A DNA stretch of 45,604 nt from Candidatus Bathyarchaeota archaeon (GTDB taxonomy: Archaea > Thermoproteota > Bathyarchaeia > 40CM-2-53-6 > RBG-13-38-9). Position 1 is the stretch's first letter; every line of letters begins with the position of its first letter. Below, in pieces: positions 1 through 45,604 of the stretch. A program made the position numbers and the translations under genes. Where the stretch lies: the NCBI GenBank assembly GCA_026015185.1, contig JAOZGX010000106.1, forward strand, positions 1-45,604, read 5' to 3'. The notes under the pieces are model-generated. The model had not been told where the DNA came from and did no database searches. It saw only the letters and a list, made by a program, of their open reading frames with translations.

Positions 1-1
1 G

Positions 2-1849
2 ACCTTCTTCGGCAATCCTACCTGCTACTCTGGTACTCCAACTATGTTCGACGGCCATGTACCACAAGAATTTGCTTCTTGGACCTCAGGTATTACGCCT
101 GGAACGTATACGATAACTACTCACGTTTTCGGATATGTCCAGACGCAGACTGTACAAGTAGTCGTGCCTGAGACCGAGCATCCTGGTGGTACGATAGAGG
201 TCGAGATGGACATAATGAAAGGCGGTACCGTGAGAGCACAAGTACACTTCCACGACTTTGACTTACCATCACCTACAGTTGGACCTGGTGATAGCAAGGG
301 TAACTTGTTCTTGCAAGCAGAGGCATTCGACTCTGAAGGCAACATAAGAGCCTTCAACCATACCGCTCCAGGCGCTATTGCAAATGATCAGACCAACGTA
401 AACCTTACGTTGGTTGGATTACCTGCATGGCACTCTGGTTGGGCCGGTGGTCCATACGGAATGCCTGAGGATACGTATACCTTCAAGTTCTTCCTTGACG
501 GTTTCGTGCAGACAGAGTTCCCAGCCCATACTATATCGCTTTGTAGCAACAGCAGCTTCAGCTTCAACCTTGTCAAAGGTGGACAGATACAAGTAACTAT
601 CTGTGCACGAGACTGTCAGGATCCAGCACAGCCAAGAGACTGGCTGTATGGAGATGTTGACGGTCAAGGTAACGGAGCTAAAGTTATTATCTGGTGTTGT
701 GACAAGACAGGTGAGCCATTGATCAAGTTCTGGCCAGCTGCTCAGGTAGATGGAACAGACTGCATCGATGTCGGCCTGACTGGATATGGTATCCTGCAAA
801 GTGACTACTGGAGATGGCCAATTCTCCATGGTGGTGGACTTGATGCAGGCGACTACATGATAAGGGCATTCACTGTAGGTTATGTACAGTGGATCAACCC
901 TGTTGTCCATGTGGAGAGAGGAACTCACTCAACAGCTGACACTGTCATCTATCTGCAAGAAGGTGGCAGGATCAAATTCAACGTTGACTTCAAGTTCGAG
1001 ATGATTCCTGTAGGTCTTATACAAGACCACAACAGCTACTACTTCAGAACCCGTGTCTTCGATGTCGATGGTAACCTGGCTGCGGCTAACATAACGTCTG
1101 TCCCAGCCAAGTATCCAGGACCTGACGGAGTCTGGTACACAGCTGACGACTTACCTGTTGCTGACTGGTCGTTCTGGGTTGTTGGTTTCAGTACATGGAC
1201 CACACCTATGTTCAGATGGTCACCAGCGGACGGTGGTTGGCTTGATCCAGCATTCCCATGGTGGATGAGACACGGTTACTATGACCCAACTGATGTTACA
1301 GCAGAATTCCTAGACGTAGGTGTCATCTACGAGCCATATGGTTTGGCTCCAGGTACCTACTCGGTAACCATTGAGGAAGAGATGACTGGCGGTAGATACG
1401 TACAGCTTGAAGAGATAGAGGTTATTGTCACCTGTGCAGGCACTGTGGAGCGTACATTTGAGGTCGACCAGGCACCATTGCTTGGTGGTTCCGTCTATAC
1501 AAGGAACTTTATGATGGACTTCAGAAATGCTTCATGGATACCCACAACCATTAGTGGCAGCCCAGATGTTGGAACGTATACGTATGACGGTGTATACTGG
1601 ACATACTATCCGCTTCCAGGTTCGCAAATGATTACTGTTGGTCTACCTGGCGACTTAGGCTATGTAGGTCAAAGTTCTGAAATTGCGACAGTTTGGGGAG
1701 CTACTAACACTGGCAACAACTTCTGGTTAGAAGAATCAGGCATACCTATCCCAGAGTTCCCAGTAGCCATATTTGCCTTGATTTCGGCCTTAGGTGCGTC
1801 ACTGTTCCTGATACGCTGGAGAAGAGAAACCATCGTGTCAGTAAGGTAG
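2..1849 (+). CDS. Secreted repeat surface protein with PEF-type C-terminal anchor (5' partial)
   Basis: The reading frame is open to the left edge, so the start and any signal peptide lie outside the window. Counting from the first in-frame ATG (44), similar beta-rich segments recur at about residues 19-62, 141-180, 267-309 and 436-482. Each has a G-x-Y-x-[IFV] strand, a G-[YF]-V-Q-like core and a closing G-G-x-[IV]. They resemble carboxypeptidase-regulatory-like or Ig-like modules, and intervening segments (about 82-126, 207-249, 329-352) also look alike. The C-terminus has P-E-F-P (570-573), about 17 hydrophobic residues and then R-W-R-R, the layout of archaeosortase-type PEF tails or of a plain C-terminal anchor. 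It is rich in Trp, Tyr and Gly, and its GC content is visibly higher than in the following genes, as expected for an abundant cell-surface protein. A role in S-layer or adhesion is inference; no enzyme motif was seen. Confidence 0.8.
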   Translation, partial: TFFGNPTCYSGTPTMFDGHVPQEFASWTSGITPGTYTITTHVFGYVQTQTVQVVVPETEHPGGTIEVEMDIMKGGTVRAQVHFHDFDLPSPTVGPGDSKGNLFLQAEAFDSEGNIRAFNHTAPGAIANDQTNVNLTLVGLPAWHSGWAGGPYGMPEDTYTFKFFLDGFVQTEFPAHTISLCSNSSFSFNLVKGGQIQVTICARDCQDPAQPRDWLYGDVDGQGNGAKVIIWCCDKTGEPLIKFWPAAQVDGTDCIDVGLTGYGILQSDYWRWPILHGGGLDAGDYMIRAFTVGYVQWINPVVHVERGTHSTADTVIYLQEGGRIKFNVDFKFEMIPVGLIQDHNSYYFRTRVFDVDGNLAAANITSVPAKYPGPDGVWYTADDLPVADWSFWVVGFSTWTTPMFRWSPADGGWLDPAFPWWMRHGYYDPTDVTAEFLDVGVIYEPYGLAPGTYSVTIEEEMTGGRYVQLEEIEVIVTCAGTVERTFEVDQAPLLGGSVYTRNFMMDFRNASWIPTTISGSPDVGTYTYDGVYWTYYPLPGSQMITVGLPGDLGYVGQSSEIATVWGATNTGNNFWLEESGIPIPEFPVAIFALISALGASLFLIRWRRETIVSVR

Positions 1850-1880
1850 ACCACAAGGTCGAATCGGCCAAAAAAACCCC

Positions 1881-1899
1881 CTCTTTTTTATTTCTTTTA
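1881..1899 (+). terminator. T-rich terminator after the surface protein gene
   Basis: A pyrimidine run with several T tracts follows a C tract about 30 bases after the stop codon. Oligo-T stretches are the usual intrinsic termination signal in archaea. No stable stem was needed or seen. Confidence 0.5.
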
Positions 1900-1921
1900 A
1901 AACTTGTTTTATCGCATTCAT

Positions 1922-1937
1922 AGAAACATTTAATTTG
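1922..1937 (+). promoter_or_regulatory. Candidate BRE/TATA promoter of the ribosomal protein operon
   Basis: GAAAC followed by ATTTAATTTG gives a purine-rich BRE and a TATA-like box about 50 bases before the rps13 ATG. That leaves room for a leader with the Shine-Dalgarno-like AGTGATC at 1973-1979. This was assigned by eye only. Confidence 0.4.
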
Positions 1938-1984
1938 TTGCTTCAAATCTAGTTCTGACTATCTTCATTAATAGTGATCGAGAT

Positions 1985-2455
1985 ATGTCGAAGGAATATA
2001 GACACATAGTAAGGATAATGGGCAAAGATATTGATGGAACCAAATACATACTTAACGGATTGACAAATATTAAGGGAATCGGCAAAAGTCTGGCAAATGC
2101 TATCATCAGAACAGGTGAAATAAGACCCAATGCAAGAGTTGGCTATCTAACAGAATCCGAAGTTGAAAAATTGGAAAAAGTTATTGGGGAATTAGGCGGA
2201 AGCGGGGTACCCGCATTCATATTGAACCGCCAAAAAGATCTGGATTCTGGAAGGGATATGCACCTTGTTGGCCCGGACTTGGAACTTAAGATAAAGACTG
2301 ATATAGATTTTATGAGAGAACTGAAAACATGGAAAGGGGTAAGGCACTCATTTGGACTCAAAGTACGAGGACAACGTACTAAGAGTACAGGAAGAAAAGG
2401 AAAGGCAGTGGGTGTCAAGAAGAAGACCCTGATTGCGAGTGCAAGAGCCAAATAG
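1985..2455 (+). CDS. rps13: 30S ribosomal protein S13 (uS13)
   Basis: Protein of the head of the small ribosomal subunit, contacting 16S rRNA and the large subunit at an intersubunit bridge. The 156-residue product has the archaeal/eukaryotic S13 N-terminus (YRHIVRIMGKDIDG), the helix-hairpin-helix-like LTNIKGIGKSLANAI segment, and the basic C-terminal tail with V-R-H-x-x-G-L-x-V-R-G-Q-R-T-K. Length is normal for archaeal S13. The ATG is preceded by AGTGATC, which matches the anti-Shine-Dalgarno end of 16S rRNA. It opens the ribosomal/RNA polymerase gene cluster and lies 16 bases before rps4, so the two are almost certainly co-transcribed. Confidence 0.97.
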   Translation: MSKEYRHIVRIMGKDIDGTKYILNGLTNIKGIGKSLANAIIRTGEIRPNARVGYLTESEVEKLEKVIGELGGSGVPAFILNRQKDLDSGRDMHLVGPDLELKIKTDIDFMRELKTWKGVRHSFGLKVRGQRTKSTGRKGKAVGVKKKTLIASARAK

Positions 2456-2471
2456 AGGAGTGAACTACTGA

Positions 2472-3020
2472 TTGGGAGATCCAAAAAAACAAAGAAAGAA
2501 ATATGTTTCGTCTAAGAATCCCTGGAGCAAGGACCAGATAGAGGTAGAGACAAAGCTATCTGGAGAGTATGGACTTCGAAATAGACGGGAACTTTGGCGA
2601 TACAGAACAATGCTATCCAATATCAGAGGAATCGCTCGTTCACTGCTTGGGGAGACTGAGGAAGAGAGGTTAAGAATAGAGCCAGTCTTTTTGAAAAAAT
2701 TGAGTAGGTTGGGAATACTTCCTGAGGAAGCAAAGATAGATGATATATTGGACCTAGACATTCGGGATCTGCTAGAAAGAAGGCTGCAGACGATCGTTTA
2801 TAGATTGGGACTAGCGAAGACAATCTACCAGGCAAGGCAAATAATCACACATAGGCATATAGAGGTCTCTGGAAGGGCCGTATCCGTACCAGGATACATT
2901 GTGAGAAGATTGGATGAAGCTAACATAGGTTATTCTCCTAATAGTATGTTAAGCGATAAGACTCATCCATTACGAGAATTCGAAGCTTCCAGTGCGCCCA
3001 AAGAACCTCAACAGGAATAA
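2472..3020 (+). CDS. rps4: 30S ribosomal protein S4 (uS4)
   Basis: Primary 16S rRNA-binding protein that nucleates small-subunit assembly. The 182-residue product begins with [10 protein letters not shown] and carries the S4 RNA-binding domain in its second half, with [29 protein letters not shown] and VPGYIVRR. The start is TTG with GAGGAG about 10 bases upstream; no better ATG exists. The C-terminal extension ending [10 protein letters not shown] is low in structure, as often seen in archaeal S4. In most archaea rps11 would follow directly, but here an unrelated membrane protein gene starts 7 bases later. Confidence 0.96.
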
Positions 3021-3027
3021 AAGTTAG

Positions 3028-3519
3028 TTGATATTAGGGTTATCAACCCATCTTGCTTTATTGCTTGCTGGGGCACTATTACTCAATTGGTTCTTCAATT
3101 ATATATCTAAACCACTTGGTAAAATTGTATCTTTCATAGGTTTGCCTTTTGGTGTATATTTTTTTGCACTTGCCATTTTTAAAGCATTAGAACCTTCACG
3201 AGATAATTTGGCAATAATATTACTCGCTTTAGCAGGCATAACATTATTTGCCAAGCCATTGAAAAATATAAAGTGGGCGGCACCACTTGCGACTTTACTC
3301 GGTATATTATTGACGTATTTTATGAGTGAAATTTTTCTAAATGTTCCGTTGATATTACTTTTCTTAGCCTTTTCGATATTAACTCTGATTATTTACTTGG
3401 TTTTTAAATTCGCGGAGGATTTTCTTCAGGCGATGGGAGCTCTCTTGAATTTCCCCCCAATCTCCTTGGCGTTAGGTATTATATGCATAATAAAAGCAAT
3501 CTCTCTTATGATTCACTGA
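3028..3519 (+). CDS. Small multi-pass membrane protein in the rps11 position
   Basis: A 163-residue, very hydrophobic protein with about five transmembrane segments (roughly residues 5-22, 32-52, 60-76, 83-102 and 106-128, plus a possible sixth near the C-terminus). I recognise no family and see no catalytic motif. It starts with TTG only 7 bases after the rps4 stop, so it probably belongs to the same transcript. A 160-base gap with new promoter-like sequence separates it from rpoD. The codon pattern and uninterrupted frame support a real gene. It sits where rps11 is usually found between rps4 and rpoD, so it may be a lineage-specific insertion or replacement. Function is unknown. Confidence 0.7.
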   Translation: MILGLSTHLALLLAGALLLNWFFNYISKPLGKIVSFIGLPFGVYFFALAIFKALEPSRDNLAIILLALAGITLFAKPLKNIKWAAPLATLLGILLTYFMSEIFLNVPLILLFLAFSILTLIIYLVFKFAEDFLQAMGALLNFPPISLALGIICIIKAISLMIH

Positions 3520-3614
3520 AACCGGTAAATTATTTGGCGACCTATAAAGATATAAGAAACGTACATATTTGATTATACGCTAAACGTGCCAGAGAGGGTT
3601 ATCATCCGATAAAT

Positions 3615-3630
3615 CAGATTAAATAATCTG
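3615..3630. promoter_or_regulatory. Short perfect hairpin/operator-like inverted repeat before rpoD
   Basis: CAGATT-AAAT-AATCTG is a perfect 6-bp inverted repeat with a 4-base spacer, 50 bases upstream of the rpoD start. A TATA-like stretch (CTATAAAGATATAAG, about 3542-3556) lies further upstream. It could be an operator, a 5' leader hairpin or chance in AT-rich DNA. Confidence 0.3.
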
Positions 3631-3679
3631 GAAAAATATTGTGAATAAGAATTAATAAAAATGGGGTATAGCATCGAAA

Positions 3680-4492
3680 ATGAAGATATCTATCCTAGAA
3701 CAGGATTCAGACTCAATGAGCTTTATTCTAAGTGATGTCTCTATCTCTTTTGCTAATGCCATCAGACGAATAATGATGGCTGAAGTTCCAACAATGGCAA
3801 TAGAAGACGTGATGATCTTTGAAAATACATCTGTCATGTTCGATGAGGTCTTATCCCATCGTCTTGGTCTTATCCCCTTAAAAACGGATTTGAAGTCTTA
3901 TTCAACACCTGAAGAGTGTGATTGCGAAAGCGAACTGGGTTGCAATAAATGTAGGGCATCTTTTACACTTGATGTAGATGCCGGTGAGGAGCCTAGAGTA
4001 GTTTATTCTGGAGACCTCAAACCAGATGATCCAGATATAAAACCCGTTAGTGAAAAAATACTGATAGTTAAATTGGCTCCAGGACAAAAGTTAAAGTTCG
4101 AAGCATACGCAAAACTCGGAAGAGGATTAGATCATGCCAAATATCAACCAGTATCCGCATCTACATATAGATTTAACCCAATAGTTAAAGTGGACTTGAA
4201 GAAATGTGATGGTTGTGGTGAATGCGTAAAATTTTGCCCAAAGAATGTTTTTGCTATTGAGAATTCCAGACTTGTAGTAAAGAATGAAATTAACTGCATT
4301 CTATGTAATGAATGTATTAGACACTGCCCAATAGAACCTTCACCAATCAAGATTTCATGGGACGATAAGTCCTTCATCTTTTATGTAGAGTCAACTGGAT
4401 CCCTGTCAGCAAAGGAAATAATAAATGAAGCTGTAAATATTCTACAAAAGAAAGCTGAACTTGTTATTGAGCATGCCAAAAAAATGAAATGA
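3680..4492 (+). CDS. rpoD: DNA-directed RNA polymerase subunit D with two [4Fe-4S] cluster motifs
   Basis: Homologue of eukaryotic Rpb3; it pairs with subunit L to start assembly of the archaeal RNA polymerase. The 270-residue protein has the N-terminal dimerisation region (SFANAIRRIMMAEVPTMAIE, 23-42) and a Cys group at 80, 82, 88 and 91. An inserted ferredoxin-like domain has two complete sets of four cysteines: 176/179/182/186 and 206/209/212/216, each ending in C-P. Both sets are intact, so it can in principle bind two [4Fe-4S] clusters, which in characterised archaeal RpoD proteins support the D-L heterodimer. The ATG at 3680 gives the normal N-terminus (MKISILEQ). It is the first gene after a 160-base intergenic region and is followed by rpl18e 17 bases later. 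Confidence 0.96.
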   Translation: MKISILEQDSDSMSFILSDVSISFANAIRRIMMAEVPTMAIEDVMIFENTSVMFDEVLSHRLGLIPLKTDLKSYSTPEECDCESELGCNKCRASFTLDVDAGEEPRVVYSGDLKPDDPDIKPVSEKILIVKLAPGQKLKFEAYAKLGRGLDHAKYQPVSASTYRFNPIVKVDLKKCDGCGECVKFCPKNVFAIENSRLVVKNEINCILCNECIRHCPIEPSPIKISWDDKSFIFYVESTGSLSAKEIINEAVNILQKKAELVIEHAKKMK

Positions 4493-4509
4493 GAGAATAG
4501 TGATAGGAT

Positions 4510-4869
4510 ATGAAAGCGAGAACCACCAATCCAGAATCTCAAAATTTGATCAAATTCTTAAATAAGCAAGCCAAAGTGAACAAAGTGAAAATCTGGAAAT
4601 CCTTAGCTGATTATTTATCTAAATCTAAGCGCTCAAATATTGTGGTAAATATTGGGAAATTAGTTAGATTTTCTTCAGATGGGGATACTGTTGCTGTTCC
4701 TGGTAAAGTATTGGGTTCCGGCTTACTAACTCATAAATTATCTGTTGCAGCTTTTAACTTCACTCCTGTGGCTCAGACCAAAATTGAAGCCGCTGGAGGA
4801 AAATGCATCGACTTTTATGAACTGGTTAATAAAAATCCAAAAGGTTCTAATATTAAAATTATGAGGTGA
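4510..4869 (+). CDS. rpl18e: 50S ribosomal protein L18e (eL18)
   Basis: Large-subunit ribosomal protein found in archaea and eukaryotes, related in fold to bacterial L15. The 119-residue protein shows the family core VNIGKLVRFSSDGDTVAVPG, followed by KVLGSGLLTHKLSVAAFNF and the terminal G-S-N-I-K-I-M-R. Length is normal. It starts with ATG, with GTGAT-like sequence just upstream, and lies between rpoD and rpl13 in the usual archaeal order rpoD-rpl18e-rpl13-rps9-rpoN. Confidence 0.95.
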   Translation: MKARTTNPESQNLIKFLNKQAKVNKVKIWKSLADYLSKSKRSNIVVNIGKLVRFSSDGDTVAVPGKVLGSGLLTHKLSVAAFNFTPVAQTKIEAAGGKCIDFYELVNKNPKGSNIKIMR

Positions 4870-4873
4870 TTTT

Positions 4874-5308
4874 TTGTCAGAAGATCCAATAATTATTGAT
4901 GCCACTGACTCTATTCTCGGTAGATTGGCTAGTTATGCTGCTAAACGAGCTTTAGAGGGGTATCGCATAATAATATTAAACGCAGAGAAGGCGATCATCT
5001 CAGGTAATAAAAGGAATATAATCCAGGAAGCGAAGAAAAAATTGGGTACAAGGACATTAGGCTCACAAAAGAAGGCACCAATTCACCCTCGTAGACCGGA
5101 TCTCTATGTAAGAAGAGTAATTAGGGGTATGTTACCAAGGAAGAAAACAAAAGGAAAGGAAGCTTTTTCAAGAATAACGGTTTTCATTAATGTTCCTGAG
5201 AAATACGCTAATGAAAATATCATAAAAGTTCCAAAGGCGGATGCATCTAGAATTCAACATAAGTATATTACTGTTGGGGATTTATCAAAAGAAATTGGAG
5301 GGTCATGA
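4874..5308 (+). CDS. rpl13: 50S ribosomal protein L13 (uL13)
   Basis: Early-assembly large-subunit protein. The 144-residue product contains IIDATDSILGRLASYAAKRA at the N-terminus, NAEKAIISGNK, and R-R-V-I-R-G-M-L-P-R-K-K-T-K-G, the signature segment of L13. The start codon is TTG at 4874, set by an almost perfect Shine-Dalgarno sequence GAGGTGAT (4863-4870) that overlaps the rpl18e stop. It overlaps or abuts rps9, whose Shine-Dalgarno lies inside the end of this gene. Confidence 0.96.
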   Translation: MSEDPIIIDATDSILGRLASYAAKRALEGYRIIILNAEKAIISGNKRNIIQEAKKKLGTRTLGSQKKAPIHPRRPDLYVRRVIRGMLPRKKTKGKEAFSRITVFINVPEKYANENIIKVPKADASRIQHKYITVGDLSKEIGGS

Positions 5309-5312
5309 CCTT

Positions 5313-5723
5313 TTGAGCGAGAGGAAGAAATCAATTATTGTAACAGGTAAACGAAAAACCGCTATAGCCAAAGCAGTATTGAAACCTGGATCAGGGAATG
5401 TTACAGTTAACGGATTCCCAATCGATATCATAAATCCAGAGATCGCAAAAGAAAAGATGATGGAACCTATTTTATTGGCTGGAGACAAAGCGAAATCGAT
5501 TGACATGAGAGTAAACGTGCGTGGTGGGGGTTTTATGGGGCAAGCTGAAGCTGTAAGGATGGCACTGGCTCGTGGACTAGTTAAATGGAATCGAAGCACA
5601 CAATTAAAGCGTATATTCACTCAATACGATAGGACGATGATAGCTGGGGATCCTAGACAGACTGAGCCTAAGAAGTTTGGTGGGCCGGGGCCAAGGAGAA
5701 AAAGGCAAAAATCTTACAGATAG
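5313..5723 (+). CDS. rps9: 30S ribosomal protein S9 (uS9)
   Basis: Small-subunit head protein whose C-terminal tail reaches the P-site tRNA. The frame is open from 5241, but the conserved protein starts at TTG 5313 (M-S-E-R-K-K-S-I-I-V-T-G-K-R-K-T-A), which has GGAGGG at 5297-5302 at good spacing. The 136-residue product has the usual V-R-G-G-G-x-x-G-Q-A-E-A-x-R motif and ends in P-G-P-R-R-K-R-Q-K-S-Y-R, the invariant basic tail. It follows rpl13 closely and precedes rpoN, the standard archaeal arrangement. Confidence 0.95.
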   Translation: MSERKKSIIVTGKRKTAIAKAVLKPGSGNVTVNGFPIDIINPEIAKEKMMEPILLAGDKAKSIDMRVNVRGGGFMGQAEAVRMALARGLVKWNRSTQLKRIFTQYDRTMIAGDPRQTEPKKFGGPGPRRKRQKSYR

Positions 5724-5753
5724 ATTATCCAAATTTTGGTGAATTTAAGATTG

Positions 5754-5975
5754 ATGATACCTGTTCGATGTTTTACTTGCGGCAAAGTCATCGGAGATAA
5801 ATGGGAAGACTTTAAGAAAAAGATAGCAGAAGGAGAAGAAGTCGGAAAGATTCTTGATGAGCTTAAGATTAAAAGATATTGCTGCAGAAGGACTTTCATT
5901 TCTCACATTGAAGTTCTAGAGGAATTATTGAAATATTCCAAACTCCCAGAAGATGAGGATAGCAATTCATTTTGA
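5754..5975 (+). CDS. rpoN: DNA-directed RNA polymerase subunit N
   Basis: Small zinc-binding RNA polymerase subunit, homologue of eukaryotic Rpb10. The protein starts MIPVRCFTCGKVIGDKW and has a second cysteine pair in R-Y-C-C-R-R, the atypical Cx2C...CC zinc site of the family. The 73-residue length from the ATG at 5754 is normal, although TTG and GTG codons in frame at 5736 and 5739 would extend it by six residues. It lies 6 bases before eno. Subunit K, which often follows rpoN in archaea, is not present in this cluster. Confidence 0.95.
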   Translation: MIPVRCFTCGKVIGDKWEDFKKKIAEGEEVGKILDELKIKRYCCRRTFISHIEVLEELLKYSKLPEDEDSNSF

Positions 5976-5981
5976 GGCGTC

Positions 5982-7238
5982 ATGTTGAATCCTGAGCTGA
6001 CTATAGAGAATTTTCAAGCAAGAAAGGTTTTTGATAGTAGGGGTAGCGAGACCATAGAGGTAGGGATATTTACTAAAAAGGGCTTCGGTAGATTTTCAGC
6101 ACCCTCTGGTGCAAGCACCGGTAGATGGGAGGTTCAGTCATATTCTAAAGAAGGAATTAACGCATCTTTTAAAATACTTAACGGTGAATTGAAGTCTAAG
6201 CTCATCGGGATGAGTACGGAAGACCAAAAAGGAATAGATGATATCTTACACGAAATTGATGGAACAGAAAATTTCGGTAGAATTGGTGGTAACGTTGCTC
6301 TGGCAATTTCTGTATCATCAGCTTTAGCTGCTGCTTCATCAAAAAATATTCCCTTATTCCAGCAATTATCTAGCATTCATAGAACCGCATTACCTCATCC
6401 ATTAGGAAATGTTATAGGCGGTGGATTACATGCAAAGGGCGATAAAACTGACATACAAGAATTTTTGGTATTACCTTTAAGGGCAAAAACGATTACAGAA
6501 GCTGCTCTAGCAAATATTGGAATACACCGAGAATTGACTAACCTATTAGAAAAAGAACAAGTTAGGATTGGGGGAAAAGGTGATGAGGGAGCTTGGATAG
6601 CCGGATTGGAAACAACGAAGGCGCTAGAAGTCATAGATAATGCTTGTAAAAAAGTTGAGGAAAATTCAGATGTTAAGATGGGGATTGGGATGGATGTTGC
6701 TGCTTCCACCTTGTGGAATAAGGAAAATAATCATTACGATTATAAAAAAGATGGAAGGAAACTTGATACCGGGGAGCAAATAGAATTTATTCTATCTTTA
6801 ATTGAAGAATTCAATCTTGTTTATGTTGAAGATCCTTTGCATGAAGATGATTTTGAATCATTTGGTGAATTGACCAAAAAAGCGAACAAAGCTTTGATCT
6901 GTGGGGATGATTTATTTGCAACCAATATTCAAAGACTTGAATTAGGATTAAAACATAATGCAGGAAATGCAATTATAATTAAGCCTAATCAAGTCGGCAC
7001 ATTAAGCGATACATTCAAAACAGCTAAAGAAGCTGAATCCCATGGATACGTAACTATAACTTCACACAGATCAGGGGAAACTTGTGAACCAATAATCTCA
7101 CACTTAGCCGTAGCATTGAATTCACCAATCATCAAATGTGGAGTATTAGGTGGAGAAAGAGTATCAAAGGTAAATGAACTGATCAGAATAGAAGAAATTC
7201 TTGGAGAAAAAGCTAAACTAGCTGATATTAAGTTATAG
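5982..7238 (+). CDS. eno: Enolase
   Basis: Converts 2-phosphoglycerate to phosphoenolpyruvate in glycolysis and gluconeogenesis. The 418-residue protein has F-D-S-R-G-S near the N-terminus, the mobile loop S-G-A-S-T-G, an I-Q-E-F segment and G-D-E-G. The magnesium-binding acidic residues fall in M-D-V-A-A-S, V-E-D-P and G-D-D-L. The catalytic-lysine region is IIIKPNQVGT, followed by S-H-R-S-G-E-T. Length and order match archaeal enolases. The stretch after G-D-E-G (AWIAG) and the C-terminal CGVLGGERVSKVNEL differ somewhat from common bacterial forms. It is embedded between rpoN and rps2, a placement seen in many archaea, and is probably co-transcribed with them. Confidence 0.95.
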   Translation: MLNPELTIENFQARKVFDSRGSETIEVGIFTKKGFGRFSAPSGASTGRWEVQSYSKEGINASFKILNGELKSKLIGMSTEDQKGIDDILHEIDGTENFGRIGGNVALAISVSSALAAASSKNIPLFQQLSSIHRTALPHPLGNVIGGGLHAKGDKTDIQEFLVLPLRAKTITEAALANIGIHRELTNLLEKEQVRIGGKGDEGAWIAGLETTKALEVIDNACKKVEENSDVKMGIGMDVAASTLWNKENNHYDYKKDGRKLDTGEQIEFILSLIEEFNLVYVEDPLHEDDFESFGELTKKANKALICGDDLFATNIQRLELGLKHNAGNAIIIKPNQVGTLSDTFKTAKEAESHGYVTITSHRSGETCEPIISHLAVALNSPIIKCGVLGGERVSKVNELIRIEEILGEKAKLADIKL

Positions 7239-7251
7239 GTGGAAAATTTTA

Positions 7252-7911
7252 ATGAGTGAAGAAAATGGAGAAACGCTAAGGACTGACAATCTTCTTTTAC
7301 CACTAGAAGAATTGTTGGCCTCAGGCCTACATATAGGAACAAGAATAAAGACAGGAGATATGGAAGAATACATCTATCGCGTGAGGCCAGATGGATTATT
7401 TATACTTAATGTAGGAAAAGCTAATGAGAGAATAGCTCTTGCAGCCAAATTCATAAGCAGGTTTGATCCATCTGGAGTAATAGTTATATCCTCAAGACTT
7501 TACGGGCGCACCCCAGTTAAGAAATTCTGTGAAATGACTCGGACGATTCCAGTAGTCGGACGATTCCTTCCGGGTCTTATATCGAACCCATTGCAGCCCA
7601 AACATATTGAACCACAACTAGTAGTTGTAACCGATCCAAGAGCAGACCGTCAAGCTATGAAAGAAGCTTCTTTGGCAGGTGTTCCGGTCTTAGCTCTATG
7701 CGATACTGACAATTCATTTAGCTATATAGATCTGGCAATTCCTGTAAATAATAAAGGCAGAAGAGCCCTTGCAATGACCTATTGGTTATTGGCTAGACAA
7801 ATTCTCAGAGAAAGAAAGGAAATAGATATGGAAGGTAATATACAACTATCAATTGATGACTTTGAAACTAAACTTACCACCACATCTCCAAAAATAGGCA
7901 GTGAGATTTGA
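7252..7911 (+). CDS. rps2: 30S ribosomal protein S2 (uS2)
   Basis: Small-subunit protein at the head-body junction. The 219-residue product has the archaeal S2 features L-A-S-G-L-H-I-G-T-R, Y-I-Y-R-V-R-P-D-G-L-F-I-L-N-V, GRFLPGLISNP, and V-V-V-T-D-P-R-A-D-R-Q-A-M-K-E-A followed by G-V-P-V-L-A-L-C-D-T-D. The ATG is preceded by AGGTGG. Its stop codon overlaps the TTG start of the next gene (TTGA), implying translational coupling. Confidence 0.96.
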   Translation: MSEENGETLRTDNLLLPLEELLASGLHIGTRIKTGDMEEYIYRVRPDGLFILNVGKANERIALAAKFISRFDPSGVIVISSRLYGRTPVKKFCEMTRTIPVVGRFLPGLISNPLQPKHIEPQLVVVTDPRADRQAMKEASLAGVPVLALCDTDNSFSYIDLAIPVNNKGRRALAMTYWLLARQILRERKEIDMEGNIQLSIDDFETKLTTTSPKIGSEI

Positions 7912-8756
7912 AAGTACGAAATCCCTCTCAAGCAGGAGCTTTTTATCCAGGGACTGAATCATCCCTAATAGCTGAAATAGAAAGATGCTTTTTACATGAA
8001 TTTGGACCTGGAAAGATACCGAAAACATCGAGCAATCCGATACGTTCGATTAAAGCATTAATTGTTCCTCATGCAGGGTATATTTATTCTGGGGCCGTTG
8101 CGGCTCACTCTTATTATGCTTTGGCCTCAGAAGGCACTCCAGATTGTATTGTAATAATTGGACCGAACCATACCGGCATGGGTAGTGGTGTTTCAATAAT
8201 GAATGAAGGGAAATGGGTTACACCACTTGGAGAATTATCTATCAATTCTGAAGTAGCCAAGAAAATATGCGATGCTTCAGATATTGTTGATATTGATGAA
8301 GAAGCCCATCTTCATGAACACTCTATTGAGGTTCAAATTCCATTTCTTCAGTATCTGTATGGCAAGAAAATAAGTTTCGTTCCTATATGTATGATGATGC
8401 AGGATCTGGACACAAGCATAAATCTAGGCGAAGCTATTTCGAAATCCATCTATGATAAGAACGCATTAGTAATAGCATCTTCTGATATGACACACTATGA
8501 AGAAGGCAAAATCGCGAAAGAAAAAGACCGAGACGCGATAGATGCAATATTGAAGCTTGATGAAGTAGCATTATTTAATGTTATAGAATCAAAAATGATC
8601 TCTATGTGTGGATATGGCCCAGTAATGTCAACGATTGTTTATGGGAAAAAAATCGGAGCTAAAAAAGCTGAATTAATATCCTATAGGACCAGCGGTGATA
8701 CTACAAGAGACCATTCCTCCGTAGTTGGGTATGCTTCACTAATTTTTTACCAGTAG
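7908..8756 (+). CDS. MEMO1 family protein
   Basis: Member of the MEMO/AMMECR-associated family found in most archaea and eukaryotes, with a fold related to non-heme iron class III extradiol dioxygenases. The 282-residue protein has all family hallmarks: R-N-P-S-Q-A-G-A-F-Y-P-G at the start, VPHAGYIYSG, IGPNHTG, H-E-H-S-I-E-V-Q-I-P-F, S-S-D-M-T-H-Y-E, and a closing D-H-S-S-V-V-G-Y-A. The conserved His and Asp residues of the putative metal pocket are kept. TTG start in a TTGA overlap with rps2. MEMO genes commonly lie beside rps2 and mevalonate kinase in archaea, as here; its cellular role in archaea is not settled. Confidence 0.93.
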   Translation: MKVRNPSQAGAFYPGTESSLIAEIERCFLHEFGPGKIPKTSSNPIRSIKALIVPHAGYIYSGAVAAHSYYALASEGTPDCIVIIGPNHTGMGSGVSIMNEGKWVTPLGELSINSEVAKKICDASDIVDIDEEAHLHEHSIEVQIPFLQYLYGKKISFVPICMMMQDLDTSINLGEAISKSIYDKNALVIASSDMTHYEEGKIAKEKDRDAIDAILKLDEVALFNVIESKMISMCGYGPVMSTIVYGKKIGAKKAELISYRTSGDTTRDHSSVVGYASLIFYQ

Positions 8757-8968
8757 AAGGCATGTTAAGCACTTCTAGTGTGTTTCGTCATGATTCTTTC
8801 TAAAGTAACGAATTCAATAGATTTTACAAGCTCCAAATAGATCTATTGATGAAATTGATCAAGCGAGAATTTCTATTTCGATATTGAAATGAGCAGAAGA
8901 TTACCCAATTCTACACCATAAACTTTTAGAGGTTAGCAAATTATATTTTTAGATAAAAGGTGCAAATT
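8757..8968 (+). promoter_or_regulatory. Intergenic region with probable promoter of the isoprenoid gene block
   Basis: This 212-base gap separates MEMO from mevalonate kinase. A TATA-like TTATATTT lies at 8941-8948, about 25 bases before the mvk start codon, and a second weaker AT box (TAAACTTTTA) lies near 8920. A 12-bp palindrome AATAGATCTATT sits at 8836-8847. I see no RNA gene or credible coding sequence. Confidence 0.35.
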
Positions 8969-9907
8969 ATGGGCACTGGTTTCGGTTACGGGAAAGTCAT
9001 ACTTTTTGGAGAACATTTCGTTGTATATGGCCTTCCTGCAATAGCCAGCGCCATTGGATCTAAAACGACAGCTTTTGTCAGAAGAATGGATACGCCTGGC
9101 TTTCATCTCATTGATGATAGGTTAGAGATCCCTGGATACAAGGTTAAGAAGAAGAAGGAACAGAATAAGTCGTTAGATAACATATACGCGTTTTATGGAA
9201 TCGATCCTGAGAAGCAGGGCTTGGAGATAAAGTTCGCCGGTGATCTAGTGGCTGCCAGTGGGATAGGAGCAAGTGCTGCCAGCTGCGCAGCATTGTCGAG
9301 AGCCTTAAATGATGAATTCAACCTTGGATTCGATAACAAAAAAATAAATGCTGCTGCTTACGAAGGAGAAAAGGGTTATCATGGGACTCCTAGTGGAATA
9401 GATAATACGGCTGCTACTTATGGCGGGCTAATATGGTTCAAAAGAGATTTACAAGAGGGTCCCAACGTAATAGAGAAATTAAAGATGAAGGAACCTGTGG
9501 AGATTGTAATCGCCAATACAGGTGTAACGGCTAGCACCTCAAAAGTAGTTGCTGAAGTAAAACAGCGAAGAGAAGAGCAACCTAAGAAATTCGATCAAAT
9601 TTTCGAGAAGTATAAACAATTGGTTGTTGAAGCTCGGGAAGCTCTAATTGAGAATCACCTTGAAAAACTTGGAAAACTCATGGACGAAAACCAGGAATTA
9701 CTTAGACAGATAGATGTATCTTCTACTGAACTGGAAAATTTAATAAATATTGCCATGAACCAAGGGGCTTTAGGTGCAAAACTAACTGGAACTGGTAGAG
9801 GTGGAAATATGGTTGTATTAACTCCTGGTAAAGAACTACAGGAGAGGATTTACGATGTTTTCTCGAAACAAGGTTATCCAGCCTGGAAGACACTTATTGG
9901 AATTTAA
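8969..9907 (+). CDS. mvk: Mevalonate kinase
   Basis: GHMP-family kinase that phosphorylates mevalonate to mevalonate 5-phosphate with ATP. The 312-residue product has the N-terminal G-K-V-I-L-F-G-E-H-F-V-V-Y-G motif. The phosphate-binding glycine/serine loop is A-A-S-G-I-G-A-S-A-A-S. These are followed by Y-H-G-T-P-S-G-I-D-N-T-A, containing the catalytic Asp, and the C-terminal K-L-T-G-T-G-R-G-G-N. The ATG at 8969 has AAAGGTG seven bases upstream; a GTG at 8960 would add three residues and is less likely. It heads a run of mevalonate-pathway genes and feeds the UbiD/AcnX-type enzymes directly downstream. Confidence 0.95.
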   Translation: MGTGFGYGKVILFGEHFVVYGLPAIASAIGSKTTAFVRRMDTPGFHLIDDRLEIPGYKVKKKKEQNKSLDNIYAFYGIDPEKQGLEIKFAGDLVAASGIGASAASCAALSRALNDEFNLGFDNKKINAAAYEGEKGYHGTPSGIDNTAATYGGLIWFKRDLQEGPNVIEKLKMKEPVEIVIANTGVTASTSKVVAEVKQRREEQPKKFDQIFEKYKQLVVEAREALIENHLEKLGKLMDENQELLRQIDVSSTELENLINIAMNQGALGAKLTGTGRGGNMVVLTPGKELQERIYDVFSKQGYPAWKTLIGI

Positions 9908-9946
9908 TATATGGGCTAGTAATTAAGGAAAATCGGATGTGTGTAT

Positions 9947-11254
9947 ATGGGATTTAGGGAGCATATCAATAAATTATCTGATGAAGGAAAGCTTGTAAAA
10001 GTGGAAAAAGAAATTTCTAAAAGACTTGAGATCTCCGGCCTGCTGAAAGAAATGGAGCCAACTCCTGTTATATTTGAAAAGGTCAGGGAATCAATTTTTA
10101 GAGTCGTAGGTAACCTTTTTTGCAACAAGGACTCCATAGGTAACTATCTTGGAGTTTCCACTAACGATCTGATACCTACAATGACTAATGCAATAGAAAA
10201 CTGTAATGAACCCGAGAGAGTCAAGGATCCACCTTGCCAAGAGGAAGAGATGAAAGTGGATTTAGATCTGCTTCCGATGATGTTCCACTGTGAAAGAGAT
10301 GGAGGCAACTACATAAGCTCGGCGGTGGTTATAGCAAGAGATCCGGACTTTGGGCAGAATATGGATTTCCATAGAGCGATGCAATTTGAAAAGAATAAAA
10401 TGAGCGTTAGGATAGTAAAGGGACGACATTTTCATAAATTTTTAGAAAAGAACGATGAGCTAGAGGTTGCGTTTTGTATTGGAAATTCGCCAAACATCTT
10501 AGTGGCAGCTGCAACATCAGTGGACATCGGCGTGGACGAACTATGGATAGCGAATGCATTGGAAGAGCTTAAAGTTACGAAGGCGAAGAGTATAGACCTG
10601 TATGTTCCTGCTGAATGTGAATTCATCTTAGAGGGTAAAGTCTATTTGGATGAGAAGCATGAAGAGGGACCTTTTGTTGATCTTACAGAAACCTATGACG
10701 TGGTTAGAATGGAACCTGTCTTTGAGGTAAAAAAGATCACGCATAGGAAGGGAGCAATATGGCAGGCTCTCTTACCAGGTGCATTGGAACATAAAGTTCT
10801 AATGGGTATGCCTCGGGAACCTACGATATTTAAGATGGTGAACAAAGCTGGTGTGAAATGTCTGGATGTGAATGTAAACCCTGGTGGATGTTGTTGGCTT
10901 CATGCCATAGTAAAAATCGACAAGCGAAATGAGGGTGATGGAAAACAGGCTATTGAAGCAGCTTTTAAAGGTCATAAAAGTTGTAAGCATGTATTCATTG
11001 TTGATAAGGACATAGATATATATGACCCGCTTAATGTGGAGTGGGCTCTGGCAACGAGATTTCAAGGGGATGTAGATCTAATAATTAAGGATAAGGAACC
11101 TGGAAGTAGTCTAGACCCAAGCGCTGAACCTGGGACCAAGATGACAACCAAAATGGGTTTTGATAGTACCGCTCCTTTAAAGGTATTAAAAGGTAAGAAT
11201 TTTGAAAAAGCCGACTATCCAAAAGTAGAAGTCACTAAATACGTTCATAGGTGA
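9947..11254 (+). CDS. UbiD-family decarboxylase, probable anhydromevalonate phosphate decarboxylase
   Basis: UbiD-family enzymes use prenylated FMN. In the archaeal modified mevalonate pathway a UbiD homologue decarboxylates trans-anhydromevalonate 5-phosphate to isopentenyl phosphate. The protein (about 435 residues) opens with F-R-E-H-I-N-K-L-S-D-E-G-K-L. It has the family segments D-F-H-R-A-M-Q, R-I-V-K-G-R-H, A-A-T-S-V-D-I-G-V-D-E-L, and an acidic E-G-P-F-V-D-L-T-E-T-Y region in the place of the UbiD catalytic E-x-T. Assignment to the mevalonate branch rather than ubiquinone or aromatic decarboxylation rests on context: it lies between mevalonate kinase and both phosphomevalonate dehydratase subunits, and overlaps the large subunit by GTGA. 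Start at ATG 9947 or GTG 9941. No prenyl-FMN synthase (UbiX) gene is in the window. Confidence 0.88.
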   Translation: MGFREHINKLSDEGKLVKVEKEISKRLEISGLLKEMEPTPVIFEKVRESIFRVVGNLFCNKDSIGNYLGVSTNDLIPTMTNAIENCNEPERVKDPPCQEEEMKVDLDLLPMMFHCERDGGNYISSAVVIARDPDFGQNMDFHRAMQFEKNKMSVRIVKGRHFHKFLEKNDELEVAFCIGNSPNILVAAATSVDIGVDELWIANALEELKVTKAKSIDLYVPAECEFILEGKVYLDEKHEEGPFVDLTETYDVVRMEPVFEVKKITHRKGAIWQALLPGALEHKVLMGMPREPTIFKMVNKAGVKCLDVNVNPGGCCWLHAIVKIDKRNEGDGKQAIEAAFKGHKSCKHVFIVDKDIDIYDPLNVEWALATRFQGDVDLIIKDKEPGSSLDPSAEPGTKMTTKMGFDSTAPLKVLKGKNFEKADYPKVEVTKYVHR

Positions 11255-12438
11255 ATAGTTTGCAACTTGATTCGAAAGAAGTGGAGATGCTTGAGGGCAA
11301 GTACGGTAAGGCAGCCAAGAAGAGTATGGAGATTATAACGACTTTAGGGGAGATTTACGGCGCAAACAGACTGGTGGATGTCAGTTCCGTACAGGTTGCT
11401 GGTGTAAGTTACGCAAACCTTGGCGAAGCGGGACTAGAGTTCCTAAATGAGATGGCTGAGGACGGCAAGACCAAGGTCTTGACGACTTTAAATCCAGCGG
11501 GCATGGATCTAGAGAACTGGAGAGACTTGGGAATAGATTCAAAATTTGCCAAAAATCAAAAAAGAGTTATCGAAGCCTTCGAAAAGATGGGTATAATATC
11601 CACTTGCACATGTACACCATACTTTATAGGCAACCTCCCCCACTTTGGTGAACATGTGGCATGGTCTGAATCTAGTGCTGTTTGTTATGCCAATTCTGTT
11701 TTAGGTGCGAGAACCAATAGAGAAGGAGGGCCTAGCGCCTTAGCAGCTGCTTTAACAGGGAAAACTGCGGAATATGGGCTCCATTTAGATGAGAATCGTC
11801 AGGCTGAATTGACTATAGTTGTGGAGGCGCAAATCTCTAAAACCTTTAGATTTGGAGCCCTAGGGAAAGTTATTGGAGATGGAGCGGAAGGGAAGATAGT
11901 CTATATTAGAGGCATCCCCAAGGCATCTGTTGAAGAGTTAAAATCTTTCTGTGCGAGTGTTGCAACCTATGGAGGGATCCCCATGTTCCATATGGAGGGA
12001 ATCACCCCTGAATGCAAATCCACCCCGATTCCAGAGGAAGCCATAACCATAAGAGAAAGCGATATAGATACGGTGATTGAAGAATTAACAGATGATTCTG
12101 AAGTAGACTTCATCAGTATAGGATGTCCTCACTGTTCTATCAGTGAAATCGCTAAGATCGCTGAGTTTCTAAAAGACAAGAAGGTGAAGAAGGAGTTGTG
12201 GATAACCACAGCGCGCCCGATCAAAGAGATCGCGGATAGGATGGGCTATAGTAAGGTCATCGAGGCCTCTGGCGCAAAGTTTGCTTGCGACACTTGCTGC
12301 GTAGTAGCACCTATCAAAGGCAGATTCAAGACTTTATGCACAGACTCCGCTAAGGGATGTTACTATGCCAGGGGAAAGAATAAGTTTAACACAAAGCTGA
12401 ATTCAATAGAGGAATGTTTGGAGGCCGCGTTAAATTGA
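11251..12438 (+). CDS. Phosphomevalonate dehydratase large subunit (aconitase X catalytic domain)
   Basis: Large subunit of AcnX-type phosphomevalonate dehydratase, which dehydrates mevalonate 5-phosphate to trans-anhydromevalonate 5-phosphate in archaea. The 395-residue protein has the AcnX features A-N-L-G-E-A-G, T-T-L-N-P-A-G-M-D, C-T-C-T-P-Y (119-124), G-E-H-V-A-W-S-E-S-S-A, and G-A-R-T-N-R-E-G-G-P-S-A. Cysteines in G-C-P-H-C-S (292, 295) and C-D-T-C-C (346, 349, 350) include likely iron-sulfur ligands. It starts with GTG overlapping the stop of the UbiD gene, and its own stop overlaps the TTG start of the small subunit, so the three genes are translationally coupled. Known AcnX relatives include hydroxyproline-pathway dehydratases, but the neighbourhood argues for mevalonate. 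Confidence 0.93.
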   Translation: MNSLQLDSKEVEMLEGKYGKAAKKSMEIITTLGEIYGANRLVDVSSVQVAGVSYANLGEAGLEFLNEMAEDGKTKVLTTLNPAGMDLENWRDLGIDSKFAKNQKRVIEAFEKMGIISTCTCTPYFIGNLPHFGEHVAWSESSAVCYANSVLGARTNREGGPSALAAALTGKTAEYGLHLDENRQAELTIVVEAQISKTFRFGALGKVIGDGAEGKIVYIRGIPKASVEELKSFCASVATYGGIPMFHMEGITPECKSTPIPEEAITIRESDIDTVIEELTDDSEVDFISIGCPHCSISEIAKIAEFLKDKKVKKELWITTARPIKEIADRMGYSKVIEASGAKFACDTCCVVAPIKGRFKTLCTDSAKGCYYARGKNKFNTKLNSIEECLEAALN

Positions 12439-12839
12439 AACTTAAAGGTAGAACAATCTTTAAGGGTAAAGCTAGAGGGGAGGCCATAATTACAAGCCAA
12501 AGTATAAGTTTTTACGGCGGGGTAGATCCAGAGACTGGTGTAGTAACTGAGAAAGGTCATGAGATAGAGGGAAAGAGTATAGCCGGAAAGATCTTTGTCT
12601 TTCCAATTGGAAAAGGGTCTACCGTGGGATCCTACACTATCTATAGACTCAAAAAGAGCGGTAAAGCTCCAGCGGCAATCATTAATAAGAGCTGTGATCC
12701 AATCGTGGCTGTTGGGTGTATAATATCGGAGATTGCTTGCATTGATCAAATAGAAATCGAAAAGATACCAGTGGGAGCCCTTTTAGAAGTCGATGCCGAA
12801 AATGCAACAATCGATGTCAAAGATCCAAACATTAGTTGA
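12435..12839 (+). CDS. Phosphomevalonate dehydratase small subunit (AcnX swivel domain)
   Basis: Small subunit completing the AcnX-type dehydratase active site. The conserved protein begins M-K-L-K-G-R-T-I-F-K-G-K-A-R-G-E-A, with Y-G-G-V-D-P-E-T-G, F-P-I-G-K-G-S-T-V-G-S-Y (containing the conserved Ser of the swivel domain) and K-S-G-K-A-P-A-A-I-I-N-K. I place the start at TTG 12435, overlapping the large-subunit stop as TTGA and preceded by GGAGG at 12419-12423. The in-frame ATG at 12414 would overlap by 25 bases and has its AGAGG too close. The product of about 134 residues is normal for the family. This gene ends the mvk-decarboxylase-dehydratase run. Confidence 0.92.
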   Translation: MKLKGRTIFKGKARGEAIITSQSISFYGGVDPETGVVTEKGHEIEGKSIAGKIFVFPIGKGSTVGSYTIYRLKKSGKAPAAIINKSCDPIVAVGCIISEIACIDQIEIEKIPVGALLEVDAENATIDVKDPNIS

Positions 12840-12910
12840 ATACCAATTCTCCGCTAATACGCACTCCTTAAAACTTCATGTAGTTAAAATGATATGATCG
12901 GATAAACCCC

Positions 12911-12920
12911 ATCTATAATA
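12911..12920 (+). promoter_or_regulatory. Candidate TATA element before the IPP isomerase gene
   Basis: ATCTATAATA lies about 35-40 bases before the ATG in the 114-base gap after the dehydratase genes. No Shine-Dalgarno is visible before the ATG, so the message may have a very short leader. Assigned by eye. Confidence 0.3.
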
Positions 12921-12953
12921 GGATATAGCGTGTGCTTGCAACAATAATGATAT

Positions 12954-14069
12954 ATGGAAGTGTTAAACACTAAGATGATTGACCCCACTGAGAAAAGAAA
13001 GGAAAGCCACCTTGAGATAGCACTAAAAAAGGAAGTAGAATGTGAAAAGCTCACAGGTTTTGAAGACGTTCATTTATTACATAATTCATTACCAGATGTT
13101 TCTCTAGAAGAAATAGACTTATCGACCAAAATTACCAATCATAAGCTGTCAGCTCCTATGTTAATAGAATCTATGACTGGCGGTACAGAAAAAGCTAGAA
13201 AAGTGAATTCCAATTTAGCTATGGTAGCTGAAGAATTAAATATAGCTATAGGTGTAGGTAGCCAAAGAGCAGCTATAGAAAATCCGAAATTGATAGACAC
13301 ATTCAAGATTGTTAGACAAAAGGCTCCCACAGCTTTTATATTTGCTAATATCGGAGCCCCTCAATTAATAAAGGGATATGGAATCGAAAAAATCCAAGAA
13401 GCTATTGAAATGATTGATGCGAACGCATTATTTATTCATTTAAATCCATTGCAAGAAGTAATTCAGTTTGAAGGAGACACGGACTTTAGGGGATTATCGT
13501 CCAAGATAGGAACAATTTGTGATAGCTTAAAGATTCCTGTCTTCGTGAAAGAAACTGGGGCAGGAATATCAATGGAAGTAGCCAAGATTCTGGAAAAGAC
13601 TGGAGTTACTGGAATAAATGTAGCTGGGTATGGCGGAACAAACTGGGCATATGTAGAATATTGCAGGGCAATGGAAAAAAAGGACAAACTTCGTAAGCGA
13701 TTAGGAAAGATATTTATGGACTGGGGCATTCCAACTGCCGTAAGTGTATTTGAAGTAAGTAAGAGCACAAAACTTACCATCATAGCTTCAGGCGGCATCA
13801 GAAATGGTCTTCATATAGCAAAATCTCTAGCACTAGGTGCAAATCTAGCTGGTATGGCATTGCCATTGTTAAGAAGCGCATCCAAAGGAGTAAATTCACT
13901 TAAGAATTCATTACTATATACAATTGAAGAGCTCAGAACAGCAATGTTTCTAACTGGAGTTAAAAAAATCGAAAAAATGAGAAAAGTACCTGTAGTCATT
14001 ACCGGAACTACAGGAGAATGGTTAACTCACCGTGGATTTGATTTGAAATCATTTTCAAAGGTCAAATAA
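12954..14069 (+). CDS. fni: Type 2 isopentenyl-diphosphate delta-isomerase
   Basis: FMN- and NADPH-dependent enzyme interconverting isopentenyl and dimethylallyl diphosphate. The 371-residue protein has R-K-E-S-H-L at the N-terminus, S-A-P-M-L-I-E-S-M-T-G-G-T, I-G-V-G-S-Q-R-A-A-I, A-N-I-G-A-P-Q, H-L-N-P-L-Q-E, V-K-E-T-G-A-G, G-Y-G-G-T-N-W and I-A-S-G-G-I-R-N-G, which together are the type 2 isomerase signature on a TIM barrel. Length is slightly above the usual 350. It is separated by 114 bases from the dehydratase genes and by 93 bases from hmgA, so it may have its own promoter. Isopentenyl phosphate kinase, which would supply its substrate in this pathway, is not in the window. Confidence 0.95.
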   Translation: MEVLNTKMIDPTEKRKESHLEIALKKEVECEKLTGFEDVHLLHNSLPDVSLEEIDLSTKITNHKLSAPMLIESMTGGTEKARKVNSNLAMVAEELNIAIGVGSQRAAIENPKLIDTFKIVRQKAPTAFIFANIGAPQLIKGYGIEKIQEAIEMIDANALFIHLNPLQEVIQFEGDTDFRGLSSKIGTICDSLKIPVFVKETGAGISMEVAKILEKTGVTGINVAGYGGTNWAYVEYCRAMEKKDKLRKRLGKIFMDWGIPTAVSVFEVSKSTKLTIIASGGIRNGLHIAKSLALGANLAGMALPLLRSASKGVNSLKNSLLYTIEELRTAMFLTGVKKIEKMRKVPVVITGTTGEWLTHRGFDLKSFSKVK

Positions 14070-14162
14070 TATTCAGAACGATTAAGTAGTATTTTTAATT
14101 ATTAAACCAACTTAATAAGATTAAAACACTGCTATACAAACGTTTGATATTAATCTTTTACA

Positions 14163-15437
14163 ATGGTGAAAAAAATGCAAAAAACATCAAAGATATCTGG
14201 ATTCTACAATTTATCCCCAGAGAAGAGATTGGATGTAATTAAAGACTTAGTCAAGCTAACAGATGAGGAAATAAACCTCTTGAAAAAGACTGGCGCATTA
14301 AATATAGAGCAAGCCAATCGTATGATCGAGAATGTAATAGGAACGATGCCGGTTACTCTCGGAATTGCTACGAATTTCCTAATCAATAAAAAAGATTATT
14401 TAATTCCAATGGCAATTGAGGAACCTTCTGTAGTAGCAGCTGCAAGCAATTTAGCTAAAATGGCTAGATCTAAAGGAGGTTTTTTTACAAGTAGTACAGA
14501 ACCAATAATGATAGGGCAAATCCAAGTAGTTGATGTTCCAGATCCATTTGGATCAAGAATGGAAGTATTATCTGTTAAACAGAGAATATTAGAAAAAGCT
14601 AATGAACAGGATCCTATTTTGGTATCTAAAGGTGGAGGCGCCAAAGATTTAAGGGCAAAGGTATTGAATACAATAGCCGGCCCGATGGTGATAGTTGAAA
14701 TTCTTGTTGATTGTAGAGATGCAATGGGAGCAAACGCAGTAAATACAATGGCAGAAGCCGTAGCTCCAATTATAGAAGAAGTGACCAAAGGTAGAGTCTA
14801 TTTAAGAATAATTTCAAACTTAGCTACAGAGAGATTAGCAAGAGCAAAAGCAGTTTTTTCAAAAGAAGCTCTTGGCGGAGAAGAAGTCATTGAGGGTATA
14901 CTTAATGCGCATGCATTTGCACTTGCAGATCCTTATAGATGTGCCACTCATAATAAAGGAATAATGAATGGGATAACGGCGGTTGTATTAGCTACTGGAA
15001 ATGATACTAGAGCAGTAGAGTCTGGGGCTCATGCATATGCTGCAAGAACTGGAAATTATATACCATTGACTTCTTGGGAGAAGAATGGAGATGGGAATTT
15101 AGTAGGTACAATTGAAGTACCAGTTGCAGTTGGACTGGTTGGTGGTGCAGCGGCTGTCCATCCAATAGCTAAGATAGCTATAAAAATTCTTGGTATTAAA
15201 ACGGCACCTGAACTAGGAGAAGTAATAGCTGCAGTTGGTTTAGCTCAGAATTTAGCTGCTCTTAGAGCTTTGGCAGCAGAAGGAATACAATCAGGACATA
15301 TGAAATTGCATGCGAGAAACATTGCTCATATGGCTGGTGCTAAGGGAAAGCAAGCGGATAAAATTGCAGAAAGAATGGTAAAAGAGAAGAAGATTAGAAT
15401 TGATTTTGCAGAGGAATTGCTTAAAGAGAGGAATTAA
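14163..15437 (+). CDS. hmgA: Class II hydroxymethylglutaryl-CoA reductase
   Basis: Catalyses four-electron reduction of HMG-CoA to mevalonate, the committed step of the pathway (class II enzymes also work in reverse). The 424-residue protein has E-N-V-I-G-T-M-P-V-T-L-G-I-A-T-N-F, E-E-P-S-V-V-A-A-A-S with the catalytic Glu, and F-T-S-S-T-E-P-I-M-I-G-Q-I-Q. The lysine-bearing H-N-K-G-I-M-N-G-I follows, then G-N-D-T-R-A-V-E, and L-H-A-R-N-I-A with the catalytic His. These segments match the bacterial-type class II enzyme (Pseudomonas mevalonii, Archaeoglobus, Thermoplasma) rather than the usual archaeal class I. The start may be ATG 14163 or ATG 14175; a GGTGA at 14165-14169 favours the second. 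Neighbours are other enzymes of isoprenoid and lipid synthesis, which supports a biosynthetic direction. Confidence 0.95.
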   Translation: MVKKMQKTSKISGFYNLSPEKRLDVIKDLVKLTDEEINLLKKTGALNIEQANRMIENVIGTMPVTLGIATNFLINKKDYLIPMAIEEPSVVAAASNLAKMARSKGGFFTSSTEPIMIGQIQVVDVPDPFGSRMEVLSVKQRILEKANEQDPILVSKGGGAKDLRAKVLNTIAGPMVIVEILVDCRDAMGANAVNTMAEAVAPIIEEVTKGRVYLRIISNLATERLARAKAVFSKEALGGEEVIEGILNAHAFALADPYRCATHNKGIMNGITAVVLATGNDTRAVESGAHAYAARTGNYIPLTSWEKNGDGNLVGTIEVPVAVGLVGGAAAVHPIAKIAIKILGIKTAPELGEVIAAVGLAQNLAALRALAAEGIQSGHMKLHARNIAHMAGAKGKQADKIAERMVKEKKIRIDFAEELLKERN

Positions 15438-15533
15438 AAAAACTTACATAAATCACAAATCCTAAAAAAATCTATAATTGCATTTTAAACTTGACAAATG
15501 TACGTTCTTCTAATGGAATGGGAGTTAATTAGC

Positions 15534-16289
15534 ATGCCTCAGTGGGTTGAAAATTATTTAATGAAGAGGATCCGAGAAAAAGGAACATTACACTTTACAT
15601 TGATTGACCCTGATGAGACAGACGATGAAGCAGCAATTGAAATATCTGAATGTGCAGAGAAGGCTGGTTCTTCAGGAGTATTGGTTGGAGGTAGCACAGT
15701 TGCATCAGTACAGGATTTGGATAGTATTGTTAAAAGAATTAAGGATTCTATAAACATTCCAGTAATACTTTTTCCAAATGGAATAACAGGCATAAGTAGA
15801 TATGCAGATGCCATTTTTTTTAGTTCTCTATTAAATTCAAATAATCCATATTATATTACAGGAGCTCAAGCTCTTGGAGCGCCTTTGGTAAGAAAATTCG
15901 GATTAGAGTCAATTTCCTTAGGATATATTATTGTTGGCGATGGTGGAGCCGCTGGATTCGTTGGTCAAGCCAATCCAATACCTTATAATAAGCCAGAATT
16001 GGCTTCGATATATGCTTTGGCTGCCCAATATATAGGAATGCGTTTCGTATACCTTGAAGCTGGGTCTGGAGCATCTCTTCCTGTACCAGAAGATATGATA
16101 GTGAAGGTAAAAAAACTTGTTAATATTCCAATAATTGTTGGTGGTGGCATAAAGTCAACTAAAGAAGCAAAAATAGCCGTAAAGGCTGGCGCTGATATCA
16201 TTGTAACAGGTTCCATTGTAGAAAACGTCTCTCTTGATAATTTAAAAAAGATAATTTCATCCATCAATGAGTTGAAACTTAAACGTTGA
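15534..16289 (+). CDS. Geranylgeranylglyceryl phosphate synthase
   Basis: PcrB/GGGPS TIM-barrel enzyme that joins geranylgeranyl diphosphate to sn-glycerol 1-phosphate, forming the first ether bond of archaeal lipids. The protein has H-F-T-L-I-D-P-D, the family's acidic metal-binding segment, then V-G-G-S-T-V, I-L-F-P-N-G-I-T-G-I and S-L-G-Y-I-I-V-G-D-G-G-A-A-G-F-V-G. It ends with Y-L-E-A-G-S-G-A, the phosphate-binding V-G-G-G-I-K-S and V-T-G-S-I-V-E. ATG 15534 (MPQWVENYL) is favoured by TGGGAG about ten bases upstream; ATGs at 15498 and 15513 in the same frame give longer forms. It is followed 39 bases later by the DUF2070 membrane protein and then by G1P dehydrogenase, which makes its glycerol phosphate substrate. 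Confidence 0.94.
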   Translation: MPQWVENYLMKRIREKGTLHFTLIDPDETDDEAAIEISECAEKAGSSGVLVGGSTVASVQDLDSIVKRIKDSINIPVILFPNGITGISRYADAIFFSSLLNSNNPYYITGAQALGAPLVRKFGLESISLGYIIVGDGGAAGFVGQANPIPYNKPELASIYALAAQYIGMRFVYLEAGSGASLPVPEDMIVKVKKLVNIPIIVGGGIKSTKEAKIAVKAGADIIVTGSIVENVSLDNLKKIISSINELKLKR

Positions 16290-16307
16290 TAGGAGGCAGC
16301 ATTCTTA

Positions 16308-18131
16308 ATTTCAAGATTTTCAAGTAATTTGTTAATAGAAAAAACAACGCCTTATTATCGAATAATTCAAAAATTAGGATTTCCTTCAATTGGATTAATT
16401 GTTCTAGCATTATTTTTAATTAATCTAGGCGGAAGTAGTTTTACTTTTTTTTTGAGCGAAGGGAATTTCGAAAACTTACTAAGAGGTATCTATTTTGGAA
16501 TTATAGCTTTATCATTTCCTTCCTTGATTTCTGATATGATTTCTAGTCACTTTTTACTGAGGAACGATTCTCTTTTCAATTTAAGAAGATGTATTGCATT
16601 ATCTCTTTTTTCATGCACTATCTGGGTTTTTATTCTCTTTTTTGGTTTTATCTTGAATTATTTGATACCTTCTTTTACAATTCCTGAAAATGCCTTCTAT
16701 CTGGGCTTATTTATCATCCTGCCTTTTAGGTTTACATCCATACTCACAATGTCAGAAAGCAATCTTTTGGAGAAAATTCTTTTTTCAATCTCACAACCAT
16801 TGTTGTGTATAATGGCATCTAAATTGTTCTTCAATATACCTTTGAATTATACTCTTCTTCTCTTCATTTTGAGCGCTACGATATCATTTGTTTTGGCTTA
16901 CTTTATAATGCATTATATAGAATCACATGGCTTAAAGAAAATAGGAGCTTCTCCTACTGAGGGTTTCAGAGCTTTTCTTGTTGCCTGGTTGGATAGGAAA
17001 AATGTAAAGCTTGAAAAATTTCTTAGTAGGTTGGGTGTAGAACGAAATATATCAGTTACAGTTCTTCAATTTAGAAGTAAATTTACGAAAAAACTGAAGG
17101 GAATCATGGTAGTTTCAAATTTCCATCCCGGTCCTTTTATGAATGTTGGCAGTAGCATTCTGCCCTATATGATCCAAAATTTCTTTGAAAAAAAGACAAA
17201 GGCAAAAATTGCAGTCCCTCATGGAATATCTGGCCATGAGAGAAATCTTGTCTCTCAAAAGCAAAATCAAAAAGTAATTAGAGCTATTGAAAGATTATTA
17301 TTGAATGATAATTTTTCAAGCAAAGCATCGCCTTTGGTAATGAACATATCAAAAAAAGGATTTGCACAAGCTAATTGTCAAATATTCGATAATTGTGCTT
17401 TTATTACTTTGAGCCAATCACCTGAGGATATGGAAGATATACCTTTGGAAATTGGTTCAGTTATTTCTAATGAAGCTAGGAATTATTTCAATTTAGTGGC
17501 TGTCATCGATGCCCATAATTCCATTGAGAAAATTAGACACTATTCTGATCAAGAACTTTCCAATTTTAAGGAAAGTGCTTTCCATGTAATTCATGAAGTT
17601 GCAAAAACTAAAACCCGAAAATTCAGATTTGGATCTGCGAAGAAAATCATAAAAGATTTTACTCTCCAAGATGGTTTTGGTCCTGGGGGAATATCTATTT
17701 TTTTAGTCGAAGTTAATGATAAATTAACAGCTTATATCACAATCGATGGCAATAATATGGTTCCTGGACTAAGGGATAGAATTCTTAAATCTATTAATGA
17801 AATTGGTGTAAAAAATGGCGAAGTAATGACAACAGACACTCATATGGTCAATGGATTGGTTTCTGCTAAGTTGGGATATCATCCAGTTGGAGAAGTAATT
17901 AATGAAGCATTATTAATAAAGAAAATAAAAGATGCGACTATAGAAGCTAAGAGAGACCTTGAGAAGGCAGAAATAGCTGTTTCTTCTGAAGAAATAAAAG
18001 TGAAAAGTTTAGGGTCAGAGATGTTCAATAAATTGCTCGGCTTCATGTATGATACTGCCAAAAAAATTTCAGCTTATTTACTAGTATCTATTTTCGGATT
18101 ATCGGCTATTGGCATAATTCTATTGAAATGA
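16308..18131 (+). CDS. DUF2070 family integral membrane protein
   Basis: About 600 residues. Counting from TTG 16329, six hydrophobic segments occupy residues 18-200 and a final one lies at 580-599. Between them is a large soluble domain (about 240-560) with conserved-looking His/Asp motifs: N-F-H-P-G-P-F (264-270), P-H-G-I-S-G-H-E (297-304), D-A-H-N-S (395-399), G-P-G-G-I (451-455), D-G-N-N-M (473-477) and T-D-T-H-M-V-N-G (502-509). These suggest a metal-dependent activity, but no biochemical function is established to my knowledge. The AGGAGG at 16291-16296 is a strong ribosome site, yet TTG 16329 lies 32 bases away; ATT at 16308 is in frame at normal spacing. The gene sits between the GGGP synthase and G1P dehydrogenase genes, so a role linked to membrane lipids is a fair hypothesis. 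Confidence 0.85.
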   Translation: MSRFSSNLLIEKTTPYYRIIQKLGFPSIGLIVLALFLINLGGSSFTFFLSEGNFENLLRGIYFGIIALSFPSLISDMISSHFLLRNDSLFNLRRCIALSLFSCTIWVFILFFGFILNYLIPSFTIPENAFYLGLFIILPFRFTSILTMSESNLLEKILFSISQPLLCIMASKLFFNIPLNYTLLLFILSATISFVLAYFIMHYIESHGLKKIGASPTEGFRAFLVAWLDRKNVKLEKFLSRLGVERNISVTVLQFRSKFTKKLKGIMVVSNFHPGPFMNVGSSILPYMIQNFFEKKTKAKIAVPHGISGHERNLVSQKQNQKVIRAIERLLLNDNFSSKASPLVMNISKKGFAQANCQIFDNCAFITLSQSPEDMEDIPLEIGSVISNEARNYFNLVAVIDAHNSIEKIRHYSDQELSNFKESAFHVIHEVAKTKTRKFRFGSAKKIIKDFTLQDGFGPGGISIFLVEVNDKLTAYITIDGNNMVPGLRDRILKSINEIGVKNGEVMTTDTHMVNGLVSAKLGYHPVGEVINEALLIKKIKDATIEAKRDLEKAEIAVSSEEIKVKSLGSEMFNKLLGFMYDTAKKISAYLLVSIFGLSAIGIILLK

Positions 18132-18151
18132 AATTGAGAGAAGATTTCTGA

Positions 18152-19204
18152 ATGAGAATTCACCGCATGCAACTCCCAAGAGAGGTAATAGTTGGGACGA
18201 ATGTTCTTGGAAAGATTGGGGAAATGTGTAAAGGACTCGGATTCCATAATAAGATCATTGTTGTTACGGGCCCTAATGTTTATAAGATCATCTCGAATTC
18301 GATCGATGAATCTCTGATTAAAGAAAATTTCGATATAGATTATGTAATAATTGAAGAATCTACACAAGATTATGTGGAGCTAGTCGAAGAAAAGATCGAT
18401 AAAGTTAAACCGGAAGTTATTCTTGGGGCTGGTGGAGGAAAAGACATAGACGTTGCAAAACAAGGTGCGGCCAATTGCAACACTCCTTTTATAAGCATAC
18501 CTACAGCAGCCTCTCATGACGGTATTGCAAGTTCACATGCATCGATTAAGGGATTCAAACAGCCCTTTTCCAAAAAGAACCAAGCTCCTATTGCAATAAT
18601 AGCAGATCTCGACTTGATAATCAAGTCTCCCTATAGATTAATTGCTAGTGGTTGCGGCGATGTTATAGCAAAATATACAGCAATTAAAGATTGGGAATTA
18701 GCTAAGAAAATTAAGGATGAGTATTATGGAGACTATGCTGCAAATTTAGCTTTGATGAGTGCAAAATTAGTCACAGAAAGCGCTAATGAAATTAGAGCCA
18801 AGAAAGAAGATGCTTACAGAACTGTTGTTGAAGCCTTAATAAGTTGTGGTGTAGCGATGAGTATAGCAGGTAGTAGCAGACCTTGTAGTGGCTCTGAACA
18901 TTTGTTCGCACATGCATTAGATTCATTAATAGATAATAATGCTTTACATGGTGAAAAATGTGCGGTAGGTACCATATTGTGTTCATATCTTCAAAAAGGA
19001 AATTGGAAGATGGTTAGAAGAGTTCTTAGGGTTATCGGCACTCCAGTAAATGCAGAGGAATTAGATTTAGATGGTGATGTAATTGTTAAAGCTTTACTAA
19101 TTGCTCCTAAAATTAGACCTGATAGATATACGATATTAAATTCTAAAAAGCTGAACAAAAGAAAAGCTGAAGAAATAACAAAAATTACAAAAGTAGTAGA
19201 TTAA
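18152..19204 (+). CDS. egsA: sn-glycerol-1-phosphate dehydrogenase
   Basis: Reduces dihydroxyacetone phosphate to sn-glycerol 1-phosphate with NAD(P)H, setting the archaeal stereochemistry of membrane lipids. The 350-residue protein has the NAD-binding G-A-G-G-G-K-D-I-D-V-A-K, P-T-A-A-S-H-D-G-I-A-S, and the zinc ligands in S-G-C-G-D-V, G-S-E-H-L-F-A-H-A and L-H-G-E-K-C. These match egsA within the iron/glycerol dehydrogenase superfamily. The N-terminus M-R-I-H-R-M-Q-L-P-R-E-V-I-V-G is typical. It lies 20 bases after the DUF2070 gene, likely in one operon with it and GGGP synthase. Confidence 0.96.
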   Translation: MRIHRMQLPREVIVGTNVLGKIGEMCKGLGFHNKIIVVTGPNVYKIISNSIDESLIKENFDIDYVIIEESTQDYVELVEEKIDKVKPEVILGAGGGKDIDVAKQGAANCNTPFISIPTAASHDGIASSHASIKGFKQPFSKKNQAPIAIIADLDLIIKSPYRLIASGCGDVIAKYTAIKDWELAKKIKDEYYGDYAANLALMSAKLVTESANEIRAKKEDAYRTVVEALISCGVAMSIAGSSRPCSGSEHLFAHALDSLIDNNALHGEKCAVGTILCSYLQKGNWKMVRRVLRVIGTPVNAEELDLDGDVIVKALLIAPKIRPDRYTILNSKKLNKRKAEEITKITKVVD

Positions 19205-19215
19205 AAATAATGTTT

Positions 19216-19452
19216 TTAAGTACTCCCTAATGTTTCAGTACTTCTAACGCCTTCTAAAGAATTAATTTCTCCTGTTAGTTCTTTTAATTCTCTATAATCA
19301 TTAACTTTAACAAAAGCGACTATGTCCCATCTTCCAGATACCATGTACGCTTTCTCAACCTGTTTAATTTTCTTTATTGACTCAAGTATCTCAACAATTT
19401 TTGTTGGAGTAGTTTTAACTAATATGCATGCATCTAACATTTTGAATTTCAA
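19216..19452 (-). CDS. Stand-alone Lrp/AsnC effector-binding (RAM) domain protein
   Basis: A 78-residue protein matching only the C-terminal regulatory domain of Lrp/AsnC regulators, with A-C-I-L-V-K-T near the N-terminus and V-S-G-R-W-D-I-V-A-F-V-K. It has no helix-turn-helix. Such RAM-only proteins form ring-shaped oligomers that bind amino acids or modulate full-length Lrp proteins. It overlaps the upstream paralogue by TTGA (TTG start at 19452); an ATG at 19440 (MLDACILV) is an alternative start. The two genes form a minus-strand pair convergent with egsA. Confidence 0.85.
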   Translation of the reverse strand: MKFKMLDACILVKTTPTKIVEILESIKKIKQVEKAYMVSGRWDIVAFVKVNDYRELKELTGEINSLEGVRSTETLGST

Positions 19453-19682
19453 TCCTTTTTTACTTCAATTAAAGTCTCTGTGAAAACAATCCCCGCAATT
19501 CGCCCCATTCTTAGAATAATCTCGCTGAGGTTCTCATAGTTGCTCGCCTCTACATCTGCAACTACATCATATCTTCCAAGTACAGCGAATGCATTTTTCA
19601 CTTCATAAAATTGTTTTATACGATCTACCACTTCATCATATCTTCCTCGTTCAGTTCGAATTAAAACACATGCCAATATCAA
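19449..19682 (-). CDS. Stand-alone Lrp/AsnC effector-binding (RAM) domain protein
   Basis: Second RAM-only protein, with I-L-A-C-V-L-I-R-T-E-R-G, V-L-G-R-Y-D-V-V-A-D-V-E and a C-terminal T-E-T-L-I-E-V. I set the start at TTG 19682, which has AGAGG at eight bases; a TTG two codons earlier (19688) is too close to that site. No DNA-binding domain is present, so it probably acts as a small-molecule-binding partner or sensor rather than as a repressor. The two proteins share the same fold and spacing of motifs and probably arose by duplication; they may form mixed oligomers. Confidence 0.85.
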   Translation of the reverse strand: MILACVLIRTERGRYDEVVDRIKQFYEVKNAFAVLGRYDVVADVEASNYENLSEIILRMGRIAGIVFTETLIEVKKD

Positions 19683-19820
19683 ATGCAATACCTCTTGTTA
19701 TCATTATGTTTTATTTTATAATTATGTATACAATGTTTGCTATTAAATTTCTCTGTAATAAATTAATTTATTAACAATGAATTTTTTAGCTTTTTATTGA
19801 ATAACGGATCTTAGCTTATT

Positions 19821-20381
19821 ATGCATATTAAAATCAAATTTGCGACCTCTAATTCCCACAAAGTAAGTGAAGTAAAAGAAATACTTTCTCACCACTCGTT
19901 TTCTGTAGAGCACATAAACTTGAAAGTTCCTGAGATACAATCAGATAATTTAGAGGAAATTGCAAAAGCATCTTCAATTGAGGTTGTAAAAAGAGAACAT
20001 GTACCAATATTTGTTGAAGATTCTGGTTTGTTCGTAAAAAATCTAAATGGATTTCCAGGACCCTATTCCTCATATGTTCTGAAAACAATTGGTAATACTG
20101 GAATTTTAAAGCTTATGATAAATATAAGAAAAAGGGAAGCTACTTTCAAAAGCGTAATTGCATTTTGTAATGAAAAACTTTCATCAAACATCTTTGTAGG
20201 GGAAGTAAATGGCGTTATTTCTGGAAAAAAAAGAGGTGAAATATGGGGTTTTGATCCAATTTTCATCCCAAAAGGAATGGAAGAAACTTTTGCAGAGATG
20301 CCTGTTAAGAAGAAGAATGATTTATCTCATAGAAAAAAAGCTTTAGAAAAATTCGTTTATTGGTATAAGAATAGGCATTAG
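19821..20381 (+). CDS. XTP/dITP diphosphatase (Ham1/RdgB family)
   Basis: House-cleaning pyrophosphatase that hydrolyses non-canonical purine triphosphates such as XTP and dITP to the monophosphates. The 186-residue protein has the family motifs F-A-T-S-N-S-H-K (residues 7-14, substrate and metal binding), V-E-D-S-G-L-F-V with the catalytic Asp, G-F-P-G-P-Y-S-S-Y-V, and W-G-F-D-P-I-F-I-P followed by L-S-H-R-K-K-A. Length is normal. It is divergently arranged against the RAM pair and convergent with bud32. In archaea Ham1 genes often lie near Kae1/Bud32, as here. Confidence 0.94.
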   Translation: MHIKIKFATSNSHKVSEVKEILSHHSFSVEHINLKVPEIQSDNLEEIAKASSIEVVKREHVPIFVEDSGLFVKNLNGFPGPYSSYVLKTIGNTGILKLMINIRKREATFKSVIAFCNEKLSSNIFVGEVNGVISGKKRGEIWGFDPIFIPKGMEETFAEMPVKKKNDLSHRKKALEKFVYWYKNRH

Positions 20382-20394
20382 GGAAAAGATACAG

Positions 20395-21060
20395 CTAAAC
20401 TTCTCTTTGAATAAAATACCTACCTCTTCTCTCAATCTGCTCAGTTTTTTTAAGAACATTATTAGCTACATTTATTCCAATTTCTTTTGAATAGCCAACC
20501 TTAATTTTTGTAAAACAGTTTTCTGCGTATTCATGATGTGTGCTGAATAAAGTCCTTCTTAATAAGTGCAGATCCACACCCATATCTTCTATTTTATCTG
20601 ATTGAAAGCTCAAACCAAAATCTATGAAAAAAATTCTCTCATAATCAGAGATAATCATATTTGAACTGGTCAAATCACCATGCATTAACCTGTTTTTATG
20701 TAGTTTACCTATCAATTCTCCAATTTGAACTGATAATTTCATTCTCTCTTCATCAGTCATCCTTTCAAAAACTTCTTTTAATCTGACTCCTTCGATGAAT
20801 TCCATTATAATTGTGCAATCTAAATCATCAATCGATAATACTATTGGTGTAGAAACTCCATATTTTCTAGCCAAGTATAGATTTTCTGCTTCATGATATG
20901 TTCTGTATTTTCTAATTCTATCATCTAAATCTGATACTCTATAACTTTTCGGCACTCTTTGTTTAATTACTACTTTTTTCCCATGCCAATGTGCTAAGTA
21001 AAGATTTGCCTCAGCACCTTTTCTGATTAAATTCTTAGAATTCCCTACAATCTCTTCCAT
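20395..21060 (-). CDS. bud32: KEOPS complex kinase/ATPase Bud32
   Basis: Small atypical protein kinase of the KEOPS complex needed for the N6-threonylcarbamoyladenosine (t6A) modification of ANN-decoding tRNAs. The 221-residue protein has V-V-I-K (invariant Lys at about 33), the family's R-x-x-K-Y-R-T-Y-H-E-A (catalytic-helix Glu), I-I-M-E-F-I-E-G, H-G-D-L-T-S-S-N (127-134) and I-D-F-G-L (146-150). It starts at ATG 21060, overlapping the end of kae1 by 16 bases. Some archaea fuse the two proteins; here they are separate but coupled. Confidence 0.95.
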   Translation of the reverse strand: MEEIVGNSKNLIRKGAEANLYLAHWHGKKVVIKQRVPKSYRVSDLDDRIRKYRTYHEAENLYLARKYGVSTPIVLSIDDLDCTIIMEFIEGVRLKEVFERMTDEERMKLSVQIGELIGKLHKNRLMHGDLTSSNMIISDYERIFFIDFGLSFQSDKIEDMGVDLHLLRRTLFSTHHEYAENCFTKIKVGYSKEIGINVANNVLKKTEQIERRGRYFIQREV

Positions 21061-22040
21061 TCTATTTCATCCAAACGCCACTTTGGTATTACATAACTTT
21101 TGTCTATATCAATTCTGATTCCTTGTTTAAATGCTAAATAACCGGTCCAAGCTATTTGAGCTCCAGAATCACCACTGTATCTAGGATCTACCACATGAAA
21201 TTTTGAATTATGATCTTCGGCAATAATTCTAAGCATTTCCTGCAGACGTTGATTTGCTGCAACTCCTCCAGTTAAGAGAAGCTCTTTTTTTTCTGTGTGT
21301 GCTAGACTTCTCTCAACAGTCTCAGCAAGCATCGAAAAAGAGACTTCTTGCAGTGAATAGCATAGATCCTCCATTCTATTCCCCTTTATGAATTTCCTCA
21401 ATGAAGCTGAAAGAAGACCAGAGTATGTAACATCGTTACCTTTAACAGTATATGGCAATTCTACTAACTTTTTTCCATGGGATGCTTTTTGTTCAACTGA
21501 TACACCTGAGGGGGGGGATAAACCGATTTCCCTTGCAAACATATCCAATAGATTTCCTATTGTTATGTCCTCAGTTTCACCAAAAATTCTCCATCTAAAT
21601 CCTGCATAAGCAGTTATTAGTGTATGTCCTCCCGAGACTAGAACAACAAGAGGGTCTTGTGAACCGGTTGTCAAAAATGCTATTTCGATGTGGCCTATTG
21701 CATGATTTACTGGTACTAAAGGTTTATTCAAAAAGCTAGCAAGAGCACGTGCAATAGTTGCACCAATCCTTAGAGAAGGACCAAGTCCTGGCCCAGCTGA
21801 AAATGCTATGGCAGTTAGATCCTTTGGCTTTAGGTTGGCTTCTTTAAATGCTTTCCATATAACCTGAGGAGATTTTTCACAATGGTGTTGAGTTGCATCA
21901 CGTGGATGAATTCCTTTTCCAGTGGGGGGGGTATAGGTGTCCTTTTCATTTGAAAGTATTTTACCATAATTTGAGACTATACTAGCTCCAAAAGTATGAG
22001 CTGTTGATTCAATACCTAAAAAGAAATCAGGATTATTCAT
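21045..22040 (-). CDS. kae1: KEOPS complex tRNA t6A synthase subunit Kae1
   Basis: ASKHA-fold metalloenzyme that transfers threonylcarbamoyl from TC-AMP to A37 of tRNA. The protein has F-L-G-I-E-S-T-A-H-T-F-G, the metal site H-A-I-G-H-I-E, V-S-G-G-H-T, F-G-E-T-E-D-I-T-I-G-N-L-L-D, and T-G-G-V-A-A-N-Q-R-L-Q-E-M; all are standard for Kae1. I place the start at ATG 22040 (MNNPDFFLGIES) because AGGA lies nine bases upstream; ATG 22049 would add three residues and abuts that site. The window also encodes Bud32 and Pcc1 but not Cgi121. Confidence 0.95.
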   Translation of the reverse strand: MNNPDFFLGIESTAHTFGASIVSNYGKILSNEKDTYTPPTGKGIHPRDATQHHCEKSPQVIWKAFKEANLKPKDLTAIAFSAGPGLGPSLRIGATIARALASFLNKPLVPVNHAIGHIEIAFLTTGSQDPLVVLVSGGHTLITAYAGFRWRIFGETEDITIGNLLDMFAREIGLSPPSGVSVEQKASHGKKLVELPYTVKGNDVTYSGLLSASLRKFIKGNRMEDLCYSLQEVSFSMLAETVERSLAHTEKKELLLTGGVAANQRLQEMLRIIAEDHNSKFHVVDPRYSGDSGAQIAWTGYLAFKQGIRIDIDKSYVIPKWRLDEIEWKRL

Positions 22041-22072
22041 TGAATGCATTCCTAAGCTTCCAAATTGCGAAA

Positions 22073-22105
22073 TAGCAGTTTTAGCGCGCGCGCTAGCAGT
22101 TTTAG
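22073..22105. repeat. 14-bp GC palindrome flanked by 12-base direct repeats
   Basis: TAGCGCGCGCGCTA (22082-22095) is a perfect palindrome and the only long CG tract I noticed in this AT-rich window. It lies between and partly overlaps two copies of TAGCAGTTTTAG (22073-22084 and 22094-22105). The element is 33-65 bases upstream of the kae1 start on the minus strand, within the kae1 leader or promoter. It could be a regulator site or a cruciform/Z-DNA-prone tract; function unknown. Confidence 0.6.
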
Positions 22106-22174
22106 TAATTCATAGGTAACTAATGAGTGTAATCGTTTTCCAAGATTAAAGGTCCTATTTTGACAACTCAATGA

Positions 22175-22795
22175 TTATTCCCATTTTAGCTCCTGCTTTT
22201 TAATCAAGCCGAAAATTGTAACAATTATGCCAATTACTATGGCAGGATAACCTAACAATTTGAGACTTTCATTCTCTCTTACTTCTTCGATATATTCAAC
22301 ATAATTTATTTCTACAGAAAATATCACTTCTTTTTTATAAAGTTCAGAAAATGAATTATCGAATATGAAATAATAAGCACTATATTTTTCGCTTTCAAAA
22401 GATAGATTAAAATCTCCAGTTCTCTCCTTCTCTATAATAAATTCCACTTCTTCTCCCCTCTTCCATTCTTGGAATCCCTCTCCATCTATTATGTAAAAAT
22501 TAATATCACCAGGTTCTCCAGTTGCTGGGATTCTTATTGAAGCTACGCTTTTTACTGTAACATTCTCTGCAAGATTCGCATTATATATTTCAGAATCACC
22601 AACAACAAAAGACAAGTCGTCAAAAATCATTTTAGACTCGGGCTTAGGCACACTCACAGTGTATGTAAACGAACCGAATAACAATATAAGAATACCTAAA
22701 ATAAGTAAAGAAAATCCTCCTAATGTGGTTGTGAACCTCAAATAAATCACACTCTTAGATAAAATATTTAACTGATAACTTTTCTCTTGAATCAA
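22175..22795 (-). CDS. Membrane-anchored protein with GOLD-like domain
   Basis: A 206-residue protein with transmembrane segments near both ends (about 26-46 and 180-199). Between them is a beta-rich extracytoplasmic domain (about 62-165) containing Y-Y-F-I-F-D-N-S-F-S (141-150) followed by K-K-E-V-I-F-S-V-E-I. That pattern, an aromatic strand, F-D-N-x-x-S and then a K-x-V strand, is characteristic of GOLD domains of emp24/p24 cargo receptors and Sec14-like proteins. Similar archaeal proteins are often annotated as emp24-like. The start is TTG at 22795. It lies downstream of nothing on its strand and 125 bases upstream of kae1. Function unknown; a role in binding secreted or membrane partners is speculative. 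Confidence 0.65.
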   Translation of the reverse strand: MIQEKSYQLNILSKSVIYLRFTTTLGGFSLLILGILILLFGSFTYTVSVPKPESKMIFDDLSFVVGDSEIYNANLAENVTVKSVASIRIPATGEPGDINFYIIDGEGFQEWKRGEEVEFIIEKERTGDFNLSFESEKYSAYYFIFDNSFSELYKKEVIFSVEINYVEYIEEVRENESLKLLGYPAIVIGIIVTIFGLIKKQELKWE

Positions 22796-23001
22796 CCAAC
22801 TATATATTATTTAATGTCGATGAAATTTTTTCATCTTAAGCTATTAAACTAGCATTTAATAGGCACTATATTTTGATTATAATGAATCAATATTCTTATC
22901 CTTAATTTACTATTGTATTTTAAAAGTGATTAAAAGAAAAGCTTATTTTTGAGCATTGAATGAAAGAATAGAAGTCAACAAAAGGTATATGTCATACTAA
23001 G

Positions 23002-23037
23002 AGATGTAAATCTGAATCAAAAAAGATTTTTACATCT
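23002..23037. promoter_or_regulatory. Inverted repeat immediately upstream of the proteasome operon promoter
   Basis: AGATGTAAA (23002-23010) and TTTACATCT (23029-23037) form a perfect 9-bp inverted repeat. The arms can extend through TCT/AGA with a two-T bulge to about 12 pairs. It lies a few bases before the TATA-like TTTAAGTA (23041-23048), so it is well placed to be a regulator-binding site for psmA and the genes behind it. The 284-base gap 22796-23079 holds no gene that I can see. Confidence 0.5.
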
Positions 23038-23040
23038 GAA

Positions 23041-23048
23041 TTTAAGTA
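23041..23048 (+). promoter_or_regulatory. Candidate TATA box of the psmA-SBDS-exosome operon
   Basis: TTTAAGTA lies 32 bases before the psmA ATG. A Shine-Dalgarno-like GAGTGGAT precedes the ATG, which implies a short leader. By-eye assignment. Confidence 0.4.
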
Positions 23049-23079
23049 TCGTGAAAAATTAGGTTACGAGTGGATTAAA

Positions 23080-23826
23080 ATGTCTATGTTTACTGCACCA
23101 GGCGCATATGATCGTGCGATTACTGTTTTCTCACCAGATGGAAGACTTTTTCAAGTTGAATATGCATCTGAAACCGTTAAAAGAGGAGCTACTGTTCTAG
23201 GTATATCTTCACCAGAAGGAGTTGTTCTTGCTGCAGAAGAGAGAATATCTTCTAAATTACAGGATCCTTCATTTATGTGGAAAATATTTCAGATTGATGA
23301 GCATATCGGTGTTGCTGTAGCCGGACTCAGTTGTGACGCTCATGTATTAGTCGATCAGGCTAGAATATACTCCCAAAGCAATAGGATGATGTACGACGAA
23401 GCAATTGATGTCGAGATATTGACTAGAAAGATAGGAGAAATCGAGCAGATGTACACTCAACACGGTGGTGTGAGGCCCTTCGGCATTTCATTAATTTTTG
23501 CTGGTATCGATAAGAAAGGGAGCAGAATATTTTGGACTGATCCAAGCGGTGCATACCTAGCCTACAAAGCTTGGGCTATAGGTTCTGGAGGAGAGGCTGC
23601 AAATGAAATTCTTGAGGCAGAATATCGTGATGATATTACATTGGAAGAAGCAATAGTCCTTGCCTTGAAATGCATGGCAAAAATTCTAGAAGGGAAGATC
23701 AATCCTCAAAAAGTAAGAATGGCTATTATACCCTCAGATACAAAGAAATTTAAAAAATTATCAAGCGAGGAGATTGATAAATATCTGAAAAAATTTGACT
23801 CTGCCAAAAAGGCTGCTTCGAAATGA
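23080..23826 (+). CDS. psmA: Proteasome alpha subunit
   Basis: Forms the outer heptameric rings of the 20S core proteasome and gates substrate entry. The 248-residue product has the alpha-type N-terminus with Y-D-R-A-I-T-V-F-S-P-D-G-R-L-F-Q-V-E-Y-A, the conserved signature of all alpha subunits. Also seen are G-V-V-L-A-A-E-E-R, R-P-F-G-I-S-L-I-F-A-G and A-I-G-S-G-G-E-A-A. The charged Lys-rich C-terminus is typical. Its stop overlaps the SBDS start (ATGA), as in many archaeal psmA-SBDS-rrp4-rrp41-rrp42 superoperons. Beta subunits are not in the window. Confidence 0.97.
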   Translation: MSMFTAPGAYDRAITVFSPDGRLFQVEYASETVKRGATVLGISSPEGVVLAAEERISSKLQDPSFMWKIFQIDEHIGVAVAGLSCDAHVLVDQARIYSQSNRMMYDEAIDVEILTRKIGEIEQMYTQHGGVRPFGISLIFAGIDKKGSRIFWTDPSGAYLAYKAWAIGSGGEAANEILEAEYRDDITLEEAIVLALKCMAKILEGKINPQKVRMAIIPSDTKKFKKLSSEEIDKYLKKFDSAKKAASK

Positions 23827-24512
23827 GTGATAAATATACAACGGCAAGAATCAATATTGGCGGAGAAAAATTTGAGATTATACTAAAGCCCGATCTGGCT
23901 TTTGATTGTAAAATGGGGAAAGAGATTCCGATATCCAAGATTCTATTAATAGAGGAAATATACTCAGACGCGGGAAAAGGAAGTAGAGTTTCTAGTGAGA
24001 AACTACAAGAAGCCTTTAGCACGACTGATGTACTTAAAATCGCTGAAGAGATCTTAAAAAGCGGAGAACTGCAAATAACTACTGAACAAAAAAGAAAACT
24101 AATCGAAGATAAACGAAAGCAGATAATAGCTTTTATTTCAAGAAATTGTCTAGACCCTAGAACTGGAGCTCCACACCCTCCATTAAGAGTAGAGCAGGCT
24201 ATGTCTCAAGTCAAAATGCCCATAGATCCTTTTAAGGGAGTTGAGGAACAATCAAAGCTATTTATCGAACAATTGAGGACTATTATTCCTATTAAAATGG
24301 AAAAAATGCAGGTTGCTGTAAAAATATTTCCTGAATATGCAGGTAAAGCTTATGGAATGGTAAAGGAATTGGGTAATGTAGTAAAAGAGGAATGGCTTTT
24401 GGATGGATCATGGGCTGCAATAGTGGAAATGCCTGCAGGTATTTATTCCTCCTTCGTCGATAAATTGGGTAAGGCTACGCAAGGAACTGTCCAAACCAAA
24501 ATATTGAAATAA
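23823..24512 (+). CDS. sbds: Ribosome maturation protein SBDS
   Basis: Orthologue of the Shwachman-Bodian-Diamond syndrome protein, which in eukaryotes promotes release of the anti-association factor eIF6 from the large ribosomal subunit. The 229-residue protein has the N-terminal FYSH domain (A-R-I-N-I-G-G-E-K-F-E-I, then K-G-S-R-V-S). The central helical region reads N-C-L-D-P-R-T-G-A-P-H-P-P-L-R-V-E, and a ferredoxin-like C-terminal domain follows. Coupled to psmA by an ATGA overlap, and followed by rrp4 after about 50 bases. Confidence 0.96.
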   Translation: MSDKYTTARINIGGEKFEIILKPDLAFDCKMGKEIPISKILLIEEIYSDAGKGSRVSSEKLQEAFSTTDVLKIAEEILKSGELQITTEQKRKLIEDKRKQIIAFISRNCLDPRTGAPHPPLRVEQAMSQVKMPIDPFKGVEEQSKLFIEQLRTIIPIKMEKMQVAVKIFPEYAGKAYGMVKELGNVVKEEWLLDGSWAAIVEMPAGIYSSFVDKLGKATQGTVQTKILK

Positions 24513-24565
24513 TTGATATACTCCTCTATGGCGTTCTTACGATATTGAAAAAGGCGGTTAAAAGT

Positions 24566-25270
24566 ATGTCCCTTATAGTAGAGAAGAGAACACTTGTTAT
24601 TCCAGGGCAATTGATAGCTGAAGGGGACTTTGTTCCGGGAGACAATGTGTATAAAAGAGGAGATAAAATTTATTCACTAAGGCTAGGAGTTTTTGAGCTA
24701 GTAAATAAAAAACCAACTGTTGTGCCTTTAAAAGGATTTTATTTTCCTCAAGTAGGAGATATTGTTATAGGTCAAATCAAAAGTGCTGAGGTCTTTGGGT
24801 GGATAGTTGAAATTTACTCACCTTATTCGGCTCTTCTTCAATCAATGGACAGAAGCAAATATAGGCGATATGAAAAAGAGACCAGAAAAGAAATTCGAGT
24901 AGGTGACTTAATTAAAGCAAAGATAGTTGCATCTGATAGATCTAGAGATCCTCTTTTAACTATCCAAGAGAAGGGTTTGGGAGTAATATCCTCAGGTAAA
25001 GTTGTAAGGATATCCCCTCCAAAAGTCCCAAGATTGATAGGAAAAGAGGGGTCAATGATAAATATGCTTAAGAAAGAGACTTCCTGTAAAATTTTCATAA
25101 GCCATAATGGGGTCGTCTTATTTTCTGGGCCTTCTGAAAACGAAGAAAAATTAGCTTTATGGGCGATAAAGAGGATTGAAGCTGAAGCTCATACTAGTGG
25201 ATTGACCGAAAGAATATCAGAAGATATAAGAAACGCTCGCAAAAAAGGAGATTTGAATTTTGAATCTTAA
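24566..25270 (+). CDS. rrp4: Exosome complex RNA-binding subunit Rrp4
   Basis: Cap subunit of the archaeal RNA exosome that directs RNA into the Rrp41/Rrp42 hexameric ring. The protein shows an N-terminal domain with V-I-P-G-Q-L-I-A-E-G-D, an S1 domain (V-G-D-I-V-I-G-Q-I-K through L-I-K-A-K-I-V), and a KH domain (R-L-I-G-K-E-G-S-M-I-N-M-L-K). ATG 24566 (MSLIVEKRTLVIPG) is chosen because AAGGCGGT lies about seven bases upstream; a TTG at 24545 would add seven residues. It overlaps the start of rrp41 by 11 bases. Confidence 0.95.
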   Translation: MSLIVEKRTLVIPGQLIAEGDFVPGDNVYKRGDKIYSLRLGVFELVNKKPTVVPLKGFYFPQVGDIVIGQIKSAEVFGWIVEIYSPYSALLQSMDRSKYRRYEKETRKEIRVGDLIKAKIVASDRSRDPLLTIQEKGLGVISSGKVVRISPPKVPRLIGKEGSMINMLKKETSCKIFISHNGVVLFSGPSENEEKLALWAIKRIEAEAHTSGLTERISEDIRNARKKGDLNFES

Positions 25271-25991
25271 TGAAATTCCCGAGAAGTTAATAGATGAAAA
25301 AGGTTTAAGAATCGATGGAAGAAAATTGGATAAACTCAGACCAATCAAATTGGAGGTCGGAGTCTTAAATAATGCTAGTGGTTCAGCATATGTTGAGCAA
25401 GGTAGAAATAAACTCGTAGTTGGAGTTTATGGTCCAAGGGAAACACATCCTAAACATATGATAATTGCAGGTAGGGCGGTAGTTAAATGCAGATATCGTA
25501 TGACTCCATTTTCTACTGAGGAAAGAAAAAGTCCTGCTCCTTCAAGAAGAGAGATGGAAATTTCAAAAGTTATTAGAGAAGCTTTAGAGCCTGCAATCAT
25601 GTCTGAATATTACCCTAGAACTAGTATAGATATTTTTATTGAAATACTCCAATCAGATGGAGGCACAAGATGCGCATCAGTTATTGGTGCTGCTTTAGCT
25701 TTAGCAGATGCTGGTATACCTATGAAGGACATAATATCTTCTTGTTCTTTTGGTAAGGCTGGTGGGAAAATAATTTTAGATTTATCTGATGCCGAAGATA
25801 AATATGGTGAAGCTGATGTACCTGTTGCTATTATGCCGAATTTCAATTACATAACCTTATTACAAATGGATGGGGAGTTGACAATTGATGAATTTAACAA
25901 AGGTTTGGACATGGTAATGAAAGCTTGCATGGAAATTCATGATTTACAAAAGGAAGCCTTGAAACAAAAATACACTCAAAACGATAAATAA
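25260..25991 (+). CDS. rrp41: Exosome catalytic subunit Rrp41
   Basis: RNase PH-fold subunit carrying the phosphorolytic active site of the archaeal exosome. The 243-residue protein has G-L-R-I-D-G-R, G-S-A-Y-V-E-Q-G-R-N-K, V-Y-G-P-R-E, and the phosphate/metal site region D-G-G-T-R-C-A-S plus D-L-S-D-A-E-D-K-Y-G-E-A-D-V-P-V, which includes the catalytic acidic residues absent from Rrp42. The start is TTG at 25260 inside the end of rrp4. It is followed by rrp42 13 bases later, giving the usual pair. Confidence 0.96.
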   Translation: MNLNEIPEKLIDEKGLRIDGRKLDKLRPIKLEVGVLNNASGSAYVEQGRNKLVVGVYGPRETHPKHMIIAGRAVVKCRYRMTPFSTEERKSPAPSRREMEISKVIREALEPAIMSEYYPRTSIDIFIEILQSDGGTRCASVIGAALALADAGIPMKDIISSCSFGKAGGKIILDLSDAEDKYGEADVPVAIMPNFNYITLLQMDGELTIDEFNKGLDMVMKACMEIHDLQKEALKQKYTQNDK

Positions 25992-26004
25992 GGAAGTTTG
26001 TAGT

Positions 26005-26832
26005 ATGTCATATACACCACACAAGTCACCTATTGCTAACCTAGAAGAGAAGAATATTTTAGATCTTCTAAAGCAAGATAAAAGAATTGACGGTAGAGGT
26101 TTAACAGAATACCGAGAATTGAGGATTGAACCGAATATAATAGAAAAAGCAAACGGTTCTGCTCGAGTGACTTTAGGCAAAACGCAAGTTATTGCTGGGG
26201 TGAAAGTAGAGGTAGGAGAACCCTTTCCTGATACTCCAAATGAGGGAGCTCTTTCTGTTAATGCAGAACTTTCCCCTATAGCACATCCTTCTTTCGAATC
26301 TGGTCCACCTGGGGAAGGAGCTATTGAATTAGCTAGGGTTGTAGATCGAAGCATTAGAGAATCAAATGCTATTGATCGAGAAAAACTATGCATAGAATCA
26401 GGAAGGAAGGTATTTGTTGTATTTATTGACTTAAATATTATGGATCATGATGGAAATCTTATCGATGCATCAACCTTAGCAGCGTTAGTCGCTCTATTAA
26501 GTTCAAAGATAAATGAATATGAGTTGAAAGATGGAGAAATAATTTATAAATCAGAACAGAAACCATTACCGGTAAATGATTGCCCTATTGCGATAACATT
26601 CGCCAAACTTGGTGAAACTTTAGTATTGGATCCATGTTTGAGAGAAGAAGCGATTATGAAATCTAGATTTACTGTAGGAGTCAATGAAAAGGGATCTATA
26701 TGTGCCATGCAAAAGGGAGGTCTTGGCGAATTTAATATTGATGAAATAAAAGAAACTACAAAGTTAGCTACAGAGAAATCCCAGGAAACAAGAAAAAAAA
26801 TATCAGAGGTAATGAAAAACGCCAAGAACTAA
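26005..26832 (+). CDS. rrp42: Exosome non-catalytic ring subunit Rrp42
   Basis: RNase PH-fold partner of Rrp41, forming the hexameric exosome core and contributing to RNA binding but lacking the catalytic acidic residues. The 275-residue protein has R-I-D-G-R-G-L-T-E-Y-R, N-G-S-A-R-V-T-L-G-K-T-Q-V-I-A-G-V-K, S-F-E-S-G-P-P-G-E-G-A-I-E-L-A-R-V-V-D-R, and Q-K-G-G-L-G-E near the end. The 3' end overlaps the likely beginning of rpl37ae in another frame. Confidence 0.96.
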   Translation: MSYTPHKSPIANLEEKNILDLLKQDKRIDGRGLTEYRELRIEPNIIEKANGSARVTLGKTQVIAGVKVEVGEPFPDTPNEGALSVNAELSPIAHPSFESGPPGEGAIELARVVDRSIRESNAIDREKLCIESGRKVFVVFIDLNIMDHDGNLIDASTLAALVALLSSKINEYELKDGEIIYKSEQKPLPVNDCPIAITFAKLGETLVLDPCLREEAIMKSRFTVGVNEKGSICAMQKGGLGEFNIDEIKETTKLATEKSQETRKKISEVMKNAKN

Positions 26833-27169
26833 GAAAATTGGACTTGGTGGGAGTCTGGGCTCAAGATATGGCATTGCACCAAGAAAAAGGTATATTGAAA
26901 TCCTGACCCGTATGAGAAAAAAGCATGAATGTCCAAGATGCCACTTGAGAGCCGTTAAAAGATTGAGCGTCGGTATATGGCAATGCAGAAAATGTGATTA
27001 TAAATTTGCAGGAGGAGCTTATGAACCTTTTACTAAATTAGGGGAAGTTGCTATGAGAGTATCAAGAGGAGATACGGGTTTAATTGAATCTGAAAGCGAA
27101 ACAATAGAGTCTAGCAAAGTGGCTCAGAGTACTACTACTAAGATTAAAAGAAAGAAAGGCTCAAAATAA
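26819..27169 (+). CDS. rpl37ae: 50S ribosomal protein L37Ae (eL43), non-canonical start likely
   Basis: Zinc-ribbon protein of the large subunit. The Cys4 ribbon is clear: C-P-R-C-H ... W-Q-C-R-K-C-D-Y-K-F-A-G-G-A-Y-E-P. The first ATG is at 26912, but that leaves out the conserved family N-terminus. The same frame upstream reads T-P-R-T-K-K-I-G-L-G-G-S-L-G-S-R-Y-G and continues without a break to the zinc ribbon, matching archaeal L37Ae starts. Between the upstream in-frame TGA (26813) and 26912 there is no ATG, GTG or TTG. ACG at 26819 lies eight bases after GAGGT (26806-26810), so I choose it. Alternatives are ATT 26837, a +1 frameshift from rrp42, or an ATG to ACG sequence error. The subunit P gene that often follows is absent. 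Confidence 0.8.
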   Translation, partial: TPRTKKIGLGGSLGSRYGIAPRKRYIEILTRMRKKHECPRCHLRAVKRLSVGIWQCRKCDYKFAGGAYEPFTKLGEVAMRVSRGDTGLIESESETIESSKVAQSTTTKIKRKKGSK

Positions 27170-27263
27170 TTAACGAATAATTATGGTTGTATGAAAATCA
27201 TTTTTGAATTTTATTTATAGTATCACTTTATAGCACGTTAATTAAGTAAATCAAAGGATCTAA

Positions 27264-27536
27264 TTGATCTTGAATTGGAAAGCTATTGCGGAAATAGAAA
27301 TTATGTTTGAAAATGAAAAGCAGACAAAAGCTATGCTAGATGCTTTAGCACCTGAAATTAAAAAACCCCCAACGTCTAGATCTAAAACCGATGTTTCATT
27401 AGAAAAAAATCTATTATTTTTAAAGATAAAAGCGGATGATATAATTTCATTAAGAGCATCAGTTAATTCTCACATGCGTTTCCTAAAAGCTTGGAGGAAT
27501 GCAGTAAAGATGATAAATAAGGCCAAGAATCTCTAA
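27264..27536 (+). CDS. pcc1: KEOPS complex subunit Pcc1
   Basis: Small dimerising subunit of the KEOPS tRNA-modification complex that binds Kae1. The 90-residue protein matches the Pcc1 layout: an initial beta strand (A-I-A-E-I-E-I-M-F), A-L-A-P-E-I near residue 30, L-L-F-L-K-I-K-A-D-D, and S-L-R-A-S-V-N-S-H-M-R-F-L-K. The start is TTG with AAAGGATC upstream. It lies between rpl37ae and prefoldin beta, its usual place in archaea. Kae1 and Bud32 are encoded about 5 kb upstream on the other strand. Confidence 0.92.
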   Translation: MILNWKAIAEIEIMFENEKQTKAMLDALAPEIKKPPTSRSKTDVSLEKNLLFLKIKADDIISLRASVNSHMRFLKAWRNAVKMINKAKNL

Positions 27537-27597
27537 TATTGATGAATAATTTGTTAATTAGAAAATGAATAAATTATGCTTTCAAATATCTTTCGTA

Positions 27598-27609
27598 AAT
27601 ATATATTTA
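27598..27609 (+). promoter_or_regulatory. Candidate TATA box of the prefoldin beta gene
   Basis: AAATATATATTTAAA is a strong AT box about 25-35 bases before the prefoldin start in the 96-base gap after pcc1. This indicates that pfdB can be transcribed from its own promoter. Confidence 0.45.
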
Positions 27610-27632
27610 AAAAAGTATAAAAAATTAGAAGA

Positions 27633-28001
27633 GTGGATAAGTTGAGCGAAGAAATTGAATTACCGCCCCAAGTACGTGAACAATTGATGCGTCTACAACA
27701 GCTTCAGCAAACTCTGCAAGCCGTTGTTACTCAAAAACAGCAATTGGAAATAGAGTTGACAGAGACAGACAAAGCAATGTTAGAATTAAAAAACGCAACA
27801 AAAGAAACTCCTGTATATAAAAGTGTAGGAAATATACTAATAAAATATGATAAAAAACGATTATTAGAAGAATTGACAGAGAGAAATGAGCTTCTGAATA
27901 CGCGGGTTACAGTTTTGGGTAAGCAAGAAGAAAGGACTAAAGAACGGATCAAAGAAGTTCAAGAAAAACTTCAAGCAAGAATTGGCAAGAAATCACCCTA
28001 A
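27633..28001 (+). CDS. pfdB: Prefoldin beta subunit
   Basis: Subunit of the jellyfish-shaped archaeal chaperone (two alpha, four beta) that delivers unfolded proteins to the group II chaperonin. The 122-residue protein is two long coiled-coil helices joined by a short beta hairpin: P-P-Q-V-R-E-Q-L-M-R-L-Q-Q-L-Q-Q, then E-T-P-V-Y-K-S-V-G-N-I-L-I-K in the middle, then a charged second helix. Length is typical. Start is GTG 27633 or TTG 27642. T-rich tracts follow the stop. Confidence 0.94.
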   Translation: MDKLSEEIELPPQVREQLMRLQQLQQTLQAVVTQKQQLEIELTETDKAMLELKNATKETPVYKSVGNILIKYDKKRLLEELTERNELLNTRVTVLGKQEERTKERIKEVQEKLQARIGKKSP

Positions 28002-28005
28002 TAAA

Positions 28006-28042
28006 ATTTTTTTGATAAAGTTATCAATTTGGTCTTTTTTCA
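28006..28042 (+). terminator. T-rich termination region after prefoldin beta
   Basis: Two T tracts (about 28007-28013 and 28035-28040) follow directly after the pfdB stop. A TATA-like box near 28115 then precedes the DHH phosphoesterase gene, consistent with an operon boundary. Confidence 0.4.
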
Positions 28043-28139
28043 AAGCGATATTATACACCAATTATTATCTGCACTTTTTTCTCGGAGAATTAGCGATTTT
28101 AAAATTAGATGCGACTCTATAAATTGAGGATAAAATTCT

Positions 28140-29123
28140 TTGTTCAACCTTAGAAATTTCACGAAGTTATTAAAGTCTTCTAATAAAATTCTGATATTTA
28201 CTCATCAAAATGCAGATCCAGATGCTATATGTTCAGCATATGGCATGCAATATTTATTGAAAAAATTCCAAAAAAAAGCTCGAATCGATATAGTTACTGT
28301 AGAAGGAGTTAATAAAATCTCTAAAAAAGTAGTTGAGCTAATCCCGATAAAAACCATAAATATGCCTGTGCTAAAAGAGGTCGATTTCATAATAATCATA
28401 GACACAAATAATTTGCAACTACTTGGAAAGTGGGGAGAGGTCCTAAAAGGAACTAAAATCCCAATAGTCATAATTGATCACCATGTAACCCATCCTAAAA
28501 TGAAAAGAGTAGCTTCATACTCTATATGCGACGATAATGCTTCTTCAACTTGTGAAATAGTATTTGAGATTTTCAATAAAATGAAAATTAAGTACGATAA
28601 AAAAGTAGCAAGAGCCCTTCTAATTGGTATAGTTTGTGATACTAGGCATTTCATATTGGCTTCCTCTAAAACTTTAGTTAATGTGTCTGAGTTAATTAAG
28701 AATGGAGCAAGAATCGAAGAAGCTATGAAAATACTGCAAACTCCAATGAGTCAATCAGAAATAATTGCCAGATTAAAGGCTATACAAAGGTTAGATTTCA
28801 AAAAGGTTGGAGACTGGCTCATAGCTAATACTAAAATTGGCTCTTATCAAGCTTCAACTGCAAGGATTGTGACTTATGTTGGGGCTCATGTAGCCATAGT
28901 GGGTGGAACAAAGAAACAGGATGTCAAAATAAGTTTAAGATCTACAAAAGATTTCTTTGAGAATACTGGCATTCATTTAGGTAGGGATATTGCAATTCCA
29001 ATTGGTGAACTTTTAAAAGGAGTGGGCGGAGGCCATGCGATGGCAGCTGGGATAAACGGAACTGGTGAAGTAGATGATGCAATTAGGAAATGCATGGATA
29101 GATTAAAATCCATGATTCAATAA
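28140..29123 (+). CDS. DHH/DHHA1 family phosphoesterase (NrnA-like)
   Basis: Predicted metal-dependent phosphodiesterase of the DHH superfamily, which includes oligoribonuclease/pAp phosphatase NrnA and RecJ-like nucleases. The 327-residue protein has Q-N-A-D-P-D-A-I-C-S-A, I-I-I-D-T-N-N, I-D-H-H-V and a later C-D-T-R-H-F, the metal-binding DHH set. A C-terminal DHHA1 domain ends with G-G-G-H-A-M-A-A-G. Length is close to NrnA (about 320). The start is TTG with GAGGAT at about nine bases. The exact substrate (oligonucleotides, pAp or cyclic dinucleotides) cannot be told from sequence. Confidence 0.9.
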   Translation: MFNLRNFTKLLKSSNKILIFTHQNADPDAICSAYGMQYLLKKFQKKARIDIVTVEGVNKISKKVVELIPIKTINMPVLKEVDFIIIIDTNNLQLLGKWGEVLKGTKIPIVIIDHHVTHPKMKRVASYSICDDNASSTCEIVFEIFNKMKIKYDKKVARALLIGIVCDTRHFILASSKTLVNVSELIKNGARIEEAMKILQTPMSQSEIIARLKAIQRLDFKKVGDWLIANTKIGSYQASTARIVTYVGAHVAIVGGTKKQDVKISLRSTKDFFENTGIHLGRDIAIPIGELLKGVGGGHAMAAGINGTGEVDDAIRKCMDRLKSMIQ

Positions 29124-29238
29124 AAAATTACAAAATTACTTTAGGTTAAACGTAAATTAACATTCTAACAAATCATATTTTAATTGAAAATAGAAAGTTT
29201 GAATACCAAAACTTAGTTTCAGAATTTATAGCTGAAGT

Positions 29239-30096
29239 ATGGGAAAGAATTTCAGGATGCCGATTGTCGAGATAAACAATTTAAGCTTCACATATGCTGG
29301 CACATCTTTACCCTCAATTAAGAATATCGATTTAAAAGTTGAGAAAGGAGAGTTCATACTACTTACTGGTCCAAGCGGTTGTGGTAAAACAACATTTTGT
29401 AGATGCTTAAACGGATTAATCCCAAATTTCTATAATGGCACTTTCGACGGCTCAGTAAAAATACATAATTTGGATACAACTAAGAATGCAATAAATGATC
29501 TAGCTAAACATGTAGGCATGGTATTTCAAAATCCAGAGAACCAACTTTTCTCTCTCTCGGTTGAGAGGGACATAGCTTTTGGACCTGAGAATCTAGCTCT
29601 ATCTAGAGAGGAAATAAAGAAGAGAGTAGATTGGGCTTTAAAAGTTACTGATGTAAGTGACTTGAGAGATATGGCGCCTTATGAACTTTCAGGAGGCCAA
29701 CAACAAAGCGTTGCGATTGCATCAGTTTTAGCGATGAAACCAAAGATTCTGGTCCTTGATGAGCCAACATCATTCTTAGATCCAAAATCTGCAAGTGAAT
29801 TACTCAAAACGATTTCAGACTTGAATAGGAAGCTTAAACTAACAATAATCCTAATTGAACATAGGTTAGACTTAGCTTCAAAATATGTGAATCGAGTATT
29901 GATAATGAATGAAGGCAAGATCATATCAGACGGTCCACCATCAGATGTTTATAATGAAGATATGTATCTATTAGGTGTCGGAATACCAAGAATCGCTCTC
30001 TTATTCTATCTCCTAAAGAAAGACGGAATTAAGATCAAGAAGGTTCCCGTTTACTTAGAGGATGCAGTTGATATTCTAAGGAAGAGATTACCATGA
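29239..30096 (+). CDS. ecfA1: ECF transporter ATP-binding subunit A1
   Basis: One of two ATPases of an energy-coupling-factor transporter for vitamins or metal ions. The 285-residue protein has Walker A G-P-S-G-C-G-K-T-T, Q-loop F-Q-N-P-E-N-Q-L-F, signature L-S-G-G-Q-Q-Q, Walker B I-L-V-L-D-E-P and the switch His in I-E-H-R. The F-Q-N-P-[DE]-x-Q form is typical of EcfA. Start may be ATG 29239 or ATG 29257 (MPIVEINNLSF). It overlaps ecfA2 by four bases (ATGA), and ecfT follows. Confidence 0.93.
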   Translation: MGKNFRMPIVEINNLSFTYAGTSLPSIKNIDLKVEKGEFILLTGPSGCGKTTFCRCLNGLIPNFYNGTFDGSVKIHNLDTTKNAINDLAKHVGMVFQNPENQLFSLSVERDIAFGPENLALSREEIKKRVDWALKVTDVSDLRDMAPYELSGGQQQSVAIASVLAMKPKILVLDEPTSFLDPKSASELLKTISDLNRKLKLTIILIEHRLDLASKYVNRVLIMNEGKIISDGPPSDVYNEDMYLLGVGIPRIALLFYLLKKDGIKIKKVPVYLEDAVDILRKRLP

Positions 30097-30908
30097 TTGA
30101 AGTTCAAAATCTAAATTTTGCCTATCCTAATGGTAAAAAGGTCTTCCAAGGCATAGATCTGCAAATTGAAGAAGGTGAATATATTGCAATAATGGGAGAA
30201 AATGGTGCTGGAAAGACCACATTGGTTAAACATTTTAATGGGTTACTCAGACCTACAAGTGGAGATGTAATAATTGATGGCATCAATACAAAAGAATCAA
30301 GCGTAGCATCGCTTTCCAAGAAAGTTGGGCTAGTATTTCAGAATCCAGAACATCAACTCTTTTGTGAAACTGTGAAAGAAGAAATTCTATTCTCTCTTAG
30401 AAATTTCGGTTTTTCTGATAGAATCGCTAATAAACAAAAGGATAAAGTTCTTGAGATCCTAAGTCTAACTCGTTATGCGGACGTTTCTCCATTCATATTA
30501 AGTGGAGGTGAAAAAAAGAGGTTAGCTTTGGCATCCGTTCTAGCTTGGGATCCAAAATATCTTGTTCTTGATGAACCTACTATAGGACAGGACAATGATC
30601 AAAAAATTAAGTTGGGAAATTTCATAAAGCAACTTGTTGCTCAAGACAAAACAGTTATAATTGTTACGCATGATGTAGAGTTTGTGGCAGATACAAAACC
30701 AAAAATTATCTTGTTCTCGAAAGGTGAAATAGTTGCTCAAGATAAATGCGTTAATATTTTAACAGATGAGAAATTACTTCACAAGACTTCACTACTGATG
30801 CCTCAAATAGGCGAACTCATGCAATCATTTCCAAATCTGAAAACTAAAGAGAAAATAATCGATGTTTTTACAGCTAGATCTTTCCTTAGAAAAGAATTAA
30901 AAAAGTGA
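30093..30908 (+). CDS. ecfA2: ECF transporter ATP-binding subunit A2
   Basis: Second ATPase of the ECF module. The 271-residue protein has G-E-N-G-A-G-K-T-T-L, F-Q-N-P-E-H-Q-L-F, L-S-G-G-E-K-K-R-L-A-L, Y-L-V-L-D-E-P-T-I-G-Q-D and V-T-H-D-V. The Q-D-N pattern after Walker B is common in the archaeal ECF pair. Coupled to ecfA1 by ATGA overlap and followed by ecfT after 7-13 bases, so all three are one operon. Confidence 0.93.
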   Translation: MIEVQNLNFAYPNGKKVFQGIDLQIEEGEYIAIMGENGAGKTTLVKHFNGLLRPTSGDVIIDGINTKESSVASLSKKVGLVFQNPEHQLFCETVKEEILFSLRNFGFSDRIANKQKDKVLEILSLTRYADVSPFILSGGEKKRLALASVLAWDPKYLVLDEPTIGQDNDQKIKLGNFIKQLVAQDKTVIIVTHDVEFVADTKPKIILFSKGEIVAQDKCVNILTDEKLLHKTSLLMPQIGELMQSFPNLKTKEKIIDVFTARSFLRKELKK

Positions 30909-30915
30909 AACATTT

Positions 30916-31698
30916 TTGTCTATGAGAATTTTTGACGGATTTAAATTCACTAAAATAGATTCACCAATTCATAGACTTGATCCAAGAGCTAAACTCTTCA
31001 TACTATTAACAATTTTCTCACTGTCAATTCTTTTTACGAACCTTTTGGTACTTACTGCTTTATTCTTATCCCAATTGCCAATGGTGGTGATTGCAAAGTC
31101 TACTAAACGATGGATATCCTCAATGCGAGGAGGTATCTTTTTGGCGGGATTGATCTTTTTTGCAAACTCTTTGACCGGTCAAACATTGACCTTCTCTCTT
31201 ACAATGATGATCAGATTTCTTGTACTAATTTCGTCTTTTTCATTTTTCTTCATGACCACCTCACCAGATGATCTAGGCCTTGCTCTGGAACAAATGCGTA
31301 TTCCATACTCACTTTGTTTTACTTTCACCACAGCTGTTAGACTTGTTCCAACTATGGCTATAGAAGCCCAGACTATAATGGATGCTCAACGAGCACGTGG
31401 ACTTGAATTGGACAAAGGCAATCTACTCAAGAGAATAAGAAACTATATTCCAATTTTGATTCCTCTTATAGTTCTAGCTATTAAAAGAAGTATAGAACTT
31501 GCAGAAGCTTTAGAATCAAGGGCTTTCAATACTTCTGGAAAAAGACAATCCTACATCATTCTTAAATTAAATTCATTAGATTTTCTAGTAATTAGTCTGG
31601 CGATGTTATTTTTAATATTGGGCGTCTATGCATATCTGATTCTATCCATACCTAGTTTAGAGACTAATTTTAGATTAGCTGATCTATTACCTTGGTAA
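30916..31698 (+). CDS. ecfT: ECF transporter transmembrane subunit T
   Basis: Membrane scaffold joining the two EcfA ATPases to substrate-binding S subunits. The 260-residue protein has H-R-L-D-P-R-A-K-L near the N-terminus, several transmembrane helices, and the two coupling-helix motifs Q-R-A-R-G-L-E-L and A-L-E-S-R-A-F that contact the ATPases. Start is TTG 30916 or ATG 30922. No S subunit lies nearby, which implies a group II (shared-module) ECF transporter using S proteins encoded elsewhere. Confidence 0.92.
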   Translation: MSMRIFDGFKFTKIDSPIHRLDPRAKLFILLTIFSLSILFTNLLVLTALFLSQLPMVVIAKSTKRWISSMRGGIFLAGLIFFANSLTGQTLTFSLTMMIRFLVLISSFSFFFMTTSPDDLGLALEQMRIPYSLCFTFTTAVRLVPTMAIEAQTIMDAQRARGLELDKGNLLKRIRNYIPILIPLIVLAIKRSIELAEALESRAFNTSGKRQSYIILKLNSLDFLVISLAMLFLILGVYAYLILSIPSLETNFRLADLLPW

Positions 31699-31859
31699 TT
31701 TAGTGAATATAGATTTCCTGCAACTTGTAAAAACATAATATCAATGTCTTAGAAATTAATCAAGCTGAAATAGGTAAACTATTTAGCTTTATTTCGCTAA
31801 TGGTTTTTACAACTCTTCATATGTTGAAGGGCTCTAACTTCTCACAGAATTTCAAGAAT

Positions 31860-31868
31860 TTTATATTT
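31860..31868 (+). promoter_or_regulatory. Candidate TATA box giving a leaderless SMC-like transcript
   Basis: TTTATATTT lies about 25 bases before the ATG of the SMC-like gene in the 190-base gap after ecfT. There is no good Shine-Dalgarno before that ATG, so transcription may begin at or next to the start codon. The rest of the gap shows no gene. Confidence 0.4.
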
Positions 31869-31888
31869 GATTTGGATGAAGATCGTCG

Positions 31889-33850
31889 ATGATAAAGGGT
31901 GTTATTCTTCAGAACTTTATGTCATATGAAAATGCTGATATAAGGCTTAAAGATGGGCTGAATATCATTTGTGGTCCTAATGGAGCTGGCAAATCATCAA
32001 TCCTTCTAGCCATTTCTATAATACTTGGGCAGACATATACTGAAAGATCAAGACGCTTAAGTGATTTAATTAGATGGGGGGCAGATCAGGCTAGAATAAC
32101 ACTTCAAATAGAAAATAGAACAAAAGAAGGAAAGAAATTATTTCCATATTACAGATCAAATGTAATTGAAATAACTCGGATTATCAAAAAAAATGGCGGT
32201 TATTCTTATTTAATTCAGAATAGAACAGTTTCAAAAAATACTGTTATTTCTGCTTTCAAGAAACTAGGCATCAATCCAGATAATATGCTTTTGATAATGC
32301 ACCAGCTTATGGTAATTAAATTCAGCTCTGTTTCGCCTCAAGATAAATTAAGATTACTCGAAGAGGCTATCGGATTTCAATCTTACAGGCAATTTATTTT
32401 GGAAGCATATGATAGACTAAATAAAGCTGTTAATGAAGAAAAATCTCTTACCTCTATGATTGAATCTACAAAAGAGACATATGATTTTTGGAAAAAAGAA
32501 CATGAAAAATATTTGAAGAAACAGGAATTAGAGAAAAAATTAGCAGAGCTGAAACGTGAATCATTATGGACTAATGTAGAAAATAAGGAAAGCACATTGT
32601 TTCAACTTGAAGGTAGAATAGTAGCTCAAGAAAAAATATATGGTAAATTAGAAGAGAGGTCGGTAAAGGCTTTATCATTATGTAAGGAAAAAGAATCATC
32701 GTTTGAAAAGATAAGACAAGTAGCTAAAAAGCTTGAAGAAGAAAAGCTGAATATAGTAAAGGATGCAACTTCATATAATGTCGGCATTACTTGGGCAAGA
32801 AAATTCCTAGATGAAATGAAAAATTTTGTTCTAGACCTTGAAAAAGAAATCGAAACTAGACCTGAGTTAAAAGGGATATTGGAGGTTTACAAAAAGAAAT
32901 TTGAAAATAGAGAAAATGAAACGAATTCATTGTTAAGAGAATTTGAGAAAGAACTCAAAGGAATAGGAGGAAGAGAAGAATCTATCAAGAAACAATCGAT
33001 AGTCATGGAAAAAAATTACGATAATACGCTATCGGAGATTATTGATTCAAAGATAAATACAGAAATGCTTAATTTCAAAAAAAGCTCTCTCTCAGAGGAA
33101 TTGCAAGAGTTAGAAAACAAATTAAAGGTACTAAAAAAAGAACTTGAACCAATTTTAATAGAAGCCAAAAAATCAGGACCGAGAATTGTAAACCTAAGAA
33201 AAACAGTTGATATTGATAAAGAAACAGCTATCATAAAAGGACAATTGATCCCACTATCATCTATTTCTCAAAATGTTGAGAAAATGTTTGAGTCTCATTC
33301 TTCATTGTACAAGGAATTAAAGGAAAAGGCAGAAATTGTTGCAAAAAATAGAAAAATTACAATGATTGAGTTGAAAAAACGTCTGGATTTCTGGCGAGGT
33401 GAAATTGTTAAATTCTTATCAAAATTGACCATAGCATTCAATAATATTTTAGCAGAAGTTGGAGCGACTGGTACTATAAAGTTGGTTAATGAGAAAGAGA
33501 TCAATAAAGCAGGCATAGATCTTCAAGTTGGATTTAGTGAAAGAAAACCCGTTTCTTTAGATTCATTGGCACAAAGCGGGGGAGAAAGGAGTGTAGCTCT
33601 CATGGCTTTTCTACTTGCTTTACAGCAGCATATTGCTTCACCATTTAGAGCTATTGATGAATTTGATGTGCACATGGATCCAAGAAATAGGGAAATAATT
33701 TCTAGATTAATTGTCAACAGTGCAAAAAGTATGAAAAGTGGGCAATATGTAGCCATAACCCCTGGGCAGATAACGATGATGGATAAAGACATAAACATAA
33801 TAGTAGTCCAAAATATTGACGGTTCTTCCCTTGTAAGTGAATTAAAATGA
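31889..33850 (+). CDS. SMC-like ATPase, hinge-less, Smc5/6-type head
   Basis: A 653-residue ABC-type ATPase with split head domains. The N-lobe has L-Q-N-F-M-S-Y near the start, Walker A G-P-N-G-A-G-K-S-S (29-37), a conserved L-S-D-L-I-R-W-G (57-64), and S-P-Q-D-K-L-R-L-L-E-E-A-I-G (149-162). A central coiled coil of about 330 residues (170-500) has no recognisable hinge domain. The C-lobe has signature S-G-G-E-R-S-V-A-L-M-A (563-573) and Walker B F-R-A-I-D-E-F-D-V-H-M-D-P-R-N-R (586-601). The I-D-E-F-D-V-x-M-D-x-x-N-R form resembles Smc6 more than canonical SMC or Rad50 (which has a zinc hook, absent here). It is followed by two smaller genes that look like SMC partners. Alternatives are a RecN-like or coalescin-like protein. 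Confidence 0.8.
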   Translation: MIKGVILQNFMSYENADIRLKDGLNIICGPNGAGKSSILLAISIILGQTYTERSRRLSDLIRWGADQARITLQIENRTKEGKKLFPYYRSNVIEITRIIKKNGGYSYLIQNRTVSKNTVISAFKKLGINPDNMLLIMHQLMVIKFSSVSPQDKLRLLEEAIGFQSYRQFILEAYDRLNKAVNEEKSLTSMIESTKETYDFWKKEHEKYLKKQELEKKLAELKRESLWTNVENKESTLFQLEGRIVAQEKIYGKLEERSVKALSLCKEKESSFEKIRQVAKKLEEEKLNIVKDATSYNVGITWARKFLDEMKNFVLDLEKEIETRPELKGILEVYKKKFENRENETNSLLREFEKELKGIGGREESIKKQSIVMEKNYDNTLSEIIDSKINTEMLNFKKSSLSEELQELENKLKVLKKELEPILIEAKKSGPRIVNLRKTVDIDKETAIIKGQLIPLSSISQNVEKMFESHSSLYKELKEKAEIVAKNRKITMIELKKRLDFWRGEIVKFLSKLTIAFNNILAEVGATGTIKLVNEKEINKAGIDLQVGFSERKPVSLDSLAQSGGERSVALMAFLLALQQHIASPFRAIDEFDVHMDPRNREIISRLIVNSAKSMKSGQYVAITPGQITMMDKDINIIVVQNIDGSSLVSELK

Positions 33851-33869
33851 AATATGGAGGGCATCATAA

Positions 33870-34673
33870 ATAACTGCCAAAGCTAAAAAAGAGATAATCG
33901 AAATAATCGATACATGTAGAGCTATAGAAAATAGAAAATTCAACCCTTTTTTGTTGAATGTGGAACGATCATTAAAAACTTTAGAAAAAAATCTAGCCTC
34001 CTTCAAATCTAAAAACGAACAATGTATTGATAGCGAAGCCTTAAACGAGATTACAAAAGTGATTATGCTTCAAGATAATCAATTAAGATTTCAGTCAAGT
34101 AAATTCTTCATAGATCCAGAGACTATTAGATTTAAATTTAGAAAACTGTCAAGAGAAAAATTAGCTGAGGTATTTGCATCTAGTTGGCATCCGATATTAG
34201 GGCTTGAACAATTAACATCTCAAGGATTTTTAAATGCATTTGATTATTGGCAAGAGCTTCTACCAATAAGTGAAAGGTTAAGGAGGCTGGATATCGGTAA
34301 GCCAAATAAAGCTCAGGATATTGATGTGGAAAGATTAAATAAAATGGGCATAGCCTCTGAAGAAGAATTTTTTAATAAGCTTGAAAGGTTGTGGAAGGAA
34401 TTAAAAGACAAATATTCTACTCAAGGTAAAATAGAGTATTGGAAATTCATTTTTGATAGTAAATTCTCGACAACAATTGATAAAGCCTACCTTCTAAGCT
34501 TCCTTATTACAAATGGATATGTGGGATTGATAGGAAAAAGTAAGGATCTATTCCTAATTCCAAATAATAAAAAGGAGAAACAAAATCGAATAAGTTTTCC
34601 AATATCAATTAGTAAAAAGGACTGGGGCCAATGGCAAAATCTAGAGAGAAAAACTACTTTAGTGGGAAATTGA
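33870..34673 (+). CDS. Kleisin-like predicted SMC partner (hypothetical)
   Basis: I recognise no family with certainty. The first standard start codon is TTG 33951, giving 240 residues. However, the frame is open and coding-like from the TAA at 33867, and GGAGG at 33856-33860 lies nine bases before ATA 33870, which I take as the start (about 267 residues, beginning with a helical A-K-A-K-K-E-I-I-E-I-I). From TTG numbering, the region 137-206 looks like a winged helix with W-K-F-I-F-D-S near the start and L-L-S-F-L-I-T-N-G-Y-V-G-L-I after it; the N-terminal part is helical. A helical N-terminus plus C-terminal winged helix, beside an SMC gene, fits a kleisin. That is inference. It overlaps the next gene by 4-43 bases. 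Confidence 0.6.
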   Translation: MTAKAKKEIIEIIDTCRAIENRKFNPFLLNVERSLKTLEKNLASFKSKNEQCIDSEALNEITKVIMLQDNQLRFQSSKFFIDPETIRFKFRKLSREKLAEVFASSWHPILGLEQLTSQGFLNAFDYWQELLPISERLRRLDIGKPNKAQDIDVERLNKMGIASEEEFFNKLERLWKELKDKYSTQGKIEYWKFIFDSKFSTTIDKAYLLSFLITNGYVGLIGKSKDLFLIPNNKKEKQNRISFPISISKKDWGQWQNLERKTTLVGN

Positions 34674-35179
34674 AAAAAGCCGTTAGGTTATTGATGTATA
34701 GAAGGGGTAGAATACCTGGGGCTAAAGAATGGGAGCTTAGGGAAAAACTCGGTGCTGATTATAAAAAAGTAATTGCTCAATTAAACGAACTATTAGATGA
34801 TTTGGGATTGGAAGTAAAAGAAATTATTGAACCCTCCACAAATCATTTTGATTCTGGAGAAAGCACTCGCTTTGTAGTTACCTTAAAGGATGAATCCTCT
34901 ATTGATGAAGCTAAAATGATAGGTTGGCGAATTGATAATCTTGCTGGACTTGCCATTACTATTTCATTAATAATGTCTAAACAAGGTAAAGCTCCAATAG
35001 AAGAAGTTGAAAATATTTTAGCTGAAAAGTTTGGAAAATGGAAAGCAATGACATTATTAGAAACATTCACTAGGAATGCGTATGTTATAGAAGAAGAATC
35101 AGGACTATTAACATTAGGTTGGAGAGCAAAAGCAGAAGTTGATTTAAAAAAATTGATGAAAATTACAGCTAAAATTTGA
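34631..35179 (+). CDS. Tandem winged-helix, KITE-like predicted SMC partner (hypothetical)
   Basis: A 182-residue protein with two probable winged-helix domains (about 14-85 and 100-178). The first has L-L-M-Y-R-R-G-R-I-P-G-A-K and Y-K-K-V-I-A-Q-L-N-E-L-L. The second has I-S-L-I-M-S-K-Q-G-K-A-P-I-E-E-V and ends with L-T-L-G-W-R-A-K-A-E-V-D (161-171). This closing G-x-R-A-x-x-E pattern resembles the end of MAGE/Nse3 and related KITE proteins, dimeric winged-helix partners of SMC-kleisin complexes. ATG 34631 overlaps the previous gene by 43 bases; TTG 34670, in a TTGA overlap with its stop, is an equally good start (M-K-K-A-V-R-L-L-M). Family assignment is tentative. Confidence 0.65.
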   Translation: MAKSREKNYFSGKLKKAVRLLMYRRGRIPGAKEWELREKLGADYKKVIAQLNELLDDLGLEVKEIIEPSTNHFDSGESTRFVVTLKDESSIDEAKMIGWRIDNLAGLAITISLIMSKQGKAPIEEVENILAEKFGKWKAMTLLETFTRNAYVIEEESGLLTLGWRAKAEVDLKKLMKITAKI

Positions 35180-35199
35180 AATCCTTTGTTCTACAAATA

Positions 35200-36369
35200 C
35201 TAAGCTTTATCATATCGAATAATAGCAAGAAAAGGTAATGCTATTAGATTGATAAAGGCAAATATTCTAAAAGAAAAATCGAAATCAAACTGATCAGCAA
35301 GATATCCAGTTGCAGGATTTGCAATTGCTCCTGCGAGGAATGTTGCGGTGAGAACTACTCCAATTAAAGTCCCTATAATTTTGTAAGCTTTCATCTCTGT
35401 AACCCAGCTGTCTACAATAGCTAATGTACTAAATGCGACAGCGCCCATCGCTCCTAGTAATATTGGAAGCATTGAAATCGAAGCATATGTAATCAAAAAC
35501 ATTATGATAGATTGACAGATAATAAGAACAGCAATCATGAATTTTCTTCCAACTCTATCAGATAGTCTTCCAAACAATGGACTACCAGCTATGCCTGCTA
35601 TTTGGAGGAGTGCTAATAATTGGGCAGCAATTTCCAATCTAACGCCGTGTTTCTCTGTAATATAAGTCGTAAGAAATGGTAATAGTGCTCGATAGCTAAT
35701 TAGATATGCTAATCCAAAGATGAATAGTAGGATTAAGAGTTTAATTATTTTAATATCTGAGAGCAAGGCTTTAGGATTTTCACCTCGCTCTTCATGCTCA
35801 TATATAGGGCTTTGTTCTTCTGTACCTATCCAAAGAAGGAAGCTGGTTATTAATCCAAACAATGATAGAAAAATAAAGCTGAATCTCCAGTCAAAAGCCA
35901 ATCCAATATAAGCGGCTAGTAATGGTGCGATGAAAGATCCTATGGCCCCTCCTGCTTGATGAATCCCCTGAGCTTGACCAATATCTTTCTTACTTGAGGA
36001 TAGAGATACCAATGGTATGCCTATTGGGTGGTATGTACTACCACCTATTCCTGCAAAGAATTGGGCTAAACCAAGCTGTATTATATTATTAGAGAATCCA
36101 CACAGAAGCGTTGCTATTGAATATAGAAATAATCCAAAAATCATGATATTTTTACGACCCTTGAGATCGGATAAATATCCAACTGGAATTTGTAATAGAG
36201 AATAGGGCAATGCGAAACTTGCAATCAAAATGCCTGCGGTATAATGTGAGATCTCAAATTCTGTTATTAAGGAAGGTAGAAGAGTTGGAAGTATTAATTG
36301 AAGCAGGTGATTTACTCCGTGGGAAGTAGAAAGTAATGCAATAGGAATATTGCTAGTTTTAATTGCCAC
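35200..36369 (-). CDS. Major facilitator superfamily transporter
   Basis: A 389-residue, 12-helix membrane protein. The MFS loop 2-3 motif appears as G-Y-L-S-D-L-K-G-R-K, and the equivalent in the second half is G-R-L-S-D-R-V-G-R-K. An R-A-L-L-P region and H-Q-A-G-G-A-I-G-S-F in helix 5 also fit. Substrate cannot be told; fosmidomycin-resistance-like and sugar or drug exporters share this shape. It starts with GTG (36369) preceded by AAGGGGG. It is convergent with the SMC-like operon and divergent from the SIS gene. Confidence 0.92.
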   Translation of the reverse strand: MAIKTSNIPIALLSTSHGVNHLLQLILPTLLPSLITEFEISHYTAGILIASFALPYSLLQIPVGYLSDLKGRKNIMIFGLFLYSIATLLCGFSNNIIQLGLAQFFAGIGGSTYHPIGIPLVSLSSSKKDIGQAQGIHQAGGAIGSFIAPLLAAYIGLAFDWRFSFIFLSLFGLITSFLLWIGTEEQSPIYEHEERGENPKALLSDIKIIKLLILLFIFGLAYLISYRALLPFLTTYITEKHGVRLEIAAQLLALLQIAGIAGSPLFGRLSDRVGRKFMIAVLIICQSIIMFLITYASISMLPILLGAMGAVAFSTLAIVDSWVTEMKAYKIIGTLIGVVLTATFLAGAIANPATGYLADQFDFDFSFRIFAFINLIALPFLAIIRYDKA

Positions 36370-36603
36370 GACCCCCTTCTAAAAGAAGTTGAAATAAATC
36401 TTCAATTATTTTTAAGTGTTTGGTCCATATCTTTGTTCAATAATTCGAATACGATGATATGAACTATTCAAAAATTGAATTCTAAAAAATTCGCTGATAT
36501 GAAATAAATAAAAAAAATTTTAACTAAAGTTTAATAAGTTTGAAGAGCTTGTAAGTCTAGCAAATATATTTCATGCTTAAAAATTACATGGCAGGTCTTT
36601 AAG
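36370..36603. promoter_or_regulatory. Divergent promoter region between MFS and SIS genes
   Basis: This 234-base, very AT-rich gap must contain the promoters of both divergent genes. TTTAATAAG near 36529-36537 is a TATA-like candidate for the plus-strand SIS gene. No RNA gene or reading frame of note. Confidence 0.3.
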
Positions 36604-37203
36604 TTGTCTTTAACTGGTTTTAAAGAGGCTTGTAAAGAGATTCTAAGCGGTGTTCAAGAAACTTTATCTAATATTTCAACAGAGCAAGTTGAAAAAATGG
36701 TTGAATTGATGCTAAAATCAATCGATAAAAGAATTCTTATCATTGGTGTTGGTCGTAGTGGTCTGATCGGCAAATCTTTCGCTATGAGACTTATGCATCT
36801 GGGATTCAACGTATATGTAATGGGAGAAACTATTACACCAGCAATTGGCAAGGGCGATCTGATAATAGCTATATCTGGATCTGGAGCTACCAAATTGGTT
36901 GTTACTGCAGCTGAAATTGCAAAAGAAGTAGGTGCGAGGATACTTGCCGTAACATCTCATCCTAACTCAGAGCTTGGAAATATAGCCGATGATATAGTTC
37001 AAATAAAGGGCAGAACAAAATTAGCCAAAGAGACAGATTATTTCCTCAGACAAATATCTGGGATTCATGAACCTTTAGCTCCTTTAGGTACAATGTTTGA
37101 AGTCTCTGTATCAGTCTTTCTTGATAGTATAATAGCAGAAGTTATTATTCAATTGGGTAAAACTGAAGCAGAACTGAGAAAAAAACATGCAAATATTGAA
37201 TGA
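36604..37203 (+). CDS. SIS-domain protein, probable 6-phospho-3-hexuloisomerase
   Basis: A 199-residue sugar isomerase domain protein. It has I-I-G-V-G-R-S-G-L-I-G-K-S-F-A-M-R-L-M-H-L-G, A-I-S-G-S-G-A-T-K (phosphosugar-binding Ser loop), and A-P-L-G-T-M-F-E near the end. Together these match hexuloisomerase (HxlB/PHI), which interconverts 3-hexulose 6-phosphate and fructose 6-phosphate in the ribulose monophosphate pathway used by archaea to make ribulose 5-phosphate. The partner synthase (HPS) is not adjacent. Start TTG 36604 with AGGT upstream. Confidence 0.88.
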   Translation: MSLTGFKEACKEILSGVQETLSNISTEQVEKMVELMLKSIDKRILIIGVGRSGLIGKSFAMRLMHLGFNVYVMGETITPAIGKGDLIIAISGSGATKLVVTAAEIAKEVGARILAVTSHPNSELGNIADDIVQIKGRTKLAKETDYFLRQISGIHEPLAPLGTMFEVSVSVFLDSIIAEVIIQLGKTEAELRKKHANIE

Positions 37204-37222
37204 ATAAAAATAATGCGTGTTT

Positions 37223-37909
37223 CTAATCCTTATTTTCTAATTTAGCATCTTTGATGATTATTTTACCTGAATAATCAGACCATATTTTTTCGATTTCTAA
37301 AATTCTGATCCTTCTTTTAAAGAGCGGTCCATCCACAACAAAAGTTTCATATTCGCCCCCTTCGCCGACAATATTAATCCCATACTTTTCGTTCAAACTA
37401 ATTAGTTCCTCAAAACATTCTAAATCTATCAATCTACCAAGCCATTTTTTATTAAAACCAAGAGCATTACAGGATGTTATGACAATCTCAAAGCCTGATT
37501 TAATCTCTTCCTTGAGCAAATCTGCCTGATCCATCCCCCATAGTGGTGTAATATTATCTATTCCGAATTTATTGCATAGTTTATCGATCCTTTCTTTCTG
37601 ATATCTGCTTGCTATAGCACCTGATATAACTGCGTTAATACTATAATCAGTTATCAATTTGGCTAAACATTTCTCTAAATCCTTTATTTCCTCTTCTTTC
37701 TTACCCGCTGTTTTGACTATCATTAATGACTTTCCTATCGCTTCTGCCTGTAACTTTGACCAATTAAGATTAGTCTCGTGAAACATCCAAGAATGTGGAT
37801 TTTCTGGATGAACAAGAATTAAAGAGACCAGTTCCATGTCTTTTTTTAAAATTTTGTATAATGCATAACAGCTATCTTTTCCGCCACTGAAGAGTGCTGC
37901 TACTTTCAT
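37223..37909 (-). CDS. Diphthine-ammonia ligase (Dph6) family ATP pyrophosphatase
   Basis: Adenine nucleotide alpha-hydrolase family protein. In eukaryotes and archaea Dph6 catalyses the last step of diphthamide formation on elongation factor 2. The protein begins M-K-V-A-A-L-F-S-G-G-K-D-S-C-Y-A-L with the PP-loop S-G-G-K-D-S. It then has I-S-G-A-I-A-S-R-Y-Q, P-L-W-G-M-D-Q, and the family's G-E-G-G-E-Y-E-T-F-V-V-D-G-P. ATG 37909 is chosen as start (AGGAAGAT just upstream) over the in-frame ATG 37933. It is convergent with the SIS gene. Confidence 0.9.
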   Translation of the reverse strand: MKVAALFSGGKDSCYALYKILKKDMELVSLILVHPENPHSWMFHETNLNWSKLQAEAIGKSLMIVKTAGKKEEEIKDLEKCLAKLITDYSINAVISGAIASRYQKERIDKLCNKFGIDNITPLWGMDQADLLKEEIKSGFEIVITSCNALGFNKKWLGRLIDLECFEELISLNEKYGINIVGEGGEYETFVVDGPLFKRRIRILEIEKIWSDYSGKIIIKDAKLENKD

Positions 37910-38096
37910 TTTATCTTCCTTTCTAGATTTCATTTCCTAAATCTTTGAAGCCATTAATGCAGGTATACACCTTAAGAATAATAATTCAACTCTTTTATTA
38001 CTCATTTCTATCTCAGAAAATAAGACGCGTTAATTTTATATCATAAATTATACAGTATATTTTTCTGTAGATAAATTTCAAAAGGAAAAGAATACA

Positions 38097-39692
38097 ATGT
38101 CAAAAGACGAAAAATATGACTTTTCAAGAAGAAGCTTTCTAAAGACTGTTGGTACTGCAGTTGTTGGCTTGGCAGTAGGTGCAGGGATTGGCTATGGAGT
38201 GTATCCAACAATCAATCCATCTGGAGTTGAGAAGACAGTCACTGTAACCACTGGAGAAGGACCAGGAGGAATCACTTCTATTCCAGTTGAAGGTAAGGAA
38301 CCCCATGAAAGGTTAATGAATGCGATGATGCATGTCGTAGAGAGAGATGGACTTAATGGAAAAGATTTTACTCTAATGCATCCTGGAGGAGGTTCAGCAT
38401 GCTATGCTTCTGTTAGTGATAAATTTAATGAAACTGGATTAAATTTTGTAAATGCTGAGGTTCCGCTAAATGAAATATTTGACAAAGTTATGCTTGAAGC
38501 AGTTAGCAAGACTGGTGATTACGATGCATTCAGCCTTCAGCCAATGATGTTAGGGGATGTTGCCGAGTCTGGTGTTGTAATCCCTCTAGATGATTATGTT
38601 AAATGGTTTGATAATCGATTCCATGGATTGCCTGATGGATATGTATACCCCCTTGATTATATCATGGCTGAGTATAAGGGAAAGAAGTATTTGACCCCAC
38701 AAGATGGAGATGTGCACTCTCTTTACTTACGTACAGACTTGTTAAATGATTCGACCAATCAAGATAGCTTTGAGCAGCAATATGGCTACCCACTGAAGCC
38801 AGCCGAGACAATTCAGGAATATCAGAACCATGGTGAGTTCTTTAATAACCCCGATGAAGACTTCTATGGTTTAGGAGAGTTCAGAAGTTTAGAAAGGTGC
38901 TATATCGTATGGTTCACATACTACTCTTCAATGAAATATCCAAATATGCTGCCCTTCGATGAGAATATGGATCCATTGATAAACAGCAACGAGGGAATAA
39001 AAGCCACTGAGGAATTTGTAGAATCCTTGAAGTACATGGCAGCGGAAGTTCCATCATGGGACTGGCAAGTAGGATATCAGATGTATTCAAGTGGTCAAGT
39101 ATATACATCTATAAATTTCCCATCCATGTCAAACATAAACAATGATCCTGAAAGGTCTAAAATAATTGGTAATTGGGCTGCCGATATTGTTCCAGGTCAC
39201 AAAGTGAAAGGTCCAGACGGTAAAGATATACTACTTAGAAGAAGCGTGCAAGGAGCAGGATGGGGCATACTTGTTAGTAACTATTCAAAAATGAAAGATT
39301 TTGCAGCTTTATGGGCCTTATGGTTTACTAGTCCAGAAATATCCTCAATAGCTGTAAGTTTTCCTGGTTCATGGATGGATCCAACAAGATATAATCATGT
39401 TGGACCTAATGCTGACGAACGAGTCATGAACGCTAGAGGTCCTATTCTAGAAAAATTTGAGCAGAATGCTAGTATATGTGTTCCGGTAGTCAGTGGAATC
39501 AGAGGCTGCTTTGAATATAATACGACATTGAGCAGAAATCTCCATATAACGATGCTAGGTCAAATGGATCCAGCAGAGTGCATGGAAAGAACAACTGAAG
39601 AATGGAATGAAATTACTGAGAGAATAGGCAAAGAAAAACAGGTAGAAGCTTGGAAAGATTTCATGAATGCATATCCAACAACTATTTTATAA
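38097..39692 (+). CDS. Tat-exported extracellular solute-binding protein
   Basis: A 531-residue family 1-like (sugar/oligosaccharide or polyol type) binding protein. The N-terminus has the twin-arginine motif S-R-R-S-F-L-K (10-16) followed by a hydrophobic stretch rich in Gly/Ala/Val to about residue 38, so the folded protein is exported by the Tat system and likely stays membrane-anchored by this segment. The body has features of such proteins (a Y-K-G-K-K-Y-L-T-P-Q-D segment, W-G-I-L-V-S, and F-T-S-P-E near the end). No permease or ATPase gene is adjacent; the nearest ABC genes are the ECF module 6.4 kb away, which does not use this type of receptor. AAAGGAAAAG precedes the ATG. The ligand is unknown. 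Confidence 0.88.
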   Translation: MSKDEKYDFSRRSFLKTVGTAVVGLAVGAGIGYGVYPTINPSGVEKTVTVTTGEGPGGITSIPVEGKEPHERLMNAMMHVVERDGLNGKDFTLMHPGGGSACYASVSDKFNETGLNFVNAEVPLNEIFDKVMLEAVSKTGDYDAFSLQPMMLGDVAESGVVIPLDDYVKWFDNRFHGLPDGYVYPLDYIMAEYKGKKYLTPQDGDVHSLYLRTDLLNDSTNQDSFEQQYGYPLKPAETIQEYQNHGEFFNNPDEDFYGLGEFRSLERCYIVWFTYYSSMKYPNMLPFDENMDPLINSNEGIKATEEFVESLKYMAAEVPSWDWQVGYQMYSSGQVYTSINFPSMSNINNDPERSKIIGNWAADIVPGHKVKGPDGKDILLRRSVQGAGWGILVSNYSKMKDFAALWALWFTSPEISSIAVSFPGSWMDPTRYNHVGPNADERVMNARGPILEKFEQNASICVPVVSGIRGCFEYNTTLSRNLHITMLGQMDPAECMERTTEEWNEITERIGKEKQVEAWKDFMNAYPTTIL

Positions 39693-39711
39693 ACCCGGTA
39701 TTATCAGTAAC

Positions 39712-39736
39712 TTCTTTTTTTCTTTTTTTTATTTTT
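39712..39736 (+). terminator. Oligo-T terminator after the solute-binding protein gene
   Basis: Three long T tracts within 25 bases, starting about 20 bases after the stop codon, form the strongest poly-T termination signal in the window. Confidence 0.6.
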
Positions 39737-39813
39737 AAAATTGATTCTTAATTCTTTTTAGTGGTTTAATTCCTAAGAGTTTAATTAAGGAATAAAATTA
39801 TCTGTCTGCTCAG

Positions 39814-40599
39814 TTGATACGAATATTGGAATCGGTGGATATTACAAAGATAAACTCGGACTCTGATAATTCTGCAGATCTTAAAAAAATCATTTGTTAT
39901 CCAGAATTTCAAGATAATATTTTTTATAGTAGGATTGAAGAATTAAGGCATCTAGGTATTAAATCGATAACATTTCAAGGTTATAGGATAATCAAGGGTG
40001 TTAGGGTATTAGGAAAAGGGTATGTCAGTATAGTTGTATTAGCCTATACGGATGCAGAACAAGTAGCTTTAAAGATAAGGCGATTGGATGCAGATAGGGA
40101 TGATATGTCCTTTGAAGGTAAAATGTTAAAGATGGTTAATCGATTAAAAATTGGTCCCAAATTACTCAATTTATCAGATAATTTTATCCTGATGGAAAAC
40201 ATTGAAGGGAATTTATTGCCTTTATGGATTTCAGAAAAAAGCGAAAGAAAAAAATTAAGATCTAGAAAAGTTTTGAACAAGCTTCTATATGATTGCTTCA
40301 AACTTGATATTCACAAATTAGATCACGGAGAACTTAGCAACGCTTCAAGGCATATCATTGTTAAAGGAGACGACACTCCAGTGTTATTGGATTTTGAGTC
40401 TTCTAGTTGCCATCGAAAACCAAAAAATGTCCAATGCATTTGTCATTATCTTTTTTTGAGAAGCCGCATTTCAAAATCTATAAACGAAATTCTTGAAATT
40501 GATGATACGGGTTTGCTAATAGAAACTCTGAGGATATATAAAAAAAATCAAAATAGAAAAAATTTCAAAAAAATTCTTGAAATAGCTAATGTGATCTAA
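39814..40599 (+). CDS. Predicted RIO-like/atypical serine-threonine protein kinase
   Basis: A 261-residue archaeal protein kinase-fold protein. The glycine-rich loop is G-K-G-Y-V-S-I-V (67-74), the invariant lysine lies in V-A-L-K-I (84-88), and I-L-M-E-N-I-E-G is the hinge region. H-G-E-L-S-N-A-S-R-H (171-180) stands in place of HGDLxxxN, and L-L-D-F-E-S (191-196) in place of DFG. The catalytic-loop Asp is replaced by Glu and the metal-binding DFG by DFE, so activity may be altered. The N-terminal 60 residues may form a winged helix, as in RIO kinases. The start is TTG without a clear ribosome site. Confidence 0.8.
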   Translation: MIRILESVDITKINSDSDNSADLKKIICYPEFQDNIFYSRIEELRHLGIKSITFQGYRIIKGVRVLGKGYVSIVVLAYTDAEQVALKIRRLDADRDDMSFEGKMLKMVNRLKIGPKLLNLSDNFILMENIEGNLLPLWISEKSERKKLRSRKVLNKLLYDCFKLDIHKLDHGELSNASRHIIVKGDDTPVLLDFESSSCHRKPKNVQCICHYLFLRSRISKSINEILEIDDTGLLIETLRIYKKNQNRKNFKKILEIANVI

Positions 40600-40678
40600 A
40601 ATTAACCGCTTAGCACAATTCTTTATTAACCCAAATGTCACTATTGACTTAACAAAATTGAATGTAGTAGTGTAGAAA

Positions 40679-40975
40679 ATGTCAACTGAAGATGATTTTA
40701 CATTTCTTGACAATTACAGTAAACAGCTTAAGGAAATAACTTTTTTAATGAAATCTGATAGAGCAGCCATCATACAAAAGGCATTTGAACTCGGCATGCA
40801 AGAGCTCTTCATAAGAGTTTCAATTGAAAAATATAATGAGGGCAATATATCTTTAGGTAGAGCAGCAGAGATGGCAGATCTTAGTTATATAGAGATGTTT
40901 CAAGAGATGCATAAAAGAGGGGTAAGCATTCGATATGGAAAAGAAAGATTGACTAAGGAGTTGAATAATATTTGA
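40679..40975 (+). CDS. UPF0175 family protein, probable antitoxin
   Basis: A 98-residue protein matching UPF0175: A-I-I-Q-K-A-F-E-L-G near the middle, then Y-N-E-G-N-I-S-L-G-R-A-A-E-M-A and a helix-turn-helix-like L-S-Y-I-E-M-F-Q-E-M-H-K-R-G. Members sit upstream of DUF3368/PIN-like genes as type II antitoxins. Its stop overlaps the next start as TTGA. Confidence 0.85.
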   Translation: MSTEDDFTFLDNYSKQLKEITFLMKSDRAAIIQKAFELGMQELFIRVSIEKYNEGNISLGRAAEMADLSYIEMFQEMHKRGVSIRYGKERLTKELNNI

Positions 40976-41502
40976 CCTTAGTTATGGATTCGTTTTCATT
41001 AATCTTAGTTTCAAAGCTAAATTTATTCAATTTGCTCAAAGAAAAATACTCAGAATCAAGCATTCCTATGTCAGTTTACCATAAGGCCATAATAGAATCA
41101 ATCGAACAAGTCGACAATCTAGGTTCTAATATGGATGATGCGTTAGCAGAAGGCTGTATTATGTTTGAGGATCCAAATACAGATAGTATTATGAAAGTAG
41201 ATAGAAAAGAATCCGAAACTGGAATAAAATTATCGATGGATGAAGAAGAAGCTGTGGCTTTAGCTTTACAAATGAATGCCGAAGTATTATTGACAAATGA
41301 TCAAGAGGTGGCGAAAATGGCTGATCTACTAGGAATTTCTACTATTGGAATTCCAACAATCCTTCTATGGGCTTCTAAAAATAGAAAAGTTACTAAACCG
41401 GAAATTTTGGATCTGTGTGAAAAATCATTCAAAGAAAATTTCAAGATGGAATCAAGATCTCTGCCTTCGCTTTATGATGCTATATTAAATTCTAACTCAT
41501 AG
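40972..41502 (+). CDS. DUF3368/PIN-like domain protein, probable toxin nuclease
   Basis: A 176-residue PIN-fold protein. Acidic residues expected for metal binding are visible: Asp6 in V-M-D-S-F-S-L-I, the cluster D-E-E-E-A-V-A-L-A (90-98) and Asp110 in L-L-T-N-D-Q-E-V-A. PIN nucleases of this type cleave RNA and are inhibited by the upstream UPF0175 partner. Start TTG 40972, coupled to the antitoxin-like gene. The pair is convergent with rfcL. Activity is inferred from family and context. Confidence 0.85.
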   Translation: MTLVMDSFSLILVSKLNLFNLLKEKYSESSIPMSVYHKAIIESIEQVDNLGSNMDDALAEGCIMFEDPNTDSIMKVDRKESETGIKLSMDEEEAVALALQMNAEVLLTNDQEVAKMADLLGISTIGIPTILLWASKNRKVTKPEILDLCEKSFKENFKMESRSLPSLYDAILNSNS

Positions 41503-41506
41503 ATAT

Positions 41507-42727
41507 CTAGCTTTTAAGATAATTGACCATTTCCTCATCTAATTCTAACCATTTTTCCAAAGAAGAAGCACCATGTGCATTATTTTTCATAATTATTCTA
41601 AGGTAAGGTACAAAATCCCTTACACTACTTTTTGATGATAAATGGCATTTATTTCCTATTTTACTCCCTACTCCTCTCATTAACGCTCTCTCTCTCATAG
41701 TCCTAGACAAAAGGCTTATTCTCTGAGGAAATTTCATGGGAATCCAGGCTGGTTTCGTTTTTTCTCTCGCCATTGCCACGCCAGCAGTCATCAAATCGAT
41801 TACATATGACAGAAGACTCCAGGCTTGATGTTTCTTAGTTCTGGCTATAAATAAATCCGCTTTGGATAGTGCTTCCATCGCCTTTACCATATCTGAAGAA
41901 TCTGATAATTGGCGAGGTACATTTTCATAAATCCATTCAAATAGCATTTCGTAGTCAACTTCTGAAATATCCAATGCTCTCCTTGCAGTGAAACAGTCTT
42001 TTGAAGTAAATACTAACTTCAAAGCGTCGAATATCGGTTCTTTCCTATCTCTCCAGGCCAACCAGGTTATATCATCTTTTATTATTCTATTTTTTCCTGC
42101 TGCAATCATTTGTAGATCGTTTATCATAGACCGTATGTCTCCCCGATTTCTTTGGATGATTGATTTTAGAGTATCATCATCAACTTCTACACTTTCTTTA
42201 TCCAGCAATTTTTTTAAAAATGGAAAAGCTTCTCTAGAAGAAACTCGTTTGAATTGAATCAATAGACTCTTTTCTCGTAAACCTCTTACCTTTGGATCCC
42301 AGACATCGTTTGCAGTTATTATAATCGGATAATTTGTACTTTCAATTAATTTCAAGATGGATTGTACTGCACCCCTATCCTTTTTTGGACTTATGCTGTC
42401 CACCTCATCGATCAATATGATTTTTTTTCTTTGGAAAAGATCTTGTTGTTCTACTGCTGAACCGATCACATTGTCTATTGCCTTTCCCGATCTTAAATCA
42501 CTGGCATTCATTTCAATAAGATCGAAATTAAGCTCCTTGGCTAAAGTTTCAACTAAAACCGTTTTTCCTATTCCAGGTGGACCATGCAATAGGGCAGTTT
42601 TTTTATTAGTCCCATCCCTATTCCACGAGAGTACCCAATTCTTTAGTGATTCAATCGCTTCATTATTACCAACAACTTCACTAGAATTCTTGGGCCGATG
42701 TTTAATTGTCCAAGGTAATTGCGGCAT
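41507..42727 (-). CDS. rfcL: Replication factor C large subunit
   Basis: AAA+ subunit of the archaeal clamp loader that opens PCNA at primer ends. The 406-residue protein has P-W-T-I-K-H-R-P-K (RFC box), Walker A H-G-P-P-G-I-G-K-T, D-E-V-D (Walker B), T-A-N-D as sensor 1, and a C-terminal helical domain. The C-terminus ends E-L-D-E-E-M-V-N-Y-L-K-S and lacks an obvious PIP-box (Q-x-x-[LI]-x-x-F-F), which many archaeal RfcL proteins carry; it is also shorter than the 450-480 residues often seen. ATG 42727 is chosen over a TTG one codon earlier. It lies 23 bases after rfcS in one operon. Confidence 0.95.
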   Translation of the reverse strand: MPQLPWTIKHRPKNSSEVVGNNEAIESLKNWVLSWNRDGTNKKTALLHGPPGIGKTVLVETLAKELNFDLIEMNASDLRSGKAIDNVIGSAVEQQDLFQRKKIILIDEVDSISPKKDRGAVQSILKLIESTNYPIIITANDVWDPKVRGLREKSLLIQFKRVSSREAFPFLKKLLDKESVEVDDDTLKSIIQRNRGDIRSMINDLQMIAAGKNRIIKDDITWLAWRDRKEPIFDALKLVFTSKDCFTARRALDISEVDYEMLFEWIYENVPRQLSDSSDMVKAMEALSKADLFIARTKKHQAWSLLSYVIDLMTAGVAMAREKTKPAWIPMKFPQRISLLSRTMRERALMRGVGSKIGNKCHLSSKSSVRDFVPYLRIIMKNNAHGASSLEKWLELDEEMVNYLKS

Positions 42728-42750
42728 CAATGCAGGGTTGTCCTTCTATA

Positions 42751-43704
42751 TTATTTTGTATAGAGAGCTATTTTAGCTAGAAGAGCTCCTAATTGTACTT
42801 CTTCATCTGCACCTTGAACTAAACGAAAGTCCACTTCTCCTGCAGCATCGGCAAGCTCTACTTTCTTTTGTTCATCGATATCAAGCTTAAAAATCTCTGA
42901 ATGAATCTGTTTCAATATATCAGTCCCAGAGAGTCCTGATCTTAATAACATATTTCTAAGGGATTCTCTTGCTTTAGTAAAATCTCCTTCTATAGTCAAA
43001 TTGAGCATGTTTTTTACATCTTCAGGCTTTGCCATACCAACAACTTGATATATAGATTCTTCGTCAATTTTGCCAGATAAAGAGGCTGCAGATTGCATTA
43101 TGTTTATCCCTTTTCTCATATCCCCCTCAGCAACATTGATCAATGCATTTGAACCATCATCTGTAACTTCAATTTTTTCATTATTGGCAATAAAACGAAG
43201 GTAATCTAACACATCTTCATGTTTCAAGGGTGTAAATCTAAATATTGCACACCGTGATTGTATCGGCTCGATTATTTTTCCAGAATAGTTACAACATAGG
43301 ATAAACCTACAAGTATTGGTGTATTTCTCCATAGTTCTTCTTAGAGCTTGTTGTGCATCACCTGTCATATTATCCGCTTCATCTAAAACAAGTATTTTGA
43401 ATGGAGCACCGCTTATTGAGGATATTCGTGCAAAATCTTTGACTGTTGTTCTAATAACATCTATTCCTCTTGTATCGCTTGCATTCAGTTCAAGAAAGAG
43501 ATCCATGTATCTTTCTCCAAAAAGATCATGTGCTAAACAGAGTGCACCAGTTGTTTTTCCTGTACCAGGAGGTCCGGCGAAGAGACAATGTGGCATGGTT
43601 TTTGTCTCAACAAATTTCTTAAGCCTATTTATGATATCGGTTTGATTTCTCATTTCATTTAGGGTCTTAGGTCTATATTTTTCAGCCCATAAAGCAGCTT
43701 CCAA
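42751..43704 (-). CDS. rfcS: Replication factor C small subunit
   Basis: AAA+ clamp-loader subunit present in four copies per archaeal RFC. The 317-residue protein has W-A-E-K-Y-R-P-K-T-L-N-E-M, Walker A A-G-P-P-G-T-G-K-T-T, V-L-D-E-A-D (Walker B), C-N-Y-S-G-K-I (sensor 1), and the S-R-C arginine finger in P-I-Q-S-R-C-A-I. The start is TTG at 43704 with GGAGAT upstream. Followed by rfcL, the standard pair. Confidence 0.97.
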   Translation of the reverse strand: MEAALWAEKYRPKTLNEMRNQTDIINRLKKFVETKTMPHCLFAGPPGTGKTTGALCLAHDLFGERYMDLFLELNASDTRGIDVIRTTVKDFARISSISGAPFKILVLDEADNMTGDAQQALRRTMEKYTNTCRFILCCNYSGKIIEPIQSRCAIFRFTPLKHEDVLDYLRFIANNEKIEVTDDGSNALINVAEGDMRKGINIMQSAASLSGKIDEESIYQVVGMAKPEDVKNMLNLTIEGDFTKARESLRNMLLRSGLSGTDILKQIHSEIFKLDIDEQKKVELADAAGEVDFRLVQGADEEVQLGALLAKIALYTK

Positions 43705-43771
43705 GTTATTATCTCCATTAATATAGCTATTGATATTGCTAAATTAAAAGAAGATAGATAATAAATTTTTT

Positions 43772-43788
43772 ACAAAAAAAAAAAATAA
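43772..43788 (-). terminator. Oligo-T terminator of the GltB-like gene (minus strand)
   Basis: A run of twelve A on the plus strand (43774-43785) reads as a long T tract on the minus strand just past the GltB-like stop codon, the expected archaeal termination signal. The same 88-base gap must hold the rfcS promoter. Confidence 0.55.
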
Positions 43789-43792
43789 AGGT

Positions 43793-45400
43793 TTAATCGA
43801 GCATTTTTTCCAAAACGTCTTGTTCTGAATCTTCAGGCAAAGGTATTCCCGTAACTTTTGATGCCCTTTCAGAAAGGGCCATTAAATCATTTCTATCTAA
43901 GAGTTCCAGTTTCCACTTCCTATTGCCAGCCATCAATTGTTGAAGGCCTACCCTTATTCTCTCGTAAATATATCCATAAAGACCTACGGCTTCCCAAGGA
44001 ATATCGAGGAATTTTTCACCAAATCTAGTTTTCAATTCAGGTACAGCAATGAAGAATTTCTCAGGCATGCCTCCATACTTCTCTGAGAAATTTCTTGGTA
44101 GAGCTTTTCTCTCTGCAAGACTTGTAAAGTGAGAAGATTTCATTACAGCAGTCAAGGGAGATCGTCCTAGTAGTACCGCTTTTATGTATGGACTACTTCC
44201 AAAATTACTCATTGCAATGGATTTGAATATTTGAGTTTCATCGATAAATCCTCCAGCCATAACCAGATCTGGAACATGTTTTCCTTTATTCTTCAATATT
44301 TCAGCACATTTCATCACTTGAGCTTCTAAGTAAACTGTAGGCGTACTCATTTCATCCATCATCGGTACTGGACTCATACCTGTGCCCCCTCCAGCACCAT
44401 CGAAAGTAACAAAATCTATTTTGGCCTCTGATGCTGCTTTCATTGTAAAAGCTACTTCTGCAGGTCTATAAGCACCTGTCTTTAAAGATACGTATTTAGA
44501 TCCCTGCTCTCTTAACCAATCTATATCCTCCAAAAAGCCCTCCATTGTAGGAATTCCGACTCTACTATGCCGCTCAAATGAATGAATAACTCCTTGCTTA
44601 AAAGCCTCCTTAACTGGTGGGTCTTCTGGATCAGGAATAACAAAGTATCCTCGGTTTTTCAGCATAGTCGCCGTTTCAATATCTTTTATTCGTACTTCTC
44701 CACCAATAGCTTTAGCTCCCTGTCCCCATTTCCTTTCAATTATATTAGCCTCAAGCTTAGATAATGCATAAACATCGACTCCCAATCTCTGGTCCTCAAC
44801 ATTTGTTTGAATAGCCACATCACCATATTTATTATCCCATAATTTTCTGAAAGAATCAATTCTTCTCTTAAGCTCGGCAGAGTGCGATACCTTTCCGTCA
44901 GTTAGTTTCATTTCAGGGTCCATTCCACAGATATTTTCACCTATCGTGATCAAGATACCTGAAATAGCAGCCCCCATTGCCAGTCCATCCCAATAAATTC
45001 TTGCTACTTCTGTTGATCCATATGCACCGATTATGGTAGGCACCGCTAGTTTTATACCGCCTACAGAACTCTCAACATTTGCATTCTGGAAAAATGCAAT
45101 ATCCGGTTCGGCTTCTATTCCCTCAGCTTTCAAAAGACTAGCTTTAATATTGAAATGAGACCAATCCAATCCAAAATCCTTTAGTGCACCGGCTGTACTG
45201 TAACCGAAATAGAATGGATCAGGATAAAGAGCTTCTCTCCCCCTAAAAGCACCAAGACTAATCTCACATATTACAGGGCAATCACTTGTACATATAGGGC
45301 ACATGCCACTAGTGCAACTATTATCTTTTACACGTGTGTTGGTGCCTGTAGTAGACTTTCCGTTTAGATACGCAGTATTTTTTTGAACACTTTCTACCAA
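43793..45400 (-). CDS. FMN-binding glutamate synthase-like oxidoreductase
   Basis: A 535-residue protein corresponding to the FMN-barrel synthase domain of GltB, without glutamine amidotransferase or GXGXG domains. It has Q-T-N-V-E-D-Q-R-L-G-V-D-V, G-Q-G-A-K-A-I-G-G-E-V, S-L-K-T-G-A-Y-R-P-A-E-V-A, and T-F-D-G-A-G-G-G-T-G-M-S-P (FMN/glutamate-binding region). The N-terminus has five cysteines, C29-x4-C34-x2-C37-x3-C41-x3-C45, followed by G-R-E-A-L-Y-P-D-P, which may bind an iron-sulfur cluster. The three-Cys 3Fe-4S motif after the barrel in true GltB was not seen. Whether it makes glutamate or acts on another substrate is unknown. Its start is ATG 45400. Confidence 0.88.
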   Translation of the reverse strand: MVESVQKNTAYLNGKSTTGTNTRVKDNSCTSGMCPICTSDCPVICEISLGAFRGREALYPDPFYFGYSTAGALKDFGLDWSHFNIKASLLKAEGIEAEPDIAFFQNANVESSVGGIKLAVPTIIGAYGSTEVARIYWDGLAMGAAISGILITIGENICGMDPEMKLTDGKVSHSAELKRRIDSFRKLWDNKYGDVAIQTNVEDQRLGVDVYALSKLEANIIERKWGQGAKAIGGEVRIKDIETATMLKNRGYFVIPDPEDPPVKEAFKQGVIHSFERHSRVGIPTMEGFLEDIDWLREQGSKYVSLKTGAYRPAEVAFTMKAASEAKIDFVTFDGAGGGTGMSPVPMMDEMSTPTVYLEAQVMKCAEILKNKGKHVPDLVMAGGFIDETQIFKSIAMSNFGSSPYIKAVLLGRSPLTAVMKSSHFTSLAERKALPRNFSEKYGGMPEKFFIAVPELKTRFGEKFLDIPWEAVGLYGYIYERIRVGLQQLMAGNRKWKLELLDRNDLMALSERASKVTGIPLPEDSEQDVLEKMLD

Positions 45401-45604
45401 AAGATAATCACTTCCCTATTTTATTATGCGTTGTCCATTAAAGGGAGAAAGAATATATAAAATAGGATTATAAAATCTGAAACGATTAATTCACAAATCT
45501 GGTAATTAATTTAATAAATAATGCTAGTAATGTATAAATTTACTAAAAATATTGTCCATAATCATAAAGATCATAATATACTGTGAAAATATTTGCTAAT
45601 TAAT
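45401..45604. other. AT-rich intergenic region at window end
   Basis: No gene is visible in these 204 bases. They should contain the promoter of the minus-strand GltB-like gene and possibly of a gene beyond the window. No clear TATA box can be singled out in such AT-rich sequence. Confidence 0.4.

Follow-up and report, generated by a model that had tools for sequence, protein, structure and literature searches.

A three-gene locus of Candidatus Bathyarchaeota appears, from its sequence, to be a stripped-down archaeal relative of the eukaryotic Smc5/6 complex, in which an SMC ATPase lacking a hinge is encoded together with homologues of Nse4 and Nse1/Nse3. The locus lies in positions 1-45,604 of contig JAOZGX010000106.1 (GCA_026015185.1), the whole of which is referred to here as the window. 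We consider it very likely that the products of the three genes make up the core of a minimal complex of SMC, kleisin and KITE, belonging to the Smc5/6 branch, that would clamp and move or hold DNA. Such a minimal complex had been proposed in an initial annotation of this DNA, and all three of its component assignments are supported by sequence.

Layout of the locus and gene starts

The features of the locus, all on the + strand, are listed here with the evidence for each.

31889..33850, +: hinge-less SMC5/6-related SMC ATPase, 653 aa (ORF; profile against PDB chains; head tree)
31973..31999, +: Walker A GPNGAGKSS, residues 29-37 (core positions do not vary in the 18-member alignment)
32411..33403, +: hinge-free coiled-coil hairpin with no zinc hook, residues 175-505 (segment length; no CxxC; no SMC_hinge)
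33575..33589, +: ABC signature SGGER, residues 563-567 (invariant in the 18-member alignment)
33638..33694, +: Walker B and D-loop SPFRAIDEFDVHMDPRNRE, residues 584-602, Smc6-like (18-member alignment; PDB profile)
33856..33861, +: GGAGGG, probably the ribosome-binding site of the kleisin gene (sequence; 8 nt before ATA 33870)
33870..34673, +: Nse4-family kleisin, 267 aa counted from ATA (Nse4_C; PDB profile; Foldseek; conserved N-terminus)
34029..34094, +: conserved kleisin N-terminal helix, candidate SMC-neck binder, residues 54-75 (weak Nse4 alignment)
34431..34637, +: Nse4_C winged-helix domain, candidate SMC-cap binder, residues 188-256 (PF08743; 4i99 fold match)
34631..35179, +: KITE protein of 182 aa, cysteine-free and with probable tandem winged helices (Pfam and profile matches to Nse1 and MAGE/Nse3; model; Asgard KITE homology)

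The three ORFs were found where the initial annotation had placed them (SMC, 31889-33850; gene 2, ending at 34673; gene 3, 34631-35179). Its description of two overlapping downstream genes holds for the kleisin and KITE genes, which overlap at 34631-34673, but not for the SMC and kleisin genes, which are separated by 19 nt. The start at TTG 33951 given by mechanical ORF calling cuts away an N-terminal helix of the kleisin that is conserved in the relatives examined, and the reading frame is open upstream to ATA 33870, immediately after a stop codon. Because the conserved N-terminus extends upstream of TTG 33951 and GGAGGG lies 8 nt before the ATA, ATA 33870 is likely to be the true start. The conserved start of the kleisin is often without ATG, GTG or TTG: it is ATA in the window and in two further loci (L013 and L024), where the ATA stands exactly at the position of the ATG in a close relative, and it might be CTG in two others (L026 and L030).

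The KITE gene is the last of the operon, and the genes beside the operon encode an ECF-type transporter, an MFS transporter, a SIS-domain protein and a diphthamide synthase. Contamination of the contig is unlikely, the best relatives of a neighbouring gene being in the same family and genome. Elsewhere in the window, positions 38097-39692 encode a 531-aa protein without a Pfam match, of which three more copies (64-85% identity) exist in the same genome.

The SMC ATPase and its missing hinge

The sequence supports the assignment of the first gene product to the Smc5/6 clade as an intact split ABC ATPase. The catalytic motifs are kept across the SMC family members compared, and the Walker B region, which the initial annotation had likened to that of Smc6, reads SPFRAIDEFDVHMDPRNRE at residues 584-602 and has the D-E-F-D-V-x-M-D pattern in common with Smc6. 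When a family profile built from 18 relatives was ranked against PDB sequences, all ten Smc5/Smc6 sequences outranked every Smc1-4 or prokaryotic Smc (Smc5, 1.7e-60; SMC6, 1.9e-57; Smc6, 1e-54; human SMC5, 2e-48), the best canonical Smc following at 1.2e-46. Canonical Asgard SMC heads gave the reverse ranking, with Smc5/6 far under Smc1-4.

An unrooted maximum-likelihood tree built from 361 alignment columns for 44 head pairs (Rad50 and RecN left out; four eukaryotic sequences, read from printed alignments) split the canonical SMC proteins from a group made up of Smc5, Smc6 and the Thermoproteota and Asgard proteins, with support of 99.7/100. Topologies that nested the heads of Thermoproteota or of Smc5/6 with canonical SMC proteins, archaeal or bacterial, were rejected by the AU test (p 5e-5). 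Another constraint, placing the Thermoproteota SMC with canonical SMC, gave p 0.079, which is not a test of clade membership since an unrooted tree is compatible with a basal position of these proteins. The claim of Smc5/6-type heads is thus borne out by the PDB ranking, the head tree and the AU test. Within the group the order is less settled, with Thermoproteota joined to Smc5 at 84/89 and the monophyly of Smc5 plus Smc6 compatible with the data (AU 0.44).

The length of the coiled coil recalls RecN, which is likewise short and hinge-less, and NCBIfam Rad50 models match the window SMC at ~55 bits. It might on these grounds be a Rad50- or RecN-like repair ATPase with two unrelated winged-helix regulators for neighbours, a reading that we find scarcely credible: prokaryotic SMC models score far higher, at 170 bits, there is neither a zinc hook in the protein nor an Mre11-like gene in the operon, and the two neighbours have been identified as a kleisin and a KITE. 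Membership of Rad50 itself is ruled out by family scores and by the lack of a zinc hook (CxxC) and of an Mre11 partner gene in the operon, and that of RecN on family scores; by these scores the heads are unlikely to group with either family, an outcome that the initial annotation had allowed for. The ASRP proteins (coalescin ClsN, Sph) are also short archaeal SMC-like ATPases, but the vast majority of them have a zinc hook and the window SMC has none; membership is ruled out by a score of 43 bits to NF045487, against a cut-off of 300 bits, and by the lack of CxxC.

The inter-head stretch of the window SMC is 331 residues long, in agreement with the ~330-residue coil without hinge or zinc hook that had been claimed, and it contains neither a Pfam SMC_hinge match nor a C-x-x-C zinc hook. 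Among 18 members of the SMC family in which SMC_hinge was sought, none matched it; in all 34 family proteins compared the inter-head segment measures 239-357 aa and lacks CxxC, and its conserved residues lie only near the heads. A recognisable hinge and zinc hook are absent from every one of the 34 Thermoproteota SMC proteins examined. Hinge-less SMC proteins of marine Actinomycetes, also without a zinc hook, are described in PMC12153180; these are bacterial and, in the available part of that text, are reported without partners.

Operons of similar composition occur in Asgard archaea (L177-L185, L037), with an SMC of ~850 or 1155 aa, a kleisin and a KITE, and several of them have a further gene upstream, which in L177 encodes an AAA+ ATPase. 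The Asgard KITEs match the Thermoproteota KITE profile with a probability of 96; the match of the Asgard kleisins to their Thermoproteota counterparts is weaker (84). Three of the Asgard SMC proteins (L177, L181 and L037) match SMC_hinge, for which reason we infer that loss of the hinge in the Thermoproteota line is the simpler reading, and that the hinge-less form is more likely a derived sister of Smc5/6 than its ancestor. The suggestion of a relationship to the ancestor of Smc5/6 is supported in part, the tree giving no firm branching order for Thermoproteota, Asgard, Smc5 and Smc6. A different arrangement was observed in Asgard genome G449 (L146, 7827-13563), which encodes an SMC of 1057 aa, a winged-helix-like protein, an Nse4_C protein (0.0013) and a KITE-like protein; this SMC groups weakly with Smc6 in the head tree (87/87).

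The kleisin and KITE partners

The second gene product is supported as an Nse4-family kleisin with a kleisin-type C-terminal winged helix. Pfam Nse4_C (PF08743) was found in 16/17 members of its family; the window protein itself scores 25.6-25.9 bits, just under the curated cut-off of 26 bits, and that of a named Bathyarchaeota relative scores 27.1, above it. The kleisin profile matches yeast Nse4 (8e-7) and human EID3 (1.7e-6) in the PDB, and the conserved N-terminal helices align weakly but in order (4.4 bits) with the matching stretch of the Nse4 N-terminus. The fold models of the kleisin and KITE were made with two sequences each in the alignment and both are of low confidence; that of the kleisin (pLDDT 48.5) nonetheless retrieved kleisins in all of the first six places of a Foldseek search, and its winged helix matched the ScpA C-domain 4i99 at 2.3 A (TM 0.74 by target length). 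A kleisin-like partner ending in a winged helix, as initially claimed, is what the Nse4_C domain, the Nse4/EID3 profile matches and the Foldseek result indicate.

For the third gene, whose product ends in GWRAKAEVDLKKLMKITAKI as had been read earlier, the sequence evidence supports, at the level of the family, a KITE related to both Nse1 and Nse3. Over 36 family members the commonest Pfam families are Nse1 (7/36, best 1.2e-4) and MAGE (7/36, best 2.8e-4), with ScpB in 1/36. The top PDB match of the family profile is a MAGE-domain chain (0.0026), with Nse1 and Nse3 chains among the weaker matches; taken singly, the protein of the window matches nothing significantly in Pfam or the PDB. Its model shows the order HHHEE-HHHEE-H, but at a pLDDT of 54 and without a significant match in the fold search. 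The KITE-like partner is accordingly borne out for the family through its Nse1 and MAGE matches, and the small proteins, with an Nse4 kleisin and an Nse1/MAGE-related KITE, do not belong to unrelated families.

The genome of the window also carries a complete canonical Smc-ScpAB set on contig 42 (L206, 3628-8443), in which the gene of a 1204-aa SMC precedes genes resembling ScpA and ScpB, the latter two named from sequence by eye. Since both this locus and ours are SMC-kleisin-KITE sets, one might suppose that the window complex arose as an offshoot from canonical Smc-ScpAB, its likeness to Smc5/6 being due to convergence or slow evolution. We hold this to be very improbable in view of the rejection of nested heads (AU p 5e-5), a kleisin whose Pfam match is Nse4 and not ScpA, and a KITE family that matches Nse1 and MAGE (7/36 each) against a single ScpB match in 36. 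The canonical complex differs further in its hinge, its SMC length of ~1200 aa, its other head clade and its ScpA-type kleisin. With the Smc5/6 core, one of the closest known systems, the window complex shares one head clade, an Nse4-family kleisin and an Nse1/Nse3-related KITE. Smc5/6 has two SMC and two KITE genes, whereas the window complex has one of each, the genome holding a single SMC5/6-like gene and hence no second, different SMC subunit. It also differs from Smc5/6 in its missing hinge, short arms and lack of a RING; its KITE is without cysteines and its operon without an Nse2, Nse5 or Nse6 gene.

Conservation and distribution of the operon

Within the class, nearly all loci that are sufficiently complete show the order SMC-kleisin-KITE, with the genes mostly adjacent. 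Among 20 loci of other families in the phylum, the KITE gene lies downstream of the kleisin gene in 20/20 and adjoins it in 19/20, and the SMC gene is present in 18/20 (on the opposite strand in L187). The co-occurrence of the three genes is thus seen in relatives across the phylum, as a true complex had been expected to show, and the recurrence of three mostly adjacent families means that the observation is not due to chance. A large gene, similar by eye to Lhr-type helicases, is convergent with or near the KITE gene in L186, L191, L192, L199, L201, L203 and L205. A scan of genome contigs, which returned mostly Walker A matches, yielded one true Bathyarchaeota relative and two Lokiarchaeota contigs, and no matches to the kleisin or KITE were found in viral contigs.

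The kleisin was found in 126/300 Thermoproteota genomes and an SMC hinge in 119/300; the two occur together in 52 genomes, and 74 have a kleisin but no detected hinge, the latter count varying with how sensitive the search and how complete the genomes are. This SMC is missing from eight other genomes of the window's own family, from which it follows that the complex is dispensable there. Such absences would also suit a defence system of the Wadjet/Lamassu kind, in which an SMC-like protein senses the DNA of plasmids or phages; the window SMC does match ABC/SMC families of defence systems (mad3, 88 bits; AriA, 58; LmuB, 49; JetC, 32), and Smc5/6 itself takes part in antiviral immunity (PMC10586767). 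We nevertheless think a defence role unlikely, given that the operon has no nuclease or other effector gene and is bordered by the transporter, SIS-domain and diphthamide synthase genes, that the kleisin and KITE match no PADLOC model, and that the complex occurs in fixed gene order in 59/127 genera of the phylum, unlike patchy defence islands. Wadjet (JetABCD) in particular is ruled out, as genes 2 and 3 adjoin no nuclease gene, where Wadjet has the Toprim nuclease JetD, and have no PADLOC match. The earlier suggestion of an anti-plasmid machine consequently finds little support.

A working model can be drawn from Smc5/6, where the N-terminus of Nse4 attaches to the neck of SMC6 and the KITEs to the Nse4 linker (PMC7297730). 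By analogy, two copies of the SMC would engage head to head over ATP. A single kleisin would bridge them, gripping one copy at the neck with its N-terminal helices and the second at the cap with its C-terminal winged helix, and a KITE homodimer would be placed on the kleisin linker. DNA might then be clamped in the space bounded by the heads, the kleisin and the KITE dimer, and be moved or held by cycles of ATP, in the service of chromosome maintenance or repair. There is no hinge to account for dimerisation, and the far ends of the short arms would either have no closure or be joined by contacts between the coil tips. The composition of the complex is read from sequence; its stoichiometry, assembly and DNA movement are proposed by analogy with Smc5/6. 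The complex would act beside canonical Smc-ScpA-ScpB in the window organism and might be the sole SMC complex in many other Thermoproteota.

An "SMC5/6-related" archaeal SMC clade has already been named in PMC9389158; that clade very probably comprises the window SMC clade or its hinge-bearing relatives. In the available portions of that paper neither a kleisin or KITE partner nor an operon or the loss of a hinge is mentioned, and the word "kleisin" occurs nowhere in the paper. We found no account of archaeal Nse4/KITE partners or of hinge loss for this clade in the literature searched, which excluded preprints and most subscription papers. SMC complexes are stated to be absent from Thermoproteota in PMC12153180, Crenarchaeota are described as being without them in PMC7055376, and whether Smc5/6 gained and then lost HAWKs or branched off earlier is posed as an open question in PMC5228436.

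The present findings suggest that Thermoproteota often have an SMC complex after all, and that archaea had a complex of the Smc5/6 type before eukaryotes arose. SMC rings and loop extrusion are held to require the hinge. An SMC-kleisin-KITE complex that naturally lacks one would offer a direct test of its role, and the small size of the components suits reconstitution. An archaeal Smc5/6-type SMC accompanied by Nse4 and a KITE favours an early, separate Smc5/6 branch. In its fullest form, to which we would give an even chance, the picture is that of a widespread hinge-free archaeal SMC motor, closed only by heads, kleisin and KITE dimer and serving as the sole SMC complex of many Thermoproteota, which together with its hinge-bearing Asgard cousins reveals a separate archaeal Smc5/6 set of SMC, Nse4 and KITE; if that set was indeed already separate in archaea, Smc5/6 would never have swapped KITEs for HAWKs.
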